Shown piece by piece: positions 1-64,000 of a stretch of 64,000 bases of DNA. The stretch spans positions 93,769-157,768 of the forward strand of contig CANRNQ010000002.1 of assembly GCA_947632045.1 (NCBI GenBank). Reading direction: 5' to 3'. A program made the translations under genes and the position numbers. Under the pieces are notes generated by a model, which did not search any database, had not been told where the DNA came from, and saw only the letters and a program-made list of their open reading frames with translations. The stretch's first letter is position 1. The number at the start of each line of letters is the position of its first letter. The stretch comes from an uncultured Clostridia bacterium. Its GTDB lineage: Bacteria; Bacillota; Clostridia; Oscillospirales; Acutalibacteraceae.

Positions 1-539
1 GCCCGTCTGCTCGCGTTAAATTCAACCGGCAGAGTGACTATTGAGAACAGCACCGTCAGCGCAAAAAGCGCTATTCCTACATACAGCACCGCAAGGTACT
101 GCACCGGAAGTACAAGACCTATTATTATGACTATCCACGAGAGCTTAGAGCCGATATTTACAACGGGAACTATCGCCGAGCGTATCTTGTTCGGCACATA
201 CCCCACCGCGTGCTGAACGGCGTGACCCGCCTCGTGCGCCGCGACCCCGACCGCCGCTATTGTCGAGCAGTCGTAGACCTTGTCGGAAAGCCTTATCGTG
301 TTTGTGCGCGGGTCGAAGTGGTCGGTAAGGTTGTCCCTGACGCGCTCTATCCTCACGTTGGTAACGCCGTGGGCGCTCAAGACGTTATAAGCCGCCTGAG
401 CCCCTGTGATACCTCTGCGGTTCGGTATTTTTGAGTATTTGCTGAACCTCATGTTTACCATACACGACGCTATCAGCGATAAAATCACTGCGGGAAGAAT
501 GAAGATGATATACGTTCTGTCAAAATAGTACAGTCCCAT
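1..539 (-). CDS. YugP-type neutral zinc metallopeptidase (3' end outside window)
   Basis: Partial gene; the C-terminus lies left of the window. Reading from the ATG at 539 gives MGLYYFDRTYIIFILPAVIL, an N-terminal membrane segment, then a region with the zinc-protease helix motif AAHEAGHAVQ (HExxH class, residues about 100-110), and two further hydrophobic segments. This order matches the membrane-bound YugP/DUF-type zinc metallopeptidases. A strong AGGAG site lies 7 nt before the ATG. It is the last visible gene of the yicC-to-fmt operon; in related Clostridia a YugP gene commonly sits between fmt and rsmB, so the operon probably continues to the left. Substrate unknown. Confidence 0.88.
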   Translation of the reverse strand, partial: MGLYYFDRTYIIFILPAVILSLIASCMVNMRFSKYSKIPNRRGITGAQAAYNVLSAHGVTNVRIERVRDNLTDHFDPRTNTIRLSDKVYDCSTIAAVGVAAHEAGHAVQHAVGYVPNKIRSAIVPVVNIGSKLSWIVIIIGLVLPVQYLAVLYVGIALFALTVLFSIVTLPVEFNASRR

Positions 540-631
540 TGCTTTTCTCCTTTCTGCCTTGCGGCACTCAGCGCTTGCTTTTTAAAAATATTTGAAATAT
601 TTTTTCCAATATTCCTTTAAATATTCATTAT

Positions 632-1549
632 TCATTCAAAGCGTTCGCCGAGCTTAAGCTTATGTCCGTTTAAAAACGAGCGGCTGTCCATTCGCTTTTT
701 CCCCTGCGGCTGGAGCTCGTCAATTATCACGCTGCCGCTGCCGCACGCCGCCGTGAGCGGAGAAAGTGAGATTATCTCGCCGGGCGCGCCGCTTTTTTCG
801 CACAGGCGCGTTTTATGAAGCTTTACGCTTTTGCCGTCTATCACGGCTGTTGCGGTCGGCCACGGGCTTAATCCCCTCACCTTATTATGCACGTCCTCGG
901 CGGGCAGGCTCCAGTCTATTTTGCACAGAGATTTATCGAGCATGGCGGCGTAGCACGACTTTGAGTCGTCCTGCTTTTCGCGCACAGCCGTACCGGCTTC
1001 AAGCGCGAGGAGCGTTTCGGGAAGCATCTGCGCCCCCAGAGCCGAGAGCCGGTCGTGCAGCTCTCCCGCCGTTTCGTTTTCGCCTATAATACAGCTTTTT
1101 TTCATTATAATATCGCCCGTGTCGAGCCCCTCGTCCATATACATAGCGGTGACTCCGGTTTCGCGCTCGCCGTTTATTATGCTCCACTGTATGGGCGCGG
1201 CTCCCCTGTATTTCGGAAGAAGGGAGGCGTGTATATTTATACAGCCGAATTTCGGCAATTCGATTATCTCCTTCGGGAGTATTTTGCCGTATGCCACGAC
1301 GACTATACACTCGGGCTCAAGCTCCTTTAAACACGCCAGTGCGGAGCCGTCGCGCAGAGTTGAGGGCTGATAAACCGTCAAGCCGTATTCCTGCGCACGG
1401 AGCTTAACAGGCGGCGCAGCGAGAGCATAGCCCCTGCCCTTGGGCTTATCGGGCTGAGTAAACACCCCCGCCACATCGTGCCCCGCCTTTATCACGCTTT
1501 CAAGGCAAGCAACGGCAAAATCCGGAGTGCCCATAAATACAATCTTCAT
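632..1549 (-). CDS. fmt: Methionyl-tRNA formyltransferase
   Basis: Transfers a formyl group from 10-formyl-tetrahydrofolate to initiator Met-tRNA. The protein (305 aa from MKIVFMGTPDFAV) has the N-terminal formyltransferase fold, the catalytic/folate-site signature around INIHASLLPKYRGAAPIQW with the SLLPKYRG loop, and the C-terminal tRNA-binding domain (IDWSLPAEDVHNKVRGLSPWP). An upstream in-frame codon would add nine residues, but the MKIVFMGTP start matches family length and lies one base after the def stop, with a purine-rich site inside def. Its pairing with def just upstream is the classical formylation/deformylation couple. Confidence 0.97.
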   Translation of the reverse strand: MKIVFMGTPDFAVACLESVIKAGHDVAGVFTQPDKPKGRGYALAAPPVKLRAQEYGLTVYQPSTLRDGSALACLKELEPECIVVVAYGKILPKEIIELPKFGCINIHASLLPKYRGAAPIQWSIINGERETGVTAMYMDEGLDTGDIIMKKSCIIGENETAGELHDRLSALGAQMLPETLLALEAGTAVREKQDDSKSCYAAMLDKSLCKIDWSLPAEDVHNKVRGLSPWPTATAVIDGKSVKLHKTRLCEKSGAPGEIISLSPLTAACGSGSVIIDELQPQGKKRMDSRSFLNGHKLKLGERFE

Positions 1550-1550
1550 A

Positions 1551-2036
1551 TTATTTCTTCTGTTTCCTTTCCTCAAGCTCGGCGGGGTTTATCCTTTTTA
1601 TTATATATTTTGTGAAGAGGATACCGTCGAGGTGGTCGCATTCGTGGCAAAACGCCTTTGCAAGCAGGCCCTCGCCGCTCATTGTAAACTCGTTTCCGTT
1701 TCTGTCAAGCGCCCTTATGACGGCGTTCATCGGACGGTTTGTAACGCCCCATATGTCGGGGCAGGAAAGACAGCCCTCGACCGACTGCTGATTGCCGCTC
1801 GTTTCGATGATTTCGGGGTTTATAAATTCCTTCACCTTGTCCTGTGAGGTGCAGATCACGACCACCCTTTTCAGTATTCCCACCTGAGGCGCGGCAAGCC
1901 CTACCCCGCCCGACTGTAGCAGCGTTTCCTTCATGTCGTCGAGGAGCTGAAAGAGTCTGTCGTCAAATTTTTCGACCCGACGGCACTTTTTTGTCAGTAT
2001 CGGGTCGCCCTCCTTTACTATATTTCTTATCGCCAT
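1551..2036 (-). CDS. def: Peptide deformylase
   Basis: Removes the N-formyl group from nascent proteins. The three family motifs are present: GVGLAAPQVG (motif 1), EGCLSCP (motif 2, metal-binding Cys) and the zinc helix HECDHLDG (motif 3, HExxH). Length is about 161 aa. The reading frame can open three codons earlier at a GTG (2045), but AAGGGA sits almost on top of that codon and 10 nt before the ATG at 2036, so the ATG is preferred. It is co-transcribed between priA and fmt. The motif-2 Cys and motif-3 His pair indicate an ordinary metal-dependent enzyme. Confidence 0.96.
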   Translation of the reverse strand: MAIRNIVKEGDPILTKKCRRVEKFDDRLFQLLDDMKETLLQSGGVGLAAPQVGILKRVVVICTSQDKVKEFINPEIIETSGNQQSVEGCLSCPDIWGVTNRPMNAVIRALDRNGNEFTMSGEGLLAKAFCHECDHLDGILFTKYIIKRINPAELEERKQKK

Positions 2037-2050
2037 TTTTATCACGTCCC

Positions 2051-4507
2051 TTAAAGTATGGATTCCGGATCGACGTCAACATACGCCGTAACTCCCGAAA
2101 ATTTGCTCAGCTTGCCGAAGTCCGTGAGCGTCTGCGCGAGCATCGAGCGGAAATCCTCGTTGTTTTTATATTTTAAAACGGTTTTATACCTGAATTTATT
2201 GCTTACCTTTTTTACCGTCGCCGCAGTCGGCCCCAGTACTCTCAGCGGCAGGGAGGGGTATTTTTCCCTCGCTATGCCGCACAAAATTTGCGTGCACTCC
2301 CGCGCGGCGTTCGCCGTTTTCAGCTCGTCCGTTCCGACAAAGCCTATCATGCATATTTTGGAAAAGGGCGGGTATAAGAGTCCGCGCCGCATTGCTATCT
2401 CCGTTGTGTAAAACGCGTCGTAGTCCTGAGTCGCCGCAAGGCTTATAACGTAGCTGTCGGGCGTAAAGGTCTGCACCACCGCCCTGCCCGGGCACTCTCC
2501 TCTCCCCGCTCTGCCGACGACCTGCGTCAGCAGTGAAAAGCTGCGCTCAAAGCTGCGGTAATCGTCGCTGTATAAAAGCTGGTCGGCGGCCAAGACCCCG
2601 ACGAGGGTGACGTTTGGAAAGTCGAGCCCCTTTGCTACCATTTGCGTCCCGACGAGAATGTCATACTCGCCGTTTTTAAATGAATTGAGAAGTGTTTCGT
2701 GCGAGTTTTTTCTCATCGTCGCGTCCGCGTCGAGCCGCAGTATTCTCGCGTCGGGCATCAGAGCCGCCAGAGTTTCCTCCGCCTTTTGCGTTCCCGTGCC
2801 GGAAAAGCGCAGGGCGTGCTCGCGGCACGAGGGACATTCGTCCGTCATTCTCATCGAATATCCGCAGTAGTGGCACATAAGCCGGTTGTTTGCCGAGTGG
2901 TAGGTCAGGGATATTGAGCAGTTCGGGCAGGTCACGACCTCCTTGCATTTGCGGCAGGCTGCGAATGTATTGTAGCCGCGCCGGTTCAAGAGAAGTATCG
3001 ACTGCTTGCCCTCGTCGAGGTTATCCCTAAGATTTTTGAGCAGCACCGACGATATAACGCTTTTATTCCCCTGCTCCTGCTCGATATTCATATCGGCCAC
3101 CAGCACCTGCGGAAGTCGGGCGGGGCCGTAGCGGTTCCTCAGCGTGAACAGGGAATACGCTCCCCTGTTCGCCATATAAAAGCTCTCTATGCTCGGCGTG
3201 GCTGAGGACAGCAGCAGCATACACGAATTTTCCTTGCAGCGGAATTTCGCCACGTCCCTCGCGTGGTACCTCGGAGAGCTTTCGGATTTGTAGGTGTGCT
3301 CCTGCTCCTCGTCCATTATTATCAGCCCGAGCTTATCTATCGGGGCGAAAACCGCGCTGCGCGTTCCTATCGCTATACGCGCCCGCCCCGATTTTACTCG
3401 TTTCCACTCGTTTAATCTTTCCCCGAGGGAAAGCGCGCTGTGGAACACCGCGACGGCGCTGCCGAAGCTCGCCTTAAATTTTGAAATCATCTGCGGGGTC
3501 AGCGCTATCTCGGGCACCATAACTATTATGCCCCTGCCGTCGTCGAGGACTCGCTCTATCAGCTTCATAAACACCGATGTTTTTCCGGAGCCCGTGATTC
3601 CGTACAGCAGTGATACGCACGGCATATGGCTTTCGTACTTTTCGCAAAGACCCGCATAGGCTCTGCTTTGCTCCCGTGTAAGGACTATATCCTTGGCGGC
3701 CTCTATCTCCTCGCCGCCGTAATAAGGCTTTATAACCTCTCTGTCGTAGTAGTGGGCGACCCCGTTTTTTACGAGAGCGTCCGTCACCGCCTTTGTGTAG
3801 CCGGTATAATATATTATTTCCTTTAAGGAAATTTCCCCTGCCATTTTCAGCAGCTCAACAACCTCGCGCTGCTTGGGCGTAAGCCTTATATTCTCGTCGT
3901 ATTCGCAGAGCGTCACCATCTTCTCGCTTGCGTCGCCGACGCGCCTCACGGCGTTTTCGCTCATTTTTAATGCGCCCGAGCGCGCAAGCCCGGATATCAC
4001 CTCCGTGTTTTCCTCAAGCTCAAACGCCGCGCATATCTCTTGCTTTGTCACGGGCTTTTTCATTCTTTTAACGAATAAAAATACCGCCCGACTCAATTCG
4101 TCCGGCAAAGCGTCCGGTGAAAAATCGTCGCTCGCCGTGTATACCTCTTTCACCTTGAAATTAAAGCCCGCCGGCAGCATCGCCTTGGCCGCCTCGAAAT
4201 ATGTGCAGTAAAACCGTGATTTCATAAACTCGGCAAGGCGGAGCATCTCGCTTGAAAGCAGTGGCGCGCCGTCGAGCACGGAGGATATTTTTTTTAATCT
4301 TATCCCCTGCTTTTTTTCAGCGCCGCACACCGCAAAAGCTATGCCCTGACGCGCGTATTTCGATCGCCCAAAGGGAACGAGCACCCTTTTGCCGACAAGC
4401 TCCGAGCCGTCTGCGCCCTCGGGTATCTCGTAGTCAAAGAGCCTGTCAAAGCCAAAGGCGGCGTTTTCAACCGCCACCTTGCAGATTTTTTTATTTGATT
4501 CATTCAT
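2051..4507 (-). CDS. priA: Primosomal protein N' (replication restart helicase)
   Basis: 818-aa superfamily 2 helicase that reloads the replisome at stalled forks. Visible parts are the N-terminal DNA-binding region, Walker A GITGSGKTSVF (about residue 305), the Walker B variant DEEQEHTYK, and the paired zinc-binding cysteines CRKCKEVVTCPNCS...CHYCGYS...CPSC that mark PriA. The C-terminal helicase motif QVVGRAGRGECPG is intact. The start codon overlaps the end of rpoZ by 8 nt, so the two are translationally coupled. In Bacillus, coaBC lies between rpoZ and priA; it is absent here. Confidence 0.97.
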   Translation of the reverse strand: MNESNKKICKVAVENAAFGFDRLFDYEIPEGADGSELVGKRVLVPFGRSKYARQGIAFAVCGAEKKQGIRLKKISSVLDGAPLLSSEMLRLAEFMKSRFYCTYFEAAKAMLPAGFNFKVKEVYTASDDFSPDALPDELSRAVFLFVKRMKKPVTKQEICAAFELEENTEVISGLARSGALKMSENAVRRVGDASEKMVTLCEYDENIRLTPKQREVVELLKMAGEISLKEIIYYTGYTKAVTDALVKNGVAHYYDREVIKPYYGGEEIEAAKDIVLTREQSRAYAGLCEKYESHMPCVSLLYGITGSGKTSVFMKLIERVLDDGRGIIVMVPEIALTPQMISKFKASFGSAVAVFHSALSLGERLNEWKRVKSGRARIAIGTRSAVFAPIDKLGLIIMDEEQEHTYKSESSPRYHARDVAKFRCKENSCMLLLSSATPSIESFYMANRGAYSLFTLRNRYGPARLPQVLVADMNIEQEQGNKSVISSVLLKNLRDNLDEGKQSILLLNRRGYNTFAACRKCKEVVTCPNCSISLTYHSANNRLMCHYCGYSMRMTDECPSCREHALRFSGTGTQKAEETLAALMPDARILRLDADATMRKNSHETLLNSFKNGEYDILVGTQMVAKGLDFPNVTLVGVLAADQLLYSDDYRSFERSFSLLTQVVGRAGRGECPGRAVVQTFTPDSYVISLAATQDYDAFYTTEIAMRRGLLYPPFSKICMIGFVGTDELKTANAARECTQILCGIAREKYPSLPLRVLGPTAATVKKVSNKFRYKTVLKYKNNEDFRSMLAQTLTDFGKLSKFSGVTAYVDVDPESIL

Positions 4508-4712
4508 TTACGTCCGGCTCAAGTATGCTGTAACGGTGGTGCTTAAAGTCTTCTACCGCGAGAAGTACGGGCTTTTCGTCAGTCACTATTCCGTCGTCCT
4601 GAAACTGCGCCGCAATCTCTCGCGCTCTCTTTGCAACGCCGACAACAAGGGCGTATCTTGTGGTTCTGTTTGCCAGCATATCGTCTATCGAAGGTCTTAT
4701 CATATTGCTCAT
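4500..4712 (-). CDS. rpoZ: DNA-directed RNA polymerase omega subunit
   Basis: Small RNA polymerase assembly subunit of about 70 aa. MSNMIRPSIDDMLANRTTRYALVVGVAKRARE contains the conserved omega core (the RYxLVxxVAKRARE helix that clamps beta-prime). A TTG at 4718 would add two residues, but the AAAGGAG site is well placed (11 nt) for the ATG at 4712, which directly follows the gmk stop. The 3' end overlaps the priA start. The gmk-rpoZ pairing is widespread and links guanine nucleotide synthesis, ppGpp signalling and polymerase. Confidence 0.93.
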   Translation of the reverse strand: MSNMIRPSIDDMLANRTTRYALVVGVAKRAREIAAQFQDDGIVTDEKPVLLAVEDFKHHRYSILEPDVNE

Positions 4713-4714
4713 AA

Positions 4715-5317
4715 TCAAAAATTCTCCTTTATATAATCAATCATGTTTGTGCTTTTAAGCCTTTTGCTGTCGATTATCCCGAGTATATCCGCGACGCATT
4801 TGTCAATTTCGCCGCAAATCACGATGTAATCGTATTTGTTAGCATATTCAAGCTCCTCGTCCGCCTTTTTAAGTCGCCTTGCTATGACCTCCTCGCTCTC
4901 GGTGCCTCTGCCCCTCAGCCGCTTTTCAAGCGTGGCTCTGTCGGGCGGAATGAGAAAAATCGAAACGGCGTCGGGTATTTTGCTCTTGACCTGCATTCCC
5001 CCCTGAACGTCGATTTCAAGGATAACGTCCTCGCCGTCCGACACACAGCGCTCGATATAGTCCCTCGGCGTGCCGTAGAGATTGTCGCAGTACTGCGCAT
5101 ATTCAAGCATTTCGCCGTTTTTTATCTTATTTTCAAATTCCTCTTTGCTCAAAAAGAAATACTCTCTGCCGTGCTCCTCGCCCGGTCTTGGCTGTCTTGT
5201 GGTGGCCGACACCGAGAGCCTTACGCTGCCGCGCGCCTTTAAAAGCGCCTTGACCGTCGTTCCCTTGCCCGAGCCCGAGGGCCCCGAGATTATAACCGCG
5301 CTTCCTCTTTTATTCAC
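4715..5317 (-). CDS. gmk: Guanylate kinase
   Basis: Phosphorylates GMP to GDP. The P-loop [10 protein letters not shown] is followed by the GMP-binding [11 protein letters not shown] and EYFFLS segments and the LEIDVQGG motif; about 200 aa, the family length. The frame opens at a TTG (5350), but a perfect AAGGAGG lies 8 nt before a GTG at 5317, giving [15 protein letters not shown]; that GTG overlaps the remA stop (GTGAATAA). This is the likelier start and implies translational coupling with remA. Confidence 0.95.
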
Positions 5318-5561
5318 CCGCGCCGCCTCCTTTTGAATTTTTGTTTTCAAAGCTCTCCGCCGTTTTGGCCGAGAGGACTATCATATCGCACTCGGTTATT
5401 ATGACGGATTTCGTCTTTCTGCCGTAGCTCGCGTCTATCAGCGTGCCCTGAGCCTTGGCCTCCTGAACCATGCGCTTTATGGGCGCTGAGTCGGGCGACA
5501 CTATCGCGACTATCTTATCGGCCGAAACAAGGTTGCCGAAGCCGATATTTATAAGCTGCAT
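5310..5561 (-). CDS. remA: RemA/YlzA-family DNA-binding regulator (DUF370)
   Basis: 83-aa protein [21 protein letters not shown] with the DUF370 core ([32 protein letters not shown] seen in two conserved blocks). In Bacillus subtilis RemA is a ring-forming DNA-binding activator of biofilm-matrix and osmoprotection genes. Its position between yicC and gmk is the normal Firmicute arrangement. The last dozen residues ([11 protein letters not shown]) are a flexible tail whose codons double as the Shine-Dalgarno region and start of gmk. A GGGGGGAA site precedes the ATG. Confidence 0.93.
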
Positions 5562-5577
5562 TATATTCCCCCCGTTT

Positions 5578-6456
5578 TTACTCTATATTCTGTATCTGCT
5601 CCCTTATTTTTTCAAGCTCGCCCTTTATGTTGACCACAGTATGAGCAAGCTCCGCGTCCTGAACCTTTGAGCCTATCGTGTTCGCCTCGCGGTTCATCTC
5701 TTGAAGGATAAAGTCGAGCTTTCTGCCTATCGCCTCGCCGCTGTCGAGCATTGAAAACATCTGGTCAAAATGGCTGCGCAGTCTGACGGTTTCCTCAGCC
5801 ACCGCGACCTTGTCGGCAAATATCGCCGCCTCGGTCAGTATTCTCTGCTCGTCTATCTGCACGCCGTCGAGTATCTCTCTCATTCTATCCTCGAGCTTGC
5901 GGCGGTAGCTTTTCACCGTCTGCGGCGACTGCTCCTCTATATCTTTGACGAGCCTCAACACAGTATCGCTCTTTTCGAGAATATCCTCCTTCATCTTTTC
6001 GCCCTCGCGCTCGCGCATTGATATGAAGCGCGAGAGTGCGTCGTCGAGCACCGTTTGAACGCTCGCCCAAACCGCGTCCTCGTCCTCGGGCGCTTTGTGG
6101 ACCGTGAATATATCGCCGAAGCGGATAATATCGCAAAGCGACGGCTCTCCCGAAAGGGAGTAGGTTTCTTTAAGCTCTCTAAGCGCCGAGGCGTAGCCCG
6201 CCGCGAGAGAGTGGTTCACCGTCACGCTCGACTCCTTTTCCTCGGTATCGTTCACAGAAACGTACACATCGAGCTTTCCCCTTGCGACGCGTTTCTGAAT
6301 ATAGGTTTTCAGTCTTTCCTCAAGAAAGGAATAGCTTCTTGTCACACGGCAGCCGAACTCAAAATATCTGTGGTTCACCGATTTTATCTCGACAATTATC
6401 TCTCTGCCGTCAACCTTTTGTTCGCTTCGTCCGAAGCCGGTCATACTGCGTATCAT
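5578..6456 (-). CDS. YicC/YloC-family endoribonuclease
   Basis: 292-aa protein beginning [13 protein letters not shown], the hallmark N-terminus of the YicC family, and ending with the conserved [17 protein letters not shown]...[17 protein letters not shown] helix. Family members have been shown to act as RNA endonucleases affecting small-RNA and mRNA turnover; the target here is unknown. The reading frame extends nine codons upstream, but MIRSMTGFG is invariant in the family and AGGA lies 8 nt before this ATG. It is the first gene of the leftward operon, about 50 nt from a good promoter. Confidence 0.93.
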
Positions 6457-6505
6457 TATATCATTCCTAACAGATTGGCACACTTAGCCAATTTTATATG
6501 TTATT

Positions 6506-6534
6506 ATAATAACATTAAATTGCCGCAAATGCAA
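6506..6534 (-). promoter_or_regulatory. Sigma-A promoter for the yicC-to-fmt operon
   Basis: On the minus strand, -35 TTGCAT (6529-6534) and -10 TATTAT (6506-6511) are separated by exactly 17 nt, about 50 nt upstream of the yicC ATG. No other good promoter is visible within the tightly packed operon, so this probably serves all eight genes. Confidence 0.7.
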
Positions 6535-6571
6535 GATATGAGGGGCGGATAATTTCAGCAAATGCGAAGTC

Positions 6572-6601
6572 TTGATTTAAAACGCGGCTTTGGCTTATAA
6601 T
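6572..6601 (+). promoter_or_regulatory. Sigma-A promoter for the asparaginase gene
   Basis: -35 TTGATT (6572-6577), 18-nt spacer, -10 TATAAT (6596-6601). The predicted transcript has a leader of about 80 nt before the asparaginase ATG. It is divergent from the yicC promoter, with their -35 regions about 40 nt apart. Confidence 0.65.
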
Positions 6602-6688
6602 AATTGTGATTTTATTTTGAGATTTTATTTTATGCTTACAGTCCTCCTTTTTAGGCGGGGCGGCGATTTGCGATTGGGGCGATAAAAT

Positions 6689-7678
6689 ATGAAAAAAATA
6701 TTACTTTTAACGACCGGCGGAACCATCTCCTGCGGAAACGGCGAGGGCGCTCTCGCGCCCGCCCTCAGAGGGAGAGAGCTGCTCGGCTTTATAGACACGG
6801 GCGGCTCGGAAATTGAGATAAGCGATCTGCTTTTCATAGACAGCACCGCCATAAAGCCCGAGCATTGGGAGCTTATCGCAGGCGAGCTCAGGCGCAGAAT
6901 GTCGGACTTTGACGGCTTTGTTATAACTCACGGCACGGACACGCTCGCATACACCTCGGCAATGCTCTCGTTTATGCTCAGCAATGCTCAAAAGCCGATA
7001 ATAATCACCGGCTCGATGAAGACAATGTACGAGAGTGAAAGCGACGCTCCTAAAAATCTATCGGACGCGATAAAGGCCGCGGAATGTGGGATAAGCGGGG
7101 TTTACGTCGTGTTCGGCGGCAAAATAATAAATGGCACGAGGGCTTATAAAAGCTCGGCTTCAAGTGAAGACGGATTTGTTTCGCTTGGCGCGCCCTATGC
7201 GGGGGAGATTAAGTCCGGCAGGGCGGTCTTTTTTGCAGGCGGCGCGCCTCCGCGCTCAGCGACCGAATTTAAATACGGCGGCGAGAGCCTCTCCTCCAAG
7301 ACCGCCATAATAACCGTCGTGCCATCAAGCGGCGGCGAGCTTATAAGGCTTTGCGCCGACTCAGGCTATAAGGGCATAGTTTTGTGCGGCTACGGCTGCG
7401 GCGGAATACCCGACGACAAATGGTCAAGGGCCATAGAATACGCCGCGTCGCTCGGAGTTGTAATCGTCATGGTTTCTCAGTGCCGAAACGCCGCGATAGA
7501 ACATTCTCGGTACGCCGTCGGAGGGGATTTTGAGCGCCTTGGTATAATCTCGGCTCGCGATATGACGATAGAGTGCGCGTACTGCAAGCTTTTATTGCTT
7601 GAAAGCGTTTATAAAGGCGATACAAACAGGATAAGGAGCGAATTTGAAAAAAATATCTGCGGCGAGCTTGCCGAATGA
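6689..7678 (+). CDS. ansA: L-asparaginase, type I-like
   Basis: Hydrolyses L-asparagine to aspartate and ammonia. The two nucleophile-region motifs are present: LLTTGGTISCG at residues 5-15 (first catalytic Thr) and VITHGTDTLAYTSAM near residue 78-92 (second Thr with the Thr-Asp pair). 329 aa, no signal peptide, so cytoplasmic (type I-like). The ribosome site is weak (GGGGC, 8-9 nt before ATG). It stands alone with its own promoter. A GatD-type tRNA amidotransferase role is unlikely because no gatE partner is seen. Confidence 0.9.
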   Translation: MKKILLLTTGGTISCGNGEGALAPALRGRELLGFIDTGGSEIEISDLLFIDSTAIKPEHWELIAGELRRRMSDFDGFVITHGTDTLAYTSAMLSFMLSNAQKPIIITGSMKTMYESESDAPKNLSDAIKAAECGISGVYVVFGGKIINGTRAYKSSASSEDGFVSLGAPYAGEIKSGRAVFFAGGAPPRSATEFKYGGESLSSKTAIITVVPSSGGELIRLCADSGYKGIVLCGYGCGGIPDDKWSRAIEYAASLGVVIVMVSQCRNAAIEHSRYAVGGDFERLGIISARDMTIECAYCKLLLLESVYKGDTNRIRSEFEKNICGELAE

Positions 7679-7701
7679 GCGGCGCTCAAGCTATGTAACG
7701 G

Positions 7702-7730
7702 TTGCAAAGACAAAATATTTGTGATAGAAT
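7702..7730 (+). promoter_or_regulatory. Sigma-A promoter for yebC
   Basis: -35 TTGCAA (7702-7707), 17-nt spacer, -10 TAGAAT (7725-7730), about 39 nt before the yebC start and preceded by the asparaginase stop at 7678. Confidence 0.65.
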
Positions 7731-7768
7731 TAAGCAGAATGTTTTTTTTCACAGGAGGAATAGCTTTT

Positions 7769-8503
7769 ATGTCAGGACATAACAAATGGAGCACGATAAA
7801 GCAGAAAAAGGGTAAGAACGACGCTGCGAGAGCCAAGGTATTCACCAAGATAGGCAGGGAGCTTGCCGTTGCTGTGCGCGACGGAGGAAGCGCCGACCCG
7901 AGCGTAAACTCAAAGCTTCGCGACTGCATAGCAAAGGCAAAGGCTAACAACGTACCCAACGACAATATTGAGAGGATAATCAAGAAGGCCTCGGGCGAGG
8001 GCAACGCGAACAACTACGAGGCTATCACATATGAGGGCTACGGCCCGGGCGGCATTGCCGTTATAGTTGAAACCCTCACCGACAACAAAAACAGAACCGC
8101 CGCCGACGTTCGCCACGCCTTTGACAAGAACGGCGGAAACATGGGCGCTCCGGGCTGCGTTACGTTTATGTTTGAGCAAAAGGGTGTGCTTGTGGTTGAC
8201 CGAGAGGAGTGCGACTTTGACGAGGACAAGGTCATGGAGGACGCTCTTGAAGCCGGAGCCGCAGACTTTCAGGCCGACGACGATGTGTTTGAGATATTCA
8301 CCGAGCCGGACGATTTTTCGGGCGTGAACGACGATCTTTCGGGCAAGGGATACACCTTCGCCTCGGCCGAGGTGGAGATGGTACCGAGCACCTACTCAAA
8401 GCTCTCGGACGAGGAGCAGCTTACCAAGATGCAGAAGCTTCTTGATATGCTTGAGGACAACGACGACGTTCAAAACGTTTGGCACAATTGGGAGATGGAT
8501 TAA
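7769..8503 (+). CDS. YebC/PmpR (TACO1) family protein
   Basis: 244-aa protein starting MSGHNKWSTIKQKKGKNDAARAKVFTK, the unmistakable YebC N-terminus, followed by the conserved NNVPNDNIERIIKKASG and EGYGPGGIAVIVE segments. Family members act as transcriptional regulators and, in more recent work, as translation factors that help ribosomes through proline stretches. The frame is open 16 codons upstream, but AGGAGG lies 10 nt before this ATG. A strong terminator follows immediately. Confidence 0.95.
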   Translation: MSGHNKWSTIKQKKGKNDAARAKVFTKIGRELAVAVRDGGSADPSVNSKLRDCIAKAKANNVPNDNIERIIKKASGEGNANNYEAITYEGYGPGGIAVIVETLTDNKNRTAADVRHAFDKNGGNMGAPGCVTFMFEQKGVLVVDREECDFDEDKVMEDALEAGAADFQADDDVFEIFTEPDDFSGVNDDLSGKGYTFASAEVEMVPSTYSKLSDEEQLTKMQKLLDMLEDNDDVQNVWHNWEMD

Positions 8504-8526
8504 AAGGGGCTGCAAGCCCCTTTTTA
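8502..8526 (+). terminator. Rho-independent terminator of yebC
   Basis: Perfect 10-bp stem AAAAGGGGCT / AGCCCCTTTT with a 3-nt loop (GCA), running into TTTTT; begins inside the stop codon region of yebC. Confidence 0.9.
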
Positions 8527-8552
8527 ATTCCCTTAAAATTATAATATTTTAT

Positions 8553-8740
8553 TTTGCGGGCTTTGGACCGCAGTCGGCGCTGCTGCGCAGCGGGACTGCT
8601 ACTTTAGATATTATTTATTTGCAGGAGGAGCTTCGCTCCTCCTGCACCTCCACCTTCTCGCTCAGATACATTTTGGGACTGAGCTTTTATGTCCGTAAAT
8701 AGATTTATATAACGAATTTAAAATAATGGGAGTGGAGCTC
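8553..8740 (+). repeat. 188-bp direct repeat, copy 1
   Basis: First copy of a 188-bp unit repeated at 8781-8968 with only two base differences. It contains a perfect 11-bp palindrome with 3-nt loop (GCAGGAGGAGC at 8621 pairing with GCTCCTCCTGC ending 8645) and a second imperfect hairpin around CAGTC...GCTGCGCAGC...GACTG (about 8570-8598). No coding potential is convincing. The strand given is nominal. Confidence 0.9.
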
Positions 8741-8780
8741 CTGCAATGACCGCTTGTTTTGCGGGATAATACTCCCTTGC

Positions 8781-8968
8781 TTTGCGGGCTTTGGACCGCA
8801 GTCGGCGCTGCTGCGCAGCGGGACTGCTGCTTTAGATATTATTTATTTGCAGGAGGAGCTTCGCTCCTCCTGCACCTCCACCTTCTCGCTCAGATACATT
8901 TTGGGACTGAGCTTTTATATCCGTAAATAGATTTATATAACGAATTTAAAATAATGGGAGTGGAGCTC
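8781..8968 (+). repeat. 188-bp direct repeat, copy 2
   Basis: Second copy, offset 228 bp from copy 1 (40-bp spacer), with A-to-G and G-to-A changes only. The same 11-bp palindrome lies at 8849-8873. The unit ends with GGGAGTGGAGCTC, a motif that recurs once more at 9069-9080. Confidence 0.9.
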
Positions 8969-9147
8969 TCCCTAAAACCCCCTTATTTTGCGGACTAAAA
9001 TGTAATTTTTTGGGGAGCTGCGCTCCCGCTAAAGCCTCTTGTTTTGCGGGTTGAAACGGAATTTTAGGGGAGTGGAGCTCACAAAAATAAAATATTTTGT
9101 TTAGATAAGACGGCAAAGCGATTTGGCGCGCAGAGGAAAATTAAAAT
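8969..9147 (+). repeat. Degenerate continuation of the repeat island
   Basis: Rest of the gene-free stretch between yebC and the pseudouridine synthase. It holds broken pieces of the same repeats: a GGGAGC-TGC-GCTCCC hairpin near 9013-9027, TTTTGCGGG at 9042-9050 and AGTGGAGCTC at 9071-9080. The last 50 nt are AT-rich and carry the purine-rich ribosome site of the next gene; no clear promoter was found. Confidence 0.6.
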
Positions 9148-10113
9148 ATGAGAGAGATAACCGTAAACAAAAACGACGCAGGTCAGCGCCTTGATAAATT
9201 TCTGAGCAAGAGATTTTCGGCCTTGCCAAAGTCTATGATGTATATGTATATACGCAAAAAGTGTATAAAGGTAAACGGCAGGAGGGCTGAAATAAGCACT
9301 ATGCTCCGCGAGGGAGATGTGATAAGGCTGTTTATCAAGGACGAGTTCGTCGACTCGCAGCCCAAGAAGGCTCAATACGACTTTATGAAGGCTCCGGCAA
9401 AGCTCGACATTGTGTATGAGGACAAGAACATAATAATACTCGATAAGAAGCAGGGGGTTATCGTCCACCCGGACGGCTCGTATCACTTTGACAGCCTCGT
9501 ATCGAGGCTAAAGCACTATCTCTACCTTAAGGGAGAATACGACCCGAATACCGAGCAGAGCTTTGCCCCCGCCCTTGCGAACAGGATAGACCGCAACACA
9601 GGCGGGCTCGTTATAGGGGCAAAGAATGCCGAGGCTCTGCGCGAGCTGAATTTGAGGATAAAAAACAGGGATATAGAGAAATATTATCTCTGCGTGGCTC
9701 ACGGCATATTTGACAAAAAAGAGGACACGCTCAGCTCCTATATGATAAAGGACGAAGGGCTCAACAGGGTGCGTGTGTTCAACGATTTTATAGACGGCGG
9801 CAAGCCCATGACAACGTTTTACCGCGTTTTGGAGGAATACGCAGACAACACCTCGCTTTTAGAGGTCGAGCTGATAACCGGCAGGACGCATCAGATAAGG
9901 GCGCACCTTGCGAGTATAGGTCACCCTCTGTGCGGGGATATAAAATACGGCAAGCTTGAAAACGCAAACAGCGATTACAAATATCAGGCTCTTTACGCCT
10001 ACAAGCTGAAATTTAATTTCAGCGACGGCCCTCTCGGCTATTTAAACGGCAGAGAGTTTAAGGCGCGGGACGTAAAATTTATTATGAAAAACGGCAAGGC
10101 TCTGTCGGTATAA
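9148..10113 (+). CDS. RluA-family pseudouridine synthase (RluC/RluD type)
   Basis: 321 aa. An N-terminal S4 RNA-binding domain (NDAGQRLDKFLSKRF...VNGRRAEISTML) precedes the catalytic domain with the RluA signature ANRIDRNTGGLVIGAKN, in which the Asp is the catalytic residue, and the ITGRTHQIRAHLASIGHPLCGD block. It isomerises uridine in rRNA or tRNA; the target cannot be told from sequence. A second, distinct family member is at 36689-37615. AGAGGAAAA precedes the ATG. A hairpin at its 3' end looks like its terminator. Confidence 0.92.
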   Translation: MREITVNKNDAGQRLDKFLSKRFSALPKSMMYMYIRKKCIKVNGRRAEISTMLREGDVIRLFIKDEFVDSQPKKAQYDFMKAPAKLDIVYEDKNIIILDKKQGVIVHPDGSYHFDSLVSRLKHYLYLKGEYDPNTEQSFAPALANRIDRNTGGLVIGAKNAEALRELNLRIKNRDIEKYYLCVAHGIFDKKEDTLSSYMIKDEGLNRVRVFNDFIDGGKPMTTFYRVLEEYADNTSLLEVELITGRTHQIRAHLASIGHPLCGDIKYGKLENANSDYKYQALYAYKLKFNFSDGPLGYLNGREFKARDVKFIMKNGKALSV

Positions 10114-10133
10114 CGGGGCTTTGCCGCTTTTTT
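10092..10133 (+). terminator. Terminator overlapping the 3' end of the pseudouridine synthase
   Basis: CGGCAAGGCTC (10092-10102, inside the last codons) pairs with GGGGCTTTGCCG (10115-10126; 10 of 12 positions), followed by CTTTTTTT. The stop codon lies in the loop. Confidence 0.6.
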
Positions 10134-10154
10134 ATTCTCCGCTGCTTTTTAATT

Positions 10155-11117
10155 TTAATGCGCCGCCATAGCCGCGGCGAGGGTGAACCGAGTTTTCTCC
10201 CAATTCAGAGCCTTATCAAAATTTTTATTATAATCGGAAATCGACATTCCTGCGGTCGCTTCGCTCTTTAAGACAAGCTCCACGCAAACGGCTGGCCTTT
10301 TCATCTCACCTCTGAACCAGTTTTCAAGCCCTCCGCCATAGTCGTTTACGTCGCCCGTGACCGGACACAGGTAATACCCGCACTCCGCTTCAAGGGCGGT
10401 CGCAAGTCTCTTATCGCCCTCTACCTCGCCGTTTGCCGCATCTCTCCAGAAAATACAGTTTCCCGCCATATGCATATCAAGCAGCCACTCAAAGCTGTTT
10501 TCTCGGCACAATTTCATAATATTCCTCGTTTCCGCCTCGCTCGCCGCTCTTGGCCCCTTTTGCCGACTTTTATCGGATATATCGCTCCAATAAAACGGAA
10601 AGTTCGCGTTAAGGTTTACGTTGTTCGCGTTGTTTTTATAATGCTCTCTGTCAAAGCCGCCCGCCGTCTTTGTCTTAGGCTTTTCGCCGGAGTTGCAGAT
10701 GTCCATACCGTCGGGATTGCAATCGGGCGCTATGTAAAGCGTGTATTCGTTTAAAAGCTCCCTCATATTATATTTTCCGTACAGTCCGCTGTCGGAGCTG
10801 TACGCCCGACAATACTCCTCAACGCAGAGCAGAGTAAAGCTCACCGTTATATGCTCCCTCGCGTGAAGTCCCGCGATGACGCACGCCTTTTTGCCGCCTT
10901 TGCCGAGAATTATCAGCGGGATATTTTTGCCTTTTACGCTGCTTCCGATTGAGCCGAGCTTTATCAAATCGGGGTATTTTTCCGCAAGCAGTTTTATATC
11001 CTCGTAAACCCTCGACGAGGTATAGAGCTTTTCTCTGTCGATTATGCCGTTGTTGTAAAAGAGGGCGGCGAAGCACAATGATGTCGCTGCCGCTGCAATC
11101 ATGGCTATGAAAAGCAA
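10155..11117 (-). CDS. M14-family zinc carboxypeptidase-like secreted or membrane-anchored protein
   Basis: About 320 aa. A hydrophobic N-terminus (LLFIAMIAAAATSLCFAALFY) is followed by an M14 peptidase domain: GLHAREH (zinc His and Glu), PDCNPDGMD, the NLNANFPF segment, DMHMAG (third zinc ligand His) and a Glu in CVELVLKSE as candidate catalytic base. This suggests cleavage of peptides or cell-wall peptides outside the membrane. The listed start is a TTG; a perfect AGGAGGAG lies too far upstream for it but 7 nt before an in-frame ATA (11138) that would add the residues KKIKRN and complete a signal peptide (see findings). Convergent with the preceding gene. Confidence 0.8.
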   Translation of the reverse strand: MLFIAMIAAAATSLCFAALFYNNGIIDREKLYTSSRVYEDIKLLAEKYPDLIKLGSIGSSVKGKNIPLIILGKGGKKACVIAGLHAREHITVSFTLLCVEEYCRAYSSDSGLYGKYNMRELLNEYTLYIAPDCNPDGMDICNSGEKPKTKTAGGFDREHYKNNANNVNLNANFPFYWSDISDKSRQKGPRAASEAETRNIMKLCRENSFEWLLDMHMAGNCIFWRDAANGEVEGDKRLATALEAECGYYLCPVTGDVNDYGGGLENWFRGEMKRPAVCVELVLKSEATAGMSISDYNKNFDKALNWEKTRFTLAAAMAAH

Positions 11118-11218
11118 ATTTCGCTTTATCTTTTTTATTATTACTCCTCCTCTCGCCGCCGCCCCCGCGTTACATTTCTATGCTGAATTAAGCTATGAAA
11201 ATACAAGGCAAAAATATG

Positions 11219-11247
11219 TTGACAAACCACGATAAGTGTATTATATT
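11219..11247 (+). promoter_or_regulatory. Promoter of the GntR-ABC operon
   Basis: Perfect -35 TTGACA (11219-11224), 17-nt spacer, -10 TATATT (11242-11247). Confidence 0.8.
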
Positions 11248-11274
11248 AATTGTAGTACAAGAAATAGTACAATT
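11248..11274 (+). promoter_or_regulatory. Candidate GntR operator
   Basis: Immediately after the -10 box is the 11-bp palindrome TTGTAGTACAA (11250-11260), then a direct repeat of TAGTACAA at 11253 and 11265; the outer AATTGTA/TACAATT arms (11248-11254, 11268-11274) also form an inverted repeat. The position over the transcription start fits autorepression by the downstream GntR/YtrA-type regulator. Confidence 0.55.
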
Positions 11275-11331
11275 CACATTTATCGGGAGGTGAAAAAACC
11301 GACAGATAAAAACAGTGAAAGGGATGATTTT

Positions 11332-11703
11332 ATGTTCTCGTTAAATTTTGAAAGCCACGAGCCTATATACGAACAGCTATACAACAACGTGGTCAAGCTT
11401 ATCGCCCTCGGCGTTTTAAAGCAGGACGAGCGCCTGCCCACAGTGCGCGCGCTCGCCAAGGAGTTAGGCATAAATCCCAACACGGTCGCAAAGGCATATC
11501 AAATGCTCGAGCGCGACGGAGTTATATATTCCTTTATAGGCAAGGGCTCGTTCGTGTCAAGCGGACGCTCGTCCGAACAGCTTAAGCTCATGACCGCGAA
11601 AAAACAGCTGTCGGACGCAATAGACAAGACGGTGGAGCTGGGTATGACTCGGGACGACATTCTTCGGCTTGTCAGGGAATACTTTGAAGGAGGGAAAAAG
11701 TAA
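11332..11703 (+). CDS. GntR-family transcriptional regulator, YtrA subfamily
   Basis: 123-aa protein MFSLNFESHEPIYEQLYNNVVKLIALG, with the winged helix DERLPTVRALAKELGINPNTVAKAYQMLERDGVIY and a short C-terminal helical part instead of a large effector domain, which defines the YtrA subfamily. Such proteins repress the adjacent ABC transporter operon, often responding to cell-envelope antibiotics. AAGGGA lies 7 nt before this ATG; the frame is open upstream but begins within the operator region. Its stop overlaps the ABC ATPase start (TAATG). Confidence 0.92.
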   Translation: MFSLNFESHEPIYEQLYNNVVKLIALGVLKQDERLPTVRALAKELGINPNTVAKAYQMLERDGVIYSFIGKGSFVSSGRSSEQLKLMTAKKQLSDAIDKTVELGMTRDDILRLVREYFEGGKK

Positions 11704-12599
11704 TGATAGCGCTTTATAATATTACAAAAAAATTCGGCTCTCTTGAGGCGCTCAAGGAGGTGAGCCTGAGCGTTGACGACGGGAGTATTCTCGGGCTTCT
11801 CGGCTCGAACGGCTCGGGAAAATCAACTATGCTGAGGCTCATCGCCGGAGTGTATAAGCCGGACCATGGTGAAATCATGATAGACGGCATGGAGAGCTTT
11901 GAAAACATTGATACCAAGGACAAGGTCTTTTTCGTCAGCGATTACCCGTATTTTTATAACGATTCCACAGTTAAAAACACCGCCGGACTGTACAAGAGGC
12001 TTTACAGCGGCTGGAGCGATGAAAAATACTCCCGCCTCTGCGCGACGTTTCCGATCGACCAAAACGCCAAAATAATCAATATGTCAAAGGGTATGCAAAG
12101 GCAGGCGGCGCTGATACTGGCGCTTAGCTGTCAGCCGAAATACCTTTTGCTCGACGAGATATTCGACGGGCTTGACCCTGTTGTTAGAATGCTTGTCAAA
12201 AAGCTGATAATCGACGACGTGACAGAGGGCATGAGCGTTATAATAGCCTCGCACAATCTGCGCGAGCTCGAGGATTTTTGCGACCATGTGGCTCTGCTGC
12301 ACTGCGGCAGGCTGCTGTTCAAAAACGAGCTTGACGATGCGAAAATCGGCATAACCAAGGTTCAGGCGGCGTTTAAGAGCTCTTTGAGCGAGTACGATAT
12401 GGAGGGTCTTGAGATATTGGATTCGAGCGTACACGGTCAGCTTTACAAAATGATCATAAGAGGAAAGCAGGACGAGGTTCTCGCAAGGCTGCGTACTCTT
12501 GAGCCTCTGTTCATCGAGGCTTTGCCGCTGTCGCTTGAGGAGGTATTTATTTATGAAATGGAGGGTGCGGGATATGACGTCGGCAATATTATCGGATAA
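11703..12599 (+). CDS. ABC transporter ATP-binding protein
   Basis: 298 aa. Walker A GSNGSGKST (residues about 38-46), Q-loop region FVSDYPYFY, the unusual signature MSKGMQRQAALILAL in place of LSGGQ (typical of YtrB/Bcr-type single-subunit ATPases), Walker B YLLLDEIFDGLD and the switch histidine IASHNLRELE. It pairs with the large permease that follows, whose start overlaps its 3' end by 26 nt, and is controlled by the GntR protein upstream. Substrate unknown; drug or antimicrobial-peptide export or detoxification is a guess from the gene set. Confidence 0.92.
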   Translation: MIALYNITKKFGSLEALKEVSLSVDDGSILGLLGSNGSGKSTMLRLIAGVYKPDHGEIMIDGMESFENIDTKDKVFFVSDYPYFYNDSTVKNTAGLYKRLYSGWSDEKYSRLCATFPIDQNAKIINMSKGMQRQAALILALSCQPKYLLLDEIFDGLDPVVRMLVKKLIIDDVTEGMSVIIASHNLRELEDFCDHVALLHCGRLLFKNELDDAKIGITKVQAAFKSSLSEYDMEGLEILDSSVHGQLYKMIIRGKQDEVLARLRTLEPLFIEALPLSLEEVFIYEMEGAGYDVGNIIG

Positions 12600-15207
12600 C
12601 AAAAAAAGAAGCAACTCATTTATGAGCGTTTTTCTCTGGAGCATAAAAAAGCATAAGGCGCTTTTGATAGTTTATTCGGCTTTACTGCTCTTTTCAAGCC
12701 CCATCATCGGGCTTATCGCCGGCACGTCGCTTAGCAGCTTTAACAATCCGGTCACGCCCGCAACCTTCGGCTTTTTGACCACCGGGGTCGCCATGATAAT
12801 GACGGTGATCGTTCCGGTAGTCCTGCTCGATTATCTGCACAACAAGCGCAAGGCGGATATGTTCTGCTCTCTGCCGATAAAAAGGCGCAGCTTATTTTTC
12901 TCGCGCTGGCTTTCGGGACTTGCGATACTGATTATCCCCTACATTATAAACTCGGTTATCGCCTGCATTCTGAGCCTTCCCTGCGGCCCTCCGAATTACC
13001 CGGGCTTTAACGCTGTGGCCTTCACCGTTAACACGGTCGTTATATCGCTGCTTTCGATAACCGCCTCCTACTCTTTCACCTCATTTATCGCTCTTTGCTG
13101 CGGCACGACCATGAACACCGTACTGTGCACAATCTTTATCAACATTTCCTATCCCCTCGCCTATTCGGCCATGTCATCTATGTTTGCCTCGATAATACCG
13201 GGAATAAACATAAAAATGGCGGGCAACCTGTTTTTTAACGACATTTTATCCCCTCTGCTTTCCCCGTTCAACGATATTCTCTCATCGGCCTACGGGGGAC
13301 TGCACACCGCATATGCGTCGTTTTTTAACATTTCGCCGGAATCGCTGATATCAAGCATAATCATAATTGCCGCGTCTATAACGGCCTGCGCCGTTATTGC
13401 AAAGAATCGAAAAAGCGAAGCCGCCCAAAGCTCGTTTGCATATAAAACTCCCGGAATAATAATCCGCTTTATAGCGACCGCTGCCGCCGGAATGATAGCC
13501 GCGATGATTCTGAGCTCCATTCCCATGTTTCAATATGCGTTTTTCTCCCCTGAGAAGTCGGCGGGAATCTCTTCCCCGGATCCGTGGTTCATCTACCTCA
13601 TATTTATAATCACCTTTGCAATCACCGCCTTTATCGCACACCTTGTCGTTACGGCTATATTTAACAAGGGCTTCAAGGGATTTTTGAAATCGCTCATATG
13701 CTATGGTCTTGTGGTTCTGATTATAGGCGGAACTTACACCACGCTCGCCTTCGGAGGCTTTGGCGCTGACAAGTATATTCCCGATCTCGACGAGATATCC
13801 GAGGTTCAGGTGGATTATTCTGAATTTGAAGAATACGGACTTGCCGGAACTCTTACCTCGGCGCTATTTAATATCTTTTCGGTCGCTCCGTATTTTAATT
13901 ATGATAATTACGATGATCAATTTTCGTCGCAGCCCCAATGTATTCAGGCTCTCGCCGAGGAGGATATAAAATCGGTTCTCGATATACACCGCGGGATAAT
14001 AGAAAATTTTCCGCAAACCGATCCCATGCCGTATCATATCCGTAATGACTTTGAAAAATACGCATATAAAACTGATGATTATGAGCCTGAAGATTATGAG
14101 TCCGAAGATTATGAGCCTGAAAACAGCATTATGCAGGCATCGAACATAAGATTTATTTACAAGCTTAAAAACGGCTCGACCATAGCCAGAGAGTACAATT
14201 CTCAGTTTTTATACAACACCTCTTTGGGGAAAGAGCTTTTAAAGCTGAAGGAGAGCACCTTAACACACAATGCAGAAATATTAAAGGGGCTTATCGGCGA
14301 CGAGAATTATGAATTTACGAGCATTGAACTCAACGGCTCGGAGGTATATTATTATTCCTACGACTGTATCAAAAACAAGAGCGCCGTCGACGCCTTTATC
14401 GCCGCCTTTATCAGCGACTTTGAAAGCGGTGGGGAGCAAAAATACAACGACTGCATATGTGAAAATTTGCAGTTTAATTACCGCGACAAGCGCAGCGGCG
14501 AGGAGAAAAAATTAAACGCCTTTATTCCGTCGTCGTTTAAAAACACAAAGGCCGCGCTTTCAAGCTACGGTTACTACGAAACGATACAAGCTCCTTTCTA
14601 TTATTCAAACTACACTGCTACTCCGACGGAGAGCGAGTTCACACTGCCGAAGAGCATAAGCGGGAAATATCTGAAGGACAGCGTCGAGGTTATGAACCGT
14701 TCGGAGAATATTTCTCTCAGTTCCGTCAATGAGTATATTGAAAACGTCCTATACGGCTCAGGGGCCAACATCAACTCCCCGGAGAGGCTGCTCGTCGAGG
14801 CTTATCAAAGGGATAAGCTATACTGCCGCATTGTTTACTCGGACAGCGAGGGCAAGCTCTATTACTACGACGATAAATTCTCAGACTTTGAAAAATACAA
14901 AAACCGCGAAAATGATATAAAAGAGGCGGCGAGCAGAACGCGCTACGATGAGGACATATCTTCGCTCTATTCCTTTTGCGCACCCTATCTCAGGGACAAG
15001 AGCGATTCGTCTAAAATATATTCTCCGGCTATAATCCAGTTCTACACCGACGACGAGAATGTGCTTACCTCTCCGATGAATATTGAAGGGATAGAAGACG
15101 CTCCCTCCGAATTTACATTTACAGGCATTAAATATGGCCCTTGCAGCATTGTCGCTCGGAATCTTATTTCTGCCGACGGCAAGTCGTATATTTATCTGAG
15201 CCTTTAA
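12574..15207 (+). CDS. Large ABC transporter permease of the GntR-ABC operon
   Basis: About 877 aa from MTSAILSDNKKRSN, with GGAGGG 8 nt upstream (an ATG at 12553 and earlier in-frame codons are less well placed). The N-terminal 400 residues hold roughly eight membrane segments (FLWSIKKHKALLIVYSALLL, FGFLTTGVAMIMTVIVPVVLL, and others, ending near LICYGLVVLIIGGTY). The remaining 450 residues are hydrophilic and rich in Tyr, Asp and Ser, likely outside the membrane. This region carries a 15-bp tandem repeat encoding DYEPE-DYESE-DYEPE. No family was recognised for the soluble part. Confidence 0.85.
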   Translation: MTSAILSDNKKRSNSFMSVFLWSIKKHKALLIVYSALLLFSSPIIGLIAGTSLSSFNNPVTPATFGFLTTGVAMIMTVIVPVVLLDYLHNKRKADMFCSLPIKRRSLFFSRWLSGLAILIIPYIINSVIACILSLPCGPPNYPGFNAVAFTVNTVVISLLSITASYSFTSFIALCCGTTMNTVLCTIFINISYPLAYSAMSSMFASIIPGINIKMAGNLFFNDILSPLLSPFNDILSSAYGGLHTAYASFFNISPESLISSIIIIAASITACAVIAKNRKSEAAQSSFAYKTPGIIIRFIATAAAGMIAAMILSSIPMFQYAFFSPEKSAGISSPDPWFIYLIFIITFAITAFIAHLVVTAIFNKGFKGFLKSLICYGLVVLIIGGTYTTLAFGGFGADKYIPDLDEISEVQVDYSEFEEYGLAGTLTSALFNIFSVAPYFNYDNYDDQFSSQPQCIQALAEEDIKSVLDIHRGIIENFPQTDPMPYHIRNDFEKYAYKTDDYEPEDYESEDYEPENSIMQASNIRFIYKLKNGSTIAREYNSQFLYNTSLGKELLKLKESTLTHNAEILKGLIGDENYEFTSIELNGSEVYYYSYDCIKNKSAVDAFIAAFISDFESGGEQKYNDCICENLQFNYRDKRSGEEKKLNAFIPSSFKNTKAALSSYGYYETIQAPFYYSNYTATPTESEFTLPKSISGKYLKDSVEVMNRSENISLSSVNEYIENVLYGSGANINSPERLLVEAYQRDKLYCRIVYSDSEGKLYYYDDKFSDFEKYKNRENDIKEAASRTRYDEDISSLYSFCAPYLRDKSDSSKIYSPAIIQFYTDDENVLTSPMNIEGIEDAPSEFTFTGIKYGPCSIVARNLISADGKSYIYLSL
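14077..14121 (+). repeat. 15-bp tandem repeat, three units, in the permease gene
   Basis: Units at 14077-14091, 14092-14106 and 14107-14121 (GATTATGAGCCTGAA type), encoding acidic DYEPE/DYESE/DYEPE in the extracytoplasmic region. In frame, so unit loss or gain would change only length. Confidence 0.9.
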
Positions 15208-15224
15208 CGGCAGGCTGTTTTGCG

Positions 15225-15459
15225 GCTGTCGCGGCGGCTCGTTTTTACGCTGTGCGCATATCGGGGCTTGGGTTCGGGCGGCGACCGGCCCATTTCCGCC
15301 TCCGGCGGAAATGGGCGGAAACGCGGCGGCGATGAGCTTCTGCCCCGCATCAAAGACCCTGCCCCGCCGCGTTTCAAGCGCGGCCTGCGGCCGCGCGGGT
15401 CGCCGCCCGAACCCCCCATGCTTCCGCTCAGACCTACCGGGGCATTTCGGCGCGACAGC
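15225..15459 (+). repeat. Cloverleaf element A (intergenic palindromic repeat)
   Basis: Fills most of the 376-bp gap between the permease and rmuC. Nested pairing: outer stem GCTGTCGCG (15225-15233) with CGCGACAGC (15451-15459); main stem, 17 perfect bp, 15270-15286 with 15398-15414 (core CGGGCGGCGACC); then three arms around a junction: arm 1 CCCATTTCCGCC/GGCGGAAATGGG (15289-15315, 3-nt loop), arm 2 GAAACGCGGCGG/CCGCCGCGTTTC (15318-15329 with 15364-15375, 34-nt loop), arm 3 GCGCGGCC/GGCCGCGC (15378-15396, 3-nt loop). Junction linkers are 1-2 nt. Orientation is set by arm order AT-rich, long-loop, GC-rich. Function unknown. Confidence 0.9.
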
Positions 15460-15523
15460 TCCTCATGCTGTTTCTGTTTCCGCACACCGCGCCAAAACCA
15501 AATTATACTCTCCCCCTCTCCGA

Positions 15524-15552
15524 TTGATTTCAAAATTATACAATGCTACAAT
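15524..15552 (+). promoter_or_regulatory. Promoter of rmuC
   Basis: -35 TTGATT (15524-15529), 17-nt spacer, -10 TACAAT (15547-15552), about 32 nt before the rmuC ATG and 65 nt downstream of cloverleaf element A. Confidence 0.6.
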
Positions 15553-15583
15553 TAAAGCAAATGCTATACTAAGGAGTGTCACT

Positions 15584-16765
15584 ATGAGCATCGAGGCAAT
15601 TTTGCTTATTATCGCTATAATTATGATAGGAATATTCGGAGCGGCGCTAATAATCTACGTCAGAAAAATAAGCTCGAACGAGGAGCTGTCGAGGCTCGAT
15701 AGCAGGCTGTCAAGGCTCGACGGCAAAATAGACCTAATATCGAGCAGCGGCAACGATCTGCGCGGCGAGCTTGAAAACAAGTTTAACAACCTCACCGAGC
15801 AAAACAACCTCCGTCTTGACAAAATGAGCCAAACAATGGAGAAAAAGCTCGGCGACATCGAGGACAAAAACTCGGCGGCTCTCGAAAGAATGAGGGCTAC
15901 GGTTGACGAGAAGCTGCAAAGAACCCTCGAGGAGAGAATAAGCAGCTCCTTCAGCCAGGTTAGCAGGCGACTCGAGGAGGTATACAAGGGACTCGGCGAA
16001 ATGCAGACCCTCGCGAGCGGGGTCGGCGATTTGAAAAAGGTGCTTTCCAATGTTAAAAGCAGGGGAATCATCGGGGAGTATCAGCTCGGAGCGATACTCG
16101 GCGAGATACTCACTCCGGAGCAGTACGACGAAAACGCCGCGACCAAAAAGGGCAGTAAAAACGTGGTCGAGTTCGCCGTGAAGCTCCCGTCCGACGACGG
16201 CGGCTTCATATATCTGCCGATAGACTCAAAATTCCCCGGAGATACCTACTCCGCGCTTTGCGACGCATACGACAGCGGCGACAGGGCGGCTGTCGATTTG
16301 GCGAGGAAGCACCTCCGGCAGAGGCTTCTCAGCGAGGCGAAGGACATCAGCGAGAAGTACATCGACCCTCCTCACACCACCGAATTTGCAATTATGTTTC
16401 TGCCCTTTGAGGGCTTATACTCCGAGGCGGTCAATAACGGAATGGTCGAGGAATTACAGAACAAATTCAAGGTAAACATAGCGGGGCCGAGCACCATGGC
16501 GGCTCTGCTGAACAGTCTGCAAATGGGCTTTAAGACTCTTGCCGTCCAGAAGCGCAGCACCGAGGTTTGGAGGGTGCTCGAGGAGGTAAAAACCGAATTT
16601 GGCAAATTCACCGGCGCTCTCGCCGCCGCTCAGGAGAGGATAAGAAACGTAGACTCCGATCTTGAAAAGCTCGTAGGCGCCCGCACGCGGCAAATGCAGA
16701 GAAAGCTCGAGAAGATGTCAAGCCTCGATGAGAGCGGGCCTTTGTTTTTGGACAATCAGCGGTGA
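15584..16765 (+). CDS. rmuC: DNA recombination protein RmuC
   Basis: 393 aa. N-terminal membrane anchor (AILLIIAIIMIGIFGAALIIYV), a long coiled coil (about residues 25-150, heptads such as LSRLDSRLSRLDGKID and LEERISSSFSQVSRRLEEV), then the RmuC nuclease-like domain (RGIIGEYQLGAILGEIL, VVEFAVKLPS, YLPIDSKFPGDTY, with the Glu, Asp and Lys residues expected of a restriction-endonuclease-like fold). Family members limit recombination at inverted repeats in E. coli, notable next to the palindromic element A. AAGGAG precedes the ATG; earlier in-frame codons run through the repeat and are rejected. Confidence 0.93.
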   Translation: MSIEAILLIIAIIMIGIFGAALIIYVRKISSNEELSRLDSRLSRLDGKIDLISSSGNDLRGELENKFNNLTEQNNLRLDKMSQTMEKKLGDIEDKNSAALERMRATVDEKLQRTLEERISSSFSQVSRRLEEVYKGLGEMQTLASGVGDLKKVLSNVKSRGIIGEYQLGAILGEILTPEQYDENAATKKGSKNVVEFAVKLPSDDGGFIYLPIDSKFPGDTYSALCDAYDSGDRAAVDLARKHLRQRLLSEAKDISEKYIDPPHTTEFAIMFLPFEGLYSEAVNNGMVEELQNKFKVNIAGPSTMAALLNSLQMGFKTLAVQKRSTEVWRVLEEVKTEFGKFTGALAAAQERIRNVDSDLEKLVGARTRQMQRKLEKMSSLDESGPLFLDNQR

Positions 16766-16807
16766 TTAGAGCTTTATAAGCTAAAATATCATAAGCGCAA
16801 ATTATAA

Positions 16808-16850
16808 AAGGGCGCGAGGTACAGTTCCTTCTCCTGTACCTCGCGCCCTT
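16808..16850 (-). terminator. Terminator of the TetR/condensation cluster
   Basis: 17-bp perfect stem AAGGGCGCGAGGTACAG / CTGTACCTCGCGCCCTT with a 9-nt loop. On the minus strand it is followed by TTTATAATTT, so it ends the leftward operon about 95 nt past the SCP2-like gene; it may also stop rmuC transcription from the other side. Confidence 0.75.
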
Positions 16851-16943
16851 CGCTCCGTCTGATTTTTCCGAAAGAGAAACGCAATAAGCCCTTGCGCCAA
16901 TTTATTCTTCCGCGCATTAAGCCTATATAAGAGCTTTAATACA

Positions 16944-17273
16944 TCACTTTATGCTCTTTATGAGCTTATTTATCTCAAGAGCCTTGTCCAAATCTCCGTC
17001 AACCTTAAGCTTGCCTACCGTAAAGGCAAAAATTGGGTCGAGCTTGCCGTTGATTATCTTAAAAAAGTCCTCGGTATCGACCGTGAACGCCACGTCGTAG
17101 TCGTAATAATCATAGGGCTCTACCCTAAGCTCGCTGTCGTTTAGCTCAGCGTAAAGTATGCCCTCGCCCTCGCCGGTCAAATGCACCTGCAACGCGAGGT
17201 GTCCCTTGTGCTCGCTGACGTCCGCCTTCATAAAGGTCTCCTTGATTTGTGAAACAGCTTCCTGATACGTCAT
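16944..17273 (-). CDS. SCP2 (sterol-carrier) domain protein
   Basis: 109 aa from MTYQEAVSQIKETFMK; AAGGG lies 8 nt before this ATG, better than the ATG six codons earlier. The C-terminal DFFKIINGKLDPIFAFTVGKLKVDGDLDKALEINKLI is the SCP2 lipid-binding fold signature. It probably binds a lipid or acyl intermediate. It is the last gene of the TetR-hydrolase-condensation-carrier-ligase operon, 19 nt after the ligase, so its ligand may be the product or substrate of that pathway (inference). Confidence 0.85.
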   Translation of the reverse strand: MTYQEAVSQIKETFMKADVSEHKGHLALQVHLTGEGEGILYAELNDSELRVEPYDYYDYDVAFTVDTEDFFKIINGKLDPIFAFTVGKLKVDGDLDKALEINKLIKSIK

Positions 17274-17292
17274 AAATTTTACCCTTCCCATA

Positions 17293-18840
17293 TTAGTATT
17301 TTCTTTTTACCTTTCCCGAGCTTGTCTTTTCAAACTCAGTATCTCTTATTATAATCCTAACTATGCGTTTATACAAGGGTAAATCCGCATTTATTTCATC
17401 AATTTTTTCTTTTGCCGCCGCGTAAACGTCGCTTATGCCGAGAGCCGACACAACGTCGGCGTTTGGAAACATCTCAAATACTATCGCCCCGTTTTCGGCG
17501 TAAACCATGAGCTCCTTTGCCAAAAGCCAGCCGGCAAATTTATTTTCAAGCTCCTCGGGCGAAACATTTTCCCCGTTTGAAAGTATTATCAGGTTTTTCT
17601 TCCTGCCGGTAATATATAAAAAGCCGTCCTCGTCCACGCGTCCCAAATCGCCCGTTCTGAGAAAGCCCTCGCAAATTGCCGCGGCTGTTTCCTTTTCGTC
17701 CTTATAATACCCGAGCATCATGCTGTCGCCCCTGACCATGATCTCGCCGTCCTCGATTTTGACCTCGGCGTTGGGGATTATATGTCCGACGGAGTTTTTC
17801 TTGCAGCAGGTTCTTGTGTTCGCGCTTATCCTCGGAGAAAATTCCGTCATGCCGTAGCCCTGAATCAGCGATATGCCGTACTCGGCAAAATCGTCTATCA
17901 GCTTTGGATTCAGATAAGCCCCTCCGCTGTATATGGTGTGCAGTCTTTCGCCGAACACCTGCTGTGCGAGGGCCTTTTTCGGAGCGTCGGGATACTGCGC
18001 GCAAAGCTCCGTCAGCTTATAATTCAGCGACTCTATTATAAGCGGCACCATCAGCATTATCTGCGGCTTGAATATGCCTATATTTTTAACTATCCTCATC
18101 ATGGAATCGTTGAAGCAGCAGGTAACGCCGCCGCACATACAGCAGAGTATGTCGCAGGTGAAGCAGTATGCGTGATGTATAGGCAAGACAGAAAGCGATA
18201 CCGTGCCTATTTCCTCTCCCATATCCATACAGGTGGCGTTGTCGGCGAGGCTCTTGTGCGAGAGCATCACTCCCTTGCTCCTTCCCGTAGTTCCCGAGGT
18301 GAAGAGTATGGAGCACATTTTATCGGGATCTATCTCCGTCTTAAACTCTCCCTTGTTTTCCTCTATAAGCCTCCAAAACGATAAAGCGCCGTCTGAGTGC
18401 TCCTGCGCGCTCATATCCATAAAGCGCTCTATATTCGGGCAGCTCTTCTTTATTTCATCTAATCTGTCATACAGCAAAGAATCATAGGCCAAGGCGGAAG
18501 CGTCCGCGCGGTTTAAAAGCTCTGAAATATCTCCGGCTGACAGCTCCTTATCTATCGGCACTATAACGCTTGAGCTGTTGACCGTTCCGAAATAGCTTAT
18601 TACCCAAGGGTAGCTTGATGCGCCGATGACTGCGATATGTCTTCCGACAAGCCCCAAAGAGGCAAGGGCGTTTGAAAACGCCATGCTGTCCGAGAGGGTA
18701 TCGTTATACGTTTTCGATAAGACCTGCTTTTTATTCTTCCAGCGAAATGCGTCCTGCTCGCCGTAAAGCGCCGCCGTATCGCGCACAAGCTCAAAGAGAT
18801 CTCTGTATCTTTTTGTAGGCTTTACCGTGTATTCGCTCAT
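17293..18840 (-). CDS. AMP-dependent acyl/aminoacyl ligase (adenylation enzyme)
   Basis: About 515 aa of the ANL superfamily. P-loop motif ILFTSGTTGRSKGVMLSH, the YGMTEFSP motif (A5), RTGDLGRVDEDGFLYITGRKKNLIILSNGENVSPEE seen in two blocks (A7/A8 hinge), and the C-terminal catalytic lysine in TSSGKVKRK (A10). It activates a carboxylic acid as adenylate and loads it on CoA or, given the adjacent carrier gene, on the carrier protein. Substrate not predictable by eye. The ATG at 18840 has GAGGTGG upstream; a GTG at 18849 is less likely. It follows the carrier gene by 10 nt. Confidence 0.92.
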   Translation of the reverse strand: MSEYTVKPTKRYRDLFELVRDTAALYGEQDAFRWKNKKQVLSKTYNDTLSDSMAFSNALASLGLVGRHIAVIGASSYPWVISYFGTVNSSSVIVPIDKELSAGDISELLNRADASALAYDSLLYDRLDEIKKSCPNIERFMDMSAQEHSDGALSFWRLIEENKGEFKTEIDPDKMCSILFTSGTTGRSKGVMLSHKSLADNATCMDMGEEIGTVSLSVLPIHHAYCFTCDILCCMCGGVTCCFNDSMMRIVKNIGIFKPQIMLMVPLIIESLNYKLTELCAQYPDAPKKALAQQVFGERLHTIYSGGAYLNPKLIDDFAEYGISLIQGYGMTEFSPRISANTRTCCKKNSVGHIIPNAEVKIEDGEIMVRGDSMMLGYYKDEKETAAAICEGFLRTGDLGRVDEDGFLYITGRKKNLIILSNGENVSPEELENKFAGWLLAKELMVYAENGAIVFEMFPNADVVSALGISDVYAAAKEKIDEINADLPLYKRIVRIIIRDTEFEKTSSGKVKRKY

Positions 18841-18850
18841 TTTATCCACC

Positions 18851-19078
18851 TCAATCCTGCAAGGACTCTATATAAGCTACCGCCTCGCCAACGGTGCGTA
18901 TCTTTACCGCCTCGCGCTCGTCCACCTCAATGTCGAACTCGTCCTCGACCTCGCCGAGGAAGCTCATGAAGTCATACGAGTTAAAGCCGAGATCCGCGAT
19001 AAATTCCGAGCTTTCGGTTATTGTATCGGGCTCAACATCGACATAGTTTAAAATTATAGTCTTGATTTTATCAAACAT
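18851..19078 (-). CDS. Discrete acyl/peptidyl carrier protein
   Basis: 75-aa acidic four-helix carrier protein MFDKIKTIILNYVDVEP with the phosphopantetheine site DLGFNSYDFMSF; the Ser of GFNSYD is the attachment residue, with NSY replacing the usual DSL, as in several non-fatty-acid-synthase carriers. GGAGGT lies 8 nt before the ATG. It is flanked by the condensation protein and the ligase, so it probably serves that pathway rather than housekeeping fatty acid synthesis. Confidence 0.93.
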   Translation of the reverse strand: MFDKIKTIILNYVDVEPDTITESSEFIADLGFNSYDFMSFLGEVEDEFDIEVDEREAVKIRTVGEAVAYIESLQD

Positions 19079-19108
19079 CTTTATTACCTCCGTATATTAA
19101 GCGTCATA

Positions 19109-20497
19109 TTAAGCGTCGGCTATTATTTCGGCCACTGTCTTTTCCGGATTTAAAACTCCGTCAAATATTATCCTCGTGACATAGTAGTAAATCTTTTCGA
19201 GCTGGTCGTGAGTGTATTTGCCCTTTTTATATTCAAAGGAGAAGTCGAGCCCGTTGTCAAGCGAGCGGTGCATCACGGTCAAATACAGCGGCTGAGCGGC
19301 AACTCCGTTTGAATACCAGCTTGATTTGTATTTTACGTCCGGCAAATCGTCGTTTGAGTGAACGGACAGGGGTTGATATGTCAGGCTTATCGACTCGTAG
19401 GTTTCGCCGGGCTTGTTTTTGTAGTATCTTGAGCGCATCATCATATACTCTATCGGATTGAAGTTCGCGTGGCGGAACATACTGTTTTGAGTGTTTTGGA
19501 TTATTTTGCAGCCCTCAAGGAAGGTCTTATCGGGCTCGACGACGGTTCTGCACGGGAAGAAGTGTATTCTCGAGCCGCCGGACTTTTTTTCCGAAAGGGT
19601 CGCGCGGCGCGATATTGTGGACTGTATGGAAACGTCGCTCTCGCCCTTGTTTATCTTTTGCATATAGGTTCTGAGCGCCATTAAGATAAGGCAGACCATG
19701 GAAACATTGTTGTCAAGGCAAAACCTTGCGAGAACGTCGGAGGGATTGGGTTCTAAGTGGAACTGAGCTATGTCGGCCTCGCAGCTTGCGCCGTCGTTGA
19801 CCGCCGCGCGCAATTCGGAATTTTTCTCCTCGACGCGGTGCTTTTCAAGAATCCCCTCGCCCGTCAGGTCGTTGAATATGGGCTCGGAGCTTTCTATTAC
19901 GTCCTGCCAGTATTTTTTGTCCTTTTCATATGACTTTGAGCCGGCTTCATATTTCAAGTCCTTTTCAAGCGCCTTTATAAAGGATTCGAGCGGCTTGGGG
20001 TATTCGGTATTATACACCTTGCTGCAATATATCTGTATCACGTCGGTGTAAAAGCCCACTATCGACTGCGCGTCCATGGTCATATGGTCAACGCACATAT
20101 ACATTCCCTTATAGCCGCCGGGCATCGAGATCATCACTATCTTGTTCATCGGCGAGTTCATGCGCTCAAACGGCACGCTCGTCCATTTTTTCATCTCGCT
20201 TTCGGCGTCCTCCGGCTTCCAGTGCGAAAACTCAAAGAAGGGTATATCTCTCTCCTCCCTCGGCGCTATGTACTGCATCACCTCGCCGTTTTCGCCCTCG
20301 CAAAAGCGCAGCCGCATTGATTCACAGCGTTCATACGCCTCGTAAATGCTCTGCTTGAGAACGTTAAAGTCGATGTCGATTTCAATAGTCAGGCTTGTGC
20401 CGATATTCAGCACCTGTTTGAGCGGGCAGTGCTGCAGCGTGAAATAGTGCATCCTCTGCGAAGCAGCGAGCGGATAAAGCTTTCTTTCAGTGTCCAT
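19109..20497 (-). CDS. Stand-alone condensation-domain acyltransferase
   Basis: 462 aa from MDTERKLYPLAASQRMHY, with AAGGAG 8 nt upstream. The fold is the NRPS condensation/chloramphenicol-acetyltransferase type: N-terminal LYPLAASQRMHYF (C1-like), catalytic motif VDHMTMDAQS (HHxxxDG variant: the second His and the Asp are kept, the first His is Asp and the Gly is Ala), and a C-terminal Tyr-rich half without an evident DFGWG motif. It likely transfers an acyl group from the carrier protein to an amine or alcohol. No adenylation or carrier domain is fused; these are separate neighbouring genes. Confidence 0.85.
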   Translation of the reverse strand: MDTERKLYPLAASQRMHYFTLQHCPLKQVLNIGTSLTIEIDIDFNVLKQSIYEAYERCESMRLRFCEGENGEVMQYIAPREERDIPFFEFSHWKPEDAESEMKKWTSVPFERMNSPMNKIVMISMPGGYKGMYMCVDHMTMDAQSIVGFYTDVIQIYCSKVYNTEYPKPLESFIKALEKDLKYEAGSKSYEKDKKYWQDVIESSEPIFNDLTGEGILEKHRVEEKNSELRAAVNDGASCEADIAQFHLEPNPSDVLARFCLDNNVSMVCLILMALRTYMQKINKGESDVSIQSTISRRATLSEKKSGGSRIHFFPCRTVVEPDKTFLEGCKIIQNTQNSMFRHANFNPIEYMMMRSRYYKNKPGETYESISLTYQPLSVHSNDDLPDVKYKSSWYSNGVAAQPLYLTVMHRSLDNGLDFSFEYKKGKYTHDQLEKIYYYVTRIIFDGVLNPEKTVAEIIADA

Positions 20498-20534
20498 TTT
20501 AATTTCTCCTTCCGTCATATGTCGCGGCAAAAAT

Positions 20535-21488
20535 TTATGCGTATTTATTTATAAAGGCGATTATCGCCCCTTCGTATGCTTTTCTGTCTATATAATAGGA
20601 CTCGGCGTGATCCGCGCCCTTAACTATAAGCAGCTCCTTGTCCGAGGCGCAGACCTTGTAGTTTTCCTCGCTCATCCAAACGGGCACGAAGTCGTCCTTA
20701 TCGCCGTGTATAAACACTATCGGAGTCTTTGTTTTCGCGACCTCCTCAAGGGTGCTCACGTCCTTATAGCCGTAGCCCGCGAACTTCTTCGTCAGCAATT
20801 CCGTGAGATTCATTATCGGAAATTTCGGTATATGATAGTCCCGCTTTAAAATATGCGAGAACACGTCGTAGGCGCTTGTAAAGCCGCAGTCGGCAACTAT
20901 CGCCTTTACATTCTCGGGCAAATCAAGCCCGCTCGTCATGAGCACGGTCGACGCGCCCATTGATATTCCGTGCAGGAAGATCTTGCAATCCGCCCCGAAG
21001 AGCTTCACCGCGTATTCTATCCAGCGTATCGCGTCGCGCCTGTCTAAAACGCCGAAGCCCACATATTTGCCCTCGCTCATGCCGTGCGCCCTTTCGTCGA
21101 CAAGCAGAAGATTGAATTTCTGCTCGTAGTAAAATTTTGAGAGAGCCACATAGTCGTTTGTGGAGCAGCTTGTGTAGCCGTGAAAGCAGATTACCACCCG
21201 CTTTGACTCCTCTTCGTTTTTTATGAGCGTACCGTGAAGCCTTAAGCCGTCGTCTGATTTTATGAACACGTCCTCCGACTGACGGCTGTTCAGCCATTGT
21301 CTGCACTCACCGATGAAGTCGAGGTGACGCGACCAATCCGTATTTGCGTTGATATTGTTGTCGAGCGTCGCGGTCGGCTTGCGGTGAATGGTGAAGATGA
21401 AAAAATATATGGTTGCGGCGGCTATGGCGATAAGAGCGCACAGGACAATCGCGCACAGCGCAAGCAATATCCAAAGTCCGATATTCAT
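20535..21488 (-). CDS. Membrane-anchored alpha/beta hydrolase
   Basis: 317 aa. An N-terminal membrane segment (LWILLALCAIVLCALIAIAAATIYFF) is followed by an alpha/beta-hydrolase fold: oxyanion-hole FHGYTSC, nucleophile elbow HGISMGAS (Ser), acid Asp in HGDKDDFVP and His in KGADHAESY. It resembles the BAAT/bem46-like YqkD group of esterases. ATGA overlap with the TetR gene shows coupling. It may hydrolyse or release a product of the cluster, or act on membrane lipids; unproven. Confidence 0.87.
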   Translation of the reverse strand: MNIGLWILLALCAIVLCALIAIAAATIYFFIFTIHRKPTATLDNNINANTDWSRHLDFIGECRQWLNSRQSEDVFIKSDDGLRLHGTLIKNEEESKRVVICFHGYTSCSTNDYVALSKFYYEQKFNLLLVDERAHGMSEGKYVGFGVLDRRDAIRWIEYAVKLFGADCKIFLHGISMGASTVLMTSGLDLPENVKAIVADCGFTSAYDVFSHILKRDYHIPKFPIMNLTELLTKKFAGYGYKDVSTLEEVAKTKTPIVFIHGDKDDFVPVWMSEENYKVCASDKELLIVKGADHAESYYIDRKAYEGAIIAFINKYA

Positions 21489-22087
21489 TTTCCGCCGTCA
21501 CCGTCCTTTCTGATTATTCCGTTTAAGATAATGTCGAGCTCGGTATCGAATATATCCTCTATCATTTGGCTGTCGCTGTTCTCTCTTTCGTTTATTATCA
21601 TCTGCGCGACAAGGAAGGTGTTTAACAGCGTGTAGGCGGTTATATTTACGTTTATCTCCCTCAGCTCTCCGCTTTCTATGCCCATTTTAAGGCAGTCCTT
21701 TATCATATCCACCCACTCGTCTATGCTGTCGGACTTGTGCGAATACTTATTAAGAATTATAAGCTTAAAGGCGGCGGGCTCATACACCGATATTTCGGTC
21801 AGCATTTTGAACACGACCCTCATATTTTCGACAAAGCCGCGCTCGGGGCTGATGCAGCTTTGAATAGCGCCCTTGATCTCCATGCTGGTTTCGTTGTGTA
21901 TGGTGTCGAGTATCTCCTGCTTATCCTTGAAATAGTGATAGACGTTCCCCGCTGAGTAGCCGAGTTTATCCGTTATCTTGCGAATTGAAAGCTCGTCGAA
22001 GCCCTCCTCAAGTCCGATAGAGATCGCCGCGTCGATTATTGACTTTCGTGTTTCAGCGTTTTTTTGTAGCTGTCGTTCTCTGCTCAA
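21485..22087 (-). CDS. TetR/AcrR-family transcriptional regulator
   Basis: About 200 aa. The N-terminal TetR helix-turn-helix is clear: RKSIIDAAISIGLEEGFDELSIRKITDKLGYSAGNVYHYFKDKQEIL. The remainder is an all-helical ligand domain. TTG codons at 22105, 22096 and 22087 are possible starts; AGGGA lies 9 nt before the one at 22087. It is the first gene of the operon with hydrolase, condensation protein, carrier, ligase and SCP2 protein, so it probably autoregulates the pathway. Confidence 0.9.
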   Translation of the reverse strand: MSRERQLQKNAETRKSIIDAAISIGLEEGFDELSIRKITDKLGYSAGNVYHYFKDKQEILDTIHNETSMEIKGAIQSCISPERGFVENMRVVFKMLTEISVYEPAAFKLIILNKYSHKSDSIDEWVDMIKDCLKMGIESGELREINVNITAYTLLNTFLVAQMIINERENSDSQMIEDIFDTELDIILNGIIRKDGDGGK

Positions 22088-22105
22088 TTTCTTCAATCCC
22101 TTCAA

Positions 22106-22145
22106 TGTTTTTGAACATCGCTTAATTATTGAACACCGTTTACTA
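22106..22145 (-). promoter_or_regulatory. Candidate TetR operator
   Basis: Between the -10 box and the TetR start are two GTTCAA boxes (GTGTTCAATAA and GATGTTCAAAAAC, minus strand), the latter forming the palindrome ATGTTCAAAAACAT. Location just downstream of the promoter suits self-repression. Confidence 0.45.
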
Positions 22146-22146
22146 A

Positions 22147-22175
22147 ATAATATAACCCTGATTTTTATTTGTCAA
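22147..22175 (-). promoter_or_regulatory. Promoter of the TetR/condensation operon
   Basis: Perfect -35 TTGACA (22170-22175), 17-nt spacer, -10 TATTAT (22147-22152) on the minus strand. The strongest promoter on this side; the whole six-gene cluster has no other evident one. Confidence 0.8.
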
Positions 22176-22265
22176 TATGAAAATTTATATTTTTTAATAA
22201 AGTCTTAAAATTCGGCCTTTTTGTATATACGGTATAAATTAGCGCGGGCTTTTTGTAAAAATTGC

Positions 22266-22295
22266 CAAGAAAAAAGCACCCCCTGAGGAGGTGCT
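22266..22295 (-). terminator. Terminator downstream of lysA
   Basis: Hairpin AGCACC(t)CC...GG(g)GGTGCT on the minus strand with a 3-nt loop and one internal mismatch, followed by TTTTTCTT, about 70 nt past the lysA stop. It insulates the TetR operon promoter. Confidence 0.85.
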
Positions 22296-22363
22296 GTAAA
22301 TCTATTTTTTCTATTTTTAGCTTAGCCCTTGTCCGAGCGCTGAATTATGAGCGCCCTTTAATT

Positions 22364-23668
22364 TTAAAGGTCAAGGTCGTTCTTTATAAGGTCCTCATAG
22401 CTTTCGCGCCTTACTATGAGCTTGTCGCTGCCGTTATTGACCAAAACTATCGGCGGCTTTGGAATCCTGTTGTAATTTGACGACATCGAGTAATTGTAAG
22501 CGCCGGTAGATAAGACAGCGAGCGTATCGCCGGGAACCGGCTCGACTATCTTGGTGTTTTCCTGAATGAGGTCGCCGCTTTCACAGCATTTTCCCGCGAT
22601 CGTAACGACAAAGTCGGGCTCCAGGTCGGCCTTATTGGCGGTCACCACGGTGTACTCCGACTGATAGAGGGCATAGCGTATATTGTCGCACATTCCGCCG
22701 TCTATCGACACATAGGTCCTCACCCTCGGAATGGTCTTTACGGCTCCGACGGTATAAAGGGTAATGCCCGCTTCTCCGACTATCGAGCGGCCGGGCTCTA
22801 TATATACGAAGGGCACCGGCAGTCCGTGTTCCTCGGCCTTTGCGTGAACGGCGTTTGAAACGGCCTTCATATAATTATCATAAGCGGTGGGATTATCCTT
22901 GTCCGTGTATTTTATTCCGAAGCCGCCGCCAAGATTGAGCTCGGTGACTATGTACCCCGTTTCGTCCTTGATAGTGCCTATAAAGTCCATCATGACCTCG
23001 GCCGCGGTGACGAAGGGCTCTATGTCGAATATCTGGGAGCCTATATGGCAGTGAAGCTCGGTGAGCTCTACGTTTTTGAGCTCTATCGCCTCCTTTACCG
23101 CGTCTATGGCCTCGCCCGTTTCAAGCGCGAAGCCAAATTTTGAATCTATCTGCCCCGTCTTTATAAAGCTGTGGGTGTGAGCGTCAACGCCCGGCTTTAT
23201 CCTCATTGAGATTTTTTGAACCCTATTCTTTTTCGCGCAGATACTGTCGAGGGTTTCAAGCTCATTAAGGTTATCTACAACTATCTTTCCTATATTGCTG
23301 TCAACGGCGAAGCAAAGCTCGTCGTACGTCTTGTTGTTGCCGTGGAAGTGTATTTTCTCAACGGGGAAGCCCGCGCTGATAGCGGTGTAAAGCTCGCCGC
23401 CTGAGACCACGTCGAGCCCCATTTTTTCCTCCTTGGCTATCTCGCACAGCGCCTTGCAGCTTAGAGCCTTGCTCGCGTACAGCGGAAGCCCCTTGCCGTC
23501 GTAGTGCCTTTTAAAGGAGTCTACATACGCCTTGCAGGTGTTCCTTATGACATTCTCATCTAAAACATAAAGCGGGGTGCCGTACTTTTTGGCAAGCTCG
23601 ACCGTGTCGCAGCCGCCTATCGTCAAATGCCCCTTTTTGTTTACATTCAAGCAATCGTTTACAAACAT
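22364..23668 (-). CDS. lysA: Diaminopimelate decarboxylase
   Basis: 434-aa PLP enzyme (alanine-racemase fold) that makes lysine from meso-diaminopimelate. The PLP lysine lies in LYASKALSCKAL, the glycine-rich phosphate site in LNLGGGFGIKY, the substrate Arg/Glu region in YIEPGRSIVGEAG and the second-subunit Cys in GKCCESGD. Start MFVNDCLNVNKKGHL with GAGAGGTAAG upstream, 2 nt after the engB stop. It is the last gene of the tig-clpP-clpX-lon-engB string, an unusual partner for proteostasis genes. Confidence 0.96.
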   Translation of the reverse strand: MFVNDCLNVNKKGHLTIGGCDTVELAKKYGTPLYVLDENVIRNTCKAYVDSFKRHYDGKGLPLYASKALSCKALCEIAKEEKMGLDVVSGGELYTAISAGFPVEKIHFHGNNKTYDELCFAVDSNIGKIVVDNLNELETLDSICAKKNRVQKISMRIKPGVDAHTHSFIKTGQIDSKFGFALETGEAIDAVKEAIELKNVELTELHCHIGSQIFDIEPFVTAAEVMMDFIGTIKDETGYIVTELNLGGGFGIKYTDKDNPTAYDNYMKAVSNAVHAKAEEHGLPVPFVYIEPGRSIVGEAGITLYTVGAVKTIPRVRTYVSIDGGMCDNIRYALYQSEYTVVTANKADLEPDFVVTIAGKCCESGDLIQENTKIVEPVPGDTLAVLSTGAYNYSMSSNYNRIPKPPIVLVNNGSDKLIVRRESYEDLIKNDLDL

Positions 23669-23670
23669 TC

Positions 23671-24276
23671 TTACCTCTCCTCATCTTCAAATTCTTCAAC
23701 CCTTTGCTCGAGATACTCAAGTATCTCCTCTCTGCCCTCGCCGTTTAGCGCGGAAAAGGTGAACACGGAAACGCCGCCGTATTCGTCAAACAGCCCGTTA
23801 AAATATTCCATCTGCTTTTGCTGCTGAGTTTTATTGAGCTTGTCCCTCTTTGTGAGGACGACGATGAAGGGGAGCTTGTTGTAATTTAAAAATTCTATCA
23901 TTCCCATATCGTCCTTAGAGGGAGCGTGGCGCATATCTATAATTTGAACCACCACGCAAAACCTTCTGTCCGAAGCGAAGTAGCCCTCGACAAGCTCAGC
24001 CCATCTTTTCTTTTCGGCAAATGAAACCTTGGCGTATCCATACCCCGGCAAATCGACAAATTTCGCCCTTTTGTCAATATCAAAGAAATTTATGGTCGCG
24101 GTCTTTCCGGGGGTAGCGCTCACCCTTGCGAGTGATTTCCTGTTTAAAAGCCTGTTGATAAGCGAGGATTTTCCGACGTTCGATCTGCCGGAAAAGACTA
24201 TCTCGGGCAAAACCGACTTTGGAAGCTGAGATGAGGCTCCGTATGCCGCCTCGAAGGCCGCGTTATTCAGGTTCAT
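23671..24276 (-). CDS. engB: Ribosome biogenesis GTPase YsxC/EngB
   Basis: 201-aa GTPase needed for 50S subunit assembly. G1 GRSNVGKSSLIN, G2 Thr in SATPGKTATINFF, G3 DLPGYGYAKV and G4 TKRD are all intact. AGGGAGGAAAC precedes the ATG. It follows lon by 12 nt, the standard Firmicute lon-engB pairing. Confidence 0.96.
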   Translation of the reverse strand: MNLNNAAFEAAYGASSQLPKSVLPEIVFSGRSNVGKSSLINRLLNRKSLARVSATPGKTATINFFDIDKRAKFVDLPGYGYAKVSFAEKKRWAELVEGYFASDRRFCVVVQIIDMRHAPSKDDMGMIEFLNYNKLPFIVVLTKRDKLNKTQQQKQMEYFNGLFDEYGGVSVFTFSALNGEGREEILEYLEQRVEEFEDEER

Positions 24277-24288
24277 ACTGTTTCCTCC

Positions 24289-26667
24289 CTATCCGTCGCT
24301 TCTCCTCGCTGTTTGATTGGCTCTTCTCTTTTGAGCGTCCTCAAGCGCAAGGCTCAAAACCTCGTTTATGGTTTCGACCGGAACGAAGTTTATGGCTCCC
24401 TTTACCGTGTCGTCTATTTCGGCCATATCGGGCACATTATCCTCGGGGAAAATCACGGTATCAACGCCGTATCTGTAAGCCGCCATTGATTTTTCCTTAA
24501 GCCCGCCTATCGGCAAGACCTTGCCGCGCAGCGTTATCTCGCCCGTCATCGCGATATTGGCCCTTACCGGCCTTTTTGTGAGCGCCGAGGCGACCGCCGT
24601 CGCCATTGTTATACCCGCCGAGGGGCCGTCCTTTGGCACAGCGCCCTCGGGGGCGTGAATGTGAATATCGTATTTTTTGTAAAAATCCTTTTCTATCTCC
24701 AAGGCCTCCGACATTGTGCGTATGCAGGTTACGGCCGTTTTCGCGGACTCCTGCATCACGTCGCCGAGCGAGCCGGTCAGCTCTATCTTGCCCGTGCCGT
24801 CCATAACGGCCACCTCTATCGGCAGGGTCTCGCCGCCGACCGAGGTCCATGCAAGTCCCGTCGCGACCCCGACCTCGGAATTTTTCGAGGTCTTATCCGT
24901 CTTATATTTTGCGGGGCCTATGAGCGCCTCGAGCCTTTTTGGGCTTACCGACAGCGATTTACATTCGCCCTCGACTATCATTATCGCCGCCTTGCGCAGA
25001 AGATGAACTATCTTTCTCTCGAGCTCTCTGACTCCCGCCTCTCGGGTGTAGCCGTCGATGAGGGCGTAGATAGCGTCGTCGCTTATCTTAAACATTCTCT
25101 TTGTGACCCTACAGTTTTTCATCTGCTTCGGTATGAGATGCCTCCTCGCTATATGGAACTTTTCCTCGCGGGTATAGCTGTCAAGCCGGATAACGTCCAT
25201 TCTGTCCATCAGCGGCGGGGGTATCATCGACGGGTCGTTCGCCGTTGTGATGAAGAGCACCCGACTTAAATCGAAGGGCATATCTATGTAATGGTCGTAA
25301 AATTTATCGTTTTGCTCGCTGTCGAGCACCTCGAGCAGGGCCGAGGTCGGGTCGCCGTGAAAGTCGTTTCCGAGCTTGTCTATCTCGTCTAAAATCAACA
25401 CTGGATTATTTACTCCGGAGGTTTTTATCGCGCTTATTATCCGCCCCGGCATAGAGGCTATATATGTTCTCCTGTGCCCTCTTATCTCGGACTCGTCCCT
25501 CACTCCGCCGAGGGCTATGCGCTGACATTTTCTGTTTATCGCGGCGGCGACCGACTGAGCGATTGAGGTTTTTCCCACTCCCGGCGGGCCGACAAGGCAG
25601 AGTATCTGGCCCTTGACCTCGGGCGAGAGCCTTCTCACGGCGAGGTTTTCGAGTATATTCTCCTTGACCTTTTTCAAGCCGTAGTGGTGACGGTCGAGTT
25701 CAGCGCGAACGAGGGGAATGTCTATTCTCTCTTCGCTGCTTGAGTTCCACGGCAGCTCTATGCAGGTTTCGATATAAGAGCGCATTACGGCCGCCTCCTG
25801 CGAGGTGGAGGACATTCTCTCGAGCCTGTCGCATTCCTTTAGCAGCGCCCTCTCGCAGTCTATTGGCAATCTAAGCTCGATCACCCTTGTGCGCAAATCG
25901 TCGACCTCGGCGTATTCATCGTCCGCTATGCCTATCTCCTGCTCTATGACCTTAATCTGCTCGCGAAGAAAATATTCGCGCTGAGATTCGTCTATTCTGC
26001 TTCTCGCCTTCTTTGCTATATCCTCCTCAATGCTCAGGATATAAACCTCCTGCGTGAGGTAGTCTATGAGCAGCTCGAGCCTTGTGGTGGGGTTGTCTAT
26101 CTCGAGCACCTCCTGCTTTTTCGCATATGGAAGGTTGCAGTTGGCGGCGATAAAATTCGCCAAATCGTCGGTGGTGTTTATCGTTCTCATTCTGAAAAAC
26201 AAATCGGCCGGCGGCTTGGGGGATAGGTTGAGATAGCTCTCAAATATATCTCTTGCGCTGCGTATCACGGCTGTGTCATATGAGGTTATGGACTTGCTTT
26301 TGTTTTGCGAGAGCTTTGTCACGTCGGCTGTGAGATAAGAGCTGTTGTCGTATATCTCCTCTATTGCGGCGCGCGAAACGCCCTCGACTATAACTCGGTT
26401 GATATGGTCGGGCTGTCTTATAACCTGCACGACCTTCGCTATAACGCCGACTGTATATATATCCTTGCACTCGGGGTCTATGCTGTTTATATTTTTTTGA
26501 GTGGCGATAAAAATTACCTGATCGCTCTTCATCGCAGCGTCAACGGCCTTTATGGATTTTCTTCTTCCTATATCAAAATGAAGCTTCATATTCGGAAAAA
26601 GCACCAGCCCGCGAAGCGGCAGCATCGGAAGGGTTAAAACCTCTTTTTCTCTTTTTGTCTGACTCAT
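24289..26667 (-). CDS. lon: ATP-dependent protease La
   Basis: 792-aa LonA-type protease. N-terminal substrate domain ([20 protein letters not shown]), AAA+ module with Walker [13 protein letters not shown] and Walker [12 protein letters not shown], and the C-terminal peptidase with the Ser in [14 protein letters not shown] and Lys in [18 protein letters not shown] (Ser-Lys dyad). No membrane insert, so not LonB. AGGAGGGAC lies just upstream of the ATG. It sits between clpX and engB; a hairpin separates it from clpX. Confidence 0.97.
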
Positions 26668-26691
26668 ATCCGTCCCTCCTCTTATGCGAAA

Positions 26692-26725
26692 TGAGCTGCA
26701 ACCTCAGATTGTAAGTTGCAGCTCA
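26692..26725 (-). terminator. Hairpin between clpX and lon
   Basis: Perfect 11-bp inverted repeat TGAGCTGCAAC / GTTGCAGCTCA with a 12-nt loop, in the 70-nt gap after clpX and 25 nt before the lon start. Only a weak T-run follows (CATTTCG), so it may be an attenuator or an mRNA-processing or stability hairpin rather than a full terminator. Confidence 0.5.
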
Positions 26726-26737
26726 CAATTAATCAAA

Positions 26738-28057
26738 TTAAGATGCGTTTGTTTTTCTTGGCTTTTTATTTATGTCGTCGCTTAGCTTCATCGTCACGGG
26801 GGTCTTTACCTGATTGTGAATTATCGAAACATTTTCCGGATTTTTCACGGTTTCGGCCGATATAATAACCTTTTCTATCGTCGGGTCAGACGGCGCTTTG
26901 AACATTAGATCTCTCAGAGTGTTCTCTAAAATAGAGCGCAGTCCTCTCGCGCCTGTTTTTTCTTCAATGGCCTTATCCGCTATCGCTTCTAAAGCCTCGT
27001 TTTCAAACACGAGCTGTACGTCGTCGAGCGCGAAAAGGCGCTGGTACTGCTTTGCAAGGGCGTTTTTCGGCTCGGTCAAAATTCTGACGAGCGATTTTTT
27101 GTCAAGTCCGTTTAAGGCGGTTATGACGGGCAGTCTTCCGACAAGCTCGGGAATAAGTCCGAATTTCACAAGGTCGTGCGAGATGACCTCGTCCATCCAC
27201 GAGCTTTCGTCGAGCTCGCGCTTTGTCATGACCTCGGCGCCAAAGCCGAGGCTTGAGCCGCCGGTTCGCTTTTCGACCACCTTGTCAAGGCCGTCGAAGG
27301 CTCCGCCGCAGATAAAGAGAATGTTCTTTGTGTTTATCTGCAAAAACTCCTGCTGGGGGTGCTTTCTGCCGCCCTGTGGGGGCACGTTGGACACGGTGCC
27401 CTCGAGTATTTTTAGCAGCGCCTGCTGCACGCCCTCGCCGCTTACGTCGCGAGTTATAGAGGGGTTTTCGGATTTTCTCGAAATCTTATCCACCTCGTCT
27501 ATATATATAATTCCCTTTTCGGCTCGCTCAACGTCCATATCGGCCGCCTGGATAAGCCTTAAAAGTATATTTTCAACGTCCTCGCCGACATAGCCCGCCT
27601 GAGTGAGGGTGGTAGCGTCGGCTATTGCGAAGGGAACGTCGAGTATTTTTGCGAGCGTCTGCGCAAGATACGTTTTTCCCGTGCCGGTGGGGCCGAGCAT
27701 TAAAACGTTGCTCTTTACGAAGTCTACGTCGTCCGTATCGTGCGATATCCTCTTGTAGTGGTTGTAAACGGCGACGCTGAGCGTGATTTTTGCCTTGTCC
27801 TGACCGATGACATATTCGTCAAGCTTTGCTTTAATTTCTTCAGGTTTAAGCAAATTCTCAAAATCAATATTCTTCTTTTTCCTTTTTTCTCTTCTCGCGG
27901 CCTTTTCGTCCTGAAGTATGCTGTTGCAAAGCTCTATACATTCGTCGCAGATATACACGCCGTTGCCCGCGACAAGCCTTCCGGCAAGCTCCTGAGGCTT
28001 TCCGCAAAAAGAACAGTGAATATTTCTCTCTCTGCTTGAGTCGTCTTTGTTCGCCAT
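26738..28057 (-). CDS. clpX: ATP-dependent Clp protease ATPase subunit ClpX
   Basis: 439-aa AAA+ unfoldase. N-terminal C4 zinc domain (CSFCGKPQ...CDECIELC), Walker [14 protein letters not shown], Walker [12 protein letters not shown], pore loop GYVGED and the ClpP-docking LGF loop in [11 protein letters not shown]. Lies 33 nt after clpP, with which it forms the protease. Confidence 0.97.
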
Positions 28058-28090
28058 AGAAATTAAGCTCCTATCCTAATTACACTTAGT

Positions 28091-28672
28091 TTATCTGTTT
28101 TCGATAACCTTGTCTATCAAGCCGTATTCAAGCGCCTGCTGAGCAGTCATAAAATTATCCCTTTCGGTATCCCTCGCTATCACGTCGTAGGGCTGGCCTG
28201 TTTTTTCGGCAAGTATCGTATTAAGCTTTTTCTTGGTCTGCTGAATGTGGTCGGCGTGGATCATTATGTCGGTTGCCTGACCCTTTGCGCCGCCGCTCGG
28301 CTGGTGTATCATTATGTCCGAGTTCGGCAGAGCAAGCCTTTTGCCCTTTGCGCCCGCGGCAAGCAAAAACGCGCCCATGCTTGCCGCCATGCCCATGCAG
28401 ATGGTTGACACGTCGCACTTGATGTAATTCATGGTGTCAAATATCGCGAGGCCGTCGGTGACGCTTCCGCCCGGGCTGTTTATATAAAGCGAAATATCCT
28501 TTGACGGATCCTGTCCCTCGAGGAATAAAAGCTGAGCCACAACAAGGCTTGCGGTAGCGCTGTTCACCTCGTCGTTGAGCATTACTATTCTGTCCTTTAA
28601 AAGGCGGGAGAAAATGTCGTATGAACGCTCTCCTCTGCCGTCCTGTTCTACAACATAGGGTACCAAACTCAT
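28091..28672 (-). CDS. clpP: ATP-dependent Clp protease proteolytic subunit
   Basis: 193-aa serine peptidase from [20 protein letters not shown]. The catalytic triad is visible: Ser in [11 protein letters not shown], His in [16 protein letters not shown], Asp in [22 protein letters not shown] three codons upstream is possible, but AAGGGA is better spaced for this ATG. Between tig and clpX, the usual bacterial order. Confidence 0.97.
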
Positions 28673-28743
28673 TATAATCAATCCCTTTCTAAAAATATAC
28701 GCGCAGTTAAGGATAGTCGGAAATCACTGAGATTATTCAAAAA

Positions 28744-30024
28744 TCAGGAGATTTTTGCGCTATCCTTTACAAGCTCCATCGCCTTTTCAACGGCGAGATC
28801 CTTTGAAAGCGCCTCGCTCAAGATAGCCTTCTTGATGTCCTCAATGTTTATATTATACATCTCCGCAAGCTTTTCGTACTCTTCCTCGATATCCTCCTCG
28901 GAGGGCACGATGTTCTCCTTGTCGGCTATTTTTTCAAGCGCAAGGCGCAGCTTCACTCTCTTTTCCGCCTGCTCCTTGTAGCTTTCAGCGAGAGCCTCCG
29001 CGTTCATGCCGGTGTAGCGCATATATGTATCTAAATCCATTCCCTGCTGGCGCAGACGCATATCGAACTCTCTGAGCATTTCGTTTGCTTCGTTATTATA
29101 CATGGCCCCGGGAATTTCGCCCTCGAGCAGCTCCACGAGCTTATTGGTGAGCTGGTTCTCTATATCGTTTTCGGACTCCCTTTTGAGTCTTTGGGCGACT
29201 TCCTCTCTAAGCTCCTCCTTATACTCCTCTATGGTTTCCTTTTCGCTTACGTCCTTGACAAAATCCTCGTCAAAGTCCGGAAGCTCGCGCTCCTTTATCT
29301 CGTGCAAAACGATTTTGAACTCAGCGTCCTTGCCCTTGAGCTCGTCTACCTGATAATCCTCGGGGAATTTTACGTTTATTGTAAATTCGTCGTTGGTGCT
29401 GTGACCGATTATCTGCTCCTCAAAGCCGGGGATAAAGCTGCCGCTGCCGATTTTAAGGTTGTAGCTTTCGGCCTTGCCGCCGTCAAAGGCGACTCCGTCG
29501 ACGAAGCCCTCGAAATCTATAACGGCTATGTCGCCGTCCTTAGCCGCTCTGCCCTCGACGGTTACAAGGCGGCTGTTGCGCTCTCTTACCGCCTCGATCT
29601 CCTTGTCGAGTATCTCGTCGGTGACCTCCGAGGATTTTGCCTTTACCTCTATGCCCTTATAATCGTTTATCTCGACCGTGGGCTTTACGGTAACGGTGGC
29701 CTTGAAGGTAAAGCCGTTATCGCCGACCTCAACGACCTCGAGGTCTATCTTATCGTTGATTATTTCAAGCCCGGCCTCCTGCGCTGCTTCCTCTAAGGCC
29801 TCGGGATAAAGATTCTGCATAGCGTCCTCATAGAACACCTCTTTGCCATAGAGCTTTTCGACTATGCTTTTGGGAGCCTTGCCCTTGCGGAAGCCCGGAA
29901 CATTTATATTTTTTGATTTTTTGCGGAATACGTTGTTTATAGCCTGCTGAAAGGTTTCTCCGTCGAGCTCGACCTCAAGCTCGTGACGGTTTGTATCTAC
30001 CTCTTTTGTCGATTTCAAACTCAT
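28744..30024 (-). CDS. tig: Trigger factor chaperone
   Basis: 426-aa ribosome-associated chaperone and peptidyl-prolyl isomerase. The ribosome-docking signature is NVPGFRKGKAP (about residues 41-51); the FKBP-like domain is around IDFEGFVDGVAFDGGKAE...FEEQIIGHST, and a long helical C-terminal domain follows. First gene of the tig-clpP-clpX-lon-engB-lysA string, with a promoter about 35 nt upstream. Confidence 0.96.
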   Translation of the reverse strand: MSLKSTKEVDTNRHELEVELDGETFQQAINNVFRKKSKNINVPGFRKGKAPKSIVEKLYGKEVFYEDAMQNLYPEALEEAAQEAGLEIINDKIDLEVVEVGDNGFTFKATVTVKPTVEINDYKGIEVKAKSSEVTDEILDKEIEAVRERNSRLVTVEGRAAKDGDIAVIDFEGFVDGVAFDGGKAESYNLKIGSGSFIPGFEEQIIGHSTNDEFTINVKFPEDYQVDELKGKDAEFKIVLHEIKERELPDFDEDFVKDVSEKETIEEYKEELREEVAQRLKRESENDIENQLTNKLVELLEGEIPGAMYNNEANEMLREFDMRLRQQGMDLDTYMRYTGMNAEALAESYKEQAEKRVKLRLALEKIADKENIVPSEEDIEEEYEKLAEMYNINIEDIKKAILSEALSKDLAVEKAMELVKDSAKIS

Positions 30025-30058
30025 TTTACAATTCCTCCATCATAACAGTGTAAGATTT

Positions 30059-30087
30059 ATTATAACACAAACGGTAAAATATTACCA
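30059..30087 (-). promoter_or_regulatory. Promoter of the tig-clp-lon operon
   Basis: Extended -10 TGTTATAAT (TATAAT at 30059-30064, minus strand) with a weak -35 TGGTAA (30082-30087), 17-nt spacer. No CtsR or CIRCE heat-shock operator is recognisable here. Confidence 0.6.
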
Positions 30088-30118
30088 TAGCTTCATATGT
30101 AAATATTTTATAAATTTT

Positions 30119-30805
30119 TCAGCGGACGAGCTTTGGGGTAAAGTCGAGATAATCGCAGGAAACAAGGCGCATTTCCACTCCCCTGTACTCTCCGCAAAGG
30201 GCATATTTAAACGAGTTTTTCCCGTGGATATGACCGTAGTAGCATTTTTTCACGCCGTAATTAAGCAGTACCGAGAACAGCTCCTCGCACTCCTTGCCCT
30301 GATAGACGGGCGGATAGTGGAGAAAAACAACCGGCTCTCTGCCGAACTTTAGCGCCGCCTCTATCGAGGCCTTGAGCCTGCCCGCCTCGCGGTTGAGCAC
30401 CCTTTTGTCGCCGGAGCCCTCCTCGAGGAACCAGCCGCGGGTGCCGCATATTGAATATTCGCCGCACTCAAAGGCGTTGTTAAAGAGGATGGACAGCGTA
30501 TCAAAGGAATTATTTTTGATATATTCGTCCATTTTCTTTTTAGTCTGCCACCAATAATCGTGGTTGCCCTTTATGATGATTTTTCTGCCGGGCAGAGAGT
30601 TTATAAATTTGAAGTCCTCGTATGTTTCTTCAAGCTTCATCGCCCAAGACAGATCCCCGCCTATAACAACGGTATCGTCGTCGCTTATCAGCCTTCTCCA
30701 GTTTTTTTCGAGCCTTTCGACATAGCCGCTCCAGCCGCTGAAAATATCCATGGGCTTGTCCGTGCCGAGGGAAAGATGCAGATCCGCTATTGCGTAAAGT
30801 GACAT
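30119..30805 (-). CDS. Calcineurin-like metallophosphoesterase
   Basis: 228 aa. The two-metal phosphoesterase motifs appear in order: AIADLHLS (Asp, His), VIGGDLSWAM (Asp), KGNHDYWW (Asn, His), VVFLHYPP (His) and YGHIHGKN (His). Members act on phosphodiesters of nucleotides, cyclic nucleotides or lipids; substrate unknown. The start overlaps the thrC stop by one base (TGATG). Confidence 0.9.
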   Translation of the reverse strand: MSLYAIADLHLSLGTDKPMDIFSGWSGYVERLEKNWRRLISDDDTVVIGGDLSWAMKLEETYEDFKFINSLPGRKIIIKGNHDYWWQTKKKMDEYIKNNSFDTLSILFNNAFECGEYSICGTRGWFLEEGSGDKRVLNREAGRLKASIEAALKFGREPVVFLHYPPVYQGKECEELFSVLLNYGVKKCYYGHIHGKNSFKYALCGEYRGVEMRLVSCDYLDFTPKLVR

Positions 30806-32313
30806 CAGCCTATACCGAGGGTCTTTAAAACATAAGCGGGCATATCGCCGGCCGATATAACGCTTGTGAATCTTATCTCTCTGTTTCTGAGCGCCGCAAG
30901 CGGAGCCGGAGTCGGCATTCCCGTGAGCCTGTTAAGCTCGTCAACCATATCAAATTCGCTCTCGGGCATTGAGTCCTTATCGCCGAGGGCCTCGAGCACC
31001 GATTTTGAGAATTTATAGGGGCTTGCGGTGGAAACGACTATTGTTTCTGTATTATCGCCCGTTTCCTCGACGTATTTTTGATATACGTTTATCGCCACCG
31101 CCGTGTGAGTGTCGCAAAGGTAGGACGACTCTTTAAACATCTTCTCTATCGTATTCCTTGTCTGCTCGTCGTCGCAGCAGCCGCCGTAGAAAAGGCCTTG
31201 CACTCTGCTCTTTACATCGTCGCCGACGGTGTAGCGGCCGTCTGATTTAAGCGCGGCCATCCACTGCTTAGTGCGAGCGTCGTCCTCGCCCGAGAGGTGA
31301 TACAGCAGCCTTTCGAGATTGCTCGACACGAGAATATCCATTGACGGCGAGATGGTCGTGTAGAACTCTCTGTTTTTATTGTATTCTCCCGAATTTATAA
31401 AATCGGTGAGCACGTTGTTTGCGTTTGAGGCGCAGATGAATTTCTTCACGGGCAGACCCATCCTCATCGCGTAGTACGAGGCGAGTATGTTGCCGAAGTT
31501 TCCCGTTGGAACGCACACGTTTATGATGTCGCCCATTTTTATCCTTCCGCTGTTTACAACGTCGCAATACGCGGAGAAATAATAAACTATCTGCGGGAGG
31601 AGTCTGCCCCAGTTTATGGAGTTGGCGCTTGAGAAGAGCATATTGTTTTTGTCGAGCTCGTCTATAATTTCAGAGGTTGTGAAAATGCTTTTCACCCCTG
31701 TTTGCGCGTCGTCGAAGTTGCCCTCTATGGCGCAGACGTTTACGTTTTCTCCGAGCTGAGTGTTCATCTGGTGCTTTTGCATAGGGCTTACGCCGTTTAC
31801 GGGATAAAAAACTATTATCTTGGTTCCGTCAACGTCCCTGAAGCCCTCGAGAGCCGCCTTGCCCGTATCGCCCGAGGTTGCGACGAGTATGACCGCCTCC
31901 TTGCCTCTCGAAGTCTTTTTGAGCGACTTTGTCAGCAAATGCGGAAGTATTTGCAGCGCCATATCCTTAAACGCGCAGGTGGGGCCGTGCCAAAGCTCGA
32001 GTATGTTCATATTCACCCCGCCGTTTGTGCAGCAAACGACCGGAGCCGGATTTTCTCCGCCAAATTTTTCAGCGGTGTAGGCCTTGTCAACGCACTCGTC
32101 TATCTCCGAAGGGCTGAAGTCGTCAAGATAATCGCCGAGTATTTTTTTGGCTCTTCCGCGATAATCGAGCTTTAAAAGCTCTGATAAATCGTCGGAGGAA
32201 TAGCTTGGGAGCTCGCTCGGAACGAAAAGTCCGCCGTCGGAGGATATACCCCGAGCGATAGCCTGAGCCGCCGAAACGCAGGCGCTCTTATTTGTAGTGC
32301 TGTTATACTTCAC
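30805..32313 (-). CDS. thrC: Threonine synthase
   Basis: 502-aa PLP enzyme converting O-phosphohomoserine to threonine. PLP lysine in GPTCAFKDMALQILP, phosphate-binding loop ATSGDTGKAALEGF, and the N-terminal YNSTTNKSACVSAAQAIARGI block typical of the long bacterial form. GTG start with AGGA 9 nt upstream. It has its own promoter overlapping the end of the preceding dipeptidase gene. Confidence 0.96.
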   Translation of the reverse strand: MKYNSTTNKSACVSAAQAIARGISSDGGLFVPSELPSYSSDDLSELLKLDYRGRAKKILGDYLDDFSPSEIDECVDKAYTAEKFGGENPAPVVCCTNGGVNMNILELWHGPTCAFKDMALQILPHLLTKSLKKTSRGKEAVILVATSGDTGKAALEGFRDVDGTKIIVFYPVNGVSPMQKHQMNTQLGENVNVCAIEGNFDDAQTGVKSIFTTSEIIDELDKNNMLFSSANSINWGRLLPQIVYYFSAYCDVVNSGRIKMGDIINVCVPTGNFGNILASYYAMRMGLPVKKFICASNANNVLTDFINSGEYNKNREFYTTISPSMDILVSSNLERLLYHLSGEDDARTKQWMAALKSDGRYTVGDDVKSRVQGLFYGGCCDDEQTRNTIEKMFKESSYLCDTHTAVAINVYQKYVEETGDNTETIVVSTASPYKFSKSVLEALGDKDSMPESEFDMVDELNRLTGMPTPAPLAALRNREIRFTSVISAGDMPAYVLKTLGIG

Positions 32314-32332
32314 AATTTATCATCCTTTCGCT

Positions 32333-32356
32333 AAAGCGCAGTAAGACTGCGGCTTT
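32333..32356 (-). promoter_or_regulatory. Hairpin in the thrC leader
   Basis: AAAGC-GCAGT / ACTGC-(G)-GCTTT: a 10-bp stem with one bulge and a 3-nt loop, in the short (about 50-nt) leader just upstream of the thrC ribosome site. No U-run and no Thr-rich leader peptide is visible, so it is not a classical attenuator. Confidence 0.4.
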
Positions 32357-32373
32357 ACAGCAAGTTACACTAT

Positions 32374-32402
32374 ATTCTATAACAAAATGTCCCTATTGTC
32401 AA
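32374..32402 (-). promoter_or_regulatory. Promoter of thrC-metallophosphoesterase
   Basis: Minus strand -35 TTGACA (32397-32402), 17-nt spacer, -10 TAGAAT (32374-32379). The -10 box contains the TAG stop codon of the upstream dipeptidase gene. Confidence 0.75.
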
Positions 32403-33300
32403 AGGTTTCAAAAAAATTAGCCGCGTTTGAATAAAAGAGCTTATCGAGCAGGCTCTCGGGGTAGTTTTCTCTGAGGAAAAGCTCGTATAATTTCGGTATG
32501 GACTCAACCGAGCTTATGCCCCGCGGAAGCTCTGAGCCGTCGAAGTCGCTGCCTATTGACAGGGTGTTCTCGCCGCCGAGGGAGAGAAAATGCTCGCAGT
32601 GGCGCAGTATGTCGCTTATGTCCGCCTCTCCGTTCTTCTTTAGAAAATACCTGTGAAAATTGATCCCGACTACGCCGCCCCTGTCCCTTATGATTTTAAA
32701 CTGTTCGTCCGTCAGGTTCCTCTTGTTTTTGCACACGGCCCTCGAATTTGAATGAGTGGCTATAAACGGCGCTTCGGCGCGGCAGGCGACGTCGTAAAAC
32801 GATTTGTCGCTCAGGTGGGAAACATCCACTATTATTTTATTTCTTTCAAGCTCTATAAGCGCCCGCCTTCCGAACTCCGTAAGACCCATATCGTTTTCGC
32901 TGAGCGCCCCGCAGGCTATATTATTGTCGCCGTTCCACGTCAGCGTGAGTATCTTCACACTGTTTTTGGCAAGCTCGCTTATCATATCGAGGTCGCTTCC
33001 GATGAGTCTGCCGCCCTCTACCGTGAAAACGGCCGTCCTCTCGCTCATTTTATCGCCGCTTTCGTAAAGCTTAAAGCCGTATTTTTCGCAGTCTTTCTTA
33101 AGCTTTTCAGCGGCCTTGTAAAAAATCTCCCGCGTTTTGTCAAACGCTATGTCGTCGCGGATCCATATTGCAAAGCACTGAGTCCATTTTGCAAAGCGGC
33201 TTGAAGCGTCAGAATAAAGGTGAAAGCTTTTGTCGTTGAGCGAGCTGTTTTCCGTGACCGCCCTGTAAAGCGTGTCGCAGTGAAGATCAAAATATCGCAT
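32377..33300 (-). CDS. M19-family (renal-type) dipeptidase
   Basis: 307 aa. Metal-site motifs of membrane dipeptidases: YFDLHCDTL (His-x-Asp), VEGG (bridging Glu region), DVSHLSD (His), ATHSNSRAVC (His) and GSDFDGSEL (Asp). No signal peptide or anchor, so cytoplasmic. Overlaps yraN by 14 nt, implying co-transcription. Confidence 0.93.
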   Translation of the reverse strand: MRYFDLHCDTLYRAVTENSSLNDKSFHLYSDASSRFAKWTQCFAIWIRDDIAFDKTREIFYKAAEKLKKDCEKYGFKLYESGDKMSERTAVFTVEGGRLIGSDLDMISELAKNSVKILTLTWNGDNNIACGALSENDMGLTEFGRRALIELERNKIIVDVSHLSDKSFYDVACRAEAPFIATHSNSRAVCKNKRNLTDEQFKIIRDRGGVVGINFHRYFLKKNGEADISDILRHCEHFLSLGGENTLSIGSDFDGSELPRGISSVESIPKLYELFLRENYPESLLDKLFYSNAANFFETFDNRDILL

Positions 33301-33673
33301 GGTCGTCCTCCTGAATAAAGGCGTTCTTGATATAATTTGTCACCCTGACGCTGCCGTCTTCATATAGGGTGACCTCGCACACGTCGAACCTCGGCTGCAA
33401 TTTAACTTCGTTTTTTTCTATATACACCTGAGCGGTCATAAGGAGCCTTTTAATTTTTTCCCTTGTCACCGCCTCGATCGGCTTAACGACGGAATTGATT
33501 TTTCTCGTCTTTACCTCTACAAAGGCTATTATATTTTTCCTGCGGGCTATTATGTCTATCTCGCCGTAGCGGCTGTGGTAATTAGACCCTATTATTTCGT
33601 AGCCGTTTTTTATAAGATAATTTTTAGCCCTCTCCTCTCCCGCTTTGCCCGTCGCCCTTACGTCGCCGCTCAT
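33287..33673 (-). CDS. yraN: YraN/UPF0102 endonuclease-like protein
   Basis: 128-aa protein with the UPF0102 core: [34 protein letters not shown] and FVEVKTRK, which form the PD-(D/E)xK nuclease-like active site (Glu, Asp, ExK). Biological role uncertain; the gene is commonly linked to rnhB, as here (ATGA overlap). Confidence 0.92.
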
Positions 33674-34278
33674 GTGTTTTTACCGAGGAGCTTTTTCAAA
33701 AAGGAGGGTCTGTGTATTTTGCAGGGCCCGTGCTCCAGTATTTTTTCGCGGTGCAGCTTTGTGCCGTAGCCCTTGTGCTTGGCAAAGCAATACTCGGGGT
33801 AGCGGCTGTCGTATTCATACATGAGCCGGTCACGGCTGACCTTTGCGAGTATTGAGGCCGAGGCTATCGACATAGACAGAGCGTCGCCCTTGATTATCGG
33901 AAAGGCGGGGATATTAAGCTTTGGCGTTTTGTTGCCGTCGATCAGTGCAAAGTCCGCCTTGACGCTTAAGCCCTCAACCGCCCTTTCCATAGCGAGCATG
34001 GCTGCGTTGAGTATGTTTAACCTCTCTATCTCCTCGACGCTCGCCCATGCAACAGAATATGCAATAGCCGTTTCGGTTATAACATCAAAAAGCTGCTCTC
34101 TTCTTTTTTCAGAGAGCTTTTTTGAGTCGTTCACGCCCTCTATTATCGTATCCTTTGGCAAAATCACGGCGGCCGCGCACACCGGCCCCGCAAGCGGCCC
34201 TCTGCCCGCCTCGTCAACTCCGCACACGCAATTATATCCGCTCGATATTACCTTCTTTTCGTATTCTAACCAATCCAT
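33670..34278 (-). CDS. rnhB: Ribonuclease HII
   Basis: 202 aa. Removes ribonucleotides from RNA-DNA hybrids. Active-site motif [13 protein letters not shown] (Asp-Glu), the second Asp in [10 protein letters not shown], Asp in ALIDGNKTP and [21 protein letters not shown] with its Asp. Standard ylqF-rnhB-yraN order. Confidence 0.96.
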
Positions 34279-34281
34279 AGC

Positions 34282-35154
34282 TTACTCCCTCGGCGGCAGC
34301 TCAAGACTTACTCTGCCGAGCCTTCCCCCTCTGTATTCGTCTAAGAGCACGTTTGCGGCTCGCTGTGTGTCTATCTCCCCGCCGGAGATAAGCATTCCGC
34401 GCTTTTTGCCGACGAGCTTTAAAAGCTCATACGGGTCGTACTCAAAGAGGTCTTCGTTTTGCAGCTTAAATCTCTCTATAAACTGCTGATTTTGAGATTT
34501 CGCAAGCACCTCTATCAGCCTTAGCGCCAAAAGCTCCACATCGAGTATTTGGTCCTTTACCGCGCCCGAAAAGGCGAGCTTTTCGCCCACCTCGGGGTCG
34601 TCGAATTTCGGCCACAGCACGCCCGGGGTATCGAGCAGCTCGATATTGCCCTCAAGCGTGTACCACTGATTGCCGCGCGTAACGCCCGGCCTGTCCTCGG
34701 CTCTTGCGCGCGTTTTGCCCGCGAGCTTGTTTATCAGCGAGGATTTGCCGACGTTAGGTATGCCGACCACCATTATCTTTATGTTTCTGCCGGTCATTCC
34801 GCTGCGCTGCCATTTTTCGAGCTGGGGCTTCATTATCTCCTTGACTGTCGGCATTATCCGGTTTACTCCTCTGCCGCTTTTGCAGTCAAGCGCGAGCGCC
34901 GTTATATTTTTTGAGTTGAAGTATTTCACCCACATTTTTGTTACGTTGGGGTTTGCCATATCGCTCTTATTCAGCAGCAGTATGCGCGGCTTGCCCTTTA
35001 TGAGCCTGTCGATATCCGGGTTCCGGCTGCTGCTCGGCAGTCTTGCGTCGACTATTTCCGCGACCATATCAACCATTCTCAGGCTTTCCTTTATTTTTCT
35101 TATCGCCTTTGTCATATGCCCCGGGAACCATTGTATATTCTGTTTATCCGCCAT
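34282..35154 (-). CDS. ylqF: Ribosome biogenesis GTPase YlqF/RbgA
   Basis: 290-aa circularly permuted GTPase for late 50S assembly: G4 LLNKSDM precedes G1 VVGIPNVGKSSLIN and G3 LLDTPGVLWP. The N-terminal IQWFPGHMTKAIRKI motif is family-defining. Separated from lepB by a terminator-like hairpin whose T-run abuts the ribosome site GGAGG. Confidence 0.96.
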   Translation of the reverse strand: MADKQNIQWFPGHMTKAIRKIKESLRMVDMVAEIVDARLPSSSRNPDIDRLIKGKPRILLLNKSDMANPNVTKMWVKYFNSKNITALALDCKSGRGVNRIMPTVKEIMKPQLEKWQRSGMTGRNIKIMVVGIPNVGKSSLINKLAGKTRARAEDRPGVTRGNQWYTLEGNIELLDTPGVLWPKFDDPEVGEKLAFSGAVKDQILDVELLALRLIEVLAKSQNQQFIERFKLQNEDLFEYDPYELLKLVGKKRGMLISGGEIDTQRAANVLLDEYRGGRLGRVSLELPPRE

Positions 35155-35167
35155 TTTTATCCTCCAA

Positions 35168-35196
35168 AAAATCAGGGCGTACTTTTCTGTACGCCC
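35168..35196 (-). terminator. Terminator or attenuator between lepB and ylqF
   Basis: 8-bp stem GGGCGTAC / GTACGCCC, 6-nt loop, followed on the minus strand by TGATTTTTT, then the ylqF ribosome site. Confidence 0.75.
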
Positions 35197-35204
35197 GAAG
35201 CTGT

Positions 35205-35819
35205 TTAATATAAATATTCAAACCGGCTGGGCGGCCAAACAATAAACTGCGCCTTGCCGATTATATCGGTCTTGTTTATCAGTCCGATTTTCTGCGATCT
35301 GCTGTCGAGGGAGTGGTTGCGGTTGTCGCCCATTACAAAAACCTTTCCCTCCGGTATTACCTCGGGTATGTCAAGGTCGTAAATTCCGGGCAGATCGAGC
35401 ATTGCCTCTTTTACATACGGCTCGTCGATAACGACTCCGTCCACGGTCAGCTGATTTTTTTCGTAGTCGATCTTAACCGTCTGTCCCTCCGTCGCGATAA
35501 CTCTCTTTACAAGCGGGGTGGCGTACTGCTCGCCGTGGCTTATAACGACGATGTCGCCGTCTTGAGGCTCATAGAGGAAGTTGGTGACTATCATTTTGTC
35601 GCTGTCATAGAGGGTATCCATCATTGAGCTTCCGTCGACGTTTACCAGCCTGAACACAAACGTCAGGAGCAATACTACCAAGAGCATGGAGCCTAAAATT
35701 GACGGCGCGAGTTCAAAAAGGACGACTCTGGCGCCCTCGCGAAGCAGGGATTTATTTTCATCGTTTTTGTTTTCGGGGTTTTTATCCTTTTTTGTTTTTT
35801 TGTCCAAATTATCTGCCAT
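35205..35819 (-). CDS. lepB: Signal peptidase I
   Basis: 204 aa. A charged N-terminal tail of about 35 residues (KKTKKDKNPENKNDENK), one membrane segment (SILGSMLLVVLLLTFVFRLV), catalytic Ser in DGSSMMDTL, catalytic Lys in TPLVKRVIA and the conserved VFVMGDNRNHSLDSR. Cleaves signal peptides at the membrane. A bulged GGATAA/TTATCC hairpin (35837-35863) lies just before its ribosome site. Confidence 0.96.
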   Translation of the reverse strand: MADNLDKKTKKDKNPENKNDENKSLLREGARVVLFELAPSILGSMLLVVLLLTFVFRLVNVDGSSMMDTLYDSDKMIVTNFLYEPQDGDIVVISHGEQYATPLVKRVIATEGQTVKIDYEKNQLTVDGVVIDEPYVKEAMLDLPGIYDLDIPEVIPEGKVFVMGDNRNHSLDSRSQKIGLINKTDIIGKAQFIVWPPSRFEYLY

Positions 35820-35895
35820 ATATTTTCACCTCCGCAGGGATAAAGACGAGCTTATCCTGCAAATATCAAAGTAAACATAAATCATAAAGATGAAG

Positions 35896-36133
35896 CGGCC
35901 GTCGCTGCGGCGCGCCCTTATTTTGAGCGGGGAGATAGGCGCTCGGGCGGCGACCGGTAAATTTCCGCCTGCGGCGGAAATTTACAAAAACGCGGCGCAG
36001 GGGAAGCCCCGGCAAAGCAAGTGAATTTTCCCGCCGCGTTTTCCGCGCGGCGCAGCCGCGCCGGTCGCCGCCCGAGCGTTTCACGCCCGCTTAAGTCTGA
36101 GCGTAGAAGCCCAACACCCGCCGCTTGCGGCCG
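35896..36133 (+). repeat. Cloverleaf element B (intergenic palindromic repeat)
   Basis: Occupies most of the 364-bp gap between lepB and rplS. Outer pairing CGGCCG (35896) with CGGCCG (36128-36133) plus GCGGCG/CGCCGC; second stem TTGAGCGGG (35923-35931) with CCCGCTTAA (36086-36094, one G-T pair); main stem 35940-35957 with 36061-36078 (18 bp); arm 1 TAAATTTCCGCC/GGCGGAAATTTA (35958-35984); arm 2 AAAACGCGGCG/CGCCGCGTTTT (35987-35997 with 36032-36042, 34-nt loop); arm 3 GCGCGGC/GCCGCGC (36045-36061). Same orientation as element A. Confidence 0.9.
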
Positions 36134-36152
36134 AAAAGCATCGCGTTATAGC

Positions 36153-36176
36153 AAAAAAGGGACATAACAGTCCCTT
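36153..36176 (-). terminator. Terminator of rplS
   Basis: 7-bp stem AAGGGAC / GTCCCTT with a 6-nt loop followed on the minus strand by TTTTTT, just past the rplS stop. It separates rplS from cloverleaf element B. Confidence 0.85.
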
Positions 36177-36183
36177 AGCGCTG

Positions 36184-36531
36184 TCAGCGTATTTGCTCTT
36201 TAACCTTTGCAGCCTTACCGACTCTGTCGCGGAGATAATAAAGCTTGCTCCTGCGAACCTTACCGTGTCTTATCACCTGAACGTCCTTTACGTTTGGTGA
36301 ATGGATCGGGAACACCCTCTCAACGCCTACGCCGTATGATACTCTCCTTACGGTGAAGGTCTCGGCAACGCCGCTGCCCTTTTTGGCGATAACGGTGCCC
36401 TCAAACATCTGGATTCTTTCTCTTTCGCCCTCGCGAATGTTGACGCTGATTTTAACAGTGTCGCCGATTTCAAACTGCGGCAGCTCGCTCTTCATCGAGT
36501 CCGCCGCGATTTTTTTCAGTGCTTCTGACAT
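36184..36531 (-). CDS. rplS: 50S ribosomal protein L19
   Basis: 115 aa from [18 protein letters not shown] with AGGAGG upstream; an earlier in-frame codon is rejected. Core motifs [33 protein letters not shown] and [17 protein letters not shown]... are those of L19 at the 30S-50S bridge. Monocistronic between its own promoter and terminator. Confidence 0.97.
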
Positions 36532-36539
36532 AGTATTTT

Positions 36540-36650
36540 TCCTCCTGTTTTTAAGACATTCTTGCATATGCAGAGGACTGTCCGTTTCAATATCTCGATC
36601 AAAGATCGGGCTGTTGAATCCCGTTGAAGCAGGTAACGGATTTCACAAGC
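36540..36650 (-). promoter_or_regulatory. Structured 5' leader of rplS, possible L19 leader RNA
   Basis: About 115 nt of transcribed leader with two visible hairpins on the minus strand: ATCCGTT...AACGGGAT and CGATC-TTT-GATCG. Firmicutes often carry an L19 autoregulatory leader in this position; assignment rests on location plus these hairpins, not on a motif match. Confidence 0.45.
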
Positions 36651-36656
36651 TAAATT

Positions 36657-36685
36657 ATTATAGCACATTGCCATTCCCAAATCAA
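36657..36685 (-). promoter_or_regulatory. Promoter of rplS
   Basis: -35 TTGATT (36680-36685), 17-nt spacer, -10 TATAAT (36657-36662), minus strand, just past the stop of the upstream RluD-type gene. Confidence 0.75.
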
Positions 36686-36688
36686 GCT

Positions 36689-37615
36689 TTATTTTTCCTT
36701 TTTTTCCAAAAAGGATATAAAATTTTGAAAATAGTCGGGCAGCGGGCTCGAAAATTCGAGATACTCGCCGCTCGTCGGGTGGATAAATCCGATTTTATAG
36801 GCGTGCAGGCACTGCCCGCTCAGATAGCGCGCGTTATCCTGCCGCACCCCGCCGTACACCCCGTCGCCCGCCACCGGGTGGCCGATATATGACATATGCA
36901 CCCTTATTTGATGCGTCCTTCCGGTTTCGAGCCTGCACACTATGTGAGTATACCCCGCGTATTCCCGCCTGACAAAGTAATGCGTCACCGCGTTTTTAGA
37001 GCCCTTGTCGGTAACCGTCATTCTCTTTCTGTCGACGCTGTGCCTGCCTATCGGCGCGTCTACCGTACCGTCCGATTTTATCCTGCCGCACACTATCGCC
37101 TGATATTCGCGCGTAAACGAGTGCTCCTTGATCTGTAGGGCAAGACTGCGGTGAGATAAATCATTCTTCGCGACTATCAAAAGCCCGCTCGTGTCCTTGT
37201 CTATTCTGTGAACTATGCCGGGGCGCAGCTTGCCGTTTATGCCCGAAAGCGAGTCGCCGCAATGATACAAAAGCGCGTTGACAAGCGTTCCGCTGTAATT
37301 GCCCGCCGCCGGGTGCACCACCATTCCCTTGGGCTTGTTTACCACTATGAGGTCGTCGTCCTCATATAATATGTCAAGCGGTATATTCTCGGGCACGGCT
37401 TCTATATTCACCGGGTCGGGTATCTTAAGCTCTACCCTGTCGCCGGGCCTCAGCTTATAATTTTTGGCTGCCGCCGCCTTGTTTACCAAGACCTCTCCGC
37501 CCTCGATAAGCTTTGCGATAAAGCTTCGGGTTTGATCCTCGATTTTTTCGGCGAGCAGCTTATCAAGGCGCTTTCCCGAGTCCTCGCTCGCTATAACAAA
37601 TTCATACTCAGTCAT
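36689..37615 (-). CDS. RluA-family pseudouridine synthase (RluD/YlyB type)
   Basis: 308 aa with an N-terminal S4 domain (GKRLDKLLAEKIEDQTRSFIAKLI) and catalytic VHRIDKDTSGLLIVAKN (Asp), plus LETGRTHQIRVHMSYIGHPVAGD. The lspA neighbour (8-nt overlap) is the normal setting of Bacillus ylyB, so 23S rRNA pseudouridylation is the likely role. Distinct from the paralogue at 9148. Confidence 0.94.
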   Translation of the reverse strand: MTEYEFVIASEDSGKRLDKLLAEKIEDQTRSFIAKLIEGGEVLVNKAAAAKNYKLRPGDRVELKIPDPVNIEAVPENIPLDILYEDDDLIVVNKPKGMVVHPAAGNYSGTLVNALLYHCGDSLSGINGKLRPGIVHRIDKDTSGLLIVAKNDLSHRSLALQIKEHSFTREYQAIVCGRIKSDGTVDAPIGRHSVDRKRMTVTDKGSKNAVTHYFVRREYAGYTHIVCRLETGRTHQIRVHMSYIGHPVAGDGVYGGVRQDNARYLSGQCLHAYKIGFIHPTSGEYLEFSSPLPDYFQNFISFLEKKEK

Positions 37616-38093
37616 CTTTCTTTATCCTTTTTCCGTCGCTTTTGAGAAAATCGGTATAAAAGAACAGATATATAAGAAACACTATAACGCCCGCCGTCAC
37701 GCAGTAATCGGCGAAGTTGCACACGGGCGGAAAAAACGAGAGCTTGATATAATCGACGACAAAGCCGTATAATATCCTGTCTATCATATTCCCGACCCCG
37801 CCGCCTATGAGCAGAGCCGCAGCGACATAAAAGGTCATATGCTGAGGCTTAAGCCGAAAAATCGCTATAAGAAGCGCAATTATAACGGCGCTTGTAAGCG
37901 TTATGAATATCCACCTCTGGTTTGAAAGCAGACCGAAGGCCATTCCACGGTTTTCGACATAGCTAAAGTCGAGCAGGCCGTCGATGACCGTGATTTTCTC
38001 TATCGGCTTGAGCATCCCTATCGCGAGGAGCTTAAATATCTGGTCAAGGATTATCACCGCGACCGAAATTATTATAGTCAAAGCTTTTTTCAT
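37608..38093 (-). CDS. lspA: Lipoprotein signal peptidase
   Basis: 161 aa from MKKALTIIISVAVIILDQIFK (GGAGAAC upstream; nine extra in-frame codons rejected). Four membrane segments and the two aspartates of the aspartyl protease site: GGGVGNMIDRI and VCNFADYCVT; also VENRGMAFG. Processes prolipoproteins after lipid attachment. ileS, which lies nearby in Bacillus, is absent here. Confidence 0.95.
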   Translation of the reverse strand: MKKALTIIISVAVIILDQIFKLLAIGMLKPIEKITVIDGLLDFSYVENRGMAFGLLSNQRWIFITLTSAVIIALLIAIFRLKPQHMTFYVAAALLIGGGVGNMIDRILYGFVVDYIKLSFFPPVCNFADYCVTAGVIVFLIYLFFYTDFLKSDGKRIKKDD

Positions 38094-38107
38094 AATGTTC
38101 TCCAAAA

Positions 38108-38146
38108 TATAAAAATACAAAGCGGCGCATCGGACGACACGCCGCT
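38108..38146 (-). terminator. Terminator after divIVA
   Basis: 7-bp stem AGCGGCG / CGCCGCT with a 12-nt loop, followed on the minus strand by TTGTATTTTTATATTTT; it lies between divIVA and lspA and ends the mutS-to-divIVA string. Confidence 0.65.
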
Positions 38147-38189
38147 AAAATTTGAAGCGGGCTTATGCTTAAAGCGCCGCCTTATGTAT

Positions 38190-38861
38190 TTATTCCTCGC
38201 CCGCTGTGCTCACGGCCTCTTCGGCAGCCTTTTGAACCGCGTCGGTCGAAAACTCTGTCGTTATATCGACAACGTCCTTTTCCTGCGGGGCCGTTTCCTT
38301 TGTGACCTCGCTCACGGTCTGCTCGACCCCGGCCTGAGCCACGGGAGCGTAAGCCGCTTTATCGTCGGCGGGATATTTCTCGTCGAGCTCGGCCTTCTTT
38401 TTATTCATATCGTCGACGGTGGGAAACTCATCGATAAGCGCGAGGTGATTTTTGTATATTTCAAGAAGCTGCTCTCTCAAAACGACAGCGTCGGCTTGAA
38501 GCTTGAGATAGCTGTTTTTTTGCTCGACAACCGATGAATTTGCCTGAACGATTATATCCTGAGCCTGCATTTTCGCCTTGTTTATGATTTCCTGCGACTG
38601 CGCCTCAGCGTCCTTTTTTGCCGATTCTATGACCTTCTGCGCGTTGATAAGCGCGCCCTTTATATTTTCCTCGTCGCGGCGGTAATCCTCTATCCTCTTT
38701 GCGAGGATATCAAGCTTTTTAACAAGCTCGATTTTGTCCTTCTTGTTTTGCTCAAGCGTCGCAACCACGTCGTCGATAAAGTTCTCAACGTCCTCCGGGC
38801 GGTATCCGCCGAGGTTCGCTCTTCTAAAGCTGATGTTTTTTACCTCGTCAATCGTAAGCAT
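38190..38861 (-). CDS. divIVA: DivIVA-domain cell division/polarity protein
   Basis: 223 aa. The N-terminal MLTIDEVKNISFRRANLGGYRPEDVENFIDDV is the membrane-curvature-binding DivIVA domain (Phe and Arg in FRRA, GYRPEDV); a long coiled coil covers about residues 30-140; the acidic tail after residue 160 is low-complexity. Last gene of the ylmE-sepF-ylmH-divIVA division cluster. Confidence 0.93.
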   Translation of the reverse strand: MLTIDEVKNISFRRANLGGYRPEDVENFIDDVVATLEQNKKDKIELVKKLDILAKRIEDYRRDEENIKGALINAQKVIESAKKDAEAQSQEIINKAKMQAQDIIVQANSSVVEQKNSYLKLQADAVVLREQLLEIYKNHLALIDEFPTVDDMNKKKAELDEKYPADDKAAYAPVAQAGVEQTVSEVTKETAPQEKDVVDITTEFSTDAVQKAAEEAVSTAGEE

Positions 38862-38872
38862 GGGAATCTCTC

Positions 38873-39619
38873 CTATCTGTATTTTTTTATGATGATTTTC
38901 TTTTTGCCCTTTTTGCTCTCGCCCGCAAGGCCTTCAAGCACAAACCTGCCCTTGCCCTTAAAGACGATGGAATCGCCCTCTTTTAGGGTGAACGAGGGAG
39001 AAAGCTTTTCTGAATGGTTCACTGAAACGAGTCCCGATTTTATGGCTTGGGCGCTTTTTTCGCGGCTTAAATTTAATGCGGCCGAAACCAAATTGTCAAC
39101 GCGCAGCGACGACACGGTACAATTGAGATAAACGAAGTCGTCTTTAAATTTCAAGCCGGATATGTCGGAATACACAGGCTCTACACCGACGCGCCCCACC
39201 TTGTAAAGCTGTGAAAGCACATAGTCTGAAATATCTGATTTTAAAAATATATACGCCTCGCCCTCGGCGGTCAAAATGTCGCCGACGCAGTCCCTCTTTA
39301 TGCCGAGCCCCATAAGCGAGCCGAGGAAATCGCGGTGTCCGAGCTTAAATCGGGCGGGGTAGGAAATTTTGACCGTCTTTATCGGAAAGCGCTCTACCTG
39401 CGGCGAAATAAAATCGGGAAAAAGCCCGACCATGACCCTTTCGCAGCCCTCTGCGCCGCCCCAGAGCAAGTAATCATAGAAGACCTCGGAGCGTATGCGC
39501 TCAAGCGCCGTTTGCGTTTCCTCCTCGTTTAAAAAGCCCACAAACACGGGCTTGCTTCTTGTGCGGCACAGGCGTATCGCGTCCTTGACCTTTATCAAAG
39601 CCGAATCAGACTGATCCAT
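38873..39619 (-). CDS. ylmH: YlmH family RNA-binding (S4) protein
   Basis: 248 aa. Alpha/beta N-terminal region (TRSKPVFVGFLNEEE...GLFPDF), central IKRDCVGDILTAEGEAYIFLK block, and a C-terminal S4 domain (SSLRVDNLVSAALNLSREKSAQAIKSGLVSVN...). Recent work links YlmH/RqcP-type S4 proteins to ribosome-associated quality control; role here inferred. Start overlaps the sepF stop by one base. Confidence 0.93.
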   Translation of the reverse strand: MDQSDSALIKVKDAIRLCRTRSKPVFVGFLNEEETQTALERIRSEVFYDYLLWGGAEGCERVMVGLFPDFISPQVERFPIKTVKISYPARFKLGHRDFLGSLMGLGIKRDCVGDILTAEGEAYIFLKSDISDYVLSQLYKVGRVGVEPVYSDISGLKFKDDFVYLNCTVSSLRVDNLVSAALNLSREKSAQAIKSGLVSVNHSEKLSPSFTLKEGDSIVFKGKGRFVLEGLAGESKKGKKKIIIKKYR

Positions 39620-40170
39620 TAAAAGTAAAGCCCGTTGTTTTCAAGCTCGTCAAGCAGATCGTCGCCCGTAAGATCGACGTTGTTCGGAATTATCAGATAT
39701 GTGCTTGTGGCGATTCTCTTTACCGAGCCGTTGTTCGCATATGCGCAGCCGCTGAGGAAGTCGAGTATTCTCCTTGAAACGTCTCGGTTCGTGTTTTCAA
39801 GATTTAAAACGACCGTGTGAGATTTGATGAGCTCGTCCGCTATCGCCTTGGTTTCCGTGCCGAAGGTTTCGGGCTTAAACAGCACGACCTGAAGCTTTGC
39901 CGTCGCGCTGATGTTTACGACCTTATTCGCCTTTGTGTCGCTCGATGATGAGGACGAATATGAGGAATATGCCGATGAAAACGACGAAGCGCCCGAGGAA
40001 TACGAGCTGCCCGAGCGACCGGAGTAGCCGCCCTTAGACGAATAGCTGTCGGCATAGTCGTCGCCCTCGTCATCGTCGTAGGACGAGCTGTAATCATCGT
40101 CGTCATAATCGTTATAATCGTCCTCGGGTACGTCCCACATACGCTTAAATTTATCTACCAAACCTGCCAT
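39619..40170 (-). CDS. sepF: Cell division protein SepF
   Basis: 183 aa. The N-terminal amphipathic membrane helix MAGLVDKFKRMW is followed by an 80-residue linker of Asp, Tyr and Ser repeats (YNDYDDDDYSSSYDDDEGDD, SYSSYSSSSSS), then the SepF domain (VVLFKPETFGTETKAIADELIKSHTVVLNLEN..RRILDFLSGCAYANNG). Tethers and arranges FtsZ. The Ser-rich linker is longer than in Bacillus. Confidence 0.95.
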   Translation of the reverse strand: MAGLVDKFKRMWDVPEDDYNDYDDDDYSSSYDDDEGDDYADSYSSKGGYSGRSGSSYSSGASSFSSAYSSYSSSSSSDTKANKVVNISATAKLQVVLFKPETFGTETKAIADELIKSHTVVLNLENTNRDVSRRILDFLSGCAYANNGSVKRIATSTYLIIPNNVDLTGDDLLDELENNGLYF

Positions 40171-40184
40171 TTTATTTTCCTCCG

Positions 40185-40919
40185 TTATAAATATATTCTC
40201 GGTCCAAACAGCGCCGAGCCCACTCTAACCATATTAGCGCCTTCCAAAATTGCCTCCCGATAATCGGCAGACATTCCCATTGACAATAACTCCATATTAA
40301 CATTATCCATTTTTTTGCCCTTAATGTCAATAAATAGTTTGTTCATCCTCGAAAAATATTTACATATATCTAATTTTTTATCGCAAATCGGAGGAATTGT
40401 CATCAAACCTTTCACAAAAACATTGCCGAGCTGCGATATTTCAAACAAAAGCTCCTCAAGAGCTTCGGGCGCAACCCCCGATTTGCTCTCCTCGTCGCCT
40501 ATATTCACCTCGACCAGAATATCCGCATGGGTGTTTTTTATCTCGCTTTGGCGCGATATCTCCCTTGCGAGCTTTATGCTGTCCACCGACTGGATAAGCT
40601 TCACCTTGCCCACTATCTGCCTGATTTTGTTGCTTTGCAGGTGGCCTATGAAGTGCAGCTCGGCGTTATCGAGGTCATAGCTTTCATATTTTGCCAAAAG
40701 CTCCTGCACCCTGTTTTCGCCTATATATTTAAGTCCGCAGGATATCGCGTGGTTGATATAAGCGGGCTGCACGGTCTTTGTGGCGGCGAGAAATATAATA
40801 TCCTCCCTTGCTTTTCCCGCCTTAATTGCCGCGTTCGCTATATTCTCCTCTATTGTTTTATAATTGTACTCAATATCTCTTAGTCTGCTTTCATCAAGCT
40901 CTGACGTTTTTTCCGTCAT
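40185..40919 (-). CDS. YggS/PLPBP-family pyridoxal phosphate homeostasis protein
   Basis: 244 aa; equivalent of Bacillus ylmE. PLP lysine in IFLAATKTVQP, plus GENRVQELLAKYE, HFIGHLQSNK and the C-terminal LSMGMSADYREAILEGANMVRVGSALFG signature. Non-catalytic PLP carrier. GGAGGGG lies 10 nt before the ATG, inside the HlyD-like gene, which it overlaps by 26 nt. Confidence 0.95.
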   Translation of the reverse strand: MTEKTSELDESRLRDIEYNYKTIEENIANAAIKAGKAREDIIFLAATKTVQPAYINHAISCGLKYIGENRVQELLAKYESYDLDNAELHFIGHLQSNKIRQIVGKVKLIQSVDSIKLAREISRQSEIKNTHADILVEVNIGDEESKSGVAPEALEELLFEISQLGNVFVKGLMTIPPICDKKLDICKYFSRMNKLFIDIKGKKMDNVNMELLSMGMSADYREAILEGANMVRVGSALFGPRIYL

Positions 40920-42195
40920 ATAAATCAGTCCCCTCCGTTACAACTCTGTCGTATAATTCAACCGTTTCGCCGTTAAACAGCTCGTCCTCATCGGGCGACT
41001 GCTTGCAGATTATATAGTCCTCGCCGGAATAGGCTATTGCCACCTCTTTAAATTCGAGCACGTTGCCGCTCACGACATAAACGCCCTGAACCTTTTTCTT
41101 TTCCTCTTTCTCCTTACCGCCGCTGTCGGTCACGGTTTTGGTCACATAATCCTGATGAAGCGCCGACTTGCTGATTTTAAGTCCCTCGTAGGATTGAATG
41201 TCAATCCTGAGATCCTCTCGGCGCAGAGAGGACAAAACCGGACTCATATAATTGCATTGCAGCACAAGCGCGCCCTTGTCGGTCTTACTTTTCTGGTTCA
41301 TCGCCGCTATCTGCACTGGCAGGCTCTGCGCGGCGGCATAAGGCATATTAACCTTTATGTCGGAGGAGTCGAGATTGCGGTTTATCGCGAGGCTTTCGTT
41401 CGCTTCTATCGGGCACACCATATACCAGTTAAGATTGCTTATGACCTTGCCTATGACGCTTTCGTCGATTTTGTCGGGCTTTTTCTTCATGTCGCCGTTC
41501 ATTTGGTCGAGGTCGACGTCCTCTATGCTTTTGTAGTTAAACTTTTTCTCGTAGCCGTCGAGCGAGGTCGTAAAATACCCCGAAACGGGCGAGCGTATCT
41601 CGGCTATGGCTTCGCCGGTGATACCCTTTAAGCGGTTATACTCCTTTTGGAGCTGCTGTATTTTCGAGGAATAGTCCTTGACCTCGCCTATTATCAGCTT
41701 GCTCTCGTTGAGGGCGTATATTAAGTTGTCCTCGTCGTGCTCAAGGCTCAACAAATCGCCGCTCACAACGCCCTTGTTGATGTTGATTATATTTGCGTTT
41801 ATTTGGTTTCTCACGCTGTCAAGCCCCGCCGTATCTCTCTTTGCCGAGCGGCCGAGCTTTTCAAATATGGCTATCTCCTCCTGAAGCTTATCCATCAGCT
41901 TGTGGTTGCTCGCGTCCTGCTCGCTGGCGTAGATCTTTGCGATAAGTCCACCCTCCGAGACCTTTCTGTTGCCGTCGTATTCATAGGCCACAACGCCCGA
42001 GGTGTTGTTTTTTATCAGAGTTTCGTTTCTCACTATATACCCGCTTGTGTTTATGGAATCCGCCACCGTCGCTATAGACGCGGTTTCGGTCTTGACGACC
42101 GAAAAATTCGCGCCGTAGATCAGGTATATCGCATAGAGAAATAAAAAGGCGCACAGCAAAAATATGCCTACTTTTTTTATTGAAATTTTTTCCAA
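40894..42195 (-). CDS. HlyD-like single-span membrane protein of the division cluster
   Basis: 433 aa. One N-terminal membrane helix (GIFLLCAFLFLYAIYLIYG), a coiled-coil stretch (about residues 95-190), and two lipoyl/beta-barrel-type halves (ADSINTSGYIVRNETLIKNNTSGVV; AEIRSPVSGYFTTSLDGYE) as in HlyD/RND adaptor proteins. The transporter such adaptors serve is not adjacent. TTG start directly after the miaA stop with AGGGTG upstream. Its fixed place beside ylmE and sepF suggests an envelope or division role rather than drug export (inference). Confidence 0.75.
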   Translation of the reverse strand: MEKISIKKVGIFLLCAFLFLYAIYLIYGANFSVVKTETASIATVADSINTSGYIVRNETLIKNNTSGVVAYEYDGNRKVSEGGLIAKIYASEQDASNHKLMDKLQEEIAIFEKLGRSAKRDTAGLDSVRNQINANIININKGVVSGDLLSLEHDEDNLIYALNESKLIIGEVKDYSSKIQQLQKEYNRLKGITGEAIAEIRSPVSGYFTTSLDGYEKKFNYKSIEDVDLDQMNGDMKKKPDKIDESVIGKVISNLNWYMVCPIEANESLAINRNLDSSDIKVNMPYAAAQSLPVQIAAMNQKSKTDKGALVLQCNYMSPVLSSLRREDLRIDIQSYEGLKISKSALHQDYVTKTVTDSGGKEKEEKKKVQGVYVVSGNVLEFKEVAIAYSGEDYIICKQSPDEDELFNGETVELYDRVVTEGTDLYDGKNVRA

Positions 42196-43170
42196 CTATT
42201 TCACCCTATTCGTTTGATCGATCAATATGCCCGAGGCTTCAACTATGCCGCAGGCTGATTTTATAAGCTCGTCGGTCGACATAAGGTCGATTTCGAGCCA
42301 GTTTATATCTTCATCTCGCCTAAACCATGTCAGCTGCCGCTTTGCATAGCGGCGCGTTTCGGTTTTAAGCGCCTTTATCGCCTCTTCAAGGCTTATCTCG
42401 CCGTTTAGATACGGAGAAAGCTCCTTATAGCCTATGGCCATTTTCGCGGTCTTGCCGAGATTTAAAGCGATTATCCTTTTCGTTTCTTCTATAAGCCCGT
42501 TTTGAAGCATTGCGTCCACACGACTGTTTATGCGCTCGTATAAATAATTGCGGTCATAAGCCCTGAGCCCTATCTTCACACAGCGGTAGGGCGGCTCGCT
42601 CATGCGCGACCTTTTTAAGCTCTCGGTCATGGTAACGCCCGTCGTCTTGTAAATCTCTATCGCCCTTATTATTCTTTTCACATTTTTCTGCCCGCTCAGC
42701 CTGTCGCGGCTTTCGGGGTCAAACTCGCCGAGCAGCTCAAGCAGGCTGTCGGCTCCCCGCTCGCTCGCGATATTTAAAAGCTCCGCTCTCAGGGCTTCGT
42801 CCGATGACGACTGCGAAAACTCGATATTATCGAGCAGCGAGGACACATAAAGCCCCGTGCCGCCGACTACAATCGGCAGCCTCCCCCTTAAGCTTATATC
42901 GGCTATTTTCTTTCGCGCAAGCTCGACGTATTCCGCGACCGAAAAGGGCTTGTCGGGCATAAGGAAATCTATAAGATGGTGCGGCGTCCCCTGCATTTCA
43001 GCCTTAGTGGGCTTTGCGGTCGCTATGTCCATATATTTATATATCTGCATCGAGTCCGCCGAGATGACCTCGCCGCCGTATCTTTTCGCAAGCGCGACCC
43101 CGAGTCCGGTTTTTCCCGAGGCAGTCGGGCCGACGACCGCTATAAGGGGTATTTTTTCTGTGCTGTTCAA
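42196..43170 (-). CDS. miaA: tRNA dimethylallyltransferase
   Basis: About 324 aa. Adds the isopentenyl group to A37 of tRNAs reading UNN codons. P-loop VVGPTASGKTGL, SADSMQIYK, the PHHLIDFLMPD motif and VGGTGLYVSSLL are conserved. The frame opens at a TTG at 43200 overlapping mutL, but AGGGTG is well spaced for the TTG at 43170 just after the mutL stop, giving the usual length. MiaB at 48504 performs the next step on the same base. Confidence 0.94.
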   Translation of the reverse strand: MNSTEKIPLIAVVGPTASGKTGLGVALAKRYGGEVISADSMQIYKYMDIATAKPTKAEMQGTPHHLIDFLMPDKPFSVAEYVELARKKIADISLRGRLPIVVGGTGLYVSSLLDNIEFSQSSSDEALRAELLNIASERGADSLLELLGEFDPESRDRLSGQKNVKRIIRAIEIYKTTGVTMTESLKRSRMSEPPYRCVKIGLRAYDRNYLYERINSRVDAMLQNGLIEETKRIIALNLGKTAKMAIGYKELSPYLNGEISLEEAIKALKTETRRYAKRQLTWFRRDEDINWLEIDLMSTDELIKSACGIVEASGILIDQTNRVK

Positions 43171-43174
43171 TATA

Positions 43175-45286
43175 TTACACCCTGCCAAACATTTTTTCAA
43201 ATTCTCTTTTCTTTATAACCGTGCTCACCGGTCGTCCGTGGGGGCAGTAGCGTATTCTTTCGTCGGCTTCTATTATCCTTAAAAGCTCCTCAAGCTCCTC
43301 GGGAGTGTTCAGGTTACCGCCCTTTATTGCGGCTTTGCAGGCCGCGTTGTGATATGCCCAATCCATTTTTTCGCTCTCTATCCGCCTTTTGTTTTCGAGA
43401 AGATAGCCCGCCATCTCCTCGACGGTGGATCTGATATCCTCGATTTTTAAATACTGCGGATAGGCTCTAACCAGTATGGTAGACGCGCCGAAGTCCTCTA
43501 TTTCAAAGCCGAGCCTTGAAAAGGCCTCGATATTATTCAGCGCCGCGTCGTACTCGTCCGCGCTGAGCAGCACGCTCTCGGGCTCTAAGAGAGCCTGTGA
43601 ATAGGCTCTGCCCTTTTCCGCCTTGAGCCTCTCATAGATAATGCGCTCGTGAGCCGCGTGCTTGTCTATAAAGTGCAGCTCATCATCGCCCCTTTGGGCG
43701 ATTATATAGGTGTTAAACGCCTCGCCTATGTATTTAAGCGAGGGCCTTTGAAGCTTAGAAATCAAGTCGCCGTCCTCTTTTGGCCCCTTGCTTTGCTGCG
43801 GGCTTTGCAAGCTCTGTTCATAAGGCTGCTCGGTTTTAAGCTCTGAGCGCTGCTCTTTTTCGTTGTTTGATGCAGTCGGGGCCTTTTCCTGCTCGACCTC
43901 GTCGCTCGGCTTTTTTTCAGGCTCGGCCGCGATTTTGTTGAGCATGGCAAAATACGCGTTTATCTGCCCTTTCTCAGCGAGCGGGTCGTGAAGCCTCAAG
44001 GGCTCAAAGGGCGATATTGGAAAACGCGGAGGCCTCGGCATTGGCGGTAAGGCGGCGTTTTCCGGCCTTTTTAAATTTTCTGAGTTTTTTAAATTTTCCG
44101 AGCTTTTTAAATTTTCCGAGCTTTTTAAATTTTCCGAGCCTCCCTCGTTCGGCTCCTTTTCCCTTTTGCCGCTCTCATGCTCGTTTTTCATCTCAAAAAG
44201 CCTTGCGCTGTCAAAGCTAAACGGCGTTTTTTGACCCGTCGCGTTGTAGACGTTCCTTCCGTTATGGTCTGCCCCGAAGTTCGCCATCTTTTCCCTGTGA
44301 TTTTCAAAAAGCGCCGACTTGACCCCGTGATAGACCGCATCGAACACCGGCCGCTCGTTTATAAATCTTATCTCGGTTTTCGCCGGGTGCACGTTTACGT
44401 CCACGCCGTCAAAGGAGAGGGAGATGTGCAGCACGCAGGCGGGAAATTCCCCGACCATAACCATGCCCTTGCAGGCCTCTTCAAGAGCGACCATAGCCGT
44501 TCGGCACCTGACGTATCTGTTGTTTATAAAGAAATTTTGCATATTTTTGTTCGCCCTTGCGTTATAGGGGCGGGTGACATATCCCTTGACGGTGACCTCG
44601 TTTAAGGTATAATCGACGGGGATAAGCCCCTTTGCAAATTCTCTGCCGTACACCGCGTATATGGCCGACAGCAGCTTGCCGTCGCCGGTGGTTTTTAGCG
44701 CCTGTCTGCCGTCCTTGATATAGGTGAACGCTATTTCGGGGTGCGACAGCGCCATTTTTTCCATAACCGCCGTGACCGCGTTGCCCTCGGATATATCCTT
44801 TTTCAAAAACTTCATTCTCGCGGGCACGTTATAAAAAATATCCCTGACTATTATCGTGGTTCCCCTCGGGCAGCCGGCGCTGTCGAGCTCGAGCTCTTCG
44901 CCGCCGTTTATAACATAGCGGTTTCCTATGCTTTCGTTGTCGCTGAGGGTCAAAAGCTCGACCTTGGCGACGGCTCCGATGGAGGCGAGGGCCTCGCCCC
45001 TAAAGCCGAGGGTAGCTATTGAGCTGAGGTCACATTCGTCTTTTACCTTGCTCGTCGCGTGGCGGATAAACGCCTTTTTAATATCCTCGCGCATTATGCC
45101 GCAGCCGTTGTCGCTCACCCTTATATACGACACTCCGCCGCGCTTTATTTCGACGCTTATCGCGCTTGAGTGCGCGTCTATTGAATTTTCAACGAGCTCC
45201 TTTATGACCGAGGCCGGTCGCTCAACCACCTCTCCGGCGGCGATAAGCTCAGCCATGTGCCGGTCGAGCACGTTTATTCTGCCCAC
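43175..45286 (-). CDS. mutL: DNA mismatch repair protein MutL
   Basis: 703 aa. GHKL ATPase motifs ELVENSIDAHSS, DNGCGI and GFRGEALASIGAVAKVEL; a Pro/Ser/Lys-rich linker (about residues 340-510) with a tandem SENLKS repeat; and the C-terminal endonuclease domain with FIDKHAAHERIIYE (DxHA(x)2E(x)4E metal site, Gln replaced by Lys) and CPHGRP, so a nicking MutL as in most bacteria lacking MutH. Follows mutS by 16 nt. Confidence 0.96.
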   Translation of the reverse strand: MGRINVLDRHMAELIAAGEVVERPASVIKELVENSIDAHSSAISVEIKRGGVSYIRVSDNGCGIMREDIKKAFIRHATSKVKDECDLSSIATLGFRGEALASIGAVAKVELLTLSDNESIGNRYVINGGEELELDSAGCPRGTTIIVRDIFYNVPARMKFLKKDISEGNAVTAVMEKMALSHPEIAFTYIKDGRQALKTTGDGKLLSAIYAVYGREFAKGLIPVDYTLNEVTVKGYVTRPYNARANKNMQNFFINNRYVRCRTAMVALEEACKGMVMVGEFPACVLHISLSFDGVDVNVHPAKTEIRFINERPVFDAVYHGVKSALFENHREKMANFGADHNGRNVYNATGQKTPFSFDSARLFEMKNEHESGKREKEPNEGGSENLKSSENLKSSENLKNSENLKRPENAALPPMPRPPRFPISPFEPLRLHDPLAEKGQINAYFAMLNKIAAEPEKKPSDEVEQEKAPTASNNEKEQRSELKTEQPYEQSLQSPQQSKGPKEDGDLISKLQRPSLKYIGEAFNTYIIAQRGDDELHFIDKHAAHERIIYERLKAEKGRAYSQALLEPESVLLSADEYDAALNNIEAFSRLGFEIEDFGASTILVRAYPQYLKIEDIRSTVEEMAGYLLENKRRIESEKMDWAYHNAACKAAIKGGNLNTPEELEELLRIIEADERIRYCPHGRPVSTVIKKREFEKMFGRV
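44068..44139 (-). repeat. 18-bp tandem repeat (four units) within mutL
   Basis: Units at 44068-44085, 44086-44103, 44104-44121 and 44122-44139, differing at two to three positions (coding SENLKS/SENLKS/SENLKN/SENLKR). Poly-T/A-rich, in frame, in the flexible linker of MutL. Confidence 0.93.
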
Positions 45287-45302
45287 GCGGACTCACCTCC
45301 CG

Positions 45303-47936
45303 TCATTTGCACATTTTTATAAGCTCAAAGAGCACATTCATCGACTCTATGGGAGTCAGGGTGTTTATATCTATTGATTTAAGCTTTTCTTCTATTGCGG
45401 AATTATTAGCGCCGAAAAGCGAAATCTGGCCGTCGTTATCATCAGCGCCGTGATTATGGCCTTGATTTTCGGCGCTGTTTTCGATTTTCCCCTCGGTTTT
45501 TCCGGCGGAGCCTTCGAGCTCCTTTAATATTTCCCTTGCGCGCTTTATTATCCAATCGGGCACTCCGGCGAGCTTCGCGACCTCAATTCCATAGCTGTCG
45601 TCGGCTCCGCCGGGCACTATTCTCCTCAAAAAGGTTATGTCGTCGCCGCGCTTTTTAACGGCGACGTTGTAATTTTTCACCCCGTCGAGGGTATCCTCCA
45701 TAACGCTCAGCTCGTGGTAATGAGTGGCAAAAAGGGTCTTTGCGCCGAGCCTTCTCTTATCGGCGACAAATTCAAGCACGGCCCTCGCTATGCTCATGCC
45801 GTCAAAGGTCGAGGTGCCCCTGCCTATTTCGTCGAAAATAAGCAGGCTTTTCGAGGTCGCGTTTTTCACTATCGATGCGACCTCGCTCATCTCCACCATG
45901 AAGGTCGACTGACCCGCCGCCAAATCGTCTGAGGCTCCGACTCGCGTGAATACGCTGTCGCATATTTCTATATCGGCGCTGTCGGCCGGCACGAAGGAGC
46001 CTATTTGAGCCATGAGCACTATCAGCGCCACCTGACGCATATATGTGGACTTTCCCGCCATATTCGGTCCGGTTATTATCGCGACGGTGTTTTCGCCGCT
46101 GTCGAGAACAGCGTCGTTTGGCACAAAGGGAGCTCCGTTTGAAAGCAGCTCGACGACCGGATGCCTGCTCTCCTTGAGTCTTATGCCGCCTCTAATCGAA
46201 ACATTGGGCTTGCAGTAGCGGTTATCGGCCGCCACCGAGGCGAGAGAAGCGAGCACGTCGAGGTTTGCTATCGCCACGGCGCTCTTTTGTATTCTGTCAA
46301 GGTTTGAGGCGACCTGCTTTCTTATCTCTTCAAACAAGCTGTATTCGAGCCCCTGAGAGCGCTCCTTAGCGCCGATTATTCTGCCCTCTAAATTTTTAAG
46401 CTCCTCGGTTATATATCTTTCGCAGCCCGTGAGCGTCTGCTTTCTTATGTATTCGTCCGGCACGAGATTTTTATATGAGTTTGACGCCTCGAAATAATAG
46501 CCGAACACTCGGTTATATCCGACCTTAAGCTTTGGTATCTTGGTTTTTTCCCTCTCTCTCGCTTCAAGCTTTGTGAGTATCGACGAGGAGTTGTTCATAT
46601 CCTCCCTTATGCTGTCGAGCTCCTCATTAAAGCCCTCCTTTATAATGCCGCCCTCTCTTATTGAAAACGGCGGGTCTTCGACTATCGCGTCGTTTATAAG
46701 CGAATATATATCCTCAAGCGGGTCTAAATTGTCGCGCTGCTCCCTCAAAAAGTGCGAGCCTGCGTCGTGCAGGAGAGTCTTAAGCTCGGGAAAGACCAAA
46801 AGCGAGTTTGCAAGGCTCCTCAGCTCTCGGGCGTTGGCGTTGCCGTAAACTACGCGCGTCATCAGCCTTTCAACGTCGGATATTTTGGCCAGGATATTTA
46901 TTATCTCAAGGCGCAAAAGCGTATCCTTGTACAGCTCGGAAACTGTGTTTTGCCTTCTTATTATCGGGGCAATCTTTATCAGGGGCTGCTCTATCCACAA
47001 GCGCATCAGCCTCTTGCCCATTGCGGTCTTTGTTCTGTCGAGCACCCACAAAAGCGAGCCCTTTTTCTCCTTGCTGCGCATGGTTTCGACAAGCTCGAGA
47101 TTTCGCCTTGTGTTGGAATCGAGGTTCATATACTGGTTCCCAAAGTAAACGTTTAAGCTGTTCAAGCGCTCAAGCCCGATTATCTGCGTTTTTCCAAGGT
47201 AGAAGAGGAGCCCCCCTATGGCTAAGATGGCGAAGGAGAGGTCCTTATCCATCATATCATTCTTATGCTGTTCGCCGAACTGATTTTTAATGGCTTCCAG
47301 TGACCAATTAAAATCGAAGTCCTTGTTTCTGAGGGTTTCGAGCGACGCCGAATATTTATCCTTTACGATGGTTTTCAGCTCCTTAAAGTTGAGCATCTCC
47401 TTGTTTATAATTATTTCGCGAGGGGAAAATCTGTCCAGCTCGTTTTTCAGCGTGTCAAACGAGTCCTCGCCCAAAAGCTGGGTGCAGTGCATCTCTCCCG
47501 TAGAAATATCGGCAAAGCACGCGCCTATTGAGGTATCCTCGGCGTAGCAGCAGGCTATGAAATTATTTTTGCCCTCGTCGAGCATACTGTTTTCCATTAT
47601 GGTTCCCGGGGTTATCACCCTCGTTATGCTGCGGGAGACTAAGCCCTTCGCCTTTGAGGGGTCCTCCGTTTGCTCGCATATCGCGACCTTATAGCCCTTT
47701 TCTACAAGCCGCGCTATGTATGTTTCGCAGCTATGATAGGGAACGCCGCACATGGGCGCGCGCTCCTCCTGTCCGCAGTCGCGCCCCGTCAGCGTAAGCT
47801 CCAGCTCCTTCGAGACGAGCTTTGCGTCGTCGAAAAACATCTCGTAAAAGTCGCCAAGACGGAAAAACAGTATGCAGTCCTTGTTTTGCTCTTTTATTTG
47901 AAGATATTGCTTCATCATTGGAGAAAGCTCAGCCAT
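45303..47936 (-). CDS. mutS: DNA mismatch repair protein MutS
   Basis: 877 aa. Mismatch-reading FxE motif in LGDFYEMFFDDA, ATPase Walker A ITGPNMAGKSTYMRQVAL, DEIGRGTSTFDGMSIA, and the dimer-interface THYHELS. The C-terminal tail after residue 800 is charged and variable (KTEGKIENSAENQ) before a short conserved end. In the miaB-YlbF-mutS-mutL-miaA order close to Bacillus ymcB-ymcA-cotE-mutS-mutL. Confidence 0.97.
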   Translation of the reverse strand: MAELSPMMKQYLQIKEQNKDCILFFRLGDFYEMFFDDAKLVSKELELTLTGRDCGQEERAPMCGVPYHSCETYIARLVEKGYKVAICEQTEDPSKAKGLVSRSITRVITPGTIMENSMLDEGKNNFIACCYAEDTSIGACFADISTGEMHCTQLLGEDSFDTLKNELDRFSPREIIINKEMLNFKELKTIVKDKYSASLETLRNKDFDFNWSLEAIKNQFGEQHKNDMMDKDLSFAILAIGGLLFYLGKTQIIGLERLNSLNVYFGNQYMNLDSNTRRNLELVETMRSKEKKGSLLWVLDRTKTAMGKRLMRLWIEQPLIKIAPIIRRQNTVSELYKDTLLRLEIINILAKISDVERLMTRVVYGNANARELRSLANSLLVFPELKTLLHDAGSHFLREQRDNLDPLEDIYSLINDAIVEDPPFSIREGGIIKEGFNEELDSIREDMNNSSSILTKLEAREREKTKIPKLKVGYNRVFGYYFEASNSYKNLVPDEYIRKQTLTGCERYITEELKNLEGRIIGAKERSQGLEYSLFEEIRKQVASNLDRIQKSAVAIANLDVLASLASVAADNRYCKPNVSIRGGIRLKESRHPVVELLSNGAPFVPNDAVLDSGENTVAIITGPNMAGKSTYMRQVALIVLMAQIGSFVPADSADIEICDSVFTRVGASDDLAAGQSTFMVEMSEVASIVKNATSKSLLIFDEIGRGTSTFDGMSIARAVLEFVADKRRLGAKTLFATHYHELSVMEDTLDGVKNYNVAVKKRGDDITFLRRIVPGGADDSYGIEVAKLAGVPDWIIKRAREILKELEGSAGKTEGKIENSAENQGHNHGADDNDGQISLFGANNSAIEEKLKSIDINTLTPIESMNVLFELIKMCK

Positions 47937-47966
47937 TATTCTTACCCTCTTTATATTAATTTAATA

Positions 47967-48371
47967 TCAGTGACAGCCCCCGCAGCTTGAGCAGCTTCCC
48001 GTGCAGCTCTGAGAGTAATCCGTCGTTTCGGGGTCCTCTCCGTCGGCCGATTGGCTGATTATGGCGAGAACTCTCTGGAGCACCGAGTCGAGCTGCTGCT
48101 TTGCCTCGTTGTAGGCTGTCATATTTTCGTTTTTCATTATATTTGCGTAAACGCTGCGCATCTCCTTGTTGAGCTGCTGGAGCTTGTCGTCGTCCCTGTC
48201 GCTCTTTTGCGCCTCGTTGTTAATAGCTATTCTTTTGAGGTTAAATTCACCTATCAAATCCTGAAGCTCCTTGTCGTTGTCGCTGTTTTGCTGAGCTATG
48301 CGCAGCTTAAGATAAGCGTCCTCCTGCTGAATAGCCTTTCCTATCTCTCTTGCCATTTGAATAATGTCCAT
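47967..48371 (-). CDS. YlbF/YmcA (RicF/RicA)-family protein with Cys-rich tail
   Basis: 134 aa, all helical (DIIQMAREIGKAIQQEDAYLKLR...). The C-terminus SCTGSCSSCGGCH carries four cysteines and a histidine. In Bacillus the YlbF-YmcA-YaaT complex binds iron-sulfur clusters and steers RNase Y cleavage. Position directly between miaB and mutS matches Bacillus ymcA, so RicA-like function is the best guess. AGGAAGAGG precedes the ATG. Confidence 0.85.
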   Translation of the reverse strand: MDIIQMAREIGKAIQQEDAYLKLRIAQQNSDNDKELQDLIGEFNLKRIAINNEAQKSDRDDDKLQQLNKEMRSVYANIMKNENMTAYNEAKQQLDSVLQRVLAIISQSADGEDPETTDYSQSCTGSCSSCGGCH

Positions 48372-48503
48372 TTTCCTCTTCCTTTCTGAGCTTTATATTA
48401 ATATTTCAGCCCGCCGATGGGCCTTATTTTCCGTAAAAGAATAAAGCGTCCCTTCGCTCAGCCGAATATATTATTGTATTAATTAAAATTTAATTTACCA
48501 AAA
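48372..48503. other. AT-rich gap between miaB and the YlbF-family gene
   Basis: 132 bp; on the minus strand a weak GCCC-N6-GGGC hairpin lies near 48412-48425. No convincing promoter or terminator, so miaB transcripts may read into the YlbF-mutS genes. Confidence 0.4.
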
Positions 48504-49904
48504 TTACACCGGCCTGCCCCTAAGCACCCAGTTGCCGGAAGCTGTGATTTCGACCGTGCCGAAGCTTCCGATAAGGCCTTCGTCCGCCTCGACCTCGACT
48601 ACTATATTCCCCGAGGTTCTCGCGTTTATTATGCCCTCTTTTTTCGCCCTTTCCTCAAACAAAACTCTCTGCCTTGTGCCGACCATTGAGGCGCATCTTT
48701 CGGCGGCTATTTTTTCCTGCACCTTAAGCAGTCGCTGAAAGCGCTCGGACTTTTCCTCGTCGCTTATCGGGTCGAGCATCTCCGCCGCCGGCGTGCCGAC
48801 TCTCTTTGAGTAGATGAAGGTGAAAAGCGAGGTGAACCCGACCTCCTCTATAAGTGAGAGCGTCTGAGAAAAGTCCTCCTCGGTTTCGCCCGGAAAGCCG
48901 ACTATTATGTCGCTTGTAAGCGAGAGCCCGTCTATTTTCTCCTTGGCGTAATTCACAATTTCAAGATATTTTTCGCGGGTGTAGCGCCTGTTCATGAGCT
49001 TTAATATCCTGTTGCTGCCGGACTGAAATGGCAGGTGCAGGTGCTTTGAAATGTGGCGGCTTGAGGCTATGGTATCTATGAGCTCGCGGGTGCAGTCCTT
49101 TGGGTGCGAGGTCATAAAGCGCAGGGTGTAGTCGCCGTCTATCGCGTCTATCCTGCGCAGAAGCTCGGAAAAGCTTATGTTCTCATCAAGCCCCTTGCCG
49201 TAGGAATTGACGTTTTGCCCCAAAAGGGTTATGTCCTTACAGCCGTTTTCTATAAGCTCGTGCGCCTCCTTAAGTATCGCCGCGCTGCTTCGGCTTCGCT
49301 CGCGCCCCCTGACGTAGGGCACTATGCAGTAGGAGCAGAAATTGTCGCAGCCGTACATTATCGGCAGCCAGCCCTTGAACGCGCCGTCGCGCCTTTTTGG
49401 CAGCCCCTCGTGCACGAGCAGGTCGTCGTTGCCTGTTACAAACTGCCTCTTGCCGCTCAAAAGGCTTTGATACAGCAGTCTTGGAAATTCGTGCAGACAG
49501 TGGGTTCCGAAGACAAGCCCGACAAAGGGAAAGCTTTCGTATATCCTTTGGGCTATGTGCTTTTGCTCCATCATGCAGCCGCAAAGCGCCACAAGCGCCG
49601 AGGGGTGCTTTTTCTTTATGCTCTTTATAGCACCTACGTTGCCGAAGACCCTGTCCTCGGCGTGCTCCCTCACCGCGCAGGTGTTGAACAGTATAAAGTC
49701 CGCATTTTCAGGCGTATCCGTAAAGGAATACCCCATAAGCGCGAGCATTCCCTTTATATTTTCGCTGTCTGCTACATTCTGCTGACAGCCGTAGGTGCGG
49801 ACGTACGCGAGGGGCTTTTCCCCCATTGCGCGTATCTGCATTATCTGCGCGACAAGCTCTATGTATTCATTTTGCTGTGTCGCAAAGGTGTTTATCTCAC
49901 TCAA
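48504..49904 (-). CDS. miaB: tRNA-2-methylthio-N6-isopentenyladenosine synthase
   Basis: 466-aa radical-SAM methylthiotransferase. The N-terminal cluster cysteines are in YGCQQN, FNTCAV and LCGCM; radical-SAM CDNFCSYC; C-terminal TRAM domain (RVLFEERAKKEG...GSFGTVEIT). Acts after MiaA on A37 of tRNA. TTG start with GGAG 10 nt upstream. Confidence 0.96.
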   Translation of the reverse strand: MSEINTFATQQNEYIELVAQIMQIRAMGEKPLAYVRTYGCQQNVADSENIKGMLALMGYSFTDTPENADFILFNTCAVREHAEDRVFGNVGAIKSIKKKHPSALVALCGCMMEQKHIAQRIYESFPFVGLVFGTHCLHEFPRLLYQSLLSGKRQFVTGNDDLLVHEGLPKRRDGAFKGWLPIMYGCDNFCSYCIVPYVRGRERSRSSAAILKEAHELIENGCKDITLLGQNVNSYGKGLDENISFSELLRRIDAIDGDYTLRFMTSHPKDCTRELIDTIASSRHISKHLHLPFQSGSNRILKLMNRRYTREKYLEIVNYAKEKIDGLSLTSDIIVGFPGETEEDFSQTLSLIEEVGFTSLFTFIYSKRVGTPAAEMLDPISDEEKSERFQRLLKVQEKIAAERCASMVGTRQRVLFEERAKKEGIINARTSGNIVVEVEADEGLIGSFGTVEITASGNWVLRGRPV

Positions 49905-49939
49905 GTCGCTTGTACTCCATTCTGTTAAACTTAAAGATT

Positions 49940-49968
49940 ATAATAACACAAAATACCTTTTTCTTCAA
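49940..49968 (-). promoter_or_regulatory. Promoter of miaB
   Basis: Minus strand -35 TTGAAG (49963-49968), 17-nt spacer, -10 TATTAT (49940-49945). Confidence 0.7.
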
Positions 49969-49971
49969 GTG

Positions 49972-50026
49972 CTTTGACCGATAGTCAAAGAGGATTATAT
50001 TACCAATCTGTAAATTTATTTTTACA
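49972..50026. promoter_or_regulatory. Two inverted repeats in the miaB/ABC divergent region
   Basis: CTTTGAC-N5-GTCAAAG (49972-49990) abuts the miaB -35, and TGTAAA-N6-TTTACA (50009-50026) lies just upstream of the ABC promoter -35 at 50041. Both have the form of dimeric repressor or activator sites; no regulator gene is adjacent. Confidence 0.45.
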
Positions 50027-50040
50027 CTTCTTTTTCTTCC

Positions 50041-50069
50041 TTGACAGAGAATTTAAGTGGGAATATAAT
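50041..50069 (+). promoter_or_regulatory. Consensus promoter of the MacB-like exporter
   Basis: TTGACA (50041-50046), 17-nt spacer, TATAAT (50064-50069): both boxes match the sigma-A consensus perfectly. Unregulated it would be very strong, which makes the neighbouring inverted repeats more likely to be operators. Confidence 0.9.
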
Positions 50070-50131
50070 TATCTACATTTGATATAATCGTAAATTTGCT
50101 TCTAAATTCGGCAGTCAAAGGGGATATAAAA

Positions 50132-52495
50132 ATGCTTCAGCTTAAAAACATCAGAAAGAGCTACACCACCGGCGATTTCACTCAGGTTGCGCTCGACGAT
50201 ATTTCACTGAGCTTCCGTGAAAACGAGTTCGTCGCCATACTCGGTCAGAGCGGCTCGGGAAAGACCACCTGTCTTAACATAATCGGCGGTCTTGACCGTT
50301 ATGACAACGGCGACCTCGTAATAAACGGCAAATCGTCAAAGGACTTCAAAAGCCGCGATTGGGACGCATACCGCAACAACAGCGTCGGCTTCATCTTTCA
50401 AAGCTACAATCTCATAGGTCATTTAAACATAATCGACAACGTGGAGATGGGAATGACGCTCAGCGGAGTATCGCGCCGCAAGCGCCGCGAAAAGGCGAAG
50501 GAGGTGCTCGAGAGGGTAGGTTTAAAGGAGCATATGCACAAAAGGCCGAACCAGCTTTCGGGCGGTCAGATGCAGAGGGTAGCTATCGCCCGCGCCCTTG
50601 CAAACGACCCGGACATTATCCTTGCCGACGAGCCGACCGGCGCTCTCGACACCGCGACGAGCAAGCAGATAATGGAGCTTATAAAGGAGATCGCCGCGGA
50701 CAAGCTCGTCATAATGGTAACGCACAATCCCGAGCTTGCCGAGGAATACGCCGACAGGATAGTTAAATTCCGCGACGGCAAAATAACCGACGACAGCAAC
50801 CCTTACGACGAGGGCTCGACAAGCGAGAGCTACTCGCTTAAAAAGACGAGCATGGGCTTTTTCACGGCCTTGAAGCTTTCGGGCAAGAACATATCTACAA
50901 AAAAGGGCAGGACTCTGCTCACCGCCTTCGCCTCGAGCATAGGAATAATAGGAATAGCCCTCATACTGAGCCTTTCAAGCGGATTTCAGGAGCAGATAAT
51001 AAAATTCCAAAACGACGCGCTCTCGGAGTTTCCTATAACCATATCGCGCCAGTCTATGAATATGGACGCTGAGCAGATGGAGGAGATGAGCGAAAAAATG
51101 AACGAGCGCTTTGCCGACAAGAAAAAATTTGCCGACACGGACTCGGTCGAGCTGTACTCGGCAAAGGACGAGATGATGCTCCATCAAAACGAGCTTACAA
51201 AGGAATATCTCGATTACGTCAAGGATATAGACCCGAGCATCTGCTCGAGCATAGGCTACACCAAAATAACGGGAATGAACCTGCTTAGAAAGGTAGACGG
51301 CAAGGTATCTCCCGTTTCGTTCACCGTCGGCATCTCCGGCGGTGCCGACTCGCAGTCTATGGGCAGCATGACGAGCATGAGCTCGATAGGTCTTACGTCT
51401 TATCCGAATAATCTTGATAAGGACTCCACATCGTATCTTGAGAAAAATTATGACGTTCTCGCAGGCTCTTACCCGAAAAACGACCGCGAGCTTGTTTTGG
51501 TCGTCGATAACAAAAACCGCGTGGATACCGCCGTCATGTCCTCTCTCGGCTACGACACGGAGAACGTCAAGAAAATCAGCTTTAAGGATATAGTCGGGAC
51601 TGAGCTTAAGCTCGTGCCGAACGACTCGTACTATGAAAAAAATCCCGCCGGACTGTTTATGCCGAAGACGGATTATGATAAGCTATACGACGACAAGGAC
51701 AATATGACCTTGAAAATTTGCGGGGTCGTCCGCGTTAAAAAGGACACTAAGATAGGTATGCTCGCCTCGGGCATTGCGTACAACGACTCTCTCGTCGACG
51801 AGGTTATAGAGATGAATAAGGACTCGGAGATAGTCAAGGCGCAAAAGGACAGCAAGACAAACGTGATGACGACGGAAAAGCTCGACGACGAGGCGAAGGA
51901 GCAGATTTTATCTTATCTTGGGGCGGACTCTCAGCCGCTGATGATATATATTTATCCGAAAACCTTTGACGACAAGGAGTCCGTGATAGAGTATCTCGAC
52001 AAGTATAACTCCGGCAAGGACGACAAGGACGTTGTGACCTACACCGATCTTGCCGACACGATGACCAGCATGACCTCGAGCATTATGGACGCGATAACCC
52101 TTGTGCTTATAGCCTTCGCGGGAATTTCGCTTATAGTGTCGCTTATTATGATAGCGATAATAACCTACATCTCTGTTTTGGAGCGCACGAAGGAGATAGG
52201 CGTTCTGCGCGCTCTCGGCGCGAGGAAAAAGGATATTTCGCGGGTGTTCAACGCCGAGACCTTTATAATCGGCGCTTGCTCGGGTCTGCTTGGAATAATC
52301 ATCGCCTATGCGCTTTGTATACCGATAAATTCCGTACTTGAGAATATGACGGAGCTTCCGAACGTCGCCCAGCTCAATCCGCTGCACGCGCTTTTGCTCG
52401 TGGTTATAAGCGTTGCTCTGACGCTGCTCGGCGGGCTTATTCCGGCGAGGATAGCGTCGAAGAAGGATCCGGTTGAGGCGCTCAGGAGCGAATAA
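50132..52495 (+). CDS. MacB/FtsX-type fused ABC exporter
   Basis: 787 aa from MLQLKNIRKSYTTGDFTQVALDD, AAAGGGG upstream (12 extra in-frame codons rejected). ATPase domain residues 1-225: GQSGSGKTT, LSGGQMQR, ILADEPTGALD. Permease: first membrane segment near residue 270 (FASSIGIIGIALILSLSSG), a 380-residue extracytoplasmic region, then three C-terminal membrane segments with the FtsX motif LERTKEIGVLRALGARKKDISRVF. Typical of lipoprotein, toxin or antimicrobial-peptide exporters (MacB class). Single gene; no two-component system adjacent. Confidence 0.92.
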   Translation: MLQLKNIRKSYTTGDFTQVALDDISLSFRENEFVAILGQSGSGKTTCLNIIGGLDRYDNGDLVINGKSSKDFKSRDWDAYRNNSVGFIFQSYNLIGHLNIIDNVEMGMTLSGVSRRKRREKAKEVLERVGLKEHMHKRPNQLSGGQMQRVAIARALANDPDIILADEPTGALDTATSKQIMELIKEIAADKLVIMVTHNPELAEEYADRIVKFRDGKITDDSNPYDEGSTSESYSLKKTSMGFFTALKLSGKNISTKKGRTLLTAFASSIGIIGIALILSLSSGFQEQIIKFQNDALSEFPITISRQSMNMDAEQMEEMSEKMNERFADKKKFADTDSVELYSAKDEMMLHQNELTKEYLDYVKDIDPSICSSIGYTKITGMNLLRKVDGKVSPVSFTVGISGGADSQSMGSMTSMSSIGLTSYPNNLDKDSTSYLEKNYDVLAGSYPKNDRELVLVVDNKNRVDTAVMSSLGYDTENVKKISFKDIVGTELKLVPNDSYYEKNPAGLFMPKTDYDKLYDDKDNMTLKICGVVRVKKDTKIGMLASGIAYNDSLVDEVIEMNKDSEIVKAQKDSKTNVMTTEKLDDEAKEQILSYLGADSQPLMIYIYPKTFDDKESVIEYLDKYNSGKDDKDVVTYTDLADTMTSMTSSIMDAITLVLIAFAGISLIVSLIMIAIITYISVLERTKEIGVLRALGARKKDISRVFNAETFIIGACSGLLGIIIAYALCIPINSVLENMTELPNVAQLNPLHALLLVVISVALTLLGGLIPARIASKKDPVEALRSE

Positions 52496-52530
52496 AAATG
52501 ACGTCAAAATTGCGGTTTTAATCAGACAAG

Positions 52531-52793
52531 GCTGCCGCAGCTGTCTGTTTCACTTTGTGCGAAAAAAAGGGGCTCGGGCGGCGACCGGCGCGGCGCAGCC
52601 GCGCGGAAAAACGCGGCGGCGGGGGCGGGGCCTTCGGCGGAGCTTGAAATTATATCGCCGCGCCTAAGGCTTTAGGGCGCACCGCAGTCGGTGCCGCCGC
52701 GTTTTTCGCCGAATTTTCGCCGGAGGCGAAAATTCGGGGTCGCCGCCCGAGCTCTGCCCTCCCGCACAAAGCGGTAAAAGGCAACGCGGCAGC
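52531..52793 (-). repeat. Cloverleaf element C (intergenic palindromic repeat)
   Basis: Fills the 339-bp convergent gap between the ABC exporter and the HAD gene. Outer stem GCTGCCGC (52531-52538) with GCGGCAGC (52786-52793); second stem CTTTGTGCG/CGCACAAAG (about 52552 and 52762), 9 perfect bp; main stem 52572-52586 with 52738-52752; arms in reverse order: GC arm GCGCGGC/GCCGCGC, long arm AAAAACGCGGCGGC (52607-52620) with its complement at 52693-52706, AT-rich arm CGAATTTTCGCC/GGCGAAAATTCG. The long-arm loop is 72 nt, twice that of other copies, with an extra hairpin. Confidence 0.88.
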
Positions 52794-52834
52794 GATAGCT
52801 CTTATTAAAATTTGTCGATAAAAAATACAAAAAA

Positions 52835-53551
52835 TCATTTAATCCCGTCAAGCAGCTTGGGGAAATCCCCGAGCTGCTTGATTTTATAATCGCAAAGCTC
52901 ATGCGGCATGGGCACTTCGTTTCTCGAATCAAAAAGGCAGGTCGCAATGCCCGCGTTCCTGCCGCCGAGCATATCGGACGTGAGCGAGTCGCCGAGTATA
53001 ATGTATTTATCCCGCTCGCGGTCGCCTATCTTATCAAAGCAGTATTCAAAAAATTCCGCCGACGGCTTGTTTACGCCTATCGCCTCGGAAATAAATACGT
53101 CGGTCATATATTCCAAAAGTCCCGTGCTTTTCAGTCTGCCCATCTGGGAAATCATCGCGCCGTTTGTCGCTATATACAGCTTATACCTCCCCGACAGCTC
53201 CCTGCACATCTCGTGCGCCCCGTCTATCGTCGCGGCGCAGAGAGATAGCCTGTCGATATAATAGCCGTTCATGTCGGCGGCTGAAATATCTCGGGCTCCA
53301 AGGCGGCTCAGAAGCCCTTCAAACCTTGTAGCCACGAGCTCCTTTCGCTCGATCTCGCCGCGCTCGAGCAGCTTAAAAAGGCGGAGATTTTCATCTGAAT
53401 AGCCGCGATAAACCTCGTCTGTAAAGCGCAGACCGTAATGCTCAAGCGTCGCCTTCAGCGCCGCGCGCTCGCCCGACGGAAAATCTAAAAGCGTTTCGTC
53501 CGCGTCGAGAAATATATATTTTATCCTGCTCTCACTATTCAAAGTCGTCAC
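52835..53551 (-). CDS. HAD-superfamily hydrolase, YjjG-like nucleotidase
   Basis: 238 aa. HAD motif I FLDADETLLDF, motif II in YIATNGAMISQ, Lys in VNKPSAEFFEY, motif IV IILGDSLTSDMLGG. The DADET form of motif I and helical cap match YjjG pyrimidine nucleotidases that remove non-canonical nucleotides. Overlaps the TIGR03936 gene by 17 nt. Its last codons contain a 32-bp inverted repeat. Confidence 0.9.
   Translation of the reverse strand: MTTLNSESRIKYIFLDADETLLDFPSGERAALKATLEHYGLRFTDEVYRGYSDENLRLFKLLERGEIERKELVATRFEGLLSRLGARDISAADMNGYYIDRLSLCAATIDGAHEMCRELSGRYKLYIATNGAMISQMGRLKSTGLLEYMTDVFISEAIGVNKPSAEFFEYCFDKIGDRERDKYIILGDSLTSDMLGGRNAGIATCLFDSRNEVPMPHELCDYKIKQLGDFPKLLDGIK
52849..52880 (-). 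terminator. Inverted repeat in the 3' end of the HAD gene
   Basis: CAAGCAGCT-x-GGGG-N4-CCCC-x-AGCTGCTTG: 13 paired bases with a single T/G mismatch, inside the codons for KQLGDFPKLL. A run of T follows 19 nt later (minus strand), after the stop, so it may serve as the terminator. Confidence 0.5.
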
Positions 53552-54194
53552 CGTTTTCGTTCTTTATTTTCCTTCGCGTACAAATATAAAAATATTCGCC
53601 GCCCGTTTTTTCTTTTAGGGCGTTTAAATATAAAATCGGGTTTATGTTCTCAACGCTGCCCGCGGGAAGCGTCATATTAAGCACGGCAAATTCTCCGTCC
53701 TGCTTTAAATCATGCTCCTTGATATACGGCTTTAAATCTATATCCTTTAGCCCCTTTTTCGTCTTTTTCCGAGTTATCACCTCGGCTGAATTTAACAGCG
53801 AGCCGATCTCCGCGCATATCTCGCCGCCGCTTTTTCCGTCAGCGCCGATTTTCATTTCATAGCGCGCCTTTGATATTTGCGCAGGCTTCATTTTGGGCGC
53901 TGCGGCCCTGTATACTCTTATCCCCTCCGGCAGGCTCCCGTTTAGCCGCTCGGGTATAAGCGAGATGTCAAAATCATCGTCCGTAAGTCTTATATCCATC
54001 GTTTCGCACTCGCCGCAGAATCCGAGCGAAAGCGGCAGGGCGAAGGTTATAAACGGGTGGGGATTAAAGCCCTCGGTGTGCCATATCGGTATTTTGCTGC
54101 GGTTTATAGCAAGGGTCATAACCTTGTTTAAATCGAGGTGAGAGATAAACCTTGCAAGCCCCTCCTTTTTAAACCATAGTCTTACGCTTTTCAA
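53535..54194 (-). CDS. TIGR03936-family radical-SAM-linked protein (DUF2344)
   Basis: 219 aa beginning MKSVRLWFKKEGLARFISHLDL, with IPIWHTEGFNPHPFITFALPLSLGF, both family-defining. Always paired with the TIGR03960 radical-SAM protein, as here (26-nt overlap). Function unproven; the pair usually precedes rplU and rng, suggesting an RNA or ribosome role, but here an HAD gene follows instead. Confidence 0.93.
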   Translation of the reverse strand: MKSVRLWFKKEGLARFISHLDLNKVMTLAINRSKIPIWHTEGFNPHPFITFALPLSLGFCGECETMDIRLTDDDFDISLIPERLNGSLPEGIRVYRAAAPKMKPAQISKARYEMKIGADGKSGGEICAEIGSLLNSAEVITRKKTKKGLKDIDLKPYIKEHDLKQDGEFAVLNMTLPAGSVENINPILYLNALKEKTGGEYFYICTRRKIKNENGDDFE

Positions 54195-56025
54195 AGCATA
54201 CTCCCTCCTTCCACTGAGCCGCTCCGCAGCCGCTGCACTTCTGTCGGCAGTTCGGCGTTGTTTCGTTGTTATATGCCCTTTTACATTCCTCTATGAGGAA
54301 TGATTTTTTTATTCCGTAATCTATGTGATCCCACGGCAGCAGCTCGTCAAATTCGCGCTGCCTGTTTGCGTAAAACGCGGGGTCGAGCCCGCACTCGTCA
54401 AACACCTCAAGCCACTTTTCAAGGCTGAAATAATCTCCCCAGCCGTCAAATATCATTCCCTTTTCGTGCGCCTTGAGCAGAGCCTTGCCGAGCCGCCTGT
54501 CGCCTCTTGCAAACACAGCCTCGACAAAGCTTGTTGAGGAGTCGTGATAATTGTAGTTTATCTTCTTCGTAGTTATGCTATCCTTTAAATGCATCTGCTT
54601 TTCCTTCAGCACCTCTATCGTATCCTGAGGGAACCACTGGAACGGGGTAAAGGGCTTCGGCACAAAGCTCGCCGTACTCAGCGTGACCCTCACGCTCTTG
54701 CCCTTGGGTCTGTTTTCCGCGCTGTAATAAGCGTTTACCACTCTCTGTCCGAGCTGAGCGATTCCGGCCACGTCGTCGAGAGTTTCGGTAGGCAGGCCTA
54801 TCATAAAATAGAGCTTTACGGTGCTCCAGCCCCCGTTAAACGCCGTCGAGCAGGTGCTCATAAGCTCGCTCTCGGTCACGTTTTTATTTATAACATCTCT
54901 CAGCCTCTGCGTTCCCGCCTCGGGGGCAAAGGTGAGCCCGCTCTTTCTTACGGTCTTGAGCTTTGAGAGTATGTCGTCGGAAAAGCCGTCCACCCTCAGC
55001 GAGGGCAGGGATATGCTGACGTTCTCATCGGCGGACCACTCGGTAAGCCTTGAAAGCAGCGGCACTATTTGAGTGTAGTCGCTCGAGCTGAGCGAGGACA
55101 GAGATACCTCGTCGTAGCCCGTGTTATTGCACAGAGCGTGGCACTGAGCGTCTATGACCTCGGGGGATTTTTCTCTAACGGGGCGATAAAGAAAGCCCGC
55201 CTGACAAAAGCGGCAGCCTCTTATGCAGCCCCTGAATATCTCCGCCATAGCCCTGTCGTGGACTATATCTATCGAAGGCACGACAAAATTATCGGGATAA
55301 TAAAGCTCGTCCAAGTTCTTTATTATCCTTTTTTTTACGGTTTTTGGCGCTTTATGACTCGGGGTAAAGGATTTTAAGGTTCCGTCGCCGTTATATTCTA
55401 CGGTATAAAGCGACGGCACATATACTCCCTCGATTTGAGCCGCCTTTATCAAAAAGTCTTGCTTGCTCTCGTTGTTGCTTTTGCAGCTCTTATATAAATC
55501 AATAACCTCTAAATCTACCTCCTCGCCCTCGCCGATAAAAAACAAATCGACAAAATCCGCGAGAGGCTCCGGATTGCAGGCGCAGGGACCGCCCGCGACC
55601 ACTATATTAAACAAATCCTTCCTGTCCTTTGTAAGCAGGGGGATATTTCCAAGCTCCAGCATATAGAGTATATTCGTGAACGAAAGCTCGTATTGCAATG
55701 TGAAGCCGATAAAGTCGAATTTATCGAGGCTGTCGCCGCTTTCAAGCGCGTATAGCGGAAAGCTATGCCTTCTCATCTGCTCCTCCATATCCGTCCACGG
55801 GGCAAAAACGCGCTCGCACCATATGTCCTCCCTCTCGTTGAACAGGCTATACAGTATCTTCATTCCGAGGTGCGACATTCCGACCTCGTACACGTCGGGA
55901 AAGCAGAAGGCGAAGCGCACGTCGACGCTGCTTTTGTCCTTGATAACGCTGTTTAGCTCTCCGCCCGTATATCTGCCGGGCTTTTGCACGTTGAGCAGAA
56001 TTTTTTCTACCTCTTTGCTTATCAT
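54169..56025 (-). CDS. TIGR03960-family B12-binding/radical-SAM protein
   Basis: 618 aa. The N-terminal B12-binding-like region (FCFPDVYEVGMSHLGMKIL) is followed by the radical-SAM cluster FRGCIRGCRFCQAGF and a C-terminal Cys cluster CRQKCSGCGAAQW. Probably installs a modification with its TIGR03936 partner; target unknown. Confidence 0.93.
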   Translation of the reverse strand: MISKEVEKILLNVQKPGRYTGGELNSVIKDKSSVDVRFAFCFPDVYEVGMSHLGMKILYSLFNEREDIWCERVFAPWTDMEEQMRRHSFPLYALESGDSLDKFDFIGFTLQYELSFTNILYMLELGNIPLLTKDRKDLFNIVVAGGPCACNPEPLADFVDLFFIGEGEEVDLEVIDLYKSCKSNNESKQDFLIKAAQIEGVYVPSLYTVEYNGDGTLKSFTPSHKAPKTVKKRIIKNLDELYYPDNFVVPSIDIVHDRAMAEIFRGCIRGCRFCQAGFLYRPVREKSPEVIDAQCHALCNNTGYDEVSLSSLSSSDYTQIVPLLSRLTEWSADENVSISLPSLRVDGFSDDILSKLKTVRKSGLTFAPEAGTQRLRDVINKNVTESELMSTCSTAFNGGWSTVKLYFMIGLPTETLDDVAGIAQLGQRVVNAYYSAENRPKGKSVRVTLSTASFVPKPFTPFQWFPQDTIEVLKEKQMHLKDSITTKKINYNYHDSSTSFVEAVFARGDRRLGKALLKAHEKGMIFDGWGDYFSLEKWLEVFDECGLDPAFYANRQREFDELLPWDHIDYGIKKSFLIEECKRAYNNETTPNCRQKCSGCGAAQWKEGVCFEKRKTMV

Positions 56026-56032
56026 TCCTACA

Positions 56033-56132
56033 CTTCCGTTTCATTTATTTGATTTTGTTGTTTTGGTTATTTTGATATTTTATTTTATTGTTTTGATTTT
56101 CGGCTATTTTGATTTTTGATTTTCGATTATTT
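56033..56132 (-). repeat. Low-complexity A-rich stretch upstream of the radical-SAM gene
   Basis: On the minus strand a 100-nt purine/A-rich tract made of irregular CAAAAT/CAAAAA units between the M50 protease stop and the TIGR03960 start. No hairpin or promoter is visible; it could be an unstructured leader or relic repeat. Confidence 0.6.
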
Positions 56133-56750
56133 TTACGTCAGGCAATAGTCGCTTTTTGTCTTTAATAATATAATACCTGTAAGATAAACGCTTGTAAACA
56201 GCAAAGTGAAATTATATCTTGATTTTATCACAAGCAGCAGGCCGAAGGTAAGCATTGGGATAAGCACGGCGACGGATATTATCCTCACTATTTTTAACGA
56301 AAGCTCCGGACTCAGCCGCTTCATCATAAGGAGCGTCAGCGCGCGCCCGCCGTCAAGGCTTTCGACCGGCAAAAGATTAAAGCACGCAAGCGCCGCCGCG
56401 GAGAGTGACAGCAGTCTGAAAATTCCTATATCAAACAGCCGATATAGAATATAAAAAAGCATGACGCATAAAATATTTGCCGCCGCGCCCGACAGCGCAA
56501 CGGCAATCTCTTTATTTATGGAAAGAAGGCGCGAGGACTTTTTTATGCTTATATCAAACAGGCTCAGCTTTATCGACTTGACCCTACAGCCGCACGCCCC
56601 GAGTATTATAATATGCCCAAGCTCATGCAGCACGGCGTTTATCACAGCGCAAAACGCGGTAAGGCTACGGTCGGCGACGAGGACTATGCTGAGCGCCGCC
56701 GCCAGCGGAAAGCTGAGCGACAGGGCTATACCCTTAACGCTGATTTTCAT
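56133..56750 (-). CDS. Site-2 (M50) intramembrane metalloprotease
   Basis: 205 aa, about six membrane segments. Zinc helix NAVLHELGHIIIL (HExxH) and the second site NLLPVESLDGGRAL (Asp ligand) match SpoIVFB-type site-2 proteases. Short, without PDZ or CBS domain. ATGA overlap with the small membrane protein gene upstream resembles the spoIVFA-spoIVFB pair. Substrate unknown; a sporulation sigma factor precursor is possible. Confidence 0.9.
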   Translation of the reverse strand: MKISVKGIALSLSFPLAAALSIVLVADRSLTAFCAVINAVLHELGHIIILGACGCRVKSIKLSLFDISIKKSSRLLSINKEIAVALSGAAANILCVMLFYILYRLFDIGIFRLLSLSAAALACFNLLPVESLDGGRALTLLMMKRLSPELSLKIVRIISVAVLIPMLTFGLLLVIKSRYNFTLLFTSVYLTGIILLKTKSDYCLT

Positions 56751-57079
56751 TGCCGCCCGACCCCATAAAACATATCCGTTATCACAAGCTGAGAGTTGAG
56801 CTGATCTATGTACCAGCTTTTGACCGTTTGGAAAACTCCGGCGTTGATAAATTTGAGGGCTATCACCAATATGACCGTTACCGCGCAGAGCACAAGCTGA
56901 TACTTGATTATGCGCTGAGTGCCTGTCAGCACCCTCTTTTTTCTCTCGAGCGGCGGCTCCTGCTCCTGCTCGTCGGATACGGGCATATCGTCGTCATATG
57001 AAACCCGCGCGGCGTCCACTCGCTTTACCGTCTGCCACTCGTCCTCGAAGTCCTGTTCCTGCAAATCAAAATTATCCAT
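56747..57079 (-). CDS. Small single-span membrane protein next to the M50 protease
   Basis: About 110 aa from MDNFDLQEQDFEDEW (a TTG five codons earlier is possible). Acidic cytoplasmic N-half, basic RKKRVLTGTQRIIKYQ, one membrane helix (LVLCAVTVILVIALKFI), then a short outer tail ending YIDQLNSQLVITDMFYGVGRQ. Layout recalls the membrane-proximal part of SpoIVFA-like M23 proteins but no peptidase domain follows. No confident family; regulator of the protease by position. Confidence 0.75.
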   Translation of the reverse strand: MDNFDLQEQDFEDEWQTVKRVDAARVSYDDDMPVSDEQEQEPPLERKKRVLTGTQRIIKYQLVLCAVTVILVIALKFINAGVFQTVKSWYIDQLNSQLVITDMFYGVGRQ

Positions 57080-57154
57080 TGCTTCACATCCCAAGGTTTT
57101 ATTTTTATAATATTTAATATGCGTGAAGCGGATAAAAAATGCAGCGCTGAGAGC

Positions 57155-58525
57155 TTATGTTTTTATCGTCTTATCGTCTAATTTTTTAAAATCGTTGTCG
57201 AGGAGATTTTTATATAAAAGCAACGCCGTTATCAGCGCGCCGCCCTCGGCTATCGGGAAGGAGTACCATACCGCGTCAAGGCTTATGAATGAAAAGGCAA
57301 AGGCGACGGGGAGTATTATCACGAGCTGGCGCAGCGCCGAGATGAACAGGCTTCTAAAGCCCTTGCCGACCGCCTGAAAGAGGGCTGTAAAGACCACGCT
57401 GACTGTGGCGGGGATAAAGCAGAGGCTTATAGTTCTAAGCGCCGGAATACCGATTTTAAGCATCTCTTCATTAGGCGAGAAGATGGACAGGAGCTGATAT
57501 GGGAAGACCCAGAAAATTACGGTTCCGACTATCATAATGCAAAGGGCAATGATACAGCCGTATTTAAGCGACAGCAAAAGTCTTTTTTTATTGCGCGCCC
57601 CGTAGTTATAGCCCATTATGGGCATGACCCCCTGATTGAGCCCGAACACGGGCATAAAGACGAATGATTGCAGTTTATAATAAACGCCGAGGACCGAAAC
57701 CGCCGCCGTCGAGAACGAAACGAGTATCTGGTTCATAAAGAGCAGCATCACAGAGCCTATCGACTGCATTATTATGGAGGGTATGCCGACCGCGTAAATA
57801 TTCTTTATTGTTGAAAGGCTCGGCTTAAAGCCCTTTAGCTGTATTTTTATCTGATGCTTTTTAAAAAATACTATTATAAGCGCATAGGTCATCGAGAGTA
57901 TCTGCCCCGTTACCGTGGCTACCGCCGCCCCCAGCACTCCGAGTCTTGGGAATATCCACCAGCCGAAAATCAGGCAGGGGTCGAGGGCTATATTGGTTAT
58001 CGCTCCGATAAGCATGAATATCATGGGCTGTATCATATTGCCGGTTGCTTGCAGCGTTTTTTCGAGGTTTACCTCTATCAGCGTGCCGAAGGAGAATATG
58101 AACACACAGCCGAGGTAATCGACGCCCATCTGTATAAGCTCCGAATCGTTCGTATATATTGAAAAGAAGGGGCGCGAGATTAAAAAGCCGAGTATTGCGA
58201 AAACGGCCCACGAGCACGCCCCGAGGAAGAGTCCGTGTGTAGCCGCCTTATTCGCCTGCTTTATGTCGCCCTCGCCGAGCTTTCGCGACACCAGGCTGTT
58301 TATTCCCACTCCCGTGCCGACCGCCACGGAAATCAGGAGCATCTGCATTGGAAAAGCGAGCGACACGGCGCTGAGCGCCTTTTCGCTGACCATTGCAACG
58401 AACATACTGTCGACTATATTATAAAGCGCCTGCACTATCATTGAGAACATCGCCGGCAGCGACATGGACAATATGAGCTTGAGCATGGGGGCTGTTCCCA
58501 TTTTATTTTCCCTTTGATTTTCCAT
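57155..58525 (-). CDS. MATE-family multidrug/cation antiporter
   Basis: 456 aa, 12 membrane segments in two similar halves (LSMSLPAMFSMIVQALYNIVDSMFV...; VGIPSIIMQSIGSVMLLFMNQILV...). GTGVGINSLVSRKLGEGD and GLNQGVMPIMGYNYGARN are the diagnostic MATE loops of the two halves. Exports organic cations or drugs using Na+ or H+ gradients. AGGGGATAAA precedes the ATG. Confidence 0.94.
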   Translation of the reverse strand: MENQRENKMGTAPMLKLILSMSLPAMFSMIVQALYNIVDSMFVAMVSEKALSAVSLAFPMQMLLISVAVGTGVGINSLVSRKLGEGDIKQANKAATHGLFLGACSWAVFAILGFLISRPFFSIYTNDSELIQMGVDYLGCVFIFSFGTLIEVNLEKTLQATGNMIQPMIFMLIGAITNIALDPCLIFGWWIFPRLGVLGAAVATVTGQILSMTYALIIVFFKKHQIKIQLKGFKPSLSTIKNIYAVGIPSIIMQSIGSVMLLFMNQILVSFSTAAVSVLGVYYKLQSFVFMPVFGLNQGVMPIMGYNYGARNKKRLLLSLKYGCIIALCIMIVGTVIFWVFPYQLLSIFSPNEEMLKIGIPALRTISLCFIPATVSVVFTALFQAVGKGFRSLFISALRQLVIILPVAFAFSFISLDAVWYSFPIAEGGALITALLLYKNLLDNDFKKLDDKTIKT

Positions 58526-58575
58526 TTTTATCCCCTATTCCTTTTCTTTCAGCTTAATTTAAGAGTGTGCCTGTA

Positions 58576-58802
58576 GCTGTCGCGCTTTACGCTTTGAGTG
58601 TGGAGTATTGCGCCAAGGGCGCTTCGGGCGGCGACCAGCGCGGCGCAGCCGCGCGGAAAACGCGGCGCTCGGGCTTTTTTAAAGAGGCGGCTATCTTATC
58701 CGCCGCGTTTTCGGCCAATTTCCGCCGCAGGCGGAAATTGGCGGTCGCCGCCCGAAGCGCAGCCTCCCGCTCAAACCAATCGAAGGCCCTGACCGCGACA
58801 GC
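58576..58802 (-). repeat. Cloverleaf element D (intergenic palindromic repeat)
   Basis: Fills the gap between the MATE gene and vanZ. Outer stem GCTGTCGCG (58576-58584) with CGCGACAGC (58794-58802), identical to element A; second stem TTTGAG..GGAG (58593) with CTCC..CTCAAA; main stem of 18 perfect bp, 58619-58636 with 58743-58760; arms in reverse order: GC arm, long arm GAAAACGCGGCG (58656-58667)/CGCCGCGTTTTC (58701-58712, 33-nt loop), AT-rich arm GCCAATTTCCGCC/GGCGGAAATTGGC. Ends 10 bp before the vanZ stop. Confidence 0.9.
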
Positions 58803-58812
58803 CCAAAGCCTC

Positions 58813-59292
58813 CTATTTTGAAGCAAGCCCTCCTCGCCCCCTTTTATAGCGCGAGCTTGCAAATCTATATATCAAGGTCGATATTATCATGCCGAACACA
58901 CACCCGGCAAAGTCTATCCATATATCGTAAACCATAGACGTTCTGCCCGGAGAAAGATACTGCACGGTTTCGTCTATTAGCGGGGCAAACACGCCCATAA
59001 ACAGCGACACAAAAATAAGCGCCTTGTTTTTATAGCGCGTAAGCGAATACATAAGGCAGTTGAAAAACGAGAAGAACATGGCAAATTCGGTGAAGTGCGC
59101 GAGCTTGCGCACGATTATAGTCAAGGTGACCACGTCATGCGGCGACGCGCCCTTGAAAAAGTGCCGAACCAAAAACTCCACTATCCTCCCGCTTTCGCTC
59201 GACGACATATCCGCGTTTGCGAGCGAGTTTAAAATAAAAAAGCCTGCCGACAGGATAGTCAGCACCAAAAACACAACTGAAGATTTTTTCAT
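58813..59292 (-). CDS. VanZ-family membrane protein
   Basis: 159 aa, four membrane segments, with the VanZ signature RKLAHFTEFAMF...APLIDETVQYLSPGRTSMVYDIWIDFAGCVFG. Family members include VanZ (low-level teicoplanin resistance); most are of unknown function, probably envelope related. Own promoter; no van genes nearby. Confidence 0.92.
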   Translation of the reverse strand: MKKSSVVFLVLTILSAGFFILNSLANADMSSSESGRIVEFLVRHFFKGASPHDVVTLTIIVRKLAHFTEFAMFFSFFNCLMYSLTRYKNKALIFVSLFMGVFAPLIDETVQYLSPGRTSMVYDIWIDFAGCVFGMIISTLIYRFASSRYKRGRGGLASK

Positions 59293-59340
59293 ATTTTCAC
59301 CCTTTTCGTCTTCGCCTGTAGCGAAGCGTCATCTCGTTAT

Positions 59341-59369
59341 ATTGTAGAGTATATAACTGATTTTGTCAA
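59341..59369 (-). promoter_or_regulatory. Promoter of vanZ-like gene
   Basis: Minus strand TTGACA (59364-59369), 17-nt spacer, TACAAT (59341-59346). A CTTCGC-N5-GCGAAG hairpin lies in the leader near 59312-59328. Confidence 0.7.
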
Positions 59370-59427
59370 AGGAATCGCATACAAATTCACGGTGAATACA
59401 TATTTTTCAATATTTACGTTATTTTTC

Positions 59428-59456
59428 TTGCAATAAAATCATAAATTAAGTATAAT
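59428..59456 (+). promoter_or_regulatory. Promoter of the small-multidrug-export gene
   Basis: TTGCAA (59428-59433), 17-nt spacer, TATAAT (59451-59456); the ATG at 59498 follows a GGAGGAAG ribosome site. Confidence 0.75.
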
Positions 59457-59497
59457 GAGATGAGTTATTTTTTGTATTTAATTATCGGAGGAAGAAA

Positions 59498-59980
59498 ATG
59501 TTGCATTATCTTATTGTTTTTTTGATTTCCATGGTGCCGCTCATCGAGCTGAGGGGAGCCATTCCGTATGCTGTGGGCTTTGACCTCAATCTGACCCTCT
59601 CGTACATCATCGCCATTATCGGAAATATGCTCCCTATGCCCATCATATATTTATTCGCAAGGAAGGTCCTCCTGTGGGGTAAGGACAAAAAATACATAGG
59701 CAAATTTTTCAGCTTTTGCCTTGAAAAGGGCGAAAAGGGCGGGAAAAAGCTCCAGGCAAAGGCCGGTCGCGGGCTTTATATCGCGCTTATGCTCTTTGTC
59801 GGAATCCCCCTTCCGGGAACCGGCGCTTGGACGGGCACCCTCGCCGCGAGCCTTCTTGATATGGATTTTAAGAAAAGTATGCTGGCGGTCTTTTGCGGAG
59901 TTATACTTGCGGGCGTTATTATGGGGCTTGCAAGCATAGGGCTGTTCGGCGCTATTGGGGCAATCTTCGCTCCGAAATAA
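59498..59980 (+). CDS. Small multi-drug export family protein (COG2426)
   Basis: 160 aa, four to five membrane segments. Signature PLIELRGAIPYAV near the N-terminus and FVGIPLPGTGAWTGTLAASLLDMD in the middle define the Sm_multidrug_ex family, whose transport role is poorly established. Followed directly by a terminator. Confidence 0.88.
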   Translation: MLHYLIVFLISMVPLIELRGAIPYAVGFDLNLTLSYIIAIIGNMLPMPIIYLFARKVLLWGKDKKYIGKFFSFCLEKGEKGGKKLQAKAGRGLYIALMLFVGIPLPGTGAWTGTLAASLLDMDFKKSMLAVFCGVILAGVIMGLASIGLFGAIGAIFAPK

Positions 59981-59991
59981 ATTTACTGCTC

Positions 59992-60022
59992 GGGGCGGCG
60001 TATCTGCCGCCCCATAATTTTT
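59992..60022 (+). terminator. Terminator or attenuator before the FAD oxidoreductase
   Basis: 8-bp stem GGGGCGGC / GCCGCCCC (59992-59999, 60006-60013) with a 6-nt loop, followed by ATAATTTTTA. Only 14 nt before the next start codon. Confidence 0.7.
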
Positions 60023-60035
60023 ATGGTGAAGCAAA

Positions 60036-61322
60036 ATGAAAGACAGAGATACAAGAGATATAATAGATATCGCAATTATAGGCGGCGGAGCGGCGGGGCT
60101 TATGTGCGGCTGCATAGCGGGCAAAAGGGGCGGCGGAGCTTTGAATATCGTCATTTTTGAGCGAAACGCAAAGACCGGCAAAAAGCTGCTTGCGACGGGA
60201 AACGGCAGATGCAATCTCTCGAACGCCGCAGTCAGCGAGTCGTCGTATTTTGCGGACAAGCCCGCCTCGCTTGCCGACAATGATTTTCACGTTTTAAATC
60301 ACGAGGCGATAAAGTCGCTTTTTAAGGAGCTCGGGCTTATGCTCAAAACCGACTCCTGCGGCAGAGTCTATCCGCAAAGCGGCAGCGCGTCGTCCGTACT
60401 CGATGTTTTGAGAGATAACCTCTTGCGCTTTGGCGTTAGAGAGCGCACGGGAGAATATATAAGCTCAATCAAAAAAGAGGGCGGCCGCTTTTGCGTCAAA
60501 TCAGACAGCGGCGAATACGCGGCGCGGCGAGTTATACTCGCCTGCGGCGGCTGCGCCTCGCCCGTATTCGGCTCCGACGGCTCGGGCTTTGCCCTCGCAA
60601 GGTCGCTCGGGCACTCGATAGCTCCGCTCTTCCCCTCGCTTGCGCCAATATTTGTGCGCGAAAATCTGCGCTCCATAAAGGGCGTGCGCTGCGATTGCAA
60701 TATAAGCCTTAAATCAAAATCAAGCGGCGATATTATAGCGCAGGAGGCGGGAGAGCTTCAAATAAACGAGGACAACATATCCGGCATATGCGTTTTTAAT
60801 CTTTCCTCTTATGTAAACAGGGCTTTTGCGCTTAAGCAGTCGCCGCCTCAAATTTCAATCGACCTTCTGCCCGAAATCCCCCTGCGCGAGCTTTCCTCGT
60901 TTATATTAAAGCGCGCGTTTTCCTCCCCCGACACGCCGCTTGAGCTTCTGCTCACGGGAGTGATGAGTAAAAAGCTCGGAGCCTTTATAGCAAAAAGCGT
61001 GTTGAACGTATCGCCGTCTTTAAGCTGCGGCAATATGTCGAAGCGGGAGCTTTTAAGGCTCTCCTCGGCGATAAAGGACTTCACCCTCACTCCCGAGAAA
61101 ATCAGCGACTTTAAAAGGGCGCAGGTCACCGCCGGAGGAGTTTCCTGCGATGAAATAGATTTTAAAAGCATGGAGTCGAAAATCGTTAAAGGGCTCTATT
61201 TAGTCGGCGAGGCGGTCGACGTATGCGCCGATTGCGGCGGCTTTAATCTTCACTGGGCGTGGAGCTCCGCCGTTTACGCCGCTGAAAACGCAGCTTCGAG
61301 GTGTTATGATGTTAAGAATTAA
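60036..61322 (+). CDS. HI0933/BaiN-family FAD-dependent oxidoreductase
   Basis: 428 aa. Dinucleotide-binding IAIIGGGAAGLMCG at the N-terminus, the family motif KTGKKLLATGNGRCNLSN, ILACGGCASPVFGSDGSG, and the C-terminal GLYLVGEAVDVCADCGGFNLHWAWSSA. Flavin oxidoreductases of this group include BaiN (bile-acid reduction in Clostridium scindens); the substrate here is not predictable. Weak ribosome site (GGTGAAG). Overlaps the next gene by about 14 nt. Confidence 0.92.
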   Translation: MKDRDTRDIIDIAIIGGGAAGLMCGCIAGKRGGGALNIVIFERNAKTGKKLLATGNGRCNLSNAAVSESSYFADKPASLADNDFHVLNHEAIKSLFKELGLMLKTDSCGRVYPQSGSASSVLDVLRDNLLRFGVRERTGEYISSIKKEGGRFCVKSDSGEYAARRVILACGGCASPVFGSDGSGFALARSLGHSIAPLFPSLAPIFVRENLRSIKGVRCDCNISLKSKSSGDIIAQEAGELQINEDNISGICVFNLSSYVNRAFALKQSPPQISIDLLPEIPLRELSSFILKRAFSSPDTPLELLLTGVMSKKLGAFIAKSVLNVSPSLSCGNMSKRELLRLSSAIKDFTLTPEKISDFKRAQVTAGGVSCDEIDFKSMESKIVKGLYLVGEAVDVCADCGGFNLHWAWSSAVYAAENAASRCYDVKN

Positions 61323-62889
61323 CAATGTAAAACTGCCCGTGGATTATACGGACGATTTGATTTTAAAGCGCGTGTGCGCCGAGCTCAGATGCACGGCAAA
61401 GGCCGTTGCTTCGGTTTCAATGCACAAGCGCTCGGTGGACGCGCGCAGAAAAAACGACGTTCATTTTAAATGCTCGCTCGACGTTGAGCTTAATTCGGAT
61501 GAAAAAGCGGCCTTGACAAAATGCCGCAGCAAGAACATAGAAAGGGCGGAGCCTTATAGCTATGAGCTGCCGCGCGGCGAAAAGCCGCCTTTGTCCCCCG
61601 TTATAATCGGCGCGGGTCCGGCAGGTCTGTTTGCCGGACTTATTCTTTCGCTTGCGGGCTTTGAGCCGATGATAATAGAGCGCGGCGCGATGATAGAGCG
61701 GCGCACTCGCGACATAGACGAGTTTTTCGGCGGCGGCAGCTTGAACGCGAACAGCAACATTCAGTTCGGCGAGGGCGGCGCGGGGGCTTTTTCGGACGGC
61801 AAGCTCAACACCGGCACGAAGGATTCGCGCGCAAGGAAGGTGCTCGAGGAATTTGTGCTTGCAGGAGCGCCCGAGGAAATACTCTACAACTCAAAGCCGC
61901 ATATAGGCACGGATTATCTTCACACGGCGGTCAAAAATATAAGGAAAAGGATTATCGAGCACGGCGGCAGCTTCAAATTTAACACGACTGTCAGCGATTT
62001 TAAAATAAAGGACGGCGCTATAAACGCGGTCGTGACCGAGGGCGGCGATATAATCAACTGCCGCAGTCTTATTCTTGCCCCGGGGCACAGCAGCCGCGAC
62101 ACATACGAGAGGTTAAACCGGCTCGGGATACACATGGAGCAAAAGCCCTTTTCAATCGGCGTAAGGATAGAGCATCTGCGCTCGATGATAGACCGCTCGC
62201 AATACGGCATATACGCGGGGCGGGGGCGTCTTGGGGCTGCGGATTACAGGCTCGTTACCCATCTGCCGAACGGCAGGAGCGTATATACCTTTTGTATGTG
62301 CCCGGGCGGAGAGGTGGTTGCCGCAGCAAGCGAGGAGGGCGCTGTCGTTACAAACGGAATGAGCCGCTTTGCGCGGGATATGGTAAACTCAAACTCCGCT
62401 TTGCTCGTCGGCGTAGAGCCGAGCGACTTCGGCAGCGACAGCGTTCTTGCGGGTATAGAGCTGCAAAGAAGGTTTGAAAGAGATGCGTTCATTCTCGGCG
62501 GCGGCGATTACCGCGCTCCCGCTCAGAGGGTTTGGGACTTTATAAACGGGGTGAAGAGCACCTCCTTCGGTCGGGTTCAGCCGAGCTATCGCCCCGGCGT
62601 TTGCCCCGCCGATTTAAACAAAATAATGCCGGAATATATGAGCTCGTCGCTAAGGGCCGCTATGCTTGAATTTAACGACAGGCTAAAGGATTTTGCCTAT
62701 CCGGACGCGGTGCTCACTGGAATGGAAACGAGGAGCTCCGCTCCGCTGAGGATAATCAGGGGTTCTGATCTTCAAAGCGTTTCATGCCGGGGGCTTTTTC
62801 CCTGCGGCGAGGGCGCGGGCTATGCCGGCGGGATAATATCGGCCGCAGTCGACGGAATAAAATGTGCCGAGGCCATAATCAGGGGGTGA
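61309..62889 (+). CDS. COG2509-family FAD-dependent dehydrogenase
   Basis: About 526 aa (ATGs at 61306 and 61309; GAGGTG fits the second). An N-terminal 90-residue alpha/beta region precedes the FAD site VIIGAGPAGLFAGLIL, then FGEGGAGAFSDGKLNTGTKD, LAPGHSSRDTYE and a C-terminal PCGEGAGYAGGIISAAVDGIK. Substrate unknown. The next gene starts 6 nt after its stop. Confidence 0.92.
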   Translation: MLRINNVKLPVDYTDDLILKRVCAELRCTAKAVASVSMHKRSVDARRKNDVHFKCSLDVELNSDEKAALTKCRSKNIERAEPYSYELPRGEKPPLSPVIIGAGPAGLFAGLILSLAGFEPMIIERGAMIERRTRDIDEFFGGGSLNANSNIQFGEGGAGAFSDGKLNTGTKDSRARKVLEEFVLAGAPEEILYNSKPHIGTDYLHTAVKNIRKRIIEHGGSFKFNTTVSDFKIKDGAINAVVTEGGDIINCRSLILAPGHSSRDTYERLNRLGIHMEQKPFSIGVRIEHLRSMIDRSQYGIYAGRGRLGAADYRLVTHLPNGRSVYTFCMCPGGEVVAAASEEGAVVTNGMSRFARDMVNSNSALLVGVEPSDFGSDSVLAGIELQRRFERDAFILGGGDYRAPAQRVWDFINGVKSTSFGRVQPSYRPGVCPADLNKIMPEYMSSSLRAAMLEFNDRLKDFAYPDAVLTGMETRSSAPLRIIRGSDLQSVSCRGLFPCGEGAGYAGGIISAAVDGIKCAEAIIRG

Positions 62890-62895
62890 CAAATA

Positions 62896-63903
62896 ATGGA
62901 CGATAACGAAAGCCTTTTAAAGCGGGCGAAGATTGAATACATATTAAAATTCCTGCGCGAATACAGCGACAGCAATCACTGCGTAAACTCAAACGACATA
63001 ATAGATTATCTCACTCAAAACGGCATAAGCTGCGCGAGAAAGTCCGTTTACGACGACATAAAGGCCTTAAACAAATTCGGCTATGACATATCGCGAGGTC
63101 AGTCGTCAAACGAGGGCTACTTCCTCGCCGAGCGGCGCTTTGAGACCTCCGAGATAAGGCTTATGATAGACGCTGTGGCTTCCGCGCCCTTTATCACCGA
63201 GAAAAAGACCAGAGAGCTCACCGACAAGCTGCTCTCGCTATTGAGCAGGTACCAGCGCGAGGGGATAAACCCGCAGTTTCAAAATGAAAACAGGGTCAAA
63301 TTTTCAAACGAGCAGGTTTATTATGTTATAGACGATCTCAACCGCGCTATAATCGAGAAAAGGCGGGTGGAGTTTGACTATTACAAATACAGCATAGTTG
63401 ACAACAAGCCCGTTTTGACCAAGAAAAAGCACTTTGTGATAAGTCCCTATGCGATGGTATGGGCGAACGACAAATATTATCTTGTCGGGAATTACGACAA
63501 GTACGATAATCTCACGAATTACCGCATTGACAGGATAAAGATGATAAGCATCACGGACAGTCCCGCCCGAGCGTTCAGCGAGGTTTGCGAGTACCGAGAT
63601 TTTTTTGACAAGTCGGACTATGTGAGGAAAAACATGATGATGTATAACGGCGACGAGATAGAGCTTGAGCTTGTGTGCGACAACGGGCTGCTTGATTTGA
63701 TGGTGGACAGGTTTGGAGACGACGCGATGATAGTGAACAAGATGAACAACCGTTTTTATATCAAGACGGCCGTTTTTGACAGCGAAGGGCTTGTGGACTG
63801 GCTTTTGCCATACTGCGACAGGGTGAAGATACTGTCGCCTGCGTCGCTAAAGAGTAAGATTGAGGAGAGGGTGAGAAGGGCGCTTGAGTTTATGGGCGGC
63901 TGA
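62896..63903 (+). CDS. WYL-domain transcriptional regulator
   Basis: 335 aa. N-terminal winged helix (NDIIDYLTQNGISCARKSVYDDIKALNKFG), then a WYL domain (RVEFDYYKY...HFVISPYAMVWANDKYYLVGNYDKYDNLTNYRIDRI) and a WCX extension. WYL domains sense nucleic acids or nucleotides and often govern defence or DNA-damage genes. Last gene of the FAD-FAD-WYL run. Confidence 0.92.
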   Translation: MDDNESLLKRAKIEYILKFLREYSDSNHCVNSNDIIDYLTQNGISCARKSVYDDIKALNKFGYDISRGQSSNEGYFLAERRFETSEIRLMIDAVASAPFITEKKTRELTDKLLSLLSRYQREGINPQFQNENRVKFSNEQVYYVIDDLNRAIIEKRRVEFDYYKYSIVDNKPVLTKKKHFVISPYAMVWANDKYYLVGNYDKYDNLTNYRIDRIKMISITDSPARAFSEVCEYRDFFDKSDYVRKNMMMYNGDEIELELVCDNGLLDLMVDRFGDDAMIVNKMNNRFYIKTAVFDSEGLVDWLLPYCDRVKILSPASLKSKIEERVRRALEFMGG

Positions 63904-63910
63904 GTTTACT

Positions 63911-64000
63911 GAGGCTCTCGGGGGCCGCGCTCTCACGCTCTTAATTTGAGCTTATGTCGGGCCTTCGGGCGGCGACCGGCAGCCTCGCGCCGAAGGTGCG
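63911..64000. repeat. Cloverleaf element E (truncated by window edge)
   Basis: Carries the TTTGAG box (63945-63950) and the left main-stem core CCTTCGGGCGGCGACCGG (about 63962-63979) in the same spacing as copies B and D. The sequence after the stem (GCAGCCTCGCGCC) differs from the arms of the other copies. The right half lies beyond the window. Confidence 0.75.

Follow-up and report, generated by a model that had tools for sequence, protein, structure and literature searches.

Cloverleaf-shaped intergenic repeats in an uncultured Clostridia bacterium, read as a structural DNA element

The window analysed here is a whole stretch of 64,000 nucleotides that ends with contig C2 of the host, an uncultured Clostridia bacterium. 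Within it, an ABC permease ORF ends at 15207 and is followed, before the next gene on the same strand, by a gap that holds a compact palindromic unit, copy A, with these parts:

15225..15459, + strand: copy A, whole unit (235 bp), by folding and family membership
15225..15233, + strand: left unit end GCTGTCGCG, by end-to-end pairing
15270..15286, + strand: main stem, 5' side, by fold and alignment, with the nearly invariant CGGGCGGCGACC at 15275-15286
15288..15316, + strand: arm 1, an AT-type palindrome with the triloop TCC, by fold
15317..15377, + strand: middle arm, with the conserved base AAACGCGGCGG/CCGCCGCGTTT and a variable interior
15378..15396, + strand: arm 3, the GC-type palindrome GCGCGGCC-TGC-GGCCGCGC, by fold
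15398..15414, + strand: main stem, 3' side, by fold and alignment, with the nearly invariant GGTCGCCGCCCG at 15398-15409
15451..15459, + strand: right unit end CGCGACAGC, which pairs with the left end, by end-to-end pairing

The fold of copy A consists of an outer stem formed by the paired ends, a 17-bp main stem, and three hairpins joined by short linkers. Its minimum free energy as RNA is -147.1 kcal/mol (z -6.6), whereas 200 dinucleotide shuffles average -111.9 (sd 5.3), and DNA folding gives z -8.75 on the plus strand and -7.61 on the minus strand. The four-way cloverleaf with a 17-bp stem and three arms, which the first-pass annotation had proposed from the letters, is thus borne out by folding. 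Its companion statement, that almost all of the inner part can pair, holds for the stem and the outer arms but not for the interior of the middle arm, which pairs weakly and varies between copies. The constant element is the inner 12-bp stem, outside of which 0 to 10 further pairs form, depending on the copy.

Related units had been pointed out near 35896, 52531, 58576, and 63911, and all of them were recovered by a covariance model built from 42 sequences that include copies A, B, and D but neither C nor E. The outer limits given below for copies B, C, and D are those of the first-pass annotation.

35896..36133, + strand: copy B, core 35944-36074, model match 35942-36076 (E 1.6e-22)
52531..52793, - strand: copy C, with a long middle arm, core 52575-52749, model match 52573-52751 (E 1.6e-19)
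58576..58802, - strand: copy D, core 58625-58754, model match 58623-58756 (E 6.1e-23)
63911..64000, orientation not decidable: copy E, truncated where the contig ends, with a core from 63966 and the model match 63964-64000 (E 0.0052)
11153..11169, no strand assigned: scar of a lost copy, of which half a main stem remains after a deletion; the sister genome (G002:C7) has this copy intact

Copies C and D are reversed relative to A and B. Copy E is cut by the assembly, because the end of the window is also the end of contig C2; the contig stops inside this copy (63964-64000), and cloverleaf repeats may hence break assembly. The deletion that left the scar at 11153-11169 can be read as the junction of two TCGC repeats. 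The window also contains an ordinary strong terminator-like hairpin adjoining copy C (52847-52882) and, at 8764-8854, a further small palindromic intergenic repeat of the GCTCCTCCTGC type, the length of which differs between the host and its sister species.

The unit is present many times in the host genome (G000; 2.24 Mb, 87% complete), of which 837,228 bases were fetched. The number of copies depends on the definition: a looser rule yields 87, a sequence-blind junction finder 84, the position-sharing test 83, and the covariance model 189 matches with E up to 0.001, summed over both strands. Searched as a strict pattern, the 12-bp stem CGGGCGGCGACC...GGTCGCCGCCCG gives 67 copies and its reversed control none, and the junction finder returned nothing once 12 of the 41 stretches had been dinucleotide-shuffled. 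The check that had been suggested, a search of the host for further copies, thus turned up many. Among the 106 copies for which both ends were found, the unit has a median length of 227 bp (range 201-263); on either side a median of 46-47 nt separates the end from the core, and the two ends match each other as T-A or C-G in 45 of 46 such copies in the host and 59 of 60 in the sister species (G002). With the strict end motif, both ends were not found in 47 of 93 host copies and 39 of 99 sister copies. No Rfam family matches the window at the gathering threshold, and across six loci the three matches up to E 1 (E 0.26-0.93) are every one below gathering; a search of the open PMC literature found no such cloverleaf or cruciform-forming element by title. 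These results support the view, already put forward on first inspection, that the gaps of this genome hold a new, unnamed family of cloverleaf-shaped intergenic repeats. A subfamily at L004, L012, and L157 (5107 and 8648) has the stem GGGGCGGCGACC, and in it other GC-rich flanks, partly with extra hairpins, replace the usual outer ends.

Across the family, the arms are diverse in sequence and almost perfect in pairing. Among copies whose stem has no more than four mismatches and whose outer arms each reach at least 6 (93 in the host and 99 in the sister species), the outer two arms are fully Watson-Crick paired in 176 of 186 and 187 of 198 cases, respectively, and there are 84 distinct first arms in the host and 76 in the sister. 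An alignment of 42 cores contains double changes in 16 of 36 pairs. The pairs are not equally variable: the commonest arm pair occurs in 20-25 of the 42 cores at columns 19-21, yet in 38 at column 23 and 37 at column 27, and therefore the sequence of the arms, besides their pairing, seems to be selected. In arm 1, the letters TT/CCGC are set by the parsing anchor and are no evidence of conservation; the AAAACGCGGCGG/CCGCCGCGTTTT element of the middle arm is conserved. The loops also have a pronounced type. Of 161 triloop hairpins inside the elements, 139 are C-GNA-G or C-TNC-G, that is, C-GNA-G on one strand, as opposed to 18 of 127 outside (Fisher p 4e-37, the copies being related rather than independent). 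In stretches of three other genomes, triloops of the C-GNA-G type are 0 of 13 (G003), 0 of 15 (G004), and 2 of 22 (G005). Loops longer than three bases occur in 44 of 186 arms.

The sister species offers a view of how the unit changes. In the region searched, long matches between the two genomes have an identity of 93-96%. In 38 orthologous pairs of copies, the main stem has two changed bases in 454 pairs (908 bases), whereas the flanks changed at 510 of 5,064 positions (about 10%) and the unpaired core at 288 of 1,640. The main stem was therefore kept in spite of this divergence by selection or by homogenisation; the diversity of the arms argues against wholesale homogenisation. Comparison of arms 1 and 3 between orthologs gives 24 mirrored changes, in which both sides changed to another Watson-Crick pair, along with 21 single-sided changes, two double changes lacking Watson-Crick pairing on both sides, and 15 cells with a gap on one side, some of the latter three kinds being register effects next to loops. 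A manual count from the listing gives 21 of the 24 mirrored changes as impossible to pass through one G-U pair. Among the 73 arms that could be parsed (of 76), the stems differ in 24, and 19 of these are perfect in both species; by eye, 14 of the 19 have changed or replaced stem letters and five have changes beside the loop. The loops of the 73 arms are the same in 38, exactly inverted in eight, flipped in class in one, and otherwise changed in 26. Gene conversion between copies could be another source of mirrored changes. The positions of copies are likewise shared: in unbiased stretches 15 of 15 in one direction and 14 of 15 in the other, largely at the same sites, the exception being the loss in the host that left the scar at 11153-11169, and no gain was seen at the 15 unbiased sites. 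Larger tallies of 38 of 38 and 39 of 39 come from a biased set, in which many target loci were chosen for holding a copy.

Beyond these two species, the exact stem is narrowly distributed. Of 60 genomes searched, only the host and the sister, a member of the same genus with 97 copies, have it; the other 58 relatives do not. In a wider scan of contigs, almost all of the matches listed fall in CANPZK01, an uncultured Clostridia MAG with places that agree with those of the sister genome. Six matches outside the clade (Rhizobium, Verrucomicrobia, Pseudonocardia, Planctomycetia, Mesorhizobium, and Alienimonas), among the matches listed, lack a cloverleaf fold. A viral origin was also considered, and viral contigs gave no match to the exact stem pattern.

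Searches by covariance model and by fold reach further. Each of these genome searches was capped in the number of candidates scored (40 of 169 in one, up to 81 per genome for 40 genomes, and up to 21 per genome for 150), and their counts are lower bounds. Across 40 genomes including the host, the model adds G005, of the same genus, with at least nine matches over both strands and seven places at E up to 0.001, and one weak match (E 7.8e-4) in G008, of another genus. Four G005 loci and three G008 loci were folded, and they form four-way junctions with other sequences. G008 has a stem of its own, GGCGGCCG, in 17 copies against none for the control; a search of 150 genomes with this pattern matched 21 others, several of which also gave control matches, and the ones listed do not look like three hairpins by eye. 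Across 150 genomes of the family, under stricter filters that missed G008, the model added a single match, in G110, which belongs to a third genus. The pattern of the G110 stem has three matches there, a count that proves nothing because the reversed control gives 22; each of the three nonetheless folds into a four-way junction, and their arm sets differ strongly from one another. The folded junctions with other stems and arms in G008 and G110 therefore indicate that the shape is found again across three genera, each time with other sequences; common descent or convergence may lie behind this. The junction finder returned none in 40 kb of the G008 contig C1 and three in 40 kb of its contig C9, which was chosen for model matches, and none in 14 other genomes, G005 included, of which stretches of 5.5 to 140 kb were scanned. 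In 120 kb of the congener G004 there is one four-way junction plus a few relatives: it lies at L226:12017-12140, with a different 18-bp stem, and a related copy 3 kb away (about 15109-15224) is 87% identical over 230 bases. The same 120 kb has about 11 repeat-dense places, and L226 (at about 2260-2420) and L230 (at about 7600 and 13800) contain an intergenic repeat, unrelated in sequence, with many densely packed hairpins.

The copies were placed relative to genes by mechanical ORF calls, after calls consisting to at least 20% of a copy had been discarded. Of the 87 host copies, one lies inside a retained ORF call, four lie at stretch edges, and the remaining 82 were classified: 54 in tandem, 16 in convergent, and 12 in divergent gaps. 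The 224 copy-free gaps comprise 116 tandem, 50 convergent, and 58 divergent ones, such that divergent gaps are somewhat rarer with a copy (p 0.045). In the 54 tandem gaps the core lies a median of 76 nt from the upstream gene as opposed to 134 nt from the downstream gene, and the copies there run 21 times with and 12 times against the direction of the genes. A regular spacing, as would befit a landmark of the nucleoid, was rejected: the coefficient of variation over 69 gaps is 0.91, the same as at random (0.91, sd 0.09).

The bias towards gene ends, the lean in orientation, and the very stable RNA fold of copy A are what one would look for if the copies were 3' UTR elements or small RNAs in which selection for the RNA fold keeps compensatory changes. 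We nonetheless consider a structured RNA unlikely. The strand tests lend no support to this reading, which was one of the three first offered for copy A: stem mismatches are G.T in eight and A.C in 12 cases in the host, and 11 and 12 in the sister, with no clear excess of G-U. The six pairs at arm-1 columns 18-24 of the 42 cores include no G-U cell and four C-A cells. On the sense strand, G-U leads A-C slightly, by eight to five in 53 copies, in a count that uses earlier ORF contexts which misplaced copies with an overrunning next ORF call, copy A included. Moreover, most of the mirrored changes between the species (21 of 24) could not have gone through one G-U pair, eight of 73 loops are the reverse complement of their orthologs, the preference in orientation is not strong, and Rfam offers no match at threshold. 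A role as transcription terminators is less probable still, and we regard it as highly improbable. It would have the middle arm, with an A-tract, a GC stem, and a T-tract on both strands, end transcription from both sides, and it could draw on the conservation of AAAACGCGGCGG/CCGCCGCGTTTT and on the location of most copies behind genes. However, the T-tract is short and stands behind a stem with a long interior, a terminator scan limited to loops of 3-8 lists no terminator within the core of either copy C or copy D, the strong match being the one beside C at 52847-52882, and the other arms and the stem are left unexplained.

Paired ends at a fixed distance from the core and the many dispersed copies, with an exact stem confined to the host and one sister species, recall a dead or resting MITE-like transposon, that is, a non-autonomous element with terminal inverted repeats that relied on a transposase in trans and has no present function. 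The suggestion of a miniature mobile element survives in part, in that the ends are paired and covary where found; the part that did not survive is a clear duplication of the target. At lengths of 2-9 nt in 45 host copies no target-site duplication stood out, the largest excess being four as opposed to 1.9 expected at k=2. In addition, the stem has hardly changed while the flanks diverged, unlike a decaying copy, the few unbiased sites show no gain, and within the family searched, the Y1 transposases (RAYT, PF01797), none could be linked. This family has no member in the 87% complete host and one in the sister, with no copy in its 3.4-kb locus. A resting transposon thus appears improbable as well.

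We instead favor, at a probability of roughly 0.5, the reading that the cloverleaf works as DNA and not as RNA, with arms that extrude and have their halves copied by replication and with a stem that is a protein site; of the three readings first proposed, a DNA cruciform or hairpin fits best. Where the DNA is supercoiled or single-stranded, each of the three arms would form an extruded hairpin, within which replication would likely switch template and rewrite one arm half from the other, leaving mirrored changes. The nearly invariant stem would be the likely recognition site of a protein, and an enzyme that acts on the folded strand may have dispersed the copies at an earlier time. Judged from the ortholog comparison, mirrored changes together with inverted loops are the footprint to be expected of template switching in DNA hairpins, and PMC8794818 names multiple compensatory changes together with loop inversions as the predicted outcome of template switching. 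Hairpin extrusion is likewise predicted through a requirement on the loop sequence (139 of 161 triloops): in the promoters of phage N4, extrusion under supercoiling depends on a C:G closing pair and on the G and A bases of the loop (PMC4496689). That the many palindromes are due to a lost SbcCD, the hairpin nuclease, was considered and rejected, as SbcD matches are present in six of six genomes of the genus.

Dispersed intergenic units with inverted repeats are familiar from bcr1 and other bacterial structured repeats, and repeats of this type are not known to have a cloverleaf junction. The closest working model is a REP/BIME-like structural DNA site, mostly behind genes. REP/BIMEs are described in PMC3733652 as high-copy, species-specific palindromes mostly in tandem and convergent gaps, the neighboring units of which may form larger folds. 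The 87 copies are alike in being numerous, intergenic, and mostly downstream of genes. However, they are cloverleaves of about 230 bp with a four-way junction rather than palindromes of 20-40 bp, they combine a nearly invariant stem with freely varying arms, no Y1 transposase could be linked to them in the 87% complete host or in the sister, and they have no GTAG/CGTC tag: within 8 nt outside the main stem, GTAG occurs in 6 of 192 and CGTC in 3 of 192, the junction linkers have neither, and the left unit end has them in three and three of 110 copies. We read the unit as a DNA-level repeat that is like REP/BIMEs in abundance and position and differs from REPs in tag and size. Copies with both ends found share terminal inverted repeats with MITEs but differ from them in showing no excess of target-site duplications. 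The mitochondrial repetitive or double hairpin-forming elements of fungi and sponges are, according to PMC2800124, multi-hairpin and intergenic, with unrelated sequences among related genomes and a proposed mobility; the sponge elements conserve stems and vary loops, whereas the cloverleaf varies its arm stems in mirrored fashion, fixes its closing stem, and resides in a bacterial chromosome. Template-switch hairpins share the multiple compensatory changes and loop inversions; those described in PMC8794818 lie in rRNA and other RNA genes, where compensatory change with loop inversion is rare, in contrast to a high-copy intergenic repeat. The early promoters of phage N4 are alike in loop type, and differ as single short hairpins read by the phage RNA polymerase (PMC4496689).

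On a more tentative level, with the odds somewhat against it, the cloverleaf might represent a new class of bacterial chromosomal element that is recognised as a folded four-way DNA junction rather than through the bulk of its sequence, with a closing stem specific to each lineage of this Clostridia family and with arms that are rewritten, and yet kept perfect, by template switching. If this is true, the repeats would be a natural record, replicated many-fold, of DNA hairpin formation in a living chromosome; the arm halves and loops of each copy could be scored for template switching, and the shaping of a genome by DNA folding could be watched. The same shape with other stems and arms in two further genera (G008 and G110) would mean that the shape is kept rather than the sequence, and with such conservation the search for a protein that reads the stem would become a concrete question.
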